IMG/VR virus record: IMGVR_UViG_3300045051_001526
Span: 1-38,044 of that record
Direction: 5' to 3' (one strand)
Origin: a virus
DNA length: 38,044 bases
In this document: piece by piece, positions 1-38,044 of the stretch
How positions within the stretch are numbered: the first letter of the stretch is position 1
How the letters are laid out: each line of letters starts with the position of its first letter
Notes under the pieces: model-generated
What the model was told of the DNA's origin: nothing
Databases searched by the model: none
The model's input: only the letters and a program-made list of their open reading frames with translations
Made by a program: the position numbers and the translations under genes

Positions 1-858
1 ATGAAATTAATAAATACAAAAGACCCTCAATATAAACCATCGTTAGTGATGATGGTTTATGGAGAAGGCGGTGTAGGTAAGACCACCTTCACTTCAACAG
101 CCCCAACACCAGTTCTCGCAGATTGTGAGAATGGCGCTAAATACTTTGGATTAAGAGGAATTGAAATGGATGTTGCTCAGATCGAAAAATGGTCGGACAT
201 GAGAGACTTCTTAGAACTTGTTAAAGGCGGTAAGTACGAAACAGTTATTATCGATCCAATTGGCGAACTCATGGATAAATTAAAGAAATTCATGGTTGCC
301 ACTGGTGATAGTAAAAATGTTCAAAAAGATGGTTCGTTAACAATGGCTGGTTGGGGAAACTTAAAGAAAAACTTTAAGGATTATCTAAAAATCCTTCGTG
401 ATAGTGGCAAACACGTGATCTTAATTGCTCACATCGAGGAAAAAGATGACGAAGGCCGATTGGTTAAAAGACCAAAGATTGAAACCAAAATTGCTGATGA
501 CATTGTAAACATGGTTGATGTAGTTGGTTACATGACAGTAGTACAGCAAGAAGGAGAATCAAAACGCATCATAATTGTTGATCCTGGCAACGATAAGTTC
601 ACCGCCAAGGACCGTACTGGACAGCTTGGAAAGATAATTGAACCAGACTTCACAAAAATTGTTAACGCTTGCCAAGGAACAAAAACTTACAGCTGGAGCA
701 AGGTTCAAGAAGTTAAAGCCGAAACAAAGAAAGAAGTTAAAGAAGAAAAAGCAGTTCCAGAAAAACCAGTTGAAACGGTTCAACCAAAACCAGAAAAGAA
801 ATTAAGTAATCCTCATTTACAAGCAGCCAAAGAGAAGCTTGCTAAAGCATCTAAATAA
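1..858 (+). CDS. Sak4-like RecA-fold ATPase (phage recombination)
   Basis: A 285-aa P-loop ATPase. Walker A is GEGGVGKTT (residues 21-29) and Walker B is TVIID (81-85). Layout and size match the AAA_24 / Sak4 group of phage single-strand annealing or RecA-like recombinases, which act on DNA with a partner SSB and a nuclease. Both partners appear to be the next two genes. The last ~50 residues are rich in Lys, Glu and Pro and look disordered. The ATG is the first base of the window, so its upstream context and any longer N-terminus cannot be judged. The stop lies one base before the next start. Fold assignment is firm from the motifs; the recombinase role is family knowledge plus context. Confidence 0.82.
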   Translation: MKLINTKDPQYKPSLVMMVYGEGGVGKTTFTSTAPTPVLADCENGAKYFGLRGIEMDVAQIEKWSDMRDFLELVKGGKYETVIIDPIGELMDKLKKFMVATGDSKNVQKDGSLTMAGWGNLKKNFKDYLKILRDSGKHVILIAHIEEKDDEGRLVKRPKIETKIADDIVNMVDVVGYMTVVQQEGESKRIIIVDPGNDKFTAKDRTGQLGKIIEPDFTKIVNACQGTKTYSWSKVQEVKAETKKEVKEEKAVPEKPVETVQPKPEKKLSNPHLQAAKEKLAKASK

Positions 859-859
859 T

Positions 860-1657
860 ATGGCTGAAAAAATTACTAAATCGTTGTATGGGGGAGAAGT
901 CTTAATCGACTTCTACCCCGACAGCCACAGGTACAAACTTCAAGGTCGAAAAGATTATCTAATCAGTGTAACCACTTGCACAGGAGTCATCGATAAAAGC
1001 CGATTCTTAATCCCTTGGGCAGTTGGCTTAACCGGAACCTTTCTTCGTCAATATTTTGAAAATGCGAAAGTAAATCAGTTTACCTCAGAGGAATTACTAC
1101 CAGTCATTGAAGAAGCTCTTAAACAGCATCAGGTGAAGAAAGAAGAGGCTGCTAGCATTGGTACTCTGGTCCATGATTGGGCTGAAAAATTCGGAGTGGC
1201 AACCGTTCAAGGATTGGACCTACCAGAAATACCAGAAGAAGCAGATGAAAAAGTACATGCCGGTATCAATGCTTTCCTAGACTGGTTCAATTCTCACGAG
1301 ATTAAGTTTGTGGATGCCGAACGCCTGTTATTCTCGAAGCGGTATGAATACGCTGGTTTAACAGATGCAATCGCTATAATCGACGGCAGGAAAACCTTAA
1401 TCGATTATAAGACTGGTAAAGGAATTTATAACGAGTTCTATTATCAGATTGCCGCCTATTGGCACGCCTACGAAGAGGAAACTGGTGAAGAATTAGATTG
1501 CGCCGAGATCATTCACTTCAACAAGGAAACCGGGGCCTTCGATAAAAAAGAAATGACCCGAGCAGAATACGAATTAAATTTTCCAATATTTCTCTCTTGC
1601 CTGAACATCAAGCAAAGAGAAAAAGAATTATCTAAATTAGAATATGCCAAGTCGTAA
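860..1657 (+). CDS. PD-(D/E)XK (RecB/Cas4-like) nuclease
   Basis: A 265-aa protein whose C-terminal half carries the PD-(D/E)XK signature: an upstream Glu, a Gly-Leu-Thr-Asp step (YAGLTDAIA), then the catalytic strand LIDYKTGK and the following QIAAY helix. This is the arrangement of RecB-family and phage exonucleases. An N-terminal stretch with SVTT and a helix containing HDWAE fits the same group. I take the ATG at 860 rather than an in-frame one at 839, because it directly follows the previous stop and has the TAATATG context seen throughout the window. It probably resects DNA ends for the Sak4-like ATPase. It overlaps the next gene by 14 bases. Confidence 0.78.
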   Translation: MAEKITKSLYGGEVLIDFYPDSHRYKLQGRKDYLISVTTCTGVIDKSRFLIPWAVGLTGTFLRQYFENAKVNQFTSEELLPVIEEALKQHQVKKEEAASIGTLVHDWAEKFGVATVQGLDLPEIPEEADEKVHAGINAFLDWFNSHEIKFVDAERLLFSKRYEYAGLTDAIAIIDGRKTLIDYKTGKGIYNEFYYQIAAYWHAYEEETGEELDCAEIIHFNKETGAFDKKEMTRAEYELNFPIFLSCLNIKQREKELSKLEYAKS

Positions 1658-1937
1658 AATCGGGGCCCTTTGGCTTCGCAAAACAAACGATGGAAAAACA
1701 TACATGTCGGGAATACTAAATGATTTAAGCGCCGACATTAGCATCGCAGTATTTAAAAATGATCGCAAGGAAAAAGACAACCAACCTGACTATAACATTG
1801 TTCTTTCAGAGAAAAAGGAAACTTCCAAACCTCGGACAGAAAATGACAGCTTCTTCGGAAATGATACTACGGTTACAGATACTCACGAACCAGCCGCTGA
1901 TCAAGAAGAAATTGATGTAGATAAAATACCATTTTAG
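1644..1937 (+). CDS. Small SSB-like protein with acidic IPF tip
   Basis: A 97-aa protein. Residues ~5-53 form a compact beta-rich segment (IGALWLRKTNDGKTYMSG ... AVFKN ... PDYNIVLSE) like short single-strand-DNA-binding or DUF736-type phage proteins. A polar linker follows, and the chain ends EEIDVDKIPF. Bacterial SSB proteins end in an acidic tip closing with Ile-Pro-Phe, which recruits repair and replication partners; the match at the extreme C-terminus is the main evidence. Its place directly after a Sak4-like ATPase and a nuclease fits an SSB. The N-terminal half is not a clear canonical OB-fold by eye, so the DNA-binding claim is inference. Confidence 0.6.
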   Translation: MPSRKIGALWLRKTNDGKTYMSGILNDLSADISIAVFKNDRKEKDNQPDYNIVLSEKKETSKPRTENDSFFGNDTTVTDTHEPAADQEEIDVDKIPF

Positions 1938-2372
1938 TTCATTGCTTCTGGCGCAATAAGCGCCAGTATGGAATGAGTTAAAGATAGTTCATTAAAATCT
2001 ATACTGGTGTCGAAAGACATTATCAAGTAAGGGAGATTTCACAGGTTGCCGCTGGGGAAAACCCACTCTAGTCGAAGGGCTTAAACGATTCAGCAACTTA
2101 CTGAGTCGGGTGACTGACATAAGCCAAGGTCGTGAATTAACACAGGAGTGGAATATAAAACGAGGCGTCGGCACACGCCTATCCTTTATCCAGTATAGAT
2201 TCAAATGAATTAAGGAGCTGATTATTGCCTGAGAGTGCAGCAATTAGTTCCTAATATGGAACATAATATCGGCCTTATTGTCGTGAGGCTGAAGCTATGG
2301 AATCTTGTAATTCGGTCTGTCAATTTATTTTACTTTTAAAAAGCCCCAAAATGCAAAGGGGTTTTGTTTTAT
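1938..2372 (+). ncRNA. Large structured RNA candidate, class unknown
   Basis: A 435-base gene-free stretch that folds well by eye. A closing helix pairs 1938-1948 with 2291-2302 (one mismatch, one bulge). Inside are hairpin 1949-1965; a perfect 12-bp helix 1996-2007/2190-2201; an abutting GNRA hairpin (TGTC-GAAA-GACA, 2008-2019); helices 2026-2030/2098-2102 and 2045-2049/2093-2097; a crossing pairing 2078-2083/2120-2125 (pseudoknot topology); hairpins 2104-2115 and 2163-2180; a 15-position stem 2214-2228/2237-2251 with several G-U pairs and one mismatch; and hairpin 2270-2291. An intrinsic terminator follows. G-U pairs in several stems point to RNA rather than DNA palindromes. I see no marks of tmRNA or RNase P RNA. 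GOLLD- or ROOL-type giant phage RNAs are the nearest idea, unverified. Confidence 0.62.
2340..2370 (+). terminator. Intrinsic terminator of the structured RNA
   Basis: CCCC (2344-2347) pairs with GGGG (2358-2361), extended by a G-T pair and three A-T pairs. The loop is 10 bases, and the 3' arm runs into TTTTGTTTT. It ends transcription of the 1938-2372 RNA before the replication gene. Confidence 0.75.
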
Positions 2373-2375
2373 TTG

Positions 2376-2458
2376 TAAGTTGATTCGAGGGTAGGTAAGC
2401 ATGTCATGGTAAGAATTCTCTCTCCTTATCATGGCATCTACCCTCTCAAATTAACTTA
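2376..2458 (+). other. Long imperfect inverted repeat (~83-nt hairpin)
   Basis: Three stacked paired segments: 2376-2385 with 2449-2458 (10 pairs, one G-T), GGGTAG 2389-2394 with 2438-2443, and 2401-2413 with 2425-2437 (13 pairs, two G-T). The loop is about 11 bases. G-T pairs suggest selection at the RNA level. It lies between the terminator and the replication gene start at 2477, so it could be a leader hairpin, a processing site or a replication-origin cruciform. No T-run follows, so it is not a standard terminator. Confidence 0.55.
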
Positions 2459-2476
2459 TAAGTTGCTTACGCTTAT

Positions 2477-3172
2477 ATGCAGGGTTGGATAAAGGTCTAT
2501 CGCAAAATTCAGGAAAAAGGATATTACAAAAAATCAGCGTATGTCCATTTATGGGTACATTTATTACTTAATGCCAACCATGAACCTAAAGAATTTATGT
2601 GGAATAACCAAATAATAATCGTCAAAGAAGGCCAATTAATCGCAGGTAGAAAGGAATTATCGAAGGAAACCGGCATACCAGAAACAACAATTGAGCGCAT
2701 ACTCGACTACCTAGAAAAAGACAAGCAAATCGGACAACAAAAGACAACAAAATTTAGGCTAATTACAGTTCTAAATTGGAAAGAGTATCAAGGAAGCGGA
2801 CAACAAACGGACAACAAACGGACAACAGATGGACACAAACAAGAATGTAAGAATGATAAGAATATTAATTATATAAGTCTCGATGAACAAATTAAGCCAT
2901 TTGAAAGCCAATACGCACCAAGTTTGATAACGGATTTTAAGCTTTATTGGGATGAAACGAATTTAAAAGGAACACCTTTGTGGAAAACCAAGAAAACGTG
3001 GGACATCAAAAAGCGCCTTGAAAGATGGAAACGAAATGGAGAAAAATTTGATCATCGATTTGAACAAAAAAAAGAATTATCAAAGGTCGAAGAAAAACCA
3101 ACGCAGAGAAATTATGAGGAAGCAAGAGTAGATAGTGGATTTAGTGGTATAGGATCAATTTTAAAAAAATAA
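2477..3172 (+). CDS. DnaD-like phage replication initiation protein
   Basis: A 231-aa protein starting MQGWIKVYRKIQEKGYY. The Gly-Trp-Ile-Lys-x-Tyr-Arg-Lys opening, the LHLLLNANH-type helix, the GQLIAGRKELSKETG segment and the KTTKFRLITVLNWKEYQ strand match the N-terminal winged-helix of phage replisome-organiser / DnaD-like proteins, which bind the phage origin and help load helicase. The middle is polar and probably unstructured (residues ~110-135), and a C-terminal Trp-rich segment around 155-185 resembles the end domain of such proteins. It follows the large RNA and hairpin, so the origin may be nearby. No helicase gene was recognised. Confidence 0.68.
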   Translation: MQGWIKVYRKIQEKGYYKKSAYVHLWVHLLLNANHEPKEFMWNNQIIIVKEGQLIAGRKELSKETGIPETTIERILDYLEKDKQIGQQKTTKFRLITVLNWKEYQGSGQQTDNKRTTDGHKQECKNDKNINYISLDEQIKPFESQYAPSLITDFKLYWDETNLKGTPLWKTKKTWDIKKRLERWKRNGEKFDHRFEQKKELSKVEEKPTQRNYEEARVDSGFSGIGSILKK

Positions 3173-3182
3173 TTATAACTTT

Positions 3183-4103
3183 ATGGGAAAAATTATTAAA
3201 GGCTTCAAAGCTTTCAACAAAGGATTAAAGTGTCGTGATTTTCAATACGAGGTGGGCAAGGAATACAAGCTAAATGGTGATGTAAAAATTTGTAGTTCTG
3301 GCTTTCACTTTTGTGAGAATCCGCTAGACGTTCTTAATTACTATGATCTAATTGACAGTGAATTCGCCGCAGTCGAAACGGATGGGAAGATCGACAAGGA
3401 AAAAGGTCAACGAGATACAAAGTTAGCATCAGACAAAATTAAAATTACTGCAAAGTTGGATTTACCAATGTTTATAAAAGCATCATTCGATTTTCTTTGG
3501 GAACAATGCAGTAAAAAAGGAAAAGTTTCAAAAAAAGGCGATGATGTAATTGCTTCTAAAACATTCGCCGCCCAACTCGCAAGCTCAGGCGATTCTGCCC
3601 AACTCGCAAGCTCAGGCGATTCTGCCCAACTCGCAAGCTCAGGCCATTCTGCCCAACTCGCAAGCTCAGGCCATTATGCCCAACTCGCAAGCTCAGGCCA
3701 TTATGCCCAACTCGCAAGCTCAGGCCATTCTGCCCGACTCGCAAGCTCAGGCCATTCTGCCCGACTCGCAAGCTCAGGCCATTCTGCCCAACTCGCAAGC
3801 TCAGGCGATTCTGCCCAACTCGCAAGCTCAGGCGATTCTGCCCAACTCGCAAGCTCAGGCGATTCTGCCCAACTCGCAAGCTCAGGCGATTCTGCCCAAC
3901 TCGAATTGAATGGAAATACTTCTGTTGGTGCAAATATCGGATACCAAGGAATCATAAAAGGTAAAAAAGGAAGTTGGATAACACTTGCAGAATACGATCA
4001 GAACTACAAAGTAAAATTTGTTCTTTCAGCCCAAATTGATGGAGAAAAAATCAAAGAAGATACCTGGTACAAATTAGAGAATGAAAAATTTGTAGCAGTA
4101 TGA
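3183..4103 (+). CDS. DUF7666-like protein with 27-bp tandem repeats
   Basis: A 306-aa protein of unknown function. Residues 1-60 (IKGFKAFNKGLKCRDFQYEVG, then SGFHFCENPLDVLNYY) match the domain of uncharacterised phage and gut-bacterial proteins filed as DUF7666. After ~70 linker residues come twelve near-identical 9-residue units (AQLASSG[DH][SY]), then AQLELNG and a beta-rich tail with GSWITLAEYD and WYKLE. Such short-period repeats probably stack into a regular beta-solenoid; that is inference. Unit variants (D/H, S/Y, Q/R) arise from single-base changes. It ends in an ATGA overlap with the next gene. The role is unknown; a surface- or ligand-binding accessory protein is possible. Confidence 0.65.
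   Translation: MGKIIKGFKAFNKGLKCRDFQYEVGKEYKLNGDVKICSSGFHFCENPLDVLNYYDLIDSEFAAVETDGKIDKEKGQRDTKLASDKIKITAKLDLPMFIKASFDFLWEQCSKKGKVSKKGDDVIASKTFAAQLASSGDSAQLASSGDSAQLASSGHSAQLASSGHYAQLASSGHYAQLASSGHSARLASSGHSARLASSGHSAQLASSGDSAQLASSGDSAQLASSGDSAQLASSGDSAQLELNGNTSVGANIGYQGIIKGKKGSWITLAEYDQNYKVKFVLSAQIDGEKIKEDTWYKLENEKFVAV
3570..3893 (+). repeat. Twelve 27-bp tandem repeats, in frame
   Basis: Units of 27 bases start at 3570 and continue every 27 bases to 3893, with a partial thirteenth copy after that. Units differ only at GAT/CAT, TCT/TAT and CAA/CGA positions. The rest is base-identical, so expansion must be recent or kept uniform by recombination. Because the unit is a multiple of three and lacks stops, three other frames are also open here; these are not separate genes. 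Confidence 0.95.
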
Positions 4104-4456
4104 TCATTGGTCTTAAACCAAACCAAATATTCGTTTTTGGGTCCAACATGGCCGGTAAACATATGGGTGGAGCGGCCAGATTCGCTAAAGAAAAGTTTGG
4201 AGCAGAGGAAGGTATTGCCGAGGGTTTAACCGGACAATGCTATGCCTTCCCGACACTCACCGGTGAGTTGGAACAACGTCATCATTTGGCTTTAAAAGAA
4301 AGCGCAAAAAATCTATTCAACTGTGTAGTGGAAAATCCAGAAAAAGAATTTTTGCTTACAGAAGTTGGTTGTGGAATTGCCGGATTTTCAAAGTTTTACA
4401 TGATGCAATTTTTCAAAGATTTTCCAACGAATTTAATTAAACCTAAAGGATGGTAA
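4100..4456 (+). CDS. Macro-like phage protein (A1S_2505 type)
   Basis: A 118-aa protein beginning IIGLKPNQIFVFGSNMAGKHMGGAA, with FGAEEGIAEGLTGQCYAFPT and a late LTEVGCGIAGFS. The FGSN-x-AG-x-H-x-GGAA loop and the closing VGCGIAG loop are those of small phage proteins related to macrodomains (annotated A1S_2505 family), which bind ADP-ribose-like ligands in better-studied relatives. A role in NAD or ADP-ribose signalling, for example blunting a host defence, is possible but inferred. The ATG overlaps the previous stop as ATGA, so the two genes are probably translationally coupled. Confidence 0.6.
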   Translation: MIIGLKPNQIFVFGSNMAGKHMGGAARFAKEKFGAEEGIAEGLTGQCYAFPTLTGELEQRHHLALKESAKNLFNCVVENPEKEFLLTEVGCGIAGFSKFYMMQFFKDFPTNLIKPKGW

Positions 4457-4460
4457 ATAT

Positions 4461-4736
4461 ATGCGATTTTACACTGAACATTTTGGAGAATTAGTTGTTG
4501 TGAGAAACAAACCAGAAACATATCCGCTTCTGAGCATCATTGGCAAATATGCCAAGCTCGGGGTCGAAGGTGGGTTCACATTAGTTCCAAAAAATAAAAT
4601 AGAAATGTATGAAGCAACAATTTCAGACGGCATCGACAATCGAGAAAGTAACAACGAGATCGGACAACACAATTGCGATAACGCTGAGTACGCAGGAGTT
4701 GTTGCCAGAACAAGCAGCGTTGCTGTTCCAGCTTAA
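4461..4736 (+). CDS. Hypothetical protein, 91 aa
   Basis: No family recognised. Residues 1-52 (MRFYTEHFGELVVVRNKPE ... GGFTLVPKNKIEMYEATIS) look like a small folded beta-rich domain. Residues 53-91 are polar and low in regular structure, and this part shares its DNA with the next gene in another frame. It starts 4 bases after the previous stop with TATATG context. Either the C-terminal tail is real overprinted sequence, or the gene once ended earlier and read-through now reaches a chance stop. The overlap of 128 bases is unusual for this compact genome. Confidence 0.5.
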   Translation: MRFYTEHFGELVVVRNKPETYPLLSIIGKYAKLGVEGGFTLVPKNKIEMYEATISDGIDNRESNNEIGQHNCDNAEYAGVVARTSSVAVPA

Positions 4737-4962
4737 AGGGAAATTAGGTTGGTTCTTATTTTCAGAAAGCGAGATCAAAGAAAAGGATATTCCAAAAGAA
4801 GCAGCACCGGAATTTAAGAGCGACAAAACACCAAGCCAAAGATTGAGATCCACACTGTACGTTTACTGGAAACAAAATACCAACCAAGTAAAAACATTCG
4901 ATACTTTTTACAAAGAATGGATGGAAAAGAAAATAACCGAAATAAAGGAAACGTTAGTATGA
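4609..4962 (+). CDS. Hypothetical phage protein, 117 aa
   Basis: Residues 11-53 (IEKVTTRSDNTIAITLSTQE ... GKLGWFLFSE) followed by a SQRLRSTLYVYWKQ ... FYKEWMEKKI helix resemble small phage proteins found beside recombination genes, where a C-terminal helical block of this type is common. I cannot name a function. The chosen ATG lies inside the previous gene; the strong domain begins soon after it, so a later start would cut into the fold. The stop overlaps the next start as ATGA. It is probably in one transcript with the NinG-like gene that follows. Confidence 0.55.
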   Translation: MKQQFQTASTIEKVTTRSDNTIAITLSTQELLPEQAALLFQLKGKLGWFLFSESEIKEKDIPKEAAPEFKSDKTPSQRLRSTLYVYWKQNTNQVKTFDTFYKEWMEKKITEIKETLV

Positions 4963-5333
4963 AGATCAAGATTTACCAGGAAGATTCAATTTTCAGTCAA
5001 TTTATTAGGTTAAGGGATAAAAAATGTGTTAGATGTGGTTCGCATGTTGAACTCAATGAAAAAGGCTTGCCGGTAACACACCAAAATTCTCATTACTGGT
5101 CCAGAGGAAATTGGAGCACACGATTCGATCCAGAAAATTGCGACACACTTTGCTTTGCTTGTCATCGCCTATGGGGTGGAGATTACCGGAGAGATTACGA
5201 AGCATTTAAGAAAAAGCAATTAGGTGAAGATGGATATAAAAAATTAGAAATCAGAGCGCACCAGTGCGCTAAGAAGGATAAAAAGTTAGCACTAATATTT
5301 GTAAAAGCATTATTTAAAACCTTGGGGAGGTAA
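4959..5333 (+). CDS. NinG-like HNH/Zn protein
   Basis: A 124-aa protein with two zinc-binding pairs (CVRCG near residue 22 and CFACH near 69) around a core VTHQNSHYWSRGNWSTRFDPENCDTLC. This core is characteristic of phage NinG / Rap-type proteins, HNH-fold proteins that in lambda assist RecBCD-type recombination on branched DNA. An in-frame ATG at 4917 exists, but the one at 4959 forms an ATGA overlap with the upstream gene and has AAGGA ten bases before it. The zinc fold is clear; action on Holliday or forked DNA is family knowledge. Confidence 0.75.
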   Translation: MKIKIYQEDSIFSQFIRLRDKKCVRCGSHVELNEKGLPVTHQNSHYWSRGNWSTRFDPENCDTLCFACHRLWGGDYRRDYEAFKKKQLGEDGYKKLEIRAHQCAKKDKKLALIFVKALFKTLGR

Positions 5334-5334
5334 T

Positions 5335-5763
5335 ATGGACAAAAAACCATCACAAACAGAATTACTTTACAAACTTTTATCAGACGGTCAACCGCATCGC
5401 ACCGATCAGATACAAAGTTCTGTTTATGGTGGTAAACACCTTGGGTTGGCACGAGTCGGAGCAAGGGTATTCGATGTTAAAAAGAAATATCAAGTTCAGA
5501 TCGAAGGCTGGCACGATGCAGAAAATCCAAGTTTATTCTGGTATCAAATGAATGTAGTGAGAATTGATATCAGTGAAAGACTATATAGATATTTTTCAAA
5601 CTGGAAACTAAAAGACCCAAAAAAGATGATTGAAATAAGCGAAGTAGTAAAACAGGCAAGAGAGAATGGTTATCAAGCATTGGAAATATATTCCGCTTTG
5701 GATAGCTTGATGAAAAGAAATGTTATTAAGTGCGATAAAGGAAAATGTAAATATGCTTTCTAA
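5335..5763 (+). CDS. Winged-helix DNA-binding protein
   Basis: A 142-aa protein. Residues ~5-60 (SQTELLYKLLSDGQPHRTDQ ... LARVGARVFDVKKKYQ) look like a winged-helix domain of the kind that opens with 'level of difficulty' helices and a recognition helix around LARVGARV. A second helical part (95-142) ends in a small hairpin CDKGKCKY. It is one of few genes here with a textbook ribosome site: GGGGAGG at 5324-5330, overlapping the previous stop. Target and effect are unknown; a regulator or a phage nuclease-modulating protein would fit. Confidence 0.5.
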   Translation: MDKKPSQTELLYKLLSDGQPHRTDQIQSSVYGGKHLGLARVGARVFDVKKKYQVQIEGWHDAENPSLFWYQMNVVRIDISERLYRYFSNWKLKDPKKMIEISEVVKQARENGYQALEIYSALDSLMKRNVIKCDKGKCKYAF

Positions 5764-5764
5764 T

Positions 5765-6097
5765 ATGTTTTTCATCATCCTACTGTGGCATCCGGCAATC
5801 AACTACACCACCACAACAGCTCACGTTACTTGGTATAACAACGCATCAAGTTGTCACAATCAAGATAAGTCCGGCAAGTGCATAATGGCAAACGGAAAAG
5901 CAACGCATGAAGGAGCTGTGGCCTGTCCTAGAGAAATAAAGCTAGGGACCAAGGTAGAGATTAATGGAAAAAAATATATTTGTTCGGATCGAACAGCCAA
6001 AAAACTTAACGGAAGATTCGACATCTGGAGTTCAGAGAATACAAAAACTTTATTAAAACGAGGAAAACAAAAAATGGAAATAAAAATTTTTAAATAA
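5765..6097 (+). CDS. Secreted 3D / double-psi beta-barrel protein
   Basis: A 110-aa protein with a short hydrophobic N-terminus (MFFIILLWHP) followed by a compact domain: AHVTWYNN, CIMANGKATHEGAVACP, LGTKVEINGKKYICSDRT and NGRFDIW. This order matches 3D/RlpA-type double-psi barrels, where the Asp residues in SDRT and FDIW form the active centre of cell-wall lytic enzymes. In-frame ATGs at 5720 and 5753 exist; I chose 5765 because it follows the preceding stop as TAATATG and leaves the signal-like segment first. It probably trims host peptidoglycan, perhaps during lysis or entry. It sits far from the other wall genes. Confidence 0.55.
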   Translation: MFFIILLWHPAINYTTTTAHVTWYNNASSCHNQDKSGKCIMANGKATHEGAVACPREIKLGTKVEINGKKYICSDRTAKKLNGRFDIWSSENTKTLLKRGKQKMEIKIFK

Positions 6098-6098
6098 T

Positions 6099-6755
6099 AT
6101 GGATCTACAAATTCTTAAAGTATTAGTTGGGTCACAAGCTCATGGATTGGCGACACAAGAAAGCGATTTCGATTATCGAGGGGTATATATTGCGCCAACT
6201 TCGGAAATCTTGAGAATTGGCGGCGAAGTCCATGATACGAGTTGGATTGAAGGCAAAGAGGATAACACTTCCTGGGAAGTTGGACACTTTTTAAAAATGG
6301 CAACCAAAAGTAATCCAACAATTTTAGAAACATTTTTATCACCAGTAGAAGAAACTGATTTCTGGGGAATTGAACTAAGAGCCTTATTTCCTCATGTCTG
6401 GAATAGCAGCGATGTTGTTAATGCCTTTATTGGCTATGGTCAAAATCAACGCAAGAAATTTTTAGATGAAAAAGATGCTAGACCTCCGAAATATGCAGCT
6501 GCAAATGCTCGGGTTCTATATAACGCTTATGAGCTTTTAACTACTGGAACATTCACGATCAGAATTGCTGATACACCAGTTGGTGAAACGGTTAGGAAAT
6601 TTAAAGAAGGAAAATTTAAGTTTGGTGAGGTAATTGATTTTTGCCGGGAGTGGGAACAAAAAGTTCGTGAGGCGTATAAAGAAAATCCAAATAAGGAAAC
6701 AAATTTAGAAGCAGTAAACGAGTTCCTTTTAAAAGTTAGAAAGCATAATTGGTAA
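6099..6755 (+). CDS. RlaP-like nucleotidyltransferase (RNA repair)
   Basis: A 218-aa DNA-polymerase-beta-type nucleotidyltransferase. The catalytic loop is VGSQAHGL (10-17) and the metal-binding pair is SDFDYRGVY (22-30), with RLaP-type helices behind it including YGQNQRKKF and KYAAANARVL. This is the YcgL/RlaP family (PF10127), whose members are often encoded with RNA ligases and are thought to add nucleotides to damaged RNA 3' ends. Here it stands directly before five tRNA genes, an RNA ligase and a polynucleotide kinase, which strongly supports an RNA repair role. As the tRNAs lack encoded CCA, CCA or 3' end repair is one possible job; that part is inference. Confidence 0.78.
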   Translation: MDLQILKVLVGSQAHGLATQESDFDYRGVYIAPTSEILRIGGEVHDTSWIEGKEDNTSWEVGHFLKMATKSNPTILETFLSPVEETDFWGIELRALFPHVWNSSDVVNAFIGYGQNQRKKFLDEKDARPPKYAAANARVLYNAYELLTTGTFTIRIADTPVGETVRKFKEGKFKFGEVIDFCREWEQKVREAYKENPNKETNLEAVNEFLLKVRKHNW

Positions 6756-6759
6756 AGAT

Positions 6760-6831
6760 AGGTGCCAATGTACCAAGGTGGCGAGCGAGACTCCAAATCT
6801 TGCTGGCTCGGTTCGATTCCGAGGGTTCCTG
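6760..6831 (+). tRNA. tRNA-Trp(CCA), weak D arm
   Basis: Acceptor AGGTGCC (6760-6766) pairs with GGTTCCT (6824-6830), with one T-T mismatch; G at 6831 is the discriminator, as usual for Trp. The anticodon arm is CGAGA / TCTTG with loop CTCCAAA, anticodon CCA. The T arm CTCGG-TTCGATT-CCGAG is perfect. The D region (6767-6784) does not form a normal four-pair stem and lacks T at position 8, so this copy may be degenerate or unusual. CCA is not encoded. Confidence 0.7.
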
Positions 6832-6833
6832 CA

Positions 6834-6897
6834 ACTTGCAACGGACAAGGCTTAGGCCACGTAACCAATCGTGGGTGGGTAGCGAGTGGTTGCAAGT
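6834..6897 (+). other. Inverted repeat element inside the tRNA array
   Basis: A perfect 9-bp pair, 6834-6842 with 6889-6897, closes a 46-base interior holding GGC-ttag-GCC (849-858) and CCACG/CGTGG (6857-6861/6870-6874) hairpins, which share bases. The outline resembles a tRNA cloverleaf without a T loop. It fills the only wide gap in the array, between tRNA-Trp and tRNA-Met. It may be a processing signal or a decayed or decoy tRNA-like RNA. Confidence 0.5.
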
Positions 6898-6901
6898 AGA
6901 T

Positions 6902-6972
6902 AGCTGGATAGAATAATGGCAGTTCGCTGGGCTCATATCCCAGAGGTGGGAGTTCGATTCTCCTTCGAGCAA
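6902..6972 (+). tRNA. tRNA-Met(CAT), initiator-like
   Basis: The T arm GGGAG-TTCGATT-CTCCT (one G-T pair) and the anticodon loop CTCATAT give anticodon CAT. Three features are those of bacterial initiator tRNA: the first acceptor pair is a mismatch (A6902 against A6971), the D stem has A11-T24 (6912/6924), and the anticodon stem ends in three G-C pairs (GGG 6929-6931 with CCC 6939-6941). Base 37 is A. There is also a G-G mismatch at acceptor pair 5. The discriminator is A6972 and CCA is not encoded. Confidence 0.8.
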
Positions 6973-6977
6973 CTAAT

Positions 6978-7050
6978 CCTTTCATAGTTTAATGGTTTAG
7001 AACGCTTCCCTGTCACGGAAGTGGTCCGAGTTCGATTCTCGGTGAGAGGG
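6978..7050 (+). tRNA. tRNA-Asp(GTC)
   Basis: Acceptor CCTTTCA (6978-6984) pairs with TGAGAGG (7043-7049), discriminator G. The anticodon arm is CTTCC-CTGTCAC-GGAAG, anticodon GTC. The T arm is CCGAG-TTCGATT-CTCGG. The D stem G-T-T-T pairs with G-A-A-C. It begins 5 bases after tRNA-Met. No CCA is encoded. Confidence 0.92.
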
Positions 7051-7052
7051 CG

Positions 7053-7123
7053 GTGATCGTAGTGTAACGGTAGCACGTAGGGCTGTGAAACCTACAGATT
7101 GGGTCCGATTCCCAACGGTCACA
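7053..7123 (+). tRNA. tRNA-His(GTG)
   Basis: Acceptor GTGATCG (7053-7059) pairs with CGGTCAC (7116-7122). The anticodon loop CTGTGAA gives GTG. The T arm is TTGGG-TCCGATT-CCCAA and the D arm is normal. The last anticodon-stem pair (31-39) is a G-A mismatch. The discriminator is A rather than the C usual in bacterial tRNA-His, although a G precedes position 1. It starts 2 bases after tRNA-Asp, so the array must be cut from one precursor. Confidence 0.88.
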
Positions 7124-7127
7124 CTAA

Positions 7128-7200
7128 CAGGGTGTATTGAAATTGGCTAACATGCTTGCCTTGGATGCAAGTGGTCTGGGTTCGAGTCCCAGCACCCTGA
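7128..7200 (+). tRNA. tRNA-Pro(TGG)
   Basis: Acceptor CAGGGTG (7128-7134) pairs perfectly with CACCCTG (7193-7199), discriminator A. The anticodon arm CTTGC-CTTGGAT-GCAAG gives TGG. The T arm is CTGGG-TTCGAGT-CCCAG. The D stem is weak (about two pairs). CCA is not encoded. It lies 30 bases before the RNA ligase gene. Confidence 0.87.
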
Positions 7201-7215
7201 CAAATTTAATTAATA

Positions 7216-7230
7216 AATTTTAAAGGTCGT
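7216..7230 (+). promoter_or_regulatory. AAAGGTCG start-upstream motif, copy 1
   Basis: TTTTAAAGGTCG ends directly before the ligase ATG. The same AT-rich run plus AAAGGTCG recurs before genes at 11319 and 12500. AAAGG could pair weakly with 16S rRNA, but the distance to ATG differs from site to site. Confidence 0.4.
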
Positions 7231-8493
7231 ATGAAATTTGAAAAACCAGAGAACTCAAATTACTGTGCAACCGCAGTAAAAATCAGAAACATAATTCCGT
7301 TGCAGAATTGCGATAACGTAGTGGCAACAACCATCTTTGGTTTTCAAGCTATCATCGGCAAAGATGTGGAAATTGGAACACTGGGAATTGTGTTCCCAGT
7401 AGAAACTCAGTTATCAGATGAATTTGTTTCCAACAATAATTTATATCGTCACGAAGAATATAACAAGGAACCAAAGAAAAAAGGTTATTTGGAAGATAAT
7501 AGACGTGTTAAAGCAATTAAGTTTCGTGGTCACACCTCAAATGCTTTATTTATGTCGCTCGATTGTTTGTCATATTTGGGGATTGATTTAGATAACTTAA
7601 AAGAAGGTGATGAATTCGACAAGATTGACGGAAAGGAAATTTGTAAAAAATATGTGGTCCCTACTCGCAGCAACGGAAAAGTTAACGAGCCACCAGCCAA
7701 GAAGTTTGTTCGAGTCGATAAGCTTTACATGCCGGAGCATTTTTCTACTGATAATTACTTCCGCAATGATCGGAATATAGATCCTGAACAGGAAATTATA
7801 GTTACTCAAAAATTACATGGTACTTCAATTCGCATTGGGAATACCATCGTAAAAAGAAAATTAAATGTCTTTGAAAAAGTGCTCGGTTTATTGGGAGTAA
7901 AGATTGAGAAAACAGAATTTGATTATGTATTTGGAAGTCGCAAAGTCATTAAAGACGTGAACAACCAGAATCAACAGCATTATTACGAAACAGATATTTG
8001 GACTACTCAAGGTAAGAAATTAGAAGGGTTGGTTCCAGAAAACTTCCTTGTCTATGGTGAACTGATCGGCTGGACTCCCAATAACGCACCTATTCAAACA
8101 AATTACACCTACAATTTACCACAAGGAGAAGCACAACTTTATATTTATCGGGTGGCTTTCGTTAATGAAAAAGGTTTAGTGGTGGATCTCGGTTGGGACC
8201 AAGTAAAAGAATTTTGTTTCCAGAGGGGACTTAATACGGTGCCAGAAGTATTCCGAGGCAGACATAAAGATTTCAACGCTCAACAATTTGTTGATAGACG
8301 ATTAAAAGATATTGCTCCGGCTTGTGTGCATCTTTCAGATCCAGAGGGGATTGATGAGGGGGTATGCATTCGAGTGGATCATATTGTGCCGCAGATCTAC
8401 AAAGCCAAGGGCCCGAAGTTTTTTGAACATGAAACAGCCTTACTCGACAAAGGTGAGGTTGATTTAGAAACTTTAGAAACTGTAACTATTTAA
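7231..8493 (+). CDS. RNA ligase, Rnl5-like with N-terminal OB domain
   Basis: A 420-aa ATP-dependent RNA ligase. The nucleotidyl-transfer motif I is QKLHGTS, with Lys194 as the expected AMP-accepting residue. Motif III-type strands include VYGELIGW (274-281), motif IV is EGVCIR (376-381) and motif V is YKAKGPKF (390-397). About 150 residues precede the catalytic domain, including GFQAIIGKDVEIGTLGIVFP, which fits the N-terminal OB-fold of Deinococcus-type (Rnl5) ligases that seal nicks with a 3'-OH and 5'-phosphate. The gene directly follows the tRNA array and precedes the kinase/phosphatase that makes those ends, so tRNA repair is the likely job. The start follows the AAAGGTCG motif by one base. 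Confidence 0.88.
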   Translation: MKFEKPENSNYCATAVKIRNIIPLQNCDNVVATTIFGFQAIIGKDVEIGTLGIVFPVETQLSDEFVSNNNLYRHEEYNKEPKKKGYLEDNRRVKAIKFRGHTSNALFMSLDCLSYLGIDLDNLKEGDEFDKIDGKEICKKYVVPTRSNGKVNEPPAKKFVRVDKLYMPEHFSTDNYFRNDRNIDPEQEIIVTQKLHGTSIRIGNTIVKRKLNVFEKVLGLLGVKIEKTEFDYVFGSRKVIKDVNNQNQQHYYETDIWTTQGKKLEGLVPENFLVYGELIGWTPNNAPIQTNYTYNLPQGEAQLYIYRVAFVNEKGLVVDLGWDQVKEFCFQRGLNTVPEVFRGRHKDFNAQQFVDRRLKDIAPACVHLSDPEGIDEGVCIRVDHIVPQIYKAKGPKFFEHETALLDKGEVDLETLETVTI

Positions 8494-8497
8494 AAAT

Positions 8498-8869
8498 ATG
8501 CCAGTTCAAAAACATGAACACAGTGAGAGTTGCAAATACAATGACGGTTTTCTGCATTATTTAGTTAGCGCAGCCCCAAATATTCTTTGGTATGACGTTC
8601 AAGATGTGGGTAGTTATCAAGGAAACGTTTATGGAGTTGGGAAGTATGACCAGAAAATTTTGATCTATGAAGATTATTATGGCTCATGTTCTGGTTGTGG
8701 AGCTTGGGGTGAAGGCGGTGAACCTACAAATGAAGCAGAAGTATTAAGTAAATCCCATTTATTTGAAACTAAAGAAGAAGCCTTAAAATATTTAATAACA
8801 ATAGATCATTATGAACGCCCTGATCATGGAAAGATGATCCAAGCAATAGATGAAATATGCCAAAAATAA
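8498..8869 (+). CDS. Hypothetical Cys/His-rich protein, 123 aa
   Basis: No family recognised. A likely metal site is suggested by KHEHSESCKY near the N-terminus and CSGCGAWGEGGE around residues 66-77. The C-terminal part, LFETKEEALKYLITIDHYE, is helical. It lies between the RNA ligase and the polynucleotide kinase and overlaps the latter by 13 bases, so it is made with the repair enzymes and may be an accessory factor. This is position-based inference only. Confidence 0.6.
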   Translation: MPVQKHEHSESCKYNDGFLHYLVSAAPNILWYDVQDVGSYQGNVYGVGKYDQKILIYEDYYGSCSGCGAWGEGGEPTNEAEVLSKSHLFETKEEALKYLITIDHYERPDHGKMIQAIDEICQK

Positions 8870-9705
8870 TAATTCTCAAAGGTCTACCAGCATCAGGAAA
8901 AAGCACTTTTGCCAAAGATCTTGTTAACAAACACCAGTGTCAATATAAGCGAGTTAATAAGGATGATTTAAGGGCCATGCTTGATAACAGTAAATGGAGC
9001 AGGAATAATGAAAAATTTGTTTTGGAAGTTAGGGATTCAATTATCCATTCTGCACTGGTAAACGGATTCAATATCATTGTTGATGATACCAATCTCGATC
9101 CGAAGCACGAGAGTAGATTAAAAGAAATTGCTAAGGATCATGGGGCAGACGTAGAAGTGAAGCCCTTCGATGTGCCAGTTGATGAGTGTTTGAAACGAGA
9201 TAAACAAAGAGCAAGCCCAGTTGGAGAAAAAGTAATTCTGGAAATGTATAACCGCTATTTGAAAAAAGCAACCGAGCCGGTGAAGTATAATCCTGATTTA
9301 CTCGATGTAGTAATTTGCGACATTGATGGAACTCTAGCTTTAATGAATGGTCGTGGCCCGTTTGAGTGGCATGAAGTTGGAACCGATAAGGTGAATGAGC
9401 CGATAGCAAATCTAGTCCGCAAGCTTTGGCAGTTCTATCCAGTCATTATCTTTTCCGGTAGAGATGAGGTTTGCCGGAAAGAAACCGAGGAATGGTTAAG
9501 CAGGAACGGTATTCCTTTCAAAGCCCTCTACATGAGGCCGCAGGGCTCTATGGTGAAGGATTTCATTGTGAAGGAGGAAATGTACCGCAAGAACATTGAA
9601 AACATCTATAACGTCAAATTCGTTTTAGATGATCGCCAGCAAGTGGTCGATCTCTGGCGCTCATTAGGGCTTACCTGTTTACAGGTAGCAGATGGAAAAT
9701 TTTAA
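8857..9705 (+). CDS. Polynucleotide kinase/phosphatase, T4 Pnkp-like
   Basis: A 282-aa two-domain enzyme close in size and order to T4 Pnkp. The N-terminal kinase has P-loop GLPASGKST (9-17), NKDDLR (34-39) and a VDDTN switch (75-79). The C-terminal phosphatase has HAD motif I DIDGT (155-159), motif II SGRD (200-203) and motif IV DDR (258-260). Such enzymes remove 2',3'-cyclic or 3' phosphates and phosphorylate 5' ends, preparing cut RNA for a ligase. With the upstream ligase and tRNAs this forms a complete heal-and-seal set. Its start overlaps the previous gene. All key residues are present. Confidence 0.9.
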   Translation: MPKIIILKGLPASGKSTFAKDLVNKHQCQYKRVNKDDLRAMLDNSKWSRNNEKFVLEVRDSIIHSALVNGFNIIVDDTNLDPKHESRLKEIAKDHGADVEVKPFDVPVDECLKRDKQRASPVGEKVILEMYNRYLKKATEPVKYNPDLLDVVICDIDGTLALMNGRGPFEWHEVGTDKVNEPIANLVRKLWQFYPVIIFSGRDEVCRKETEEWLSRNGIPFKALYMRPQGSMVKDFIVKEEMYRKNIENIYNVKFVLDDRQQVVDLWRSLGLTCLQVADGKF

Positions 9706-9715
9706 TCATTAATTT

Positions 9716-10066
9716 ATGCAACAAATCCAATTAATCTTTGATCGTTTAGTTGATGCAAAGAAAAGGGCTAAAGATATCAAGATTCAATTTAAAGATGCCC
9801 TACAATCTTCCCTAGAATATCAGGATTATAAAGAAAAAATAAAAACAATCAGAGAAAGAATGAAACAAATTCAGGCATCTATTAAACAGGATATGAGCTC
9901 GGAAATAATGAAGCTCGAGGATCTGGGGGTAGACATCGAAAGTGAACAAATGATGCTTAGCGATGCGGCCATGACTCAGTTAATGAAAGGGGAAACGGTA
10001 GAAGTTGAGGATGAATATGGTAACAAGTATGAGCCAGTCATTACAGTAAAGTTTAAAAAAATTTAA
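9716..10066 (+). CDS. Hypothetical coiled-coil protein, 116 aa
   Basis: Residues 1-75 are strongly helical with charged heptads (AKKRAKDIKIQFKDAL, IKTIRERMKQIQ) and should form a coiled coil. The last 40 residues turn beta-rich (ETVEVEDEYGNKYEPVITVKF). No function recognised. It follows the repair island at 10 bases and precedes small genes of unknown role. A hairpin lies directly behind the stop. Confidence 0.65.
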   Translation: MQQIQLIFDRLVDAKKRAKDIKIQFKDALQSSLEYQDYKEKIKTIRERMKQIQASIKQDMSSEIMKLEDLGVDIESEQMMLSDAAMTQLMKGETVEVEDEYGNKYEPVITVKFKKI

Positions 10067-10087
10067 TGCCTAGAGGTCGAATAGGCA
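10067..10087 (+). other. Small hairpin after the coiled-coil gene
   Basis: TGCCTA (10067-10072) pairs with TAGGCA (10082-10087) around GAGGTCGAA, directly after the stop codon. The loop carries the same GGTCGAA string as the motif sites at 11301 and 12484. No T-run follows. Confidence 0.4.
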
Positions 10088-10119
10088 AAAACAAAAATTA
10101 ATATTAATTCTTAAAAAAT

Positions 10120-10326
10120 ATGTTTTGGTTCAGTAAAATTGGCAGAATGGTGATGGCTGTGATCACCGAAAAAATTAAAGCAGCACAAGCGGAATATCTT
10201 CAACGGTGCCAGGAGTTAGAGGCTCAACACAAAGAAGAGGTTCGCCGCTTAAAAGAAGTTAAAGAGCAAAGCAAAGTAACGCATGCTCAAAAGTTGGTAG
10301 AAGGAATCGTTGGTAAATTAGTTTAA
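10120..10326 (+). CDS. Small helical protein, 68 aa
   Basis: After a short hydrophobic start (MFWFSKIGRMVMAVI), residues 16-55 form one long charged helix (EKIKAAQAEYLQRCQELEAQH ... EEVRRLKEVKEQ). It may attach to the membrane or to the SPFH protein two genes on, which has a similar helix; this is inference from position. No family recognised. Confidence 0.55.
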   Translation: MFWFSKIGRMVMAVITEKIKAAQAEYLQRCQELEAQHKEEVRRLKEVKEQSKVTHAQKLVEGIVGKLV

Positions 10327-10338
10327 TAAAGGTTTAGT

Positions 10339-10431
10339 ATGCGAATGTTAATTGAAGCCTTGTTAGCTTTCATTGTAGGAATGACAGCTTATAAAGTTTT
10401 TACTCTCTTGTTTCCTACAGAAAAGAAATAA
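10339..10431 (+). CDS. Single-pass membrane micropeptide, 30 aa
   Basis: ATG at 10339 to TAA at 10429-10431. The peptide reads MRMLIEALLAFIVGMTAYKV and then FTLLFPTEKK: a single hydrophobic span with a charged tail. It is preceded by TTTAATAAAGGT and has T before ATG like its neighbours, and it ends three bases before the SPFH gene. The spacing makes a real gene likely. It may be a partner of the SPFH membrane protein. Confidence 0.55.
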   Translation: MRMLIEALLAFIVGMTAYKVFTLLFPTEKK

Positions 10432-10434
10432 TTT

Positions 10435-11247
10435 ATGGATAGCAAATTAAAATTATTCGTTGGGTTGGGGATTGGTTTTGTCGCTTTGATTATCCTGATC
10501 TCCATCAATCCATTTGTCCAAGTCTCAGCTGGTGAAAAGGGTGTGGTGTTAAACTGGGGTGCGGTTAGTGGGCAAGTGCTTGATGAAGGTATTCATTGGG
10601 TAACTCCGATCAGCCAGGATGTAGTAAAAGTAGATACTCGAATCCAAAAAGAACAGGTAGGCGCAAGTGCAGCATCAAAGGATCTGCAGGTAGTAACCAG
10701 CGAAGTTGCTCTAAACTTTCACTTAGACGGAGCTAAAGTAAATGATTTGTGGCAACGTTTGGGTAAGGATTATAAAGCAAAAGTTATCGATCCAGCAATC
10801 CAAGAAAGTGTAAAATCTGCAACCGCCAAATATACAGCCGAGGAATTGATAACAAAGCGAGAAGCAGTTAAAGAAGAAATTAAATTATCGCTGAGAACAA
10901 AATTAGCAGAGGACTATATCATGGTCGATGAATTAAACATTATCAATTTTGATTTTTCTGCTTCGTTCAATAATGCCATTGAAAAAAAGGTGACAGCAGA
11001 ACAGGATGCTTTGGCCGCTAAAAATAAATTAGAGCAGGTTAAATATGAAGCTGAACAGAAAGTTGCATCCGCAAAAGCTGAGGCAGAGTCTATTCGCTTG
11101 CAATCAGATGCAGCCAACAATGAAAAGTATGTTGCTTTGAAACAGCTTGAGGTCCAGATCGAATACGCCAAGAAATGGAATGGTGTATTACCGCAGAATG
11201 TATATGCTGGTGCTCCATTACCAATTTTAAACATGCTTGGAAAGTAA
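10435..11247 (+). CDS. SPFH / band 7 (prohibitin-like) membrane protein
   Basis: A 270-aa protein with one N-terminal membrane span (residues ~7-25, LFVGLGIGFVALIILISI), then the SPFH domain (VSAGEKGVVLNWGAVSGQVL, then DEGIHWVTPI, DTRIQKEQV, and ALNFHLDG strands). A long Ala/Glu-rich helix (180-235) follows, which in HflC and prohibitins drives ring assembly. The family builds membrane cages; HflKC holds the FtsH protease and affects lambda lysogeny. A phage copy could steer a host membrane protease, protect the envelope or organise replication. That role is speculation. The membrane micropeptide and helical protein upstream look co-transcribed. Confidence 0.85.
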   Translation: MDSKLKLFVGLGIGFVALIILISINPFVQVSAGEKGVVLNWGAVSGQVLDEGIHWVTPISQDVVKVDTRIQKEQVGASAASKDLQVVTSEVALNFHLDGAKVNDLWQRLGKDYKAKVIDPAIQESVKSATAKYTAEELITKREAVKEEIKLSLRTKLAEDYIMVDELNIINFDFSASFNNAIEKKVTAEQDALAAKNKLEQVKYEAEQKVASAKAEAESIRLQSDAANNEKYVALKQLEVQIEYAKKWNGVLPQNVYAGAPLPILNMLGK

Positions 11248-11287
11248 TTTCACTTACCAGCTTTCTCCCAAGGCTGGTGAGATGAAA
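11248..11287 (+). other. Stable hairpin after the SPFH gene
   Basis: Stem 11248-11261 pairs with 11273-11287: fourteen pairs with one bulge and one G-T pair, loop of eleven bases, beginning right after the stop codon. The following bases are AT-rich but not a clean T-run. It could be a weak terminator or a barrier that stabilises the upstream message. Confidence 0.6.
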
Positions 11288-11290
11288 TTA

Positions 11291-11307
11291 ATTTATTAAA
11301 GGTCGAA
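11291..11307 (+). promoter_or_regulatory. AAAGGTCG start-upstream motif, copy 2
   Basis: ATTTATTAAAGGTCGAA, between the hairpin at 11248-11287 and the ATG at 11319. The AAAGG block is about 16 bases from the start, too far for a normal ribosome site, which argues that the motif has another role. Confidence 0.4.
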
Positions 11308-11318
11308 AACATTATTTT

Positions 11319-11540
11319 ATGATCAAGGGGTGCTCAAAGTGTGGGGTAGAGTTTAATTGTAAAAATCGTTTGGTACTTTGTCCGACTTGTTATCGGATCT
11401 ACGAACGAGGGGAGCCAGATGTCATTATTCAAGATGAAATTCAGCGAGAGGTAGATGGGAAGAAATTTAATCAAGAACCTTATTATGCCGAACCAGGCGA
11501 TAACGAGGTGTTAACAGGTGTTCCACCTGTCCTAGATTAA
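11319..11540 (+). CDS. Zinc-ribbon protein, 73 aa
   Basis: Two Cys pairs, CSKCG (residues 5-9) and CPTCY (21-25), make a zinc knuckle at the N-terminus; the rest is acidic and Pro/Gly-containing without clear fold. It is the first of a run of five very small genes. No specific family recognised. The upstream hairpin and AAAGGTCG motif suggest that a new transcript or regulated unit starts here. Confidence 0.6.
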   Translation: MIKGCSKCGVEFNCKNRLVLCPTCYRIYERGEPDVIIQDEIQREVDGKKFNQEPYYAEPGDNEVLTGVPPVLD

Positions 11541-11541
11541 T

Positions 11542-11805
11542 ATGGAAGATTTTATTTCAAATCGTTCAAAACTTCAATTGGAGGAAATTTTAAGAAATAT
11601 CGAAAAACGGAAGCAAATTTTAGAAATGGGTTCGAGACATGGCGATGTACTTCACGTTATTGCAGTCGATCCGATCATTCAAGAATTATATAAGCAAGCA
11701 GAAAGTGTTTTGGAAAACCGGACAGATGTGGTTGTCCATATATCAAGCGGAAATGTGAAGTATCGATATTTGGATGTGAATGGGGTGGTTAGAGAAATTG
11801 TTTAA
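11542..11805 (+). CDS. Hypothetical protein, 87 aa
   Basis: Helical first half (LQLEEILRNIEKRKQILEMG) and a beta-strand second half (DVVVHISSGNVKYRYLDVNG). It starts one base after the previous stop as TTAATATG. No family recognised. Confidence 0.55.
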   Translation: MEDFISNRSKLQLEEILRNIEKRKQILEMGSRHGDVLHVIAVDPIIQELYKQAESVLENRTDVVVHISSGNVKYRYLDVNGVVREIV

Positions 11806-11809
11806 TAAT

Positions 11810-11974
11810 ATGGACTCGTTTGAGGAAACCAAGGCAGAAATGAAACAGCTTTACTATCAATTCGGATATCCAAGATTAAATTTTTATGATTTTTTAGAGG
11901 AGTTTTTGAAGATGCTAGAATTTGCGAAAAAGTTAAAAGAACAGGAAAAACAAATGAGTTTTGATTTTAATTAA
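11810..11974 (+). CDS. Hypothetical helical protein, 54 aa
   Basis: MDSFEETKAEMKQLYYQFGY followed by FLEEFLKMLEFAKKLKEQEK: almost entirely helical and amphipathic. I use the ATG at 11810 (TAATAATATG context, four bases after the previous stop) rather than an in-frame one at 11780 inside the upstream gene. No family recognised. Confidence 0.5.
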   Translation: MDSFEETKAEMKQLYYQFGYPRLNFYDFLEEFLKMLEFAKKLKEQEKQMSFDFN

Positions 11975-11978
11975 AGAT

Positions 11979-12164
11979 ATGTCTAAAAAAATTAAATGCC
12001 GAGGTTGTGGAAAGTCAACCGGTGTAATCAAATCTTATATCATTGCTGATGATCTGGAATTTCCAAAGGCTTATCATCCAGCTTGTATGAGAAATTTGGA
12101 ATTTGAGGTAATGAAAAAGCTTAGCGATATGAATAATTTAATTGATGGTAAGCCAATTTGTTAA
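11979..12164 (+). CDS. Zinc-finger-like protein, 61 aa
   Basis: The N-terminus KIKCRGCGKS supplies one Cys pair, and AYHPACMRN around residue 40 supplies a His-x2-Cys, giving a likely four-ligand zinc site similar to short treble-clef fingers. The ATG at 11979 follows the previous stop by four bases; an in-frame ATG at 11961 lies within the upstream gene. Function unknown. Confidence 0.55.
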   Translation: MSKKIKCRGCGKSTGVIKSYIIADDLEFPKAYHPACMRNLEFEVMKKLSDMNNLIDGKPIC

Positions 12165-12165
12165 T

Positions 12166-12360
12166 ATGGAGAATAAAAATCAAAAGCAACTGGAGAGCTT
12201 CATTGCTTATTGCAAGGCATATCCGGATCAAAGGTTTTGGCAAGCACTTAGAAATTGGAGCGGATATGCAATGATTTACGGAAGTGACATGGCTCCAACA
12301 CCAAAAGAAAAGGAGGCGAGTAATTTTACTAAACAGTTGACAGATACTTTTTATGAGTAA
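12166..12360 (+). CDS. Small conserved-type phage protein, 64 aa
   Basis: MENKNQKQLESFIAYCKAYP then DQRFWQALRNWSGYAMI. The block 'FI-x-YC ... P-x-xRFWQALRNWSG' recurs in short uncharacterised phage proteins, so I regard it as a genuine gene. No biochemical role is known to me. The ATG follows the preceding stop by one base (TTAATATG). It is the last gene before a 139-base gap (12361-12499) in which I see no clear fold beyond the AAAGGTCG motif near its end. Confidence 0.6.
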   Translation: MENKNQKQLESFIAYCKAYPDQRFWQALRNWSGYAMIYGSDMAPTPKEKEASNFTKQLTDTFYE

Positions 12361-12472
12361 ATAGTAGCCCACCCGTATATCAAAATTTTGGCTTAATTAA
12401 CAATAAATAATGACTAACTACCACCCAAATTCGTGAAAATTGTAGCTCACAGGTTACCATACTTACATAATT

Positions 12473-12490
12473 TATTTAATAAAGGTCGAA
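12473..12490 (+). promoter_or_regulatory. AAAGGTCG start-upstream motif, copy 3
   Basis: TATTTAATAAAGGTCGAA, about ten bases before the HNH gene ATG at 12500. Its core matches copies 1 and 2; a related TTTAATAAAGGT without CG occurs at 10322-10333. Confidence 0.4.
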
Positions 12491-12499
12491 CGTTTAATT

Positions 12500-12976
12500 A
12501 TGCAAACTTTAACAATTGAAGATGAAAGAAAAAAATTAATTTTTAAAAAACGATTTGTTAGAAAGCATGGAGAACAAAAATGGATTAAGCTTCAACATTA
12601 TTTAGATCTTGGCCTAAGGGAAGTTGATATTTGTAGATTAATGAATTTTCCTAGAACAACAGCCAGATATTATTTTGAAATAATTTTAAATAAAAAAAGA
12701 AATGTTTCAAGTGGTGGTGGGAGGGATTGGACTAGAGAAAAAGTACGGAGAAGGGATGGTTATACATGTCAAATTTGTTTTAAAGTTTGGAAGCCGGGGG
12801 AGAGAAGGTTCGATGTTCACCATTTAGATGAAAATCACGAAAACAAGGGTATGGAAAAGTATATTTTGAAGTATGATCGAGAAAACACAGATAAATTAAT
12901 TACTCTTTGTCATAAGTGCCACATGGGAATAAACAAAACAACCAATTCAGTATTGCAAAGCTCGCTTAAACAGTGA
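12500..12976 (+). CDS. HNH endonuclease with N-terminal helical domain
   Basis: A 158-aa protein. The C-terminal HNH domain is clear: CQIC and CHKCH zinc pairs around FDVHHLDENHEN (His-His metal site, Asn of HNH). The first ~70 residues include a helix-turn-helix-like stretch (LDLGLREVDICRLMNFPRTT), suggesting sequence-specific DNA binding. HNH proteins next to terminase genes often nick DNA for packaging; free-standing homing nucleases look similar. Its place just before the late region supports the packaging option without proving it. Its last codons form the 5' arm of a strong terminator. Confidence 0.82.
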   Translation: MQTLTIEDERKKLIFKKRFVRKHGEQKWIKLQHYLDLGLREVDICRLMNFPRTTARYYFEIILNKKRNVSSGGGRDWTREKVRRRDGYTCQICFKVWKPGERRFDVHHLDENHENKGMEKYILKYDRENTDKLITLCHKCHMGINKTTNSVLQSSLKQ

Positions 12977-12985
12977 GTTTTTTTT
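12961..12985 (+). terminator. Strong intrinsic terminator ending the early genes
   Basis: CTCGCT (12961-12966) pairs with AGTGAG (12972-12977) around a five-base loop, followed by eight T. The stop codon of the HNH gene lies inside the hairpin. It separates early from late genes. Confidence 0.85.
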
Positions 12986-13016
12986 CTGGTCACAGACTAA
13001 ATAAAGGCTTGGTATT

Positions 13017-13035
13017 GGTATCTTGATATGATACC
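13017..13035 (+). promoter_or_regulatory. 19-bp inverted repeat, possible operator
   Basis: GGTATC-ttgatat-GATACC, a perfect 6-bp repeat with a seven-base centre. It stands between the early terminator and the late-region leader, where a late promoter or its operator would be expected. I cannot define convincing -35/-10 boxes here. Confidence 0.45.
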
Positions 13036-13067
13036 TATGCAAAATTAGGATCACACAAAACAATATA

Positions 13068-13125
13068 GCTTCACAAAACCATTTCATCGAGTGAAGCCGA
13101 TGAAGTGGCGGGTGGAGCTTTTTTT
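13068..13125 (+). terminator. Alternative-hairpin (conditional) terminator in late leader
   Basis: GCTTCAC (13068-13074) can pair perfectly with GTGAAGC (13091-13097), or with GTGGAGC (13112-13118, one G-T), which is followed by seven T. In the second form the stem 13081-13088/13099-13106 (8 pairs, one G-T) nests inside. The two states exclude each other: the long form is an intrinsic terminator, the short form an anti-terminator. This is the design of an attenuator or a phage anti-termination site, placed just ahead of all packaging and capsid genes. Confidence 0.6.
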
Positions 13126-13133
13126 ATAAGGTT

Positions 13134-13222
13134 TTTCAGCCAATCAAGATCGACCCTTGATTCGCACCGCTGATCTACCACGAGTAGAAACAGTACAACC
13201 AGCCTATTGAGGTTGGCTGAAA
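13134..13222 (+). ncRNA. Folded late leader (multi-branch)
   Basis: A 10-bp outer helix, 13134-13143 with 13213-13222, encloses hairpin 13142-13148/13156-13162 and about 50 further bases. ACCGCT at 13166-13171 could also pair with AGCGGT at 13247-13252 outside the helix. No gene lies in 12977-13299, so this may be the rest of a regulatory leader for the late operon or a small RNA. Confidence 0.45.
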
Positions 13223-13299
13223 GCTCTTAATTGTTCTTTAAAACTTAGCGGTCAAGTTAACCACGCTATTGTCGCTAATAACGCCGATAGTTTGAAATT

Positions 13300-13674
13300 A
13301 TGGACAACAATATAAATGCAATGATGTCGAATAAACTAGACGATAATTTGAATATTACAGCAAATTATTGTCAGGCAAGCGGAAGTAATTTGGTAGGAAA
13401 TTTTTCAGATACAACACTAAGTGTAACTGCTGGTGGGACTACTGGAGCAAGTGGTGCAGTCAATTGTGTGACTACTGGTTGGAACTGGTGGACAGATTAC
13501 TACTATCCACAAGTCATTAGACAAAGTTATCCGGTTTACATTCAGGAACGAGCGCAGGATAAAGGCAAACAGGCATTTGAAATTATAAAGATGCTAAAGG
13601 ATAAAAGGTTCGTAAAATTAGAAACCGTTGCAGATTTCGTAGATGCAATGGATGCCCTAATCAAAATACTTTAA
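13300..13674 (+). CDS. Hypothetical protein, first gene of late region
   Basis: A 124-aa protein. The first 50 residues are rich in Asn, Ser, Thr and Gly. A Trp/Tyr cluster follows (TTGWNWWTDYYYPQVIRQSYP, residues 58-78), and the C-terminal 40 residues are helical (KQAFEIIKMLKDKRF ... DFVDAMDALIKIL). No family recognised. It follows the folded leader directly (AATTATG start) and precedes the glycyl-radical peptide and TerS. Confidence 0.6.
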   Translation: MDNNINAMMSNKLDDNLNITANYCQASGSNLVGNFSDTTLSVTAGGTTGASGAVNCVTTGWNWWTDYYYPQVIRQSYPVYIQERAQDKGKQAFEIIKMLKDKRFVKLETVADFVDAMDALIKIL

Positions 13675-13709
13675 TCAAAAATTCTTTGGCCGCTAGATTT
13701 AAAAGAACT

Positions 13710-13880
13710 ATGGAAAAACAAAGAACAAGGTGTGAGATATGGTCCCGAGTTATGGGCTATCATCGGCCACTCAGTAATTACAACAAAGGAAAAAAATCAG
13801 AATTTATTTCCCGGAAGTATTTCACTCAAACGGCAGTAGCCAATCATCAATTTAACGAAAATTATCAGTTAGAAAAATAG
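13710..13880 (+). CDS. Stand-alone NrdD-type glycyl-radical peptide
   Basis: A 56-aa protein with RCEIWSRVMGYHRPLSNYNK followed by GKKSEF. The string RV-x-GY ... P ... N-x-GK-x-x-E-F is the glycyl-radical end of class III (anaerobic) ribonucleotide reductase, with Gly in RVMGY as the radical residue. The rest of NrdD and its zinc cysteines are absent. A comparable idea is GrcA/YfiD, a spare glycyl-radical part that restores damaged pyruvate formate-lyase. It might mend or replace the host NrdD C-terminus and secure dNTPs. The ATG at 13710 fits the local TATG rule; an in-frame TTG at 13686 is an alternative start. Confidence 0.6.
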   Translation: MEKQRTRCEIWSRVMGYHRPLSNYNKGKKSEFISRKYFTQTAVANHQFNENYQLEK

Positions 13881-13885
13881 TAAAT

Positions 13886-14416
13886 ATGTCAGATCCAGTA
13901 GGAAGACCATCAGAACTTAATGACGAACTTTGTCTGGAAATTCGGGCAAAAGTTTTGGAAGGCAAAAACATGCGAATTATCGCTGAAGAATTAGGTATTG
14001 CTTACAAAACGATGGAAGGCTGGATGACTCAAAATTATAAGGGATTTAGCGATAGAATGCTCAGTTTTAAGCAGGAATGGCGCTTAAAGAAAGCAGAACA
14101 AAACATCGATGAAGTTCTTGAAATGACTGCAGAAGAACCAGTTGTAACATCATCTGGTGTTGCCATTGATAAGGATGGAAAGGTTATCACTCAACGTGAT
14201 TCAAAGTTATTGAAAATTAAAGCAGATGTTTCAACCTTCGTTGCTGAAACAGTTGGTAAAAAAGTTTATAGCAAACGGTCCGAACATACAGGGGAAGATG
14301 GAAAACCAATGGAAATGATCACGAAGATTAATTATATCGTTCCACATGGAAATAACACAGAAACCAACACTGAAACAGCACCAAGTATATCAAGCTCTGA
14401 ACAATCCGGAGTTTGA
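13886..14416 (+). CDS. terS: Terminase small subunit
   Basis: A 176-aa protein with an N-terminal helix-turn-helix (residues ~10-50, GRPSELNDELCLEIRAKVLE, then IIAEELGIAYKTMEGWM), a charged helical middle (EWRLKKAEQNIDEVLEMT) and a disordered Thr/Ser-rich tail. This is the plan of small terminase subunits, which recognise the packaging site and feed DNA to TerL. Its end overlaps TerL by 71 bases in another frame, which supports translational coupling. No cos or pac site could be pinned down. Confidence 0.75.
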   Translation: MSDPVGRPSELNDELCLEIRAKVLEGKNMRIIAEELGIAYKTMEGWMTQNYKGFSDRMLSFKQEWRLKKAEQNIDEVLEMTAEEPVVTSSGVAIDKDGKVITQRDSKLLKIKADVSTFVAETVGKKVYSKRSEHTGEDGKPMEMITKINYIVPHGNNTETNTETAPSISSSEQSGV

Positions 14417-15731
14417 TGTTGTTTTTTTTGGTGGTGGCGCAGGTGGTGGAAAATCTTGGGCAATATGTGAAAGCAGATTGATTAGAGCGTTGATGTATCC
14501 GGGCTATAAATCTTTTATTGGCCGCCAAGAGCTCAAAAGATTAATGCAGAGCACATTTCAAACTTGGATCAAGGTTTGTAAATATCACAAAGTTCCAGAA
14601 TCAGCATGGAAACTTAATGGGCAATACAACTACATTGAGTTTCAAAATGGTTCAAGAATCGATTTATTAGATTTGAAATTTCAACCAGCCGATCCGCTCT
14701 ATGAGCGATTTGGTTCGCTTGAATACACCGATTCAGGGGCCATAGAAGAAGCCGGAGAGGTTCATTTCTTGGCTTACGATGTTTTGAAATCAAGAGGTGG
14801 TAGACACATGAATGATGAATACGGAATTCATCCTTCAATGCTTGTTACCGGCAATCCAAAAAAGAATTGGACTTACCGAGTTTTTTACAAGCCATTTAAG
14901 AACGGAAAACTACCAAATAATTTAGCTTTCATTCAGTCGCTTTATCAAGACAATCCATATACCGCAAAGGTTTATGGAAAGCAGCTCGATGGAATCAGTG
15001 ATGCAGTTTTAAGAAAACGTTTAAAAGATGGGATTTGGGAATATGACGAAGGCGATGGCGCATTAATGTCTTATGACCAAATTACCGACATTTTTACCAA
15101 TACAGCCGAGAAGGATGAAGAAAAATATTTAATTGTTGATGCGGCAAGATTTGGCAGTGACAGAATTGTTTTAACGCTTTGGAAAGGATTGCATTGCTAT
15201 CGAGTAATAATCAAAACAAAGCAGGGTACCGAAAAGACTGAGGAAGATATTAAGCAGTTAGCAAGAGATGAAAAGATTCCTTATAGCCACATATTGATTG
15301 ATGAAGATGGTATTGGTGGGGGAATACTTGATCATTTAAGTGGCGCTAAAGGATTTTCGGCGCAACGAGTTCCATTTGAAAACAAACAACTTTCCACCCA
15401 AGAAGATCATGTTGTCAGAGAAAATTACGACACCTTAAAGGATCAATGCGCTTACGAATTAGGCCGAAACGTCAGACTCCACAAGATTTCATGCTCAATT
15501 GAAGATGAAAAAGTAAAGGAAGATCTGATTGAAGAATTGCAGCAAATTAAGAGAGCTGATCCAGATAAGGAAGGTAAATTAAAGATCATTTCAAAAGAAG
15601 AAGTTAAGGAGGCAATTGGGAGATCACCTGATATCTCAGATACTTTCTTGATGAGAATGTACTTTCTTTTTAAAGATGATGGTCCAACATCTAATCCTCT
15701 GAGTACGCAGAAGAAAAAATCATATAAGTAA
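14346..15731 (+). CDS. terL: Terminase large subunit (packaging ATPase-nuclease)
   Basis: A 461-aa protein. The Q-motif-like KPTLKQHQ opens it, Walker A is GGGAGGGKS (29-37), and GAIEEAGE carries the Walker B acid and catalytic Glu. The C-terminal nuclease has the three acidic spots of the RNase H-like fold: YLIVDAARFGSD, ILIDEDGIGGG and SPDISD. It pumps DNA into the procapsid and cuts it. The start at 14346 lies inside terS but is needed to include the Q motif; it has C, not T, before ATG, one of few exceptions here. Length is in the usual range. Confidence 0.93.
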   Translation: MEITQKPTLKQHQVYQALNNPEFDVVFFGGGAGGGKSWAICESRLIRALMYPGYKSFIGRQELKRLMQSTFQTWIKVCKYHKVPESAWKLNGQYNYIEFQNGSRIDLLDLKFQPADPLYERFGSLEYTDSGAIEEAGEVHFLAYDVLKSRGGRHMNDEYGIHPSMLVTGNPKKNWTYRVFYKPFKNGKLPNNLAFIQSLYQDNPYTAKVYGKQLDGISDAVLRKRLKDGIWEYDEGDGALMSYDQITDIFTNTAEKDEEKYLIVDAARFGSDRIVLTLWKGLHCYRVIIKTKQGTEKTEEDIKQLARDEKIPYSHILIDEDGIGGGILDHLSGAKGFSAQRVPFENKQLSTQEDHVVRENYDTLKDQCAYELGRNVRLHKISCSIEDEKVKEDLIEELQQIKRADPDKEGKLKIISKEEVKEAIGRSPDISDTFLMRMYFLFKDDGPTSNPLSTQKKKSYK

Positions 15732-15734
15732 ATT

Positions 15735-17441
15735 ATGAAACCAACTGAAATATCAAGATTGAAGGACAGCTACAAAGAAATGAACGTTAAGGTATCGGAG
15801 GATTCTTCATTTTTCAAAAATCAACACGAGATATTAAAACGAATCAACTTGTATTCGCATAATCGTTTTTTAGAGAGGGCCGATGATGCAATCTTTTGGA
15901 ACATTTGTTCTTCAAGAGTAGTGCATTTTGCAAAGAATTTAGATCTTGATACTAAGCACCTTCAACCTTATGGGGTTGGAGATACTAATTTCTGGCAAGC
16001 TTGGATACTTCGCATGAGGTTCTATAAGTTTTGTCAGGATAACCAGCTCGCTATCACGCTTAATGACCTTGCAAAACTATTGGCTAAATACGGTTCAGCA
16101 GTTTGGAAGAAGGTTAAAAAAGACGGAAAGGTTACTACCGAGGAAGCAAATTTGGTTAACCTGTTTTTTGATCAGACATCAAAAGACATGAAGTTATCAG
16201 ATGCCACGATTGAAATGCACGAACTAAATCTTACTGCTCTTAAGGACAAAGAAGATGTTTGGACTTATACCGAAGGTGGAATTAAGGAAGTTATTAAGAA
16301 AGAAAAGAAACTCCACAAAGGATCTGTTAAGGCCGAGATTACAGAATATTGGGGCTTTGATGAAGATGAAGATTCGGACACTTTTGGAGAATACATTCAT
16401 CAGTTCAGTTATGGACAAGGAGATGGTGAAATAATTCTTTTCAAAGAAGAGGCAGATAAAGAAAAAGATTATCCATATTTTGATTTTCATATTGGTGAAT
16501 ACGAAGGCATTTGGCTTCGCATTGGTGTTTATGAACGCCTATTCCAATTACAAGAAAGAATGAACACATTGGTTAATCAGAACGCTCAAGCAACTGAAAT
16601 TGCATCGCTGTTACTAATGAAAACAGATAGCGCAGTTATTGATGGCAACGTACTAACTCAAGCAGAAAACGGACAAATCATTCCAGATAAAAATCTAGAA
16701 CAGATCGCCATTCAAAATCCTGGCTTAGCCAATTTCATACAAGAATTTAATTTGATTCAGGCTCAAGCAGATGAACTTTGTTTGACTCCACAAGTTTTAA
16801 CCGGACAAGACATGCCGACAGGCGTTCCGTTTAGAGGAATCGCTACTTATAACAACAATGCTAAAGAAGCTTTTACACCGATACGTCAACGGATTGGCGA
16901 GAAGCTATCTCACATTTTGTTAAATGATATTTTCCCATCCCTAGTTAAGGATTGGAATTTTGGTGGAATCATTGAAATCGCAGGAGATGAATCAGACATC
17001 ATGCTTTATGACTTGTCTTTCAAGCAAGCAATTAAAAATGCTTATGCAGTTGATCAGTTATTAAGTCATGGCCGAGTAGTTTCGTATGACGAATTAATGG
17101 CGGTTGAAGCGGCTTATGATCAAAATCCTGTTAAAGATCGCAAGCTTACAATTCCAAAAGGATATTTCAATTTTGAATATGGTATTCGCTTAAATGTTAC
17201 TGGTGAACAGGTTGATAAGGCAGCTAAGAATGATGCTTCATTCAATGCTTTACAGATGATCCAACAGAACCCAGCTATCGCCAACATTCCGCTGTTTAAA
17301 CAGTATTGCGAAGAAAACGGATTGCAGTATTGGAAATTAAGCCCGGCACAAATGCAATCGGTCCAGAACGGAGCTACAAGGGGAGCTGCTCCAATGATGG
17401 ACAAACCACAGCGAGATAAATTGATGTCCGAAGTTAAATAG
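15735..17441 (+). CDS. Portal protein
   Basis: A 568-aa protein directly behind TerL. The stretch LRIGVYERLFQLQERMNTLV, then NQNAQATEIASLLLMKTDSA, and the later DMPTGVPFRGIATYNNNAKE are of the kind seen in portal proteins of short-tailed phages, where the dodecamer forms the DNA channel at one capsid corner. Size and position both fit. An acidic middle (180-245) probably forms an insertion domain. I cannot assign it to a named portal subfamily by eye. Confidence 0.8.
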   Translation: MKPTEISRLKDSYKEMNVKVSEDSSFFKNQHEILKRINLYSHNRFLERADDAIFWNICSSRVVHFAKNLDLDTKHLQPYGVGDTNFWQAWILRMRFYKFCQDNQLAITLNDLAKLLAKYGSAVWKKVKKDGKVTTEEANLVNLFFDQTSKDMKLSDATIEMHELNLTALKDKEDVWTYTEGGIKEVIKKEKKLHKGSVKAEITEYWGFDEDEDSDTFGEYIHQFSYGQGDGEIILFKEEADKEKDYPYFDFHIGEYEGIWLRIGVYERLFQLQERMNTLVNQNAQATEIASLLLMKTDSAVIDGNVLTQAENGQIIPDKNLEQIAIQNPGLANFIQEFNLIQAQADELCLTPQVLTGQDMPTGVPFRGIATYNNNAKEAFTPIRQRIGEKLSHILLNDIFPSLVKDWNFGGIIEIAGDESDIMLYDLSFKQAIKNAYAVDQLLSHGRVVSYDELMAVEAAYDQNPVKDRKLTIPKGYFNFEYGIRLNVTGEQVDKAAKNDASFNALQMIQQNPAIANIPLFKQYCEENGLQYWKLSPAQMQSVQNGATRGAAPMMDKPQRDKLMSEVK

Positions 17442-17442
17442 C

Positions 17443-17859
17443 ATGAAAAATTCCAAAACAATAAAAAAGGTTCGAGAATTTCTGGATGATATTGATTGGC
17501 TCTTTTCAATAAGTAATTTCGACAGAGAAATAAAAATTAAAGAGCAGGATGATGGAGATATTATCGCAGAATTTCATTATGAAGAAGATTATCAGCGCCT
17601 TACTTTAACGCTTTATCCCAGATTCTTTAAAGATCCACCAACAGAACAGCGCAAAACTTTATTACATGAACTTTGCCACAGTCTAACGCTTCCAAGTAAA
17701 CAGGCATTACACGATCTGTTAAATGGAAAATTAATAGTAGGGGATCAGATTCAGAAAATCAACGAAACAGAAACATCAAAAATAGAAAACATTTTAGATC
17801 GATTATTGCAAGGCAAACTGCAACATGCTCAAAAAGCATATTCCAACTATCTCAAATAA
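17443..17859 (+). CDS. HExxH zinc metallopeptidase-like protein
   Basis: A 138-aa protein with LLHELCHSL (residues ~68-76), a textbook HExxH zinc site, preceded by beta strands (IIAEFHYEEDYQRLTLTLYP) and followed by helices. The fold order resembles SprT/ImmA-type minimal metallopeptidases. Between portal and scaffold genes, a capsid maturation protease is conceivable; cleavage of a host protein is another option. It starts one base after the portal stop and has C before ATG. Confidence 0.65.
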   Translation: MKNSKTIKKVREFLDDIDWLFSISNFDREIKIKEQDDGDIIAEFHYEEDYQRLTLTLYPRFFKDPPTEQRKTLLHELCHSLTLPSKQALHDLLNGKLIVGDQIQKINETETSKIENILDRLLQGKLQHAQKAYSNYLK

Positions 17860-17862
17860 ATT

Positions 17863-18105
17863 ATGTCAAACGCCATTTACCAAATACTAGGACAGCCGGG
17901 CTGGGAAGAAATAAAAGATATTTTCAATGAAGAAATATTGGAAAGCAGAAAATTAGTTGATCTTAAGACGGAAGGTAAATCAGCCGAAGAAATTGTTCGG
18001 GAAGTAATTGCCAGAAAAGAAGCGGCCAAAATTGTACAGAAGGTTTTGAAACGGATTGAAACCAGCGGCACTTTAATCAACAAACCAAAACAAGTTTATC
18101 GCTAG
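17863..18105 (+). CDS. Hypothetical protein, 80 aa
   Basis: A mostly helical small protein (YQILGQPGWEEIKDIFNEEI, then EIVREVIARKEAAKIVQKVL). No family named, though short helical proteins between portal and scaffold genes are common in tailed phages and are often virion or assembly components. It starts three bases after the peptidase gene (AATTATG). Confidence 0.6.
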   Translation: MSNAIYQILGQPGWEEIKDIFNEEILESRKLVDLKTEGKSAEEIVREVIARKEAAKIVQKVLKRIETSGTLINKPKQVYR

Positions 18106-18205
18106 GATGCAGATCTAATCTCCAATGCTTGTCGAGATTAGGATGTGCAGTTTAGCACTCCGGGTATATATGCTCACCCACTAAAGAGCTTAACGCTTAG
18201 TCGCT
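18106..18205 (+). promoter_or_regulatory. Folded leader of the scaffold gene
   Basis: CTAATCTC (18115-18122) pairs perfectly with GAGATTAG (18134-18141). Downstream are GTGC-agttta-GCAC and GGGT ... ACCC, the latter crossing a possible GCTC/GAGC pair. The small stems may be chance; the 8-bp hairpin is solid. No -35/-10 boxes are clear. Confidence 0.45.
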
Positions 18206-18829
18206 ATGACTACTGAGAACGAAAATCTTGAATCCCAAGAGGACCAAGAAGCTCAGAACGAGAATGTCCAAGACTCTGAAAACTTGGATGAGGAACTTGA
18301 CCTCGAAGAAGTCGAGGAAGAATCAGAAGATGAATCTTCCGAAGATGAAAATCAAGATGAGGGTTCAAAGTCGAAAGAATCCAAGCCAAAAAAATTCGAG
18401 GACATGGAAAAAGATGAGCTCGTTAAATTGGCAAAGCAGTTGCATGGTCGAGTAAAAAAACTCAAAACCAAACCTCAACAAGAATCTGTTGAGCAACAGC
18501 AAAAAAAGACAAAAGTTAATTCAAAACCAGAGTTTCTCACTCGAGATGAAGGAATCCTGATTGCGAAAGGATATTCCGAGGATGATATCAAGGTTTTAAA
18601 ACGCATTGTGGCCGGTGCTAAAGCAGAAGGTGAAAACCTTACCTTAAGCCAAGCTATTGAAGATGTAGTTTTCCAATCATTCAAGGAGAAAAAAGATCGT
18701 GATCGCAAGAAGGAAAAAGCCCAACTAGGTGCATCAGGTGGAGCAAATTATAAGGAAACTAATAAATTTGCCAAGCCAGGACTTTCTGATGAGGAACATA
18801 AAGAACTCTGGAAAAAATCGCAGGAATAA
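18206..18829 (+). CDS. Scaffold-like protein
   Basis: A 207-aa protein with an extremely acidic first third (residues 1-55, mostly Glu, Asp, Ser, Gln), then Lys-rich helices (residues 60-100), a folded-looking middle (EFLTRDEGILIAKGYSEDDI), and a basic Lys/Arg-rich end. Highly charged, helical proteins encoded directly before the major capsid protein are usually scaffolds that guide procapsid assembly and then leave. The basic C-terminus is the common coat-binding end. The call rests on composition and position. Confidence 0.7.
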   Translation: MTTENENLESQEDQEAQNENVQDSENLDEELDLEEVEEESEDESSEDENQDEGSKSKESKPKKFEDMEKDELVKLAKQLHGRVKKLKTKPQQESVEQQQKKTKVNSKPEFLTRDEGILIAKGYSEDDIKVLKRIVAGAKAEGENLTLSQAIEDVVFQSFKEKKDRDRKKEKAQLGASGGANYKETNKFAKPGLSDEEHKELWKKSQE

Positions 18830-18830
18830 A

Positions 18831-18859
18831 CCAGCTTAGCGCTGGGGAAGATCTGCTAA
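18831..18859 (+). promoter_or_regulatory. Interleaved stem pair before the capsid gene
   Basis: CCAGC (18831-18835) pairs with GCTGG (18841-18845); its whole loop TTAGC (18836-18840) can pair with GCTAA (18855-18859). A full pseudoknot would have a zero-length first loop, so the two stems may alternate. It ends seven bases before the ATG at 18867. Confidence 0.5.
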
Positions 18860-18866
18860 ATAGATT

Positions 18867-19784
18867 ATGGCATTAGGTACAAATCACAACAGCGCAACAA
18901 CTCTTGCTCCATTCGTTCCAGAAAAATGGGGTCAGAAAATTAACGAGTACTTCAAAGCAGCTTTGAAGATGTCGAAATTCTTCACTGATCGCAGTGAGGA
19001 AGTAGCTGATGGTGGAGACACAATTCATACTCCAAACATCACTGCAATGTCTGCTAATGACAAGACTCCCGGTTCTCAGGTGACTCTAAACAACTCAACT
19101 GAAAACGGTGTAGATCTGGTTATCAGCACTCATAAAGAAGTTTCTTTCTTAATTGAAGATAAGGAAGTAGCTCAATACAAGAAATCTTATACTCTTCAAA
19201 AAACCAAGGCTGAACAAGCTGGCTATGAAGCAGCCGCTTGTCTCGAGGTTGCTATCGCAAAATTATTTGCTGGCTTCTCTCAATCTGTAGGTGCTTCTAC
19301 AACCAGTTTGGCTGATTCCGAAATTCGCCAGGCTATCGCCTACATGTTTAACGCCAACGTTACGGGTCTTACTCAGGATGGCACCAACGCTCAAGATGTT
19401 CGATTCTTCTTCCACCCAAATACCTTCTGGTTACAGGTGCAAGCTATCGATCGTTTCGCTTTGGCTGTTAACTCCCCAGTAAATGATCCAACCGGCAAGG
19501 TCCCAATGTATGCCTTATATGGTATTCCATTGGATCTCTCAACCAACATTCAATACGTTGCCAGCACAACTGGTCGTGAGAATGCTTTGGCCCACAGAGA
19601 TGCTATTCATTTCGCTAAAGCGGCTCTTCCACAAACTCCTTACTCCGTTATCGGTACTGAGGGTGTTCGTGTCCAGACCTCTTACGTGCATGAATATCTT
19701 GGTTGGTTAACCACCGCTGATATTCTCTTCGGTGTAATCGAAAACCGAGATAACGCAGGTATCAGAATACTCACCAAGGCCTAA
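18867..19784 (+). CDS. Major capsid protein
   Basis: A 305-aa protein opening NSATTLAPFVPEKWGQKINE and ending with the YLGWLTTADILFGVIENRDN type region seen at the end of HK97-fold coat proteins of this size. It follows portal and scaffold genes in the standard order. Codons here use C- and G-ending forms more than neighbours do, as expected for the most abundant virion protein. It has no Shine-Dalgarno sequence; AATAGATT directly precedes ATG. A structured element stands on each side of the gene. Subfamily not assigned. Confidence 0.85.
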   Translation: MALGTNHNSATTLAPFVPEKWGQKINEYFKAALKMSKFFTDRSEEVADGGDTIHTPNITAMSANDKTPGSQVTLNNSTENGVDLVISTHKEVSFLIEDKEVAQYKKSYTLQKTKAEQAGYEAAACLEVAIAKLFAGFSQSVGASTTSLADSEIRQAIAYMFNANVTGLTQDGTNAQDVRFFFHPNTFWLQVQAIDRFALAVNSPVNDPTGKVPMYALYGIPLDLSTNIQYVASTTGRENALAHRDAIHFAKAALPQTPYSVIGTEGVRVQTSYVHEYLGWLTTADILFGVIENRDNAGIRILTKA

Positions 19785-19809
19785 AAGGTTCACAGATTAA
19801 TTCAATTTA

Positions 19810-19868
19810 ATTTGCTCGTGCTTGGCTAGGATTAACCCCCGAAGCCAAGACCGGGTTAAAGAGCAAAT
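19810..19868 (+). promoter_or_regulatory. Helix enclosing two interleaved 7-bp stems
   Basis: An 8-bp helix (19810-19817 with 19861-19868) directly abuts the ATG at 19869. Inside, CTTGGCT (19821-19827) pairs with AGCCAAG (19843-19849), and TTAACCC (19832-19838) pairs with GGGTTAA (19853-19859), in crossed order. All three stems are perfect. The crossed stems form either a pseudoknot or two alternative hairpins. The element could control the next gene or protect the capsid message. Confidence 0.7.
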
Positions 19869-20096
19869 ATGGGAAATGTATTTATCGGAAGAACAAAAAG
19901 AGATCGTTCTTTTATAACATCAGGTGGTCGAGTGTTCAGAATTGGTTCTGAACGACCCAACCTAAAAGATATTAATGAAGTTCCAGAAGCTTATCAACAG
20001 TTTGAAGCCAAAAAAGAACCGTTAGTTTTACCACCAGAAGATGTATTGGCTCAAGGTAGAGCCAATGCCGGTAAGCCGGTAGAGAAGCTCGGATAA
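19869..20096 (+). CDS. Hypothetical protein after the capsid gene, 75 aa
   Basis: A basic first half with short strands (NVFIGRTKRDRSFITSGGRV) and a Pro/Glu-rich second half (LVLPPEDVLAQGRANAGKPV). No family recognised. Its ATG comes directly after the paired 3' arm of the folded element, so its translation may depend on that RNA opening. Small head proteins are common at this position. Confidence 0.6.
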   Translation: MGNVFIGRTKRDRSFITSGGRVFRIGSERPNLKDINEVPEAYQQFEAKKEPLVLPPEDVLAQGRANAGKPVEKLG

Positions 20097-20097
20097 T

Positions 20098-21147
20098 ATG
20101 CGAGTTTATTACATCGGAAATCGTTATGATGGTTGTTATTATGTCCGGTGCTTAATTCCAATGGTTGCCAATGGTTGGGATGGAGATAAGACAAGTTTAA
20201 GAGGAATAAAAGCGACACCAGAACAGATGTTTAAAGGAGCAATGCAGTCAGATGTGATTGTCTTTCAGCGCCCAGACGATATCAATCGAGTAAAGGTTGT
20301 GCCGCTATTACAAGCAGCAGGAAAAAAAGTGGTCTTTGACAATGATGATACTTATAAACCAGATACCGGAGTTCCGACTGTTATGGAAAGCGTAACTGGA
20401 AAAGAAAAGTTGCTTGAGCTCAATAAAAACTTAATGGATTTTGCAAGTCAAGCAAATCTTGTAACCACTACTACTGAATTTCTGGCTAATGAATACCGCC
20501 AATATAACAAGAATGTAGTGGTATTGCCCAATGTGGTTGATCCCGATGACTGGTCCGAACCATTACGAAACAAAGGGGAGAAGGTAAGAATTGGTTTAGT
20601 TGGCTCAGTGCTTTCCAATGATGATTGGATTGACCTTAAACCAGCACTAGAAGAATTAAACAAAAGAGAAGATGTTCAATTAGTAGTGTTTGGACTTCCA
20701 CCGAAGGCTGAAAACACCAAACTAATGCAAGAGATTTATAAAAAAGAACTTGATTTCTGGCTCAACCTAAATATTGAATGGCAACCCTTTGTATCAATGG
20801 CTGATTACACTCGAACGCTTAATGGCCTTCGATTAGATCTGATGCTGATACCAAGACAAGAAAGTTACTTCAATAAATGTAAAAGCAATATCAAATATCT
20901 TGAAGCATCAATGCTTGAAATTCCAGTTCTAGCGTCAAGTTTTGCAGATGGACCATATGAAGAGTTGCCAAGTCATTGCAAGGTGAAAGCCGGAGAAGAT
21001 TGGTTGCCTAAGATAGAAAAGTTTATCACTCGCAAAGTTTGGAGCAGAGGAGTAGGAAAAGATGCTAAAAAATACGTTCTACAAAATTACTCAATAAAAA
21101 CCAAAGCCCATTTGTGGCAAAAAGCTTATGAAAATCTTTATCGATAA
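20098..21147 (+). CDS. Glycosyltransferase, GT4-like
   Basis: A 349-aa protein with the two Rossmann-type halves of GT-B enzymes. The N-terminal half has VYYIGNRYDGCYYVR and SDVIVFQRP; a linker VVVLPNVVDPDDW leads into the C-terminal half, which opens IGLVGSVLSNDDW and carries LMLIPRQES and the acidic donor-site segment KYLEASMLEIPVLAS. Such enzymes move a sugar from a nucleotide donor. Lying between head and tail genes it probably modifies a virion protein, for example the fibre proteins downstream; DNA modification or host-surface change are alternatives. It overlaps the next gene by 20 bases. Confidence 0.75.
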   Translation: MRVYYIGNRYDGCYYVRCLIPMVANGWDGDKTSLRGIKATPEQMFKGAMQSDVIVFQRPDDINRVKVVPLLQAAGKKVVFDNDDTYKPDTGVPTVMESVTGKEKLLELNKNLMDFASQANLVTTTTEFLANEYRQYNKNVVVLPNVVDPDDWSEPLRNKGEKVRIGLVGSVLSNDDWIDLKPALEELNKREDVQLVVFGLPPKAENTKLMQEIYKKELDFWLNLNIEWQPFVSMADYTRTLNGLRLDLMLIPRQESYFNKCKSNIKYLEASMLEIPVLASSFADGPYEELPSHCKVKAGEDWLPKIEKFITRKVWSRGVGKDAKKYVLQNYSIKTKAHLWQKAYENLYR

Positions 21148-21517
21148 TTCCGAAATAGAAAATTTGGTTCAAACCAATGAAAACAACCAAGAAAAAATAG
21201 TTAAATTTGTAAAAAAAGCCGAAGAGATTGATCAAGAAGTTAAAAAACTAGGTTTGCAAAAACAAAAAGTTCGGGACCAGATGTTCCCCCTAGTAGCAGA
21301 TGAAATTAAAAAGCAGGGAATCACACTAGGAGAATTTGATGTAGTTGAGTCAGTCAGACGTGAAGATGGAAAGTTGGTTATTTATGTATTTGATCAGGTT
21401 GAGGAATACAAGGAAATGCTAAGAAAAAATAAACAATATGAAGGATCAGTACAGTCAACTGAGGAATCTAACGATCAAGGAGAGGCAGAAGCTGAACGAG
21501 GGTCTGCCGAGGAATAG
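21128..21517 (+). CDS. Hypothetical protein, 129 aa
   Basis: A helical coiled-coil first half (EKIVKFVKKAEEIDQEVKKL), a short strand region (FDVVESVRREDGKLVIYVFD), and an acidic Glu/Ser tail of about 25 residues. It starts inside the end of the glycosyltransferase gene and its tail overlaps the next small gene. No family recognised; probably a head or neck accessory protein by position. Confidence 0.55.
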   Translation: MKIFIDNSEIENLVQTNENNQEKIVKFVKKAEEIDQEVKKLGLQKQKVRDQMFPLVADEIKKQGITLGEFDVVESVRREDGKLVIYVFDQVEEYKEMLRKNKQYEGSVQSTEESNDQGEAEAERGSAEE

Positions 21518-21593
21518 AATCGATACTTTGATTGAGAATGCAATCGAAGAAGAAAGATTTCAAAGGATTAGACTAAAACGCCGATATAAATAA
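21438..21593 (+). CDS. Small basic protein, 51 aa
   Basis: ATG at 21438 (CAATATG) to TAA at 21591-21593. The product starts MKDQYSQLRNLTIKERQKLN and ends ERFQRIRLKRRYK: helical and basic. It fills what would otherwise be a gap before the methyltransferase, starting one base ahead of it, and overlaps the end of the previous gene in another frame. This packing and the typical start context make it likely real. Function unknown. Confidence 0.5.
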   Translation: MKDQYSQLRNLTIKERQKLNEGLPRNRIDTLIENAIEEERFQRIRLKRRYK

Positions 21594-21594
21594 T

Positions 21595-22104
21595 ATGGCT
21601 CACCCAGCTCAAAGAAATTTCTTTAAAGAAATAAGGAAAAGATTTCCCGAACATTTTTATCAAGTCAGAGTTATTGATTGCGGCTCTTTAAATGTTAATG
21701 GGTCATTAAAAGATTTATTTGAAGATTCATTTTATTTCGGAGTGGATATCGTTCCAGGATTGAATGTGGATATAGTTTGCCCGGTGAAGGATCTTGATTA
21801 TAAAGAAGTCTTTGACACTGTAGTTTCTGCTGAAATGCTTGAACATTCAGAAACTTATAAAGAGGATCTAGAAAAAATGGTTAAAATGCTTCGCCCTGGT
21901 GGATTATTGGTAATTTCAGCGGCTGGAAAAGGTAGAGCAGAACATGGAACCAGACGAACAGGAGATTCTTGGGGAACCAGTCCAGATTATTACAAAAATA
22001 TTGAGCACATAGACTTTGAAAACATTATAAAGGATTTAAAAGATTTTGAAATTACTTATAACCCGGAAGCGAAAGATATTTATTTCTGGGGAATAAAAAA
22101 ATAA
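21595..22104 (+). CDS. SAM-dependent methyltransferase, class I
   Basis: A 169-aa protein with a class I methyltransferase core: VIDCGSLNVNGSL as a modified motif I, YFGVDIVPGLNVDIV as the acidic loop, FDTVVSAEMLEHSE as motif IV (Methyltransf_11 type), and LRPGGLLVISAAG. The usual glycine-rich motif I is weaker than normal. Together with the glycosyltransferase two genes upstream it may finish a sugar or other group on virion parts. Substrate unknown. Confidence 0.72.
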   Translation: MAHPAQRNFFKEIRKRFPEHFYQVRVIDCGSLNVNGSLKDLFEDSFYFGVDIVPGLNVDIVCPVKDLDYKEVFDTVVSAEMLEHSETYKEDLEKMVKMLRPGGLLVISAAGKGRAEHGTRRTGDSWGTSPDYYKNIEHIDFENIIKDLKDFEITYNPEAKDIYFWGIKK

Positions 22105-22107
22105 GAT

Positions 22108-22809
22108 ATGCAGTTTAACGACACCACTAATAAAAACGGAATTATCCAAGATTGTGAACGCAATTGCGGCATGCCAGCTGCAAGTATTTCTGGCAACGCT
22201 ACTTTACTTGGTGACTTTACTGCACATTGCAATACCGAGCTTCGTTTAGCTTGGCATTTGATTTTTAGATCAACTGGAGTTTGGAAATACGATGATGGTA
22301 ATCAAACCAATTTACCTTTTGCGGTTCAGGATTTGAGTTCTTCCACTCGTGATTATGCTTTACCAAGCGACTCTTTAACAATCGACAAAATTAAAATTGC
22401 TAATTCATCTGGGATTTTTTATCAATTAGACGTGCGAACCCAAGATGTAATCAACGAAACATTATCTGGCACCCCAAAAGATTATTTTGCTGTTGGCAAG
22501 ACAGTGAGGCTAGACGTTAAGCCAAGTTGGAGTTATTCAGGAGGTTTTAAAGTCGAATTTACTCGAGGATCAGTGGCGTTTGTAGTGGCTGATACCACCA
22601 AAACACCGGGATTTGCTTCGGAATATCACGATTTAATTTCAATTGGGGCTTCAATACGATGGCTTAAGCTTAAGAAACCAGAAAGCTTAACCTTACCACA
22701 GCTTGAGAAGGATTACATTCGCATTAATGCCGCTTTAGAAGAATTTTATAAAAAACAATACAAGAGTTTTAATCCGAAATTGCAACGAGCTAGGCAATCA
22801 TTTAGATAA
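22108..22809 (+). CDS. Neck / head-completion-like virion protein
   Basis: A 233-aa protein with beta-rich blocks (AWHLIFRSTGVWKYDDG, DYALPSDSLTIDKIKI, VRLDVKPSWS) and a helical C-terminus starting FASEYHDLISIGASIRWLKL and ending in a basic tail (PKLQRARQSFR). The 'EYH-x-LI-x-x-GA' helix pattern followed by a long helix recurs in phage adaptor or neck proteins. Its position after the head genes and before fibres fits. Not a firm family match. Confidence 0.55.
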   Translation: MQFNDTTNKNGIIQDCERNCGMPAASISGNATLLGDFTAHCNTELRLAWHLIFRSTGVWKYDDGNQTNLPFAVQDLSSSTRDYALPSDSLTIDKIKIANSSGIFYQLDVRTQDVINETLSGTPKDYFAVGKTVRLDVKPSWSYSGGFKVEFTRGSVAFVVADTTKTPGFASEYHDLISIGASIRWLKLKKPESLTLPQLEKDYIRINAALEEFYKKQYKSFNPKLQRARQSFR

Positions 22810-22811
22810 AT

Positions 22812-22985
22812 ATGGCTTTTACATACGACACAAAACCAGCTGGTCAAACCACTAATTATCTTAAGAAAGAGGATGCTGCTTATTTGCTGTTGGAAAACGG
22901 AATGAAAATTATAATTTTTAGAACTTTTGATAACGACTCAAAACCAAGTGGTTCATTTAGTTACGACTCAAAACCAAGTGGTTGA
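22812..22985 (+). CDS. Small virion-type protein with YDxKPxG repeats
   Basis: A 57-aa protein: [20 protein letters not shown] at the start and two NDSKPSG / YDSKPSG copies at the end. The two copies are a 21-base direct repeat at the DNA level (22933-22953 and 22963-22983). Short repeated Tyr-Asp-x-Lys-Pro-x-Gly turns occur in phage tail appendage proteins; role inferred. The ATG follows the preceding stop by two bases (AAATATG). Confidence 0.55.
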
Positions 22986-22999
22986 TACAAAATTTTAGT

Positions 23000-23944
<945 letters not shown>

Positions 23945-23948
23945 TTCT

Positions 23949-25220
23949 ATGGCTTATAACCCACAAAATCCAAATGGGCAAGCTACAATGGCGAATTCAT
24001 CGCCGGTAGTAATTGCTTCAAATCAAACAAACGTTCCTGTAATAGCGAATGACATAACCGCAACAGGAAATATTACTACTCAGAACCTAGTTCCAGCCGG
24101 AACAGCTACTGCAGGATCTGCTTTGCTTTCAGGAACATTAAATGGACAAACAACTTTGACTGTTCAAGTTACTGGAACTTATACCGGGGCTTTATCGATA
24201 CAAGGGACCGTAGACAACACCAATTGGGTAACGATCGGTGGTGTGCCATTCATCAACGTAAATACTGGTGCTTACTCGGCAACGATTGCCTCTGGTACTG
24301 CTGGAATATTCCAAACTGATTGCGCTGGATTTACGCAGGTTCGCATCACCGGTTTAGCTGCAATGACAGGAACCGCAGTAGTAACAATGCATGCTTCTGT
24401 TGGTGCTGGGCTCGTTGCTTTAGATGCTTCTTTGCCAGCCGGGACCGCTCAAATTGGTCACGTTATTTTAGATGCAAATTCCGGCGTTGATATTGGGAAA
24501 CTTACCGCCAATCAATCTGTTAATAATGCTCAAATAAATGGTGTTACTCCTCTAATGGGTAACGGTGTAACTGGTACTGGATCACAAAGAGTAACCATCG
24601 CTTCTGATAACACGCCATTTCCTGTTAAAACCGATCAAACCACTCATGGTACGACCGATTTAGTCGCTGCTGATTTAACAAAAGTTGCAGGACAAACAGC
24701 TATTTCGGGTGGTGTAAACGGATCTCAAGCAGTCGGTGGTACAACCGCAGAAAGTTCCGCAATTGCAGCTTATCCATTGAATACTGGTGGTACTGCAGTA
24801 ACAGCTCCAAAAACATTGGTTCATAACGGTGATGCGGTTGGATTTGTCGCTGATATTTTAGGCAGACAAATTATTCTTCCGTACACCAATCCAGAAAACA
24901 TTAAACAGGGTGCTACTTCTGATATTACTAATACTACTGCCACGACAATTATTGCCGGTACTGCTTCAAATTATCTTTACGTCACAAGTATTTTGGTGAC
25001 AAATTCTCACGCTACTGTTTCTACCTTTGTGAACATTACCGAAGAAACATCGGGAACGGTTCTTTACTCCGGTTATGCTTTAGCGGCTGGTGGTGGTTTT
25101 TCTGTAACTTTTCCTTCTCCAATGAGACTTCCTACTTCGGGTAAGGCAATTCAGGCCACTTGTGTTACGACTGGTGCGAATGTTCGTGCTAGTGCAGTTG
25201 GGTTTATAGCAACTATCTAA
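23949..25220 (+). CDS. Large beta-rich virion protein (fibre/decoration)
   Basis: A 423-aa protein rich in Thr, Ala, Gly, Val and Asn, with repeated beta-strand blocks (TLTVQVTGTYTGALSIQG, QVRITGLAAMTGTAVVTM). A short central piece (ASDNTPFPVKTD) and a C-terminal jelly-roll-like domain (TSILVTNSHATVSTFVNIT ... LPTSGKAIQAT) resemble parts of tail appendage proteins. It starts four bases after the fibre gene. A second receptor-binding or decoration protein is the likely role; no named family. Confidence 0.6.
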   Translation: MAYNPQNPNGQATMANSSPVVIASNQTNVPVIANDITATGNITTQNLVPAGTATAGSALLSGTLNGQTTLTVQVTGTYTGALSIQGTVDNTNWVTIGGVPFINVNTGAYSATIASGTAGIFQTDCAGFTQVRITGLAAMTGTAVVTMHASVGAGLVALDASLPAGTAQIGHVILDANSGVDIGKLTANQSVNNAQINGVTPLMGNGVTGTGSQRVTIASDNTPFPVKTDQTTHGTTDLVAADLTKVAGQTAISGGVNGSQAVGGTTAESSAIAAYPLNTGGTAVTAPKTLVHNGDAVGFVADILGRQIILPYTNPENIKQGATSDITNTTATTIIAGTASNYLYVTSILVTNSHATVSTFVNITEETSGTVLYSGYALAAGGGFSVTFPSPMRLPTSGKAIQATCVTTGANVRASAVGFIATI

Positions 25221-25228
25221 TAAAAAAT

Positions 25229-25621
25229 ATGACTTGGACAGCAACAATACTTCAAATAGATAAAGCGGCTAGAACCGCAGTCGTTAAATACGACAATGGT
25301 ACTGAATCTTTTACTGATCAGATCACCGCTCAGACGATGGAAGAGGGGAAACAAATTATTATCAACAAAATTAATCAGCTTAACGCTTCAACTCCATTGG
25401 TTGAAGGAGTTGTTGATACAACTGTAGCTCCGGTGGTTCAACCAGTTGTCCCAACCCCAACGCAAGCAGAATTGGATAGGCAAACATATTTTGATGATTT
25501 GGTTAAATTACGAAAAGCTAAAGAGTTGGTAGATCTCGGGGTTATTCCAGCTACGAATACACAGTATGTGGCGTTACAAACGAGGATAAAAAACGAATTT
25601 AAGATTGAATATTTGAGCTAG
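25229..25621 (+). CDS. Hypothetical tail-region protein, 130 aa
   Basis: The N-terminal half is beta-rich (TATILQIDKAARTAVVKYDN), then a Pro/Val linker (VVQPVVPTPTQ), then a helical end (YFDDLVKLRKAKELVDLGVI). Similar small two-part proteins sit next to fibre genes, some as assembly helpers; here this is position-based. No family recognised. Confidence 0.55.
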   Translation: MTWTATILQIDKAARTAVVKYDNGTESFTDQITAQTMEEGKQIIINKINQLNASTPLVEGVVDTTVAPVVQPVVPTPTQAELDRQTYFDDLVKLRKAKELVDLGVIPATNTQYVALQTRIKNEFKIEYLS

Positions 25622-25622
25622 T

Positions 25623-26213
25623 ATGGCACTGACTTATGCCACTTGGGACCCTGCTAAAAAAGGTTCGAGCATGACCCTATCAAACGGAAATTTGACCTCT
25701 ACTATTACCGGCTCGACTTGGCAGTCAGCTTTAGCGACCATTGGTAAATCTTCTGGCAAGTGGTATTGGGAAATTAAATTTGAAGGTACCCAGGGTGGAA
25801 CTGACCTGATAGGCGGGGTCGGATTAAGCACAATAACTCTAGCAAGTTATCTGGGGAGTGATGCTAATGGATATTCTTATTACAATGGTTCTCCTGGTAT
25901 AAAAATAAACAACGGAACGCAAACCAATGTAAACACGACCTTCACAGTAAATGATGTTATTGGCTATAAGCTAGATATGGACGGCGGTTCGTTGGCTGTA
26001 CAAAAAAATGGCATTGATGTTGCAACTCTTTTTACAGGGCTATCGGGGACTTTTTATCCTGCCTATTCTCAAATAAATACGGGCAATCAATTAACTGTTA
26101 ACTTTGGAGCAACCGCCTTCGCCTACACAGTTCCTTCGGGATTTAATGCAGGAGTCTATACAGGATCAGCGTCATTCGCTACAAAAAAACTCTTACTCGG
26201 TGTCGGTAAATAA
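25623..26213 (+). CDS. SPRY-domain virion protein
   Basis: A 196-aa protein that is nearly all one SPRY (concanavalin-like) domain: SSGKWYWEIKFEG, a GVGLST strand, NGYSYYNG, then VIGYKLDMDGGSLAVQKNG, GTFYPAYSQ and LTVNFGATAF in the usual order. The fold binds proteins or glycans. In this cluster of tail genes it probably helps recognise the host surface. It starts one base after the previous stop (TAGTATG). Confidence 0.75.
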   Translation: MALTYATWDPAKKGSSMTLSNGNLTSTITGSTWQSALATIGKSSGKWYWEIKFEGTQGGTDLIGGVGLSTITLASYLGSDANGYSYYNGSPGIKINNGTQTNVNTTFTVNDVIGYKLDMDGGSLAVQKNGIDVATLFTGLSGTFYPAYSQINTGNQLTVNFGATAFAYTVPSGFNAGVYTGSASFATKKLLLGVGK

Positions 26214-26218
26214 ATATT

Positions 26219-27931
26219 ATGTCCAAACCACAAGAAATTATCATCAAAGATTTTCACACTGAAATAGCCAAAAGCCCTTTTGTCGGTTTTGCCGACATGA
26301 GAGGGTTGTTTACTGATGTTGAAGGTAGGGTGAGTTTGAATCCGGCTTTGTATAATGATTTTCTCGCTCCAATTCCAGCAACGACAGTAACGCTAGACGG
26401 AAATTCAGGAATCATCTCAAATTTAGGGTCAGCAAATCTAGACATGAGAGCGGTAACTTTTTCTGTTGTTGGAGGATCATTGCCTACTGCTTTTACTGCA
26501 CCAGTATATTATCTTCGACTACATTATAGTACCGATACTTACTATGTTTATTCATCCAGAACAAGTGCGGTTCTTATGGATGGAAATTGGCTTGATGTAA
26601 GTGGGGGATCGGGAACTTTAAAAATTACTTCGGTTAATCCGAGTCGGTTTAAATATATTGTGGAGGATGCGGCAAAAGTAAATTTATTTGCTCTTGATAC
26701 TACTTGTAAGTTATGGACTAGGGTTAAAAATTCCGCTAGCGCACCCTGGTATTACGTTGGTGGAAATACACAAACTGGAACAGGTGATCCGGGACTTGCT
26801 CATTGGAGAAATTATATTTTTGTTTTCAGAGATGCAGCAGTCGATATTTTGGGGCCAACCAGTAGCGCTGCTTCAAGTTGGGTTTGGACAAATAGCTGGG
26901 GCCCAAATAGTGGCAATTGGCTGAATGCCATTGCTGGTTCTTCGAGAGTGGCTATAACTTTGCAAAACGATATTCTATATTTTTCTAGCGGAGACAGGGT
27001 ATCAAGTATTAATGAAGTTGCCGGACAGACATTTGCTTTTAATAATTCAGCTACTTATAACGCCAACGCTACAGCCTTAAAACTTCCAGGAGAAATTAGG
27101 ATCAACAAGTTGCTTCCTTTGGGTGATCGATTGGCTAGTTGTACCAATAAAGGTGTTTATCCTTGGGATACCACTTCTTCGTCTTTTGATTTTCCAACTC
27201 TATATGGCCAAGACGTAAAAAACGGTATCGTGTTTGGAAACTATGCCTATCTATTTGTCGGTGACACCAACTCAATTTACGTTTCTAACCTTTCAAGTTC
27301 AGAGTTAGTTAGAAAACTACCAGAATTTTTGTTTGGATCTTCAACGATCTATCCTGGTTCAGTAATGATTCGCCGGGATCGTATTTACTTCGGAATTTCT
27401 GATTCCGGTTCATCAAATTTAGATGGTATTTGGAGTTTTGATCCAGCAACTAAAAAAATCAAATGCGAACATCTGGTTTCAACCGGCGCAGTAACCAATC
27501 TTAAACTTGGAGCACTTTTTAATATTTCCGATACCGACTTCATTTGTAGTTGGGAGACTGGTAACCAAAGTTCAATTTGTGCTGATTCACTTGGATCTAA
27601 TAGAAATTATACATCATATACCGCATTTCTGATTTCTCCAATGTACCAAGTAGGAACAGCGCTATTTAAAAAAGCTTTTTCAACCTTAGAAGCAATTTTA
27701 GATCGGCCACTTACCACCGGACAAGGAATCAAGGTTTATTATCGCTCTGATCTATCAGCCTCGTTTACTTTAATTGCGACTTACGATTACACAACTTACT
27801 CAGGATCGTTGTCTCAGGATTTTCCGATTGGCCATTTATTCGACTTAGATTATATCCAATTTAAGGTTGAAATTACTACCGGTAGTGGTTCATCGACTAC
27901 TCCATACCTAAAGGAAATTCGAGCTAAATAA
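26219..27931 (+). CDS. Large tail protein, propeller-like
   Basis: A 570-aa protein starting with IKDFHTEIAKSPFVGFADMR and GLFTDVEGRVSLNPAL, an opening seen in large structural proteins of short-tailed phages. The body has many evenly spaced beta blocks (YIFVFRDAAVDILG, DILYFSSGDRVSSI, YAYLFVGDTNSIYVSN, RRDRIYFGISDSG, DGIWSFDPATKKIK), consistent with a beta-propeller. The C-terminal ~120 residues form a separate beta domain. It is probably a tail nozzle, hub or stopper component. The propeller is read from strand spacing only. Confidence 0.6.
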   Translation: MSKPQEIIIKDFHTEIAKSPFVGFADMRGLFTDVEGRVSLNPALYNDFLAPIPATTVTLDGNSGIISNLGSANLDMRAVTFSVVGGSLPTAFTAPVYYLRLHYSTDTYYVYSSRTSAVLMDGNWLDVSGGSGTLKITSVNPSRFKYIVEDAAKVNLFALDTTCKLWTRVKNSASAPWYYVGGNTQTGTGDPGLAHWRNYIFVFRDAAVDILGPTSSAASSWVWTNSWGPNSGNWLNAIAGSSRVAITLQNDILYFSSGDRVSSINEVAGQTFAFNNSATYNANATALKLPGEIRINKLLPLGDRLASCTNKGVYPWDTTSSSFDFPTLYGQDVKNGIVFGNYAYLFVGDTNSIYVSNLSSSELVRKLPEFLFGSSTIYPGSVMIRRDRIYFGISDSGSSNLDGIWSFDPATKKIKCEHLVSTGAVTNLKLGALFNISDTDFICSWETGNQSSICADSLGSNRNYTSYTAFLISPMYQVGTALFKKAFSTLEAILDRPLTTGQGIKVYYRSDLSASFTLIATYDYTTYSGSLSQDFPIGHLFDLDYIQFKVEITTGSGSSTTPYLKEIRAK

Positions 27932-27932
27932 T

Positions 27933-28130
27933 ATGATTGACTCACATGAACACAACGGACTAGATCAACCAAAATTAAATCCCAAAAACTTTAAAGGCTT
28001 TCCTATTTTATCGACAGCCCCAACCTACGATGCATTAGAAGGAACCATAGTGCTTTATTGGGATGGTTCAACAACATTTAAGTTATATGCCCGAATTAAT
28101 AAAACTTGGAAATCTACTTCTCTAACATAG
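27933..28130 (+). CDS. Small tail protein, 65 aa
   Basis: MIDSHEHNGLDQPKLNPKNF, then ALEGTIVLYWDGSTTFKLYA. The His-x-His-Asn-Gly-x-Asp-x-Pro-Lys-Leu opening recurs in small tail-tip or fibre-associated phage proteins and may bind a metal. It sits one base behind the large tail gene and three ahead of the ejection protein. Probably a virion part; exact place unknown. Confidence 0.6.
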   Translation: MIDSHEHNGLDQPKLNPKNFKGFPILSTAPTYDALEGTIVLYWDGSTTFKLYARINKTWKSTSLT

Positions 28131-28133
28131 AAT

Positions 28134-30251
28134 ATGGCAACTCTTCAATACAACGAAACGACCAAAAAATACGACACCGTTCCCACCGGTTGGGATGCTC
28201 AGACGTACACGAATTTCAAAACTGCTAATCCAACTCTTGAACCCACCGCTGAGGATACCGCAATAATGAATGGTACTTATTCCAATCAAAAACCTCTTGA
28301 TGCAACTCAGCTCGGACAGGGTAGCACTTTTAAAATACCAGAACAAGATCCAGGATTAAATGTTGCCTCTTATGTAAATTCATGGCAGCAAATGACCAAT
28401 GACGCAAATAAGATTACTCAACCATACCAAGATAAAGTAACACAAAGTCAAAAAGATTTAGTTGATGCTCAAAATGCAGAACCATCTCAATACCAACTTT
28501 ACCAGAATGAATCGGCAAAGGCTGGAATACCAGACATTACCAAACAGTTGCAAGAAATGAACTTGCAAATTTCACAGAAAACAAATCAATTCAATAAGTC
28601 TATTAATGACATCGGCGATCAGACAATTCCGATGGGTTTTATTACCGGACAGCAAGCAAGCGTTAGACAACGTGCTGCTTCTGAGATCGGTGCTTTAGCA
28701 TCAGTTCAGCAAGCTCTACAAGGAAATTTAGCTTTAGCACGTCAAACCGCTAGCGATGCAGTGAACATGCAATTTGCTGATGCAGAAAATAAAATAAAAC
28801 ATCTGCAATCAGCTCTTGATATGAACAAAGATAATTTATCAACCGCTGAAAAGAAACGAGCGGAACAATTACAATATACTTTAACACAACGACAAACAGC
28901 CCTTGACCAACAAAAGGCGGATAAAACGACCATTCTTGGTTATGCTCAATCAGCTGCACAGAACGGGGCAGACAATCTTACGATTAATAAAATACTTTCA
29001 GCAAAAAATCCTAATGAAGCACTGCTTGCCGCTGGAAATACATTAGCGACTAATAAATTTTCTATCACAAAAATTGGTGTGGATGATAATGGTAATGATG
29101 TTTATGGAACTCTTGATGCAAATACTGGGAAAGTCGTTCCTATTGGAACTCAAAGTGTTGTCAATAATCCTTCTGTAGGAATTGTGGGAGGTTATGATAT
29201 TTCATCTTATGCAACAGATCCGCAACACGAATCAAAAGTAAGTAAAATTTTGGCTAATATTGGCCAATTTAAGACCTTACAAGATGTTCAAAACTACATT
29301 AATAAAGTGGCTCCTGGATCTCCAGTAACTGCTGAAATGATTTCAAAGGCTTCTGAAAAATATGGGGTAAGTTGGGAAATGCTTGTGGCAATGATGCAAC
29401 AAGATTCTTCGCTTGGCACTAAAGGATATGGAGCTAGAACGATGAATCCAGGAAATGTGGGCACGACTGATTTGGCAGCTGCTACTAATACGCCTAAAAA
29501 TTATAAAAGCTGGCAAGATGGAGTTGATGCGGTTGGTGCTTGGCTTTCTAGTCATAAAGCTTCTGCTGAACAAATAAATTCTGCAAAAATTCAAACCTCA
29601 CTTAAGCCGGTGGGAGATATTGTAATTTCTAGGTTGCCTGGGACCCAACAAAAAGGCGCAAAAGCAGCCCTAAACAATATTGTAAAAAATGGTGATGAAC
29701 AAGCTGTTAAAGAATATATTGCTACAACTGCTTTAGATAGTGCGAACGCTGATCAGAAAACTCAACAGTTTGGGAGATTGGAAGCCTTAGGAGCTTTGGA
29801 TCAAATTCAAACATTACTTCAACAATACAAAGCTACTGGCGGTGATACTGGTTTGCTAACCGGCACCGAAGAACAAATTAAAAATAAACTTGGGAAAACC
29901 AAAGATCCAAATCTTGCAATTATCAATAATCAGATTTTGATGGCCTTTCAACAGTATCGCAGAGCAATGACTGGGGTTGCTTTTAGTCCAGCAGAGACAG
30001 CTGAGTACGCAAAAATTTTCCCTGGTATTGGTAAAGAAGAAAACTGGAATGATGCATCAATGACTTCGGTGAAAGCAACAATGCTTAGAAATTCAAAGTT
30101 ATTTTATGACACTGCATTGGGAGGTAGTGCAAACACCAAGGCAGTTTTTGGAGATGCCTTTGATGTGAATCTTGCCTTAAATTCAAAAAACTTCTCGATC
30201 AATACTCCAAACGGATCGGTGGATTTAAATTCATTTGAAAAAAATCAATAA
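28134..30251 (+). CDS. Internal/ejection protein with muramidase-like domain
   Basis: A 705-aa protein. Residues 80-270 are long coiled-coil helices (ITKQLQEMNLQISQKTNQFN, IKHLQSALDMNKDNL, QLQYTLTQRQTALDQQKADK). Residues ~400-475 form a glycoside-hydrolase-like lysozyme/glucosaminidase domain: MISKASEKYGVSWEMLVAMM, a candidate catalytic region QQDSSLG, then NPGNVGTTD and SWQDGVDAVGAWL. Typical enzymes of this fold have Glu where QQDS has Asp. The rest is helical. The plan matches internal virion proteins that enter the cell with the DNA and open the wall. Confidence 0.72.
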   Translation: MATLQYNETTKKYDTVPTGWDAQTYTNFKTANPTLEPTAEDTAIMNGTYSNQKPLDATQLGQGSTFKIPEQDPGLNVASYVNSWQQMTNDANKITQPYQDKVTQSQKDLVDAQNAEPSQYQLYQNESAKAGIPDITKQLQEMNLQISQKTNQFNKSINDIGDQTIPMGFITGQQASVRQRAASEIGALASVQQALQGNLALARQTASDAVNMQFADAENKIKHLQSALDMNKDNLSTAEKKRAEQLQYTLTQRQTALDQQKADKTTILGYAQSAAQNGADNLTINKILSAKNPNEALLAAGNTLATNKFSITKIGVDDNGNDVYGTLDANTGKVVPIGTQSVVNNPSVGIVGGYDISSYATDPQHESKVSKILANIGQFKTLQDVQNYINKVAPGSPVTAEMISKASEKYGVSWEMLVAMMQQDSSLGTKGYGARTMNPGNVGTTDLAAATNTPKNYKSWQDGVDAVGAWLSSHKASAEQINSAKIQTSLKPVGDIVISRLPGTQQKGAKAALNNIVKNGDEQAVKEYIATTALDSANADQKTQQFGRLEALGALDQIQTLLQQYKATGGDTGLLTGTEEQIKNKLGKTKDPNLAIINNQILMAFQQYRRAMTGVAFSPAETAEYAKIFPGIGKEENWNDASMTSVKATMLRNSKLFYDTALGGSANTKAVFGDAFDVNLALNSKNFSINTPNGSVDLNSFEKNQ

Positions 30252-30256
30252 ATACT

Positions 30257-31765
30257 ATGGCTTACGATTACGAAGCAGCTTTAAAGGCCGGAGCATCCGA
30301 AGATGATGTTTTGAATTATCTTACTCAAACCAGACATTACGATGTTCAAGGAGCATTAAAGGCCGGAGCAAACAAACAGCAGGTTATCCAATATCTTTCA
30401 ACCACCAATCCTCCAGACTATCAACCAGAAAAGAAAGGATTGGTAAGAAATATTGCAGAAGCAGCCGCCAAACCGTTTGCTAAATTTGGTGTTGCTGCAT
30501 ATAACGTTGGAAAGTCAACTTATGATTTGGTTTCTGGTCAAGGAGCCCAGAAAGCTAATCAAGATTTAAGTGCTTCTCGCAATTTACCTTTCCTTGGAAA
30601 AACAGATCCGAGTTTAAATGGTAATGAAACATTAGGGCAGGGAGTAAAAAAGATTGTTGGAAATGGTTTAGAAATTGGATCATATTTTGTTGGCGGTGAA
30701 GGGCTAGGACAAGTAGGAAAAGCCACTCTTAAAGGTTTAATTGCTCGTGGAGCTATTCAGGGTGCTAAATATGGCGCATTGGCTGGTGGATTATCTGGTG
30801 TTGGTTCTGAATTACAAAATGATAACGCTTCGGTTAAAAGCGTTTTAGAAGGTGGAGCATTCGGAACATTGACTGGTGGATTAACTGGTGGAGTTCTTGG
30901 TGGTGCTTCTGCTGCAGCTGGAAAGATAGTCAGAAATGGTGTCGATGCGGTTGTAAATAAGGAAGCAAATAAATTGGCTAAGGTTAGCCGAGAAGCCTAT
31001 GATGTAGTTTCACCAGAACTTAGTAAATCAGAAAAAATTACAGCTTTAAATTCTGGAAGAGGAACAAAATCACCAAGTGGAGAAATTATAATTAAACCCT
31101 CACAAAGAGATTTGCAAGTAGCAAAAGTTTCTGAGGGATTAGTTAGTAAAAGCAAAACATCCGTCGAGAACATTGCTTCACTACATTCTGAAATAGAAAA
31201 AGAAGCTAACGCAACAGTAGCCGGGCTTAAAAAATCAGACGCAATTTTTAACAATAGCCAGTTGTCAACTCATTTAGATTCGGTTGAAAGACCGCCGCTT
31301 TTGGCTTCTGATGAACGTTTAAATAGTGCATATGATCTAGCACGTAAAAAATTTTTAGAGTTTGTTAATAAACAACCAAAGAAACTTTCTGGTCTTTTAC
31401 AAGCTAGAAAAGATTTTGATCAGTGGGCGCAGAAGGCTTTTCCGCACATCTTTGATGATCCTTCTCAAGCACCGCTGCAACAAGCATTGAGAGATATGAG
31501 AAGTGCCGCTAATGATTTTATCTCCAATAAATTACCAGATGGAAGTCCTTTTAAAGCGAGTCTAAAAAAACAAAATCTACTTTATGAAGCAGTAGATAAT
31601 ATTGCTAACAAGTCTTATAAGGATGTTGGAACTAATAAGGTTTTTAGGGCTGTAAAAACATTCGAGAAAAAACATCCAGTGGTCAGTGGTGTTATTAAAT
31701 ATGGAATTCCTACAACGGGTGTGGTAGGAGCAGGGGCCGCCGCATTTAAAAAATTATCAGAATAG
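30257..31765 (+). CDS. Internal virion/ejection-type protein
   Basis: A 502-aa protein. The N-terminus has two copies of an Ala-Gly-Ala/Asn repeat (YEAALKAGASEDDVLNYL and VQGALKAGANKQQVIQYL, residues 4-49), a motif known from phage ejection proteins. Residues ~145-235 are Gly/Ala-rich with membrane-active character (GALAGGLSGVG, LTGGLTGGVLGGASAAAGKI). The rest is helical and charged, closing with a second Gly/Ala stretch (TTGVVGAGAAAF). It probably forms part of a pore or core for DNA passage. It is the last gene of the late block. Confidence 0.65.
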   Translation: MAYDYEAALKAGASEDDVLNYLTQTRHYDVQGALKAGANKQQVIQYLSTTNPPDYQPEKKGLVRNIAEAAAKPFAKFGVAAYNVGKSTYDLVSGQGAQKANQDLSASRNLPFLGKTDPSLNGNETLGQGVKKIVGNGLEIGSYFVGGEGLGQVGKATLKGLIARGAIQGAKYGALAGGLSGVGSELQNDNASVKSVLEGGAFGTLTGGLTGGVLGGASAAAGKIVRNGVDAVVNKEANKLAKVSREAYDVVSPELSKSEKITALNSGRGTKSPSGEIIIKPSQRDLQVAKVSEGLVSKSKTSVENIASLHSEIEKEANATVAGLKKSDAIFNNSQLSTHLDSVERPPLLASDERLNSAYDLARKKFLEFVNKQPKKLSGLLQARKDFDQWAQKAFPHIFDDPSQAPLQQALRDMRSAANDFISNKLPDGSPFKASLKKQNLLYEAVDNIANKSYKDVGTNKVFRAVKTFEKKHPVVSGVIKYGIPTTGVVGAGAAAFKKLSE

Positions 31766-31846
31766 TTATTCATCTTTTGATGAATAGCTAATACCCCAGA
31801 ATATTCCTGAAATAAACAATCCTATGCCTAAAATTATCCAAAACAT
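31766..31846 (-). CDS. Membrane micropeptide, 26 aa
   Basis: On the minus strand, ATG at 31846-31844 and TAA at 31768-31766. The product reads MFWIILGIGLFISGIFWGIS then YSSKDE: one hydrophobic span plus a short charged tail. It lies 12 bases behind the secreted wall-binding gene on the same strand, with TAAAGAG just upstream as a possible ribosome site and T before ATG. Its end overlaps an 8-bp hairpin (31767-31786). Too short to be certain. Confidence 0.45.
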   Translation of the reverse strand: MFWIILGIGLFISGIFWGISYSSKDE

Positions 31847-31858
31847 AGCTCTTTAATA

Positions 31859-32749
31859 TTACCAATTTGGGAATTGAAGATCAATTCTTTTACCATCAAA
31901 TTCATAATTAATAAGCGGCTTCATTGCTAATTTGTCTGTTGAGCTAACGTAGAATCTTACCGAATCCTTGGGTTGAACCACATAGTCCAAACCGTAAGCA
32001 ACATTAGAATAACCATTGGTTCTGATCACCGTAAAATCTTGTTTCACTCTATTTGCAAAAATATCAGTTGAACTGGTTGCTTGGTTAGATGCGTAAAATA
32101 AATATTTGATTGTTAGAAGTTTTACATCAGATAAATTGTCACACACTATGTTTTCCGGACTTTCGGAATAGCAAAAAACTTGTGACTTGGGTTGGACCAC
32201 TGGTGCATCAACTATAACTGGCGTTGGTTCTGGTATTGCTTGAGCTGGTTGTGAAATAACTTGTTGCTGATTAATCTGCTGTTGAAGCAAAGAAGTCTGC
32301 TCCTGTTGTTTGTTCAGCTGTTCTTGTAAAAGTCTATTTTGTTCAGAAATCAACTTGGTTTGCTCATTCAGTTTATTCACTACATCGGAGGTTGTTGATG
32401 CAACTTCAATTGTGGTGGATACAAAATCGGGTTCAGTTTGTTGGTCGGCAAGCTCTTGATCTAAATCAGTATTGATACTGTTTCTAGTCAAAGCACCAAC
32501 AAAACCAGTCGCAGGAAGTCCTTTAGCCTTCTGATAAGACTTAACAGCTTTCAAAGTTAAAGAATAAAAATTACCGGTAACAGGTCCAGTATAGTAACCA
32601 CCATCAATTAGGAATTCTTGAAGTTTAGAGACATCAGATCCTTTAGCACCGAACTTTAAATTTTTCTGAAATTCAGCTGCAGAAACAGGAAGTGTCAAAC
32701 TTAGACTTAAGATGACGAGGGTTGAAATTGTTCCGAATTTTTTAAACAT
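31859..32749 (-). CDS. Secreted peptidoglycan-binding protein with coiled coil
   Basis: A 296-aa protein on the minus strand against the late operon. It has a signal peptide (MFKKFGTISTLVILSLSLTL, cleavage near VSA-A), then a PG_binding_1 domain (residues 31-92: GAKGSDVSKLQEFLIDGGYY, TGPVTGNFYSLT, YQKAKGLPATGFVG). A Gln/Leu-rich coiled coil follows (~125-180), then a Pro linker and a beta-rich C-terminal domain. The wall domain is in the style common in Parcubacteria. Own promoter and opposite strand suggest expression in the lysogen, changing the host surface. In-frame ATGs at 32758 and 32779 are possible starts. Confidence 0.75.
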   Translation of the reverse strand: MFKKFGTISTLVILSLSLTLPVSAAEFQKNLKFGAKGSDVSKLQEFLIDGGYYTGPVTGNFYSLTLKAVKSYQKAKGLPATGFVGALTRNSINTDLDQELADQQTEPDFVSTTIEVASTTSDVVNKLNEQTKLISEQNRLLQEQLNKQQEQTSLLQQQINQQQVISQPAQAIPEPTPVIVDAPVVQPKSQVFCYSESPENIVCDNLSDVKLLTIKYLFYASNQATSSTDIFANRVKQDFTVIRTNGYSNVAYGLDYVVQPKDSVRFYVSSTDKLAMKPLINYEFDGKRIDLQFPNW

Positions 32750-32850
32750 AGTAAACATAAAAGAATACAGCGTAACCATACACCTAAATCAAAAATAAAG
32801 CAATACATTTTATTCACAGTTTAAATAATTATGCTAAGCATAGCGAAAAT
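32750..32850. promoter_or_regulatory. Divergent control region with palindrome TATGCTAAGCATA
   Basis: This gap lies between two divergent genes and must hold promoters for both. A perfect 13-bp palindrome (32830-32842) overlaps the likely promoter of the + strand gene. The same half-site ATGCT/AGCAT forms the palindrome at 35991-36002 before the integrase. TTATTCACA (32811-32819) resembles a DnaA box. No -35/-10 pair is convincing by eye. Confidence 0.55.
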
Positions 32851-33111
32851 ATGGCAGAAATAAAATCATTTATATCGGATAAAACAAATATTTCAATTGG
32901 ATTACTACTCACCATTGGGGGATTTTTGGTGGTGCATATGATGGGCTTTGCAACCTACTCGCAAAAGACCGATCAGAATGAAAAAGACATAGCGGTTGTT
33001 CAAGCAAAAGTAGATCAACTGGAAAAAAATTTTAATACTCAAAATACCTCATTTGTTGAAAGAACTACTAGGATCGAAACGAAATTAGATCTTTTGTTAA
33101 ACAAAAAATAA
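32851..33111 (+). CDS. Membrane-anchored coiled-coil protein (lysis type)
   Basis: An 86-aa protein with one membrane span (residues ~15-35, SIGLLLTIGGFLVVHMMGF) and a coiled coil (40-85: NEKDIAVVQAKVDQLEKNFN ... ETKLDLLLNKK). The design, a short N-terminus, one span and a periplasmic coiled coil, fits spanin-like or holin-accessory proteins such as XhlA relatives. It opens the + strand lysis block. Family not proven. Confidence 0.6.
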   Translation: MAEIKSFISDKTNISIGLLLTIGGFLVVHMMGFATYSQKTDQNEKDIAVVQAKVDQLEKNFNTQNTSFVERTTRIETKLDLLLNKK

Positions 33112-33128
33112 ATTCAAAGGAGAAAACA

Positions 33129-33338
33129 ATGACCAGAATTCAGGCATTAAACGATTTGAAAACAGTGGTCAGTGAAGTCAAAAAGGGGAGGCGCTTTATC
33201 ACCCTCAATGGAGATTACGAAGTCTATCACGCCAAGAAGGTTTGCTTTGACCTCGGATGTTCCACAACGGAGGTGAACAATGCAATGCAAGAAGCAGTCG
33301 CAGAAGGCAATTGCCCGCAAGCAGAACCTCGCTCTTGA
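33129..33338 (+). CDS. Hypothetical protein, 69 aa (foreign-looking)
   Basis: A small mixed alpha/beta protein (ALNDLKTVVSEVKKGRRFIT, then EVYHAKKVCFDLGCSTTEVN). It has a textbook ribosome site, AAAGGAG at 33116-33122, six bases before ATG, with A (not T) before the ATG. Codons are richer in G and C than in nearby genes. Both features separate it from the rest of the window and suggest recent gain from another replicon. It overlaps the next gene by 59 bases. No family recognised. Confidence 0.55.
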   Translation: MTRIQALNDLKTVVSEVKKGRRFITLNGDYEVYHAKKVCFDLGCSTTEVNNAMQEAVAEGNCPQAEPRS

Positions 33339-33522
33339 AGCTTTGCGAGAAAGGGTCAGTTACCAGCTCCAGTGTGGGATGTGCTCTCTTGATTTGCTCG
33401 AGGGAGCAGTCAACAACTGTCTGAGCCTGGGCATTTCCATTCACCTCATCCAGAAGGAGCTCGAAGAAGAGGTGGAGGAGATGTTGCTCCGCAAGATGTG
33501 CCACCTTTCGGTGGTCAACTGA
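33280..33522 (+). CDS. Hypothetical helical protein, 80 aa (foreign-looking)
   Basis: A Cys-containing helical protein (LALEALRERVSYQLQCGMCS, LIQKELEEEVEEMLLRKMCH) with four cysteines that might bind metal. It has a very strong ribosome site, GGAGGTGA at 33269-33276, and A before ATG. Codon choice is GC-rich (many CTC, CTG, GAG), unlike neighbours. It partly overprints the preceding gene. It is followed by hairpin 33536-33557. Probably arrived together with the upstream gene. Confidence 0.55.
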   Translation: MQCKKQSQKAIARKQNLALEALRERVSYQLQCGMCSLDLLEGAVNNCLSLGISIHLIQKELEEEVEEMLLRKMCHLSVVN

Positions 33523-33535
33523 AAGCGGTGCAATC

Positions 33536-33557
33536 GGGGCCGATCGATTTCGGCCCC
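33536..33557 (+). other. GC-rich hairpin at the end of the foreign block
   Basis: GGGGCCG (33536-33542) pairs with CGGCCCC (33551-33557) around eight bases. It is followed by ATAATACTAAAAATT, not a T-run, so it is at best a weak terminator. The high GC content matches the block before it and marks its likely right edge. Confidence 0.5.
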
Positions 33558-33572
33558 ATAATACTAAAAATT

Positions 33573-34667
33573 ATGGAAATTCCAAATGCAGTAGTTCCAA
33601 GGAAAATTCAACCACAAGATGATGTTGCCGGATCGTCACGCATTGAAAGAAAAATAAGACGAACCGATGGTCAACACGATGGTTACGTTCCAACAGACAA
33701 TGAAATCCAAGTAACTCTTTATACCGAAACAAATTCTTGCACCAATCAAGGCACATCAAACTCGATAGATACTCAAGGCAATGAGATGCTGGATTTAAAC
33801 GAGATCCCAACTCCTGTTGTTTCAAAACTTCAAGAATTGAAATTCATTGTAAATGAAAAATGGAATACTTCTGAAAGATATAACGCTATCAAATCCGGAA
33901 CCAACGGTGGATTAGATCCAAACAGGCCAAAAGGAAACTATGCTTACAAGCCTTGGGACAGTGCCCGGAATGACGGAATGATTCCAGAGGCACTTTTACC
34001 ATCGGGCAGATATTTGAAACTTTCCGAATGGTTCACGCTAATTGAAACTGATGAAATCAAAGAGGCTGCACAATTCTTCAATGATAATTTTGTGATCCAA
34101 TACGAACAAGGAATTGGTACAGATTTGGCATCACTAAAATATCACTTGCAAGAAGCTCCAATTACAATCATCACCGGAGTTTGTCCGGGCTGGGGAGGTG
34201 ATGCAATTATTCCTTCTTGTCCAATTTCTAGTGGGCACGAGACTCTTTTATACGGATATAACGATCTCGAAAAATTCTATAAAGATTTTGATTCTTATAT
34301 CCCAACTCGCAAAAGGTTGGCTTATGATTATTTGATTGGCTATGCGATCAAAGGAGTAATGAAATTCAGAGACTCACTAAGCGTTTTGAAATACAACTTC
34401 ACAAAGCAAATGGGAGTGGAAAAAATAAACTCCGAGACAGTGAACGATCATAACGAAGTTCGTAATCTACAAATCGCCCTATTCTTAGAGGGTGTTCTTG
34501 ATGATTCGTCATGGCCTACCAGAGAACATGTTGCAAAATTTGGCGGCTACTTTGGAAGCAATACTGAAATGGCAGTAAAGAGATTCCAAGCAAAATATGG
34601 CATAAAGCAAACTGGATATGTCGGTCCATTAACTTTAGCTAAATTAAATTCTATCTATAACGTATGA
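33573..34667 (+). CDS. Endolysin-type protein: papain-like + wall-binding domain
   Basis: A 364-aa protein. Residues ~45-285 resemble a papain-fold peptidase: CTNQGTSNS (56-64) aligns with the Gln-Gly ... Cys loop, and GHETLLYGYND (221-231) with the catalytic His strand. The residue expected to be catalytic Cys appears to be Ser or Ile, so the enzyme may be inactive or I may have aligned it wrongly. Residues ~297-360 are a clear PG_binding_1 domain (LQIALFLEGVLD, GSNTEMAVKRFQAKYGI, GYVGPLTLAKLN). With membrane proteins on both sides it is probably the lysis or wall-processing protein. The ATG at 33573 follows the AATTATG pattern. Confidence 0.6.
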   Translation: MEIPNAVVPRKIQPQDDVAGSSRIERKIRRTDGQHDGYVPTDNEIQVTLYTETNSCTNQGTSNSIDTQGNEMLDLNEIPTPVVSKLQELKFIVNEKWNTSERYNAIKSGTNGGLDPNRPKGNYAYKPWDSARNDGMIPEALLPSGRYLKLSEWFTLIETDEIKEAAQFFNDNFVIQYEQGIGTDLASLKYHLQEAPITIITGVCPGWGGDAIIPSCPISSGHETLLYGYNDLEKFYKDFDSYIPTRKRLAYDYLIGYAIKGVMKFRDSLSVLKYNFTKQMGVEKINSETVNDHNEVRNLQIALFLEGVLDDSSWPTREHVAKFGGYFGSNTEMAVKRFQAKYGIKQTGYVGPLTLAKLNSIYNV

Positions 34668-34843
34668 AAATTTTAAGTTCAGCTTCAAAAATAGTTTTCC
34701 TATTAGTCACACTTACTGCTTGCACCGGATTTCTATTTTTCAACAAATTAGAAGCAAAAGATTTCATGGTATTAGCAAGTATGGCATTTTCGTTCTACTT
34801 TGCAGCCAAACCAACTGATGCAAGCGGTGAAATTACAAAATAA
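34664..34843 (+). CDS. Holin-like membrane protein, 59 aa
   Basis: ATG at 34664 overlaps the previous stop as ATGA; TAA is at 34841-34843. The product has two hydrophobic segments (IVFLLVTLTACTGFLFF and FMVLASMAFSFYFAA) split by a short charged turn (NKLEAKD), and a polar tail. Two spans and small size fit class II holins. Coupled translation with the wall-active gene supports a lysis role. The Ala-Cys in the first span also resembles a lipobox, a weaker alternative. Confidence 0.6.
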   Translation: MKILSSASKIVFLLVTLTACTGFLFFNKLEAKDFMVLASMAFSFYFAAKPTDASGEITK

Positions 34844-34850
34844 AGGAGAT

Positions 34851-35579
34851 ATGCAAAAAATATTGGTGTTCGATATAGAAACAACTCCGGCAAAAGTTTG
34901 GACATGGGGTTTATATGAGCAAAATGTCATTAAGGTAATCGAACAACCATTCATGCTTTGTTTCTCCTATCAATGGTTAGGAGATAAAACAAAAGTCGTG
35001 GCCTTGCCCGACTTTTCGCTTTATAAGAAAAACAAAAAAGATGATAGGGAAGTTGTTAAAGCTCTAAGAGATTTATTAGATCAAGCTGATGTAGTGCTTG
35101 GGCAGAACTCGGATAAGTTTGATATTAAATGGTTTAACACTCGATGCATCACGCATCACCTTCCTCCACCATCGCCATATAAAACAATCGACACTTTGAA
35201 AGTTTCTAGGAAGTATTTTAAATGGCTTTCTAACAAACTTGATTATGTTGGAGAACAACTAGGACATGGCAACAAAATGAAGCATGAAGGGTTTGGATTA
35301 TGGGAAAAGTGTATTGAGGGTGATTTAAAAGCCTGGAATCAAATGAAGCGGTACAACAAAAGAGATGTTGATTTGACTGCTGATGTATATCTTGAATATC
35401 TACCTTGGATCACTCAAACCACAGCCATTTGGAGTTCGAGAAAAGAATGTCCAGAATGTAAGAGTGTTCACACTCAAAGAAGGGGAGAATTAATTAATAA
35501 ACTCGGCAGATTCCAGCGGCATCAATGTATGGACTGCTCGAAATGGTTTACAGGAACTAAGATTATTGAGAAAGTATGA
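34851..35579 (+). CDS. 3'-5' exonuclease with C-terminal zinc ribbon
   Basis: A 242-aa protein. The exonuclease (RNase H-like, YprB/DnaQ group) motifs are LVFDIETTP (5-13, Exo I with Asp8 and Glu10), VVLGQNSDKFDIKWFNTR (Exo II region) and YNKRDVDLTADVY (Exo III). The last ~45 residues hold a zinc ribbon with CPEC and CMDC pairs. Unlike most genes here, it has a clear AAAGGAG ribosome site (34843-34849). It may proofread or process DNA or RNA ends. The combination with a zinc ribbon is of interest. It overlaps the next gene as ATGA. Confidence 0.75.
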   Translation: MQKILVFDIETTPAKVWTWGLYEQNVIKVIEQPFMLCFSYQWLGDKTKVVALPDFSLYKKNKKDDREVVKALRDLLDQADVVLGQNSDKFDIKWFNTRCITHHLPPPSPYKTIDTLKVSRKYFKWLSNKLDYVGEQLGHGNKMKHEGFGLWEKCIEGDLKAWNQMKRYNKRDVDLTADVYLEYLPWITQTTAIWSSRKECPECKSVHTQRRGELINKLGRFQRHQCMDCSKWFTGTKIIEKV

Positions 35580-35875
35580 ATCCAATTTTAGAATCATTAC
35601 AAAAAACATTTTCATCTTGCCTCGAGATTGCAAAAAAGAAAAATGCTGATTATGCAACAGGCGAAGATCCTTTTAAAAATTTAAGAAGCTCAGAAATTAT
35701 TGGTGTTGCTCCAGAAAAAGCTATCCTAGTTAGGATGATGGATAAGATGAGTCGCATCTCAAATTTATTGAATAAACCTCCAGCAGTTGTTGATGAATCG
35801 ATCCAAGATACTTTAATGGATCTGTGCAATTATTCGGCTCTGTTAATTGCATTGCTGGAAAGTAAAAAGGGTTGA
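35576..35875 (+). CDS. DUF1599-like nucleotide-modification-associated protein
   Basis: A 99-aa helical protein: KKKNADYATGEDPFKNLRSS, then VRMMDKMSRISNLL and DESIQDTLMDLCNYSALLIA. The order K-x-x-DY ... F-x-N ... R-x-x-DK ... DTL-x-DL-x-NY is that of the DUF1599 / 'nucleotide modification associated' family, related in plan to MazG-type pyrophosphatases. It is thought to act on modified or free nucleotides. Acidic metal-site residues are present. It is the last gene before a strong terminator. Confidence 0.7.
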   Translation: MNPILESLQKTFSSCLEIAKKKNADYATGEDPFKNLRSSEIIGVAPEKAILVRMMDKMSRISNLLNKPPAVVDESIQDTLMDLCNYSALLIALLESKKG

Positions 35876-35905
35876 CGGTTCCTAGTTTACAGTCAACTAG
35901 AAACT

Positions 35906-35946
35906 AAAAAATAGAGATCCCGGAGGGAGGGAGTCTCTATTTTTTT
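35906..35946. terminator. Strong bidirectional terminator
   Basis: A 12-bp stem (35906-35917 with 35934-35945) with six A before TAGAGA and seven T after its partner, so it can stop transcription from both sides. A smaller 6-bp inverted repeat (35882-35887/35895-35900) lies just before. It insulates the lytic genes from the integration control region. Confidence 0.88.
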
Positions 35947-35982
35947 CTATCCGTAACCTAGACAGCAATAGTATAGCACGAT

Positions 35983-36010
35983 TTGACACAATGCTTAAGC
36001 ATATGATAAT
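35983..36010 (+). promoter_or_regulatory. Sigma70-type promoter with operator palindrome
   Basis: TTGACA (35983-35988), 16-base spacer, GATAAT (36005-36010). The spacer contains the perfect 12-bp palindrome ATGCTTAAGCAT (35991-36002), an ideal repressor site. A related palindrome stands at 32830-32842. Reads toward the integrase. Confidence 0.7.
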
Positions 36011-36032
36011 GTCGGCAGTTCTCTTTGTGTTA

Positions 36033-36061
36033 CGGACAAAGGGCGTAAAACTTGGTATAAT
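36033..36061 (+). promoter_or_regulatory. Second promoter before the integrase
   Basis: CGGACA (36033-36038), 17-base spacer, consensus TATAAT (36056-36061). The -10 box forms part of the inverted repeat 36048-36064/36071-36098, so binding there would block it. Confidence 0.6.
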
Positions 36062-36150
36062 AATCAAGGCATTATTATAGTGCCCAGAAACCAAGTTTGA
36101 TAGACGCTCTAAGCCGTAACCTTAGAGACAGTTTATCAACTTGGTTTTTT
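36048..36150 (+). promoter_or_regulatory. Nested inverted repeats: switchable hairpins ending in T6
   Basis: AAACTTGG (36048-36055) and TATAATAAT (36056-36064) pair with ATTATTATA (36071-36079) and CCAAGTTT (36091-36098). The same CCAAGTT-TGATA can instead pair with TATCA-ACTTGG (36134-36144), enclosing CTCTAAG/CTTAGAG, and this second hairpin is followed by six T (36145-36150): an intrinsic terminator or attenuator about 85 bases after the second promoter. A further ACTTGGT lies at 36208. The copies may be integrase arm sites, an attachment region, or an attenuator of the integrase. Confidence 0.6.
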
Positions 36151-36179
36151 AGTGCTTGTAAACCATCTAATTTTTTTGT

Positions 36180-37046
36180 ATGCAAGTACAATCGTACATT
36201 GCGCCATACTTGGTTTACAGTAAGGCAAAAGGGAGGACAGACAAAACCATCCGGGAACATACCCGGCTATTTAAAAACGTCATCGTACCGGCGTTAGGGG
36301 ATCGGGAGTTGATGAGTTTAAAAAGAGTGGACGCCGCTCTGCTCGAGGCTCTCGGAAGAAATTTTGGAGAGCACGGAGCGCAAAGATCGGTTTGTTTATT
36401 TCGGAGATTAATGAATTTTGTTGAAGATAGCGGAGAGCCTTTACCGTTCGATTGGCGCAGCGTTAACTTGCCCCGGGTGCCGCTGGTGCCGGTCCACTCA
36501 CTCAGCGATGACGAAATGCAATTGGTAAGAAATAATATCGATGTTAGCAATATTGCTGGACTTCGTGAGAGGGCACTTATCGAGTTGCTTTACGATAGTG
36601 GTATGAGAATTGGCGAAGCTGTTAGCATCGACAAAAAAGATGTTGATTGGGTAAATTTAGAGATTGAAATTACTAATTGCAAAACTCATGAAAAGCAAAA
36701 AGTATATTTCACGGCTAATACGGCCGAGTGGATGAAGCGATATATCGAAGCACGAAAGGATGATCTGGAGTGCCTATTCGTATCCGGACGTGGCCGTTTA
36801 CTCGAAGTAACTTCACGAAATTATATTTGCCAATTGTCGCATAGGTTAAATGCTTTGGGCCTCAAGAAAAGACTTCATCATCATTTGTTTCGAAAAACAT
36901 ACACCACAAACCTGTTAACCAGGGGAGTGAACATCAAAGCGGTGCAAATTTTGGCTCGTCACAAGAGCGAAAGGACCACGCTGAGGCACTATGCTGCTGT
37001 TGGCGTAGATCAGGCTAAATACGAGTACAGAAGGGTAATGAAGTAA
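36180..37046 (+). CDS. int: Tyrosine recombinase / integrase
   Basis: A 288-aa enzyme. An N-terminal SAM-like DNA-binding domain (residues 5-90) is followed by the catalytic domain with all key residues: Arg143 in GMRIGEA, a Lys near 168-174, HLFRK (His235, Arg238), ARHKS (His261) and nucleophile Tyr271 in LRHYAAV. Size and layout fit XerC/D-like phage integrases. The codons are somewhat richer in G and C than those of the late genes. The upstream region has two promoters and repeated AACTTGG sites. It shows that the element can integrate, so the window is a temperate phage or prophage. Confidence 0.92.
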   Translation: MQVQSYIAPYLVYSKAKGRTDKTIREHTRLFKNVIVPALGDRELMSLKRVDAALLEALGRNFGEHGAQRSVCLFRRLMNFVEDSGEPLPFDWRSVNLPRVPLVPVHSLSDDEMQLVRNNIDVSNIAGLRERALIELLYDSGMRIGEAVSIDKKDVDWVNLEIEITNCKTHEKQKVYFTANTAEWMKRYIEARKDDLECLFVSGRGRLLEVTSRNYICQLSHRLNALGLKKRLHHHLFRKTYTTNLLTRGVNIKAVQILARHKSERTTLRHYAAVGVDQAKYEYRRVMK

Positions 37047-37047
37047 T

Positions 37048-37076
37048 TTGACAATAGTAAACATATGTTATATAGT
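37048..37076 (+). promoter_or_regulatory. Consensus promoter of the small HTH gene
   Basis: TTGACA (37048-37053), exactly 17 bases, TATAGT (37071-37076). The spacer holds AACATATGTT (37060-37069), a perfect palindrome, and the string TAGTAAACATA that recurs nearby, so autoregulation is likely. Confidence 0.82.
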
Positions 37077-37096
37077 ATGGATACTAATGTTTTATT

Positions 37097-37267
37097 ATGC
37101 CTAAAATTAGATCCGCAATTATTATCAAAATCAAGACCGATCTTGAAGAAGAAGTTCGTAAAACCTATAAAAAAGGAGGCGTAAGCATCCGGGAACTGTC
37201 GGAGAAGTATAATCGCTCACCAGCTTGGGTGTTCAAAGTTATCCACAGGAAGGGCTTTACAAAGTAA
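37097..37267 (+). CDS. Small HTH DNA-binding protein, 56 aa
   Basis: ATG at 37097 (ATTATG) to TAA at 37265-37267. The product ends with a clear helix-turn-helix: GVSIRELSEKYNRSPAWVFK, then VIHRKGFTK; the first half is a basic helix (IIIKIKTDLEEEVRKTYKKG). It has its own consensus promoter directly behind the integrase. It could be the repressor for the palindromic sites, an excisionase or a regulator of integration. A perfect DnaA-box sequence, TTATCCACA (37240-37248), lies inside the gene, possibly by chance. Confidence 0.68.
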   Translation: MPKIRSAIIIKIKTDLEEEVRKTYKKGGVSIRELSEKYNRSPAWVFKVIHRKGFTK

Positions 37268-37498
37268 ACATAAAATAGTAAACTATAATTATTAGAGAAA
37301 AAACTATCCACAGTAAGCATAGATTAAAAATGCAAACAGGTGTATAGTAAAGGCAGTTCTTTAAAGTCAACGTTTAATTAATCGATTGAATTGAAAGAAT
37401 TAAAAGTATTTGAAGAAAGTTGTTTTATCACTCCAGTGGAGCAAGCGCTAAAGATGACAAAACACCCCTTTTTAGGGGTGTTTTTAAAAACCAAAATT
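37268..37498 (+). terminator. Gap with terminator at 37461-37485
   Basis: AACACCCC (37461-37468) pairs with GGGGTGTT (37475-37482) and runs into five T (37481-37485). Earlier in the gap lie CTATCCACA (37303-37311, near DnaA box), repeats of GTAAACATA/GTAAGCATA (37264, 37313) and the palindrome CTCCAGTGGAG. No gene is credible here: an in-frame ATG-less extension of the next gene would read through the terminator. A small RNA ending at 37485 is possible. Confidence 0.7.
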
Positions 37499-38044
37499 AT
37501 GGCAATTGATCAACAGGTTAAAAATTTGCTGAGAAAGTATGTTAAAGATTTTGAAAAACAGGTTTCAAAGGAGGCGGATTTAACCATTATTGTGTTAAGG
37601 GGTCACCTATTGATGGAATACTACTTAAGTCATCTCGTAGTATATTTTCACGATCGAGAGCACAGAGTTGATAAGTTGAGTTTCTTTGATAAGTTACAAA
37701 TTATAGAAAAAGACGTTACATTTATCGCTGGTTCCTCTCCGTTCTATAAGTTTAACGATTTGCGAAACAATTTGTCGCATGAACTAAATTTTCAAATTTC
37801 AGAAGCAGAAATTGATAGAATAGGTTTTGGTATCGGTAAAGATTATGTAAGTTTGAAGTTTAGCAAAAATATTGAAGAACCCGGTTATTTACGTGATCTT
37901 TTAGTATGGGTAGTTGATACCTTGGTGTTCGAAATTGTCTATCAAATATACAAAAAAAACGAATCGGAAAGGAAGCAAAAGCAGGCAACGGAGGTAGTTC
38001 CAAATTCAAATCAACCCAAAAAAGTCGAAGCTTCAGTCAAATAG
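37499..38044 (+). CDS. HEPN-like accessory protein
   Basis: A 181-aa all-helical protein. The segment LTIIVLRGHLLMEYYLSHLV followed by a linker and NDLRNNLSHELN (Arg89-x4-His94) has the layout of HEPN domains, whose R-x4-6-H motif is the RNA-cutting centre in many toxins and defence proteins. The C-terminal ~25 residues are polar. Next to the integrase, where temperate phages carry accessory genes, it may be a superinfection-exclusion or toxin gene. I chose the ATG at 37499 (AATTATG) because the upstream part contains a terminator. The stop is the last base of the window. Confidence 0.55.
   Translation: MAIDQQVKNLLRKYVKDFEKQVSKEADLTIIVLRGHLLMEYYLSHLVVYFHDREHRVDKLSFFDKLQIIEKDVTFIAGSSPFYKFNDLRNNLSHELNFQISEAEIDRIGFGIGKDYVSLKFSKNIEEPGYLRDLLVWVVDTLVFEIVYQIYKKNESERKQKQATEVVPNSNQPKKVEASVK

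Follow-up and report, generated by a model that had tools for sequence, protein, structure and literature searches.

A structured phage RNA family with a tRNA-like frame and interchangeable inner domains

An intergenic RNA in a 38,044-nt viral DNA (IMG/VR record IMGVR_UViG_3300045051_001526; hereafter, the window) almost certainly belongs to an RNA family that is absent from Rfam 15. Comparison across phage sequences establishes a fold, a tRNA-like shell, an exchangeable inner domain and an association with phages. A constant frame, made up of the shell, a TAATCAG linker, a closing helix (P0) and a hairpin module (P6), holds an inner domain that can be the kissing-loop core found in the window (type A), one of three other folds, or a tRNA-like structure. 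From the same comparisons we place the conserved unit of the window copy at ~206 nt (1996-2201), smaller than was claimed in an earlier note made from the letters of this DNA.

Fold and covariation of the window copy

The RNA lies in the stretch 1938-2372, which contains no convincing gene and is flanked by a DUF736-like gene (1644-1937) and a DnaD-like helicase loader (2477-3172); the position between recombination and replication genes given in the earlier note holds for this copy. The stretch has an MFE of -140.2 kcal/mol (z = -6.1; 0 of 100 shuffles were equally good), i.e. its structure is above chance, and for 1985-2340 the folding z against shuffled sequence is -4.9. Together with the compensatory changes in relatives described below, this bears out the proposal that the RNA is large, structured and pseudoknotted. 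The proposed long-range closure of ~365 bases by one helix was not confirmed: that helix shows up only in the MFE structure of the single sequence, and nothing in the relatives corresponds to it. The alignable core of the conserved unit is 2030-2187.

Reading along the + strand, the unit opens with the 5′ strand of an acceptor-like helix (1996-2007, AATCTATACTGG), which pairs with 2190-2201 as a perfect 12-bp helix seen both in the sequence and in the MFE structure; stacked on it is the GNRA hairpin of the earlier note, present in the MFE structure as a GAAA hairpin (2008-2019, TGTC-GAAA-GACA) that we read as D-arm-like. The linker TTATCAAG follows (2020-2027); by its position it would be the counterpart of the family linker TAATCAG, which is enriched among members. 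P0 (2028-2034/2182-2188; 5 of 5 pairs compensated, 96% paired) then encloses P2 (2036-2042, ATTTCAC, with 2148-2154, GTGGAAT; 8 of 8 pairs compensated). Next come a near-invariant motif, CAGGTTGCCGCTGGGGAAAACC (2042-2063), built from invariant alignment columns and containing the P7 stem (2044-2047/2060-2063) with its 12-nt loop; the P3 stem (2064-2068/2108-2112; 5 of 5 pairs compensated), capped in this copy by what the alignment marks as a window-specific 39-nt insert (2069-2107), so that the element spans 2064-2112; and a three-way region (2114-2145) of P4 (C2114-G2145, U2115-A2144), P8 (2116-2118/2129-2131; weak support) and P5 (2132-2134/2141-2143; 2 of 3 pairs compensated). The universal 3′ module AAAACGAGGCGTCGGCACACGCCTA (2157-2181), common to at least 124 distinct members, carries the P6 hairpin (2163-2168/2175-2180, loop 2169-2174). 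Several stems contain G-U pairs, as had been noted.

Covariation was assessed in an alignment (A1) of 30 type-A cores including the window's, which are 57-98% identical (mean 74%). Its 40 pairs, in 10 helices, are paired in 95.2% of cells, and 24 of the 40 show compensatory changes, with both sides changed; the covariation score is 0.446 versus 0.184 ± 0.009 when shuffled, and pairing falls to ~41% when the partner is slid by 1-3 columns as a control. G-U cells (52) far exceed A-C cells (7), which shows that what is under selection is the RNA of this strand rather than the DNA. Every pair of P0, P2 and P3 is compensated, one P4 pair (columns 116/170) uses all four Watson-Crick pairs (G-C, U-A, C-G, A-U), and P7 has one compensatory change (U-A to C-G, in L017); for type A as a whole, P0, P2, P3, P4, P5, P6 and P7 carry compensatory changes alongside two conserved motifs. 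The covariance model aligns 2030-2187 of the window over its full length (117.8 bits, E 1.6e-27), a score that is descriptive because the window is among the model's 30 sequences; L010, which lies outside the model, scores 121.7 bits. The earlier note had proposed compensatory change as a check: the core alignment displays it, and the 3′ hairpins (2214-2294) match nothing in any relative seen.

In all 30 sequences the P7 loop (GCCG; 2048-2051 in the window) is complementary to the P6 loop (CGGC or CGGU; CGGC at 2169-2172 in the window), and the changes at these positions are one-sided alternations between G-C and G-U, with no double change. These patterns make a P7-P6 kissing loop in type A likely, though short of proven. 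This is the crossing interaction that comparison brings out; the earlier note gave no coordinates for its own crossing pair. Kissing is claimed for type A only, because outside it the complementarity of a member's own P6 loop, set against swapped loops, was not significant when only unpaired stretches were counted. Four type-C members, all with the P6 loop CGTCAC (L131, L151, L156 and L185), have UGRC in one hairpin loop that could pair with GUCA, a hint that suggests kissing in type C as well. D6 (L101) and Psa21 (L102), two related jumbo phages, have P6 loops (GGAAC and GUUCC, respectively) that are mutual reverse complements.

A long 3′ hairpin at 2213-2252 (MFE structure; not conserved in relatives) contains the hairpin 2214-2251 that had been pointed out and that is indeed in the sequence, as is a terminator-like hairpin at ~2343-2366. 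We take the latter to be a probable intrinsic terminator (2343-2366, AAAGCCCC-10-GGGGTTTT, then GTTTTATTTG) from both sequence and MFE; the terminator scanner does not list it because its 10-nt loop exceeds the scanner's limit. Just 5′ of the RNA, 1948-1966 is a perfect 7-bp palindrome (CTGGCGC-AATAA-GCGCCAG) flanked by weak -35/-10-like hexamers (TTGCTT, TATGGA); it may be an operator, and the promoter scanner listed no promoter there. Elsewhere in the window, 3183-4103 encodes a DUF7666 protein with a long array of near-identical nonapeptide repeats (AQLASSGHS), and five tRNA genes (Trp, Met, Asp, His, Pro) lie at 6760-7201, 4.6 kb downstream of the RNA.

A tRNA-like shell around varied inner domains

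Many members share the order 7-bp acceptor, D arm, TAATCAG linker, P0, core, P0, T arm, acceptor, with the core occupying the place of the tRNA anticodon arm. Complete shells are found in L014, L018, L053, L067, L074, L090 and L108, often with ACC next; by our reading, ACC directly follows the 7-bp acceptor in ~8 of 18 distinct shelled members, as would be expected of substrates of RNase P and the CCA enzyme. T loops such as TTCAAAT, TTTGAAT and TGCAAAT match the tRNA consensus (L053, L067, L074, L090, L098, L108), and the linker, as [TC]AATCAG upstream or as TAATCA downstream in permuted forms, is present in 68 of the 115 members listed versus ~3 expected.

The window copy appears to have a reduced version of this shell. 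It retains the acceptor-like helix (12 bp), the D-like GAAA hairpin and the linker, and judged by position the helix would be homologous to the 7-bp acceptor stems of L108, L053 and L014, and the hairpin would fill the D-arm place of tRNA-shelled relatives. There is no T arm, since the 3′ strand of the acceptor-like helix (2190-2201) directly adjoins the 3′ strand of P0; the shell finder likewise detected T arms in L108, L074 and L098 and none in the window. Many type-A members have no shell but only an extended P0 helix, and both shell and linker are missing in many of them (e.g. L011 and L012), so the shell is not essential to the core.

P0 and P6 are common to types A, B and C; by RNAalifold, 13 of 37 pairs are compensated in type B (coliphage-like) and 18 of 29 in type C. 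Prophages of the Arthrobacter family carry a type F, in two cases just 3′ of a tRNA, and so does an Acinetobacter phage. In five members (L139, L157, L173, L182, L193) the inner domain is accepted by the Rfam tRNA model. The inner anticodon loop reads GATGGC by eye in L157, L173 and L196 and lacks U33; the inner tRNA-like structures that were read in this way have altered loops and are unlikely to decode. Circularly permuted forms, in which the tRNA-like structure comes first and the frame after it, are found in the tRNA arrays of the jumbo phages Psa21 and D6 and of TPWB-08. In Pseudomonas phage D6, a feature annotated as "tRNA-OTHER" (L101 2423-2503, OQ363659) corresponds to the tRNA-like structure at the head of a permuted member, and it lacks a normal anticodon loop. 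On one phage contig (L193, at 6939-7332) a tmRNA gene and over 15 tRNAs accompany a member with an inner tRNA, and the contig of a permuted member also carries a Proteo-phage-1 RNA (RF03044; L150 2494-2573).

An engineered tRNA scaffold, in which an RNA of interest replaces the tRNA anticodon arm, is used to stabilise recombinant RNAs. Unlike that scaffold, the family described here is natural and phage-borne and has a conserved hairpin, P6, as a putative clamp.

Distribution and gene context

Searches with the locus itself found little: a BLAST search of the region's DNA against GenBank phages gave no match, and the window's DNA matched plasmids over 28-31 bases only, one of these matches (in an E. 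coli lambdoid region) being a type-B member. The neighbouring exonuclease had two relatives, one of them collinear (L003, exonuclease 53% identical), and the RNA is absent from L003, the only collinear phage relative; a search with the helicase loader found no relatives. Pattern scans were more productive. A scan of IMG/VR with one 25-position motif, the most conserved-looking segment, gave eight loci, seven of which share the segment order CAGGTTGCCGCTGGGGAAAACC, hairpin, GACNGAC, AGCCAAGGTCGCG, GGAG, AACNAGGCGTCGGCACACGCC. The 3′ module, used as a pattern, turned up 87 stretches, the majority genuine, and at least 120 once its loop was left free. The module (AAAACNAGGCG-loop-CGCCUA), which is present in the window at 2157-2188, closing on P0, was found in at least 124 distinct phage sequences. 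We dropped L006, L015, L021, L041, L057, L072, L107, L110 and L111 as coding or chance matches.

Member hosts include E. coli (lambdoid prophages), Arthrobacter (phages QuinnAvery and Kumotta), Vibrio, Acinetobacter, Pseudomonas and Aeromonas, and many further members are in metagenomic phages. Among 84,980 species genomes a stricter 3′ pattern gave seven matches, of which four are real, so this is essentially a phage RNA. Surveys of Omnitrophota and of the Micrococcaceae family agree that it is very rare in bacterial genomes, with the proviso that the stricter filters may miss weak members. Type-B copies occur in 121 of 5,426 complete E. coli genomes; the type-A core was not found in E. coli genomes.

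The genes beside the RNA change from locus to locus with few exceptions: of 108 neighbours, HNH endonucleases alone turn up repeatedly (4). A strong intrinsic terminator stands shortly 3′ of the RNA in 7 of 60 members versus 0.08 expected from shuffled sequence (upstream, 1 of 55), and each of the 15 records checked contains at most one match. Varied neighbours, terminators belonging to several members themselves and never more than a single match in a record speak for an accessory RNA that works in trans rather than for one gene's leader, and we consider action in trans probable. The idea that the RNA is instead a cis-acting leader, providing for example antitermination or attenuation for a downstream operon, draws on the E. 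coli type-B copy that we examined, which sits in the late leader of a lambdoid prophage, between antiterminator Q and holin and downstream of a pR′-like promoter, on the copies upstream of terminase genes in QuinnAvery and 62AhydR11PP, and on the terminators that follow some copies. It is hard to reconcile with downstream genes that are different in nearly every phage, with the window copy's place between recombination and replication genes, and with the copies inside tRNA arrays and the permuted forms, and we think it quite improbable.

Known RNA families, rival readings and proposed role

At gathering thresholds, Rfam 15 recognised nothing in the window beyond four tRNAs; when filters were loosened and E ≤ 5 was allowed, 1850-2480 gave only rnk_pseudo at E 0.56, a chance score, and the relatives gave only tRNAs and chance scores. 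The earlier note's judgement that this is neither tmRNA nor RNase P RNA agrees with the lack of any covariance-model match to either; ARAGORN also reported no tmRNA and recognised no tag reading frame. The layout is somewhat tmRNA-like (RF00023), in that the tRNA-like domain of relatives has, where the anticodon arm would be, a long helix that runs on into an inserted domain with a pseudoknot, a feature reduced in the window. Yet it is not a tmRNA: the family has a D arm and an exchangeable inner domain and is about half the size of tmRNA. GOLLD and ROOL are ornate phage RNAs that are often found near tRNAs. The earlier note's suggestion of a divergent giant phage RNA (GOLLD, ROOL or HEARO) had in its favour that the RNA is phage-borne, ornate and near tRNAs. 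The search that it proposed, with Infernal models of these three and of group I introns, gave no match in the region even at E ≤ 5, and we give the suggestion almost no credence: GOLLD and ROOL run to several hundred nt, whereas the new family measures ~0.12-0.25 kb (~0.2 kb in the window), has a tRNA shell and matches neither in sequence or model, and no HEARO-type ORF lies within the RNA. Like HEARO RNA and the omega RNAs of IscB/IsrB, it is a structured RNA that sometimes lies beside an HNH gene, but it has that neighbour in few loci, and no guide region was seen.

Another parallel is with group I introns in tRNA genes, where likewise the anticodon arm of a tRNA-like gene carries a structured insert; the family could accordingly be imagined as a mobile, intron-like RNA element inserting into tRNA genes and intergenic sites, a picture that its scattered distribution and its HNH neighbours would suit. 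The earlier note's dismissal of a group I intron is upheld by the model searches and by the window copy itself, which is intergenic and interrupts no gene whose exons rejoin. More generally, the P0 strands of shelled members are complementary to their very ends, so that the joined flanks form no tRNA and leave no anticodon loop with U33; shell-less members interrupt no gene; no flank is conserved beyond P0; and the closing helix itself shows compensatory changes. With at most one match per record in addition, we hold a mobile element to be very improbable. ARAGORN run with introns gave a sole result, L077, which is probably chance.

Two further readings keep closer to the tRNAs. The core might be a ribozyme or self-processing element that cleaves or rearranges the transcript, freeing tRNAs or the RNA itself, for example; the family's near-invariant nucleotides, its likely kissing loop and the way it tolerates circular permutation are what a compact ribozyme typically shows, and some members adjoin tRNAs. 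We consider this unlikely: no Rfam ribozyme matched the region or its relatives even at E ≤ 1 to 5, and replacement of the inner domain as a whole would remove an active site within it. Alternatively the RNA might aid phage tRNA clusters in cis, in the processing, stability or aminoacylation of an adjacent or inner tRNA, as could be argued from the several members that have a tRNA or tRNA-like structure inside them or before them. This seems improbable to us, given the altered anticodon loops of the inner tRNA-like structures and type-A members without an inner tRNA, including the window's, whose tRNA cluster is 4.6 kb away.

Our preferred picture is of a modular phage RNA, in which a tRNA scaffold of natural origin, fitted with a clamp hairpin, would present interchangeable domains. 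The RNA would be transcribed with neighbouring genes or tRNAs or as its own unit; host tRNA-processing enzymes would trim the shell to give a stable particle, in which the P6 loop-loop contact would clamp the inner domain; and the particle would act in trans during infection. In the window member, the shell would be reduced to the acceptor-like helix and the tetraloop D arm, followed by the terminator. As to what it does, our best guess, offered tentatively, is that the particle passes for a tRNA with some tRNA-recognising host factor, either as an effector by which the phage takes over the host or as a decoy against tRNA-directed defence, an idea suggested by the tRNA mimicry and the accessory-gene behaviour. 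The decoy version is testable, since phage tRNAs are reported to counter retrons and other defences (PMC11555353). Taken whole, from framed superfamily through enzymatic trimming, P6 clamp and trans action to the tRNA-mimic guess, we rate the explanation a little better than even; that the modules serve as effectors or decoys against tRNA-directed functions or defences, repeatedly re-fitted, also by circular permutation, is plausible at somewhat less than even chances.

Neither Rfam 15 nor the open-access literature, to which the search was confined (subscription papers lie outside it), yielded a description of the family; a Pas sRNA paper and a phage L paper describe no such RNA, and an exact-sequence literature match proved to be a terminator of a P. 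acnes phage with no relation to it. We regard the family and its architecture as categorically new, with a reserve for the large unnamed candidate lists of microbiome surveys (PMC8040213), which lie outside that search and may contain parts of it. A covarying superfamily spread over very different phages suggests that RNA by itself performs some phage function, and its wide spread suggests a task needed by many phages. Members in phages with named hosts (CUS-3, Kumotta, Psa21) open that function to deletion tests. Current records leave members without annotation or label them as hypothetical proteins or unusual tRNAs. In QuinnAvery, gene 3, annotated as a hypothetical protein, overlies the RNA (L012 695-826, PQ844483) and is probably a false gene.
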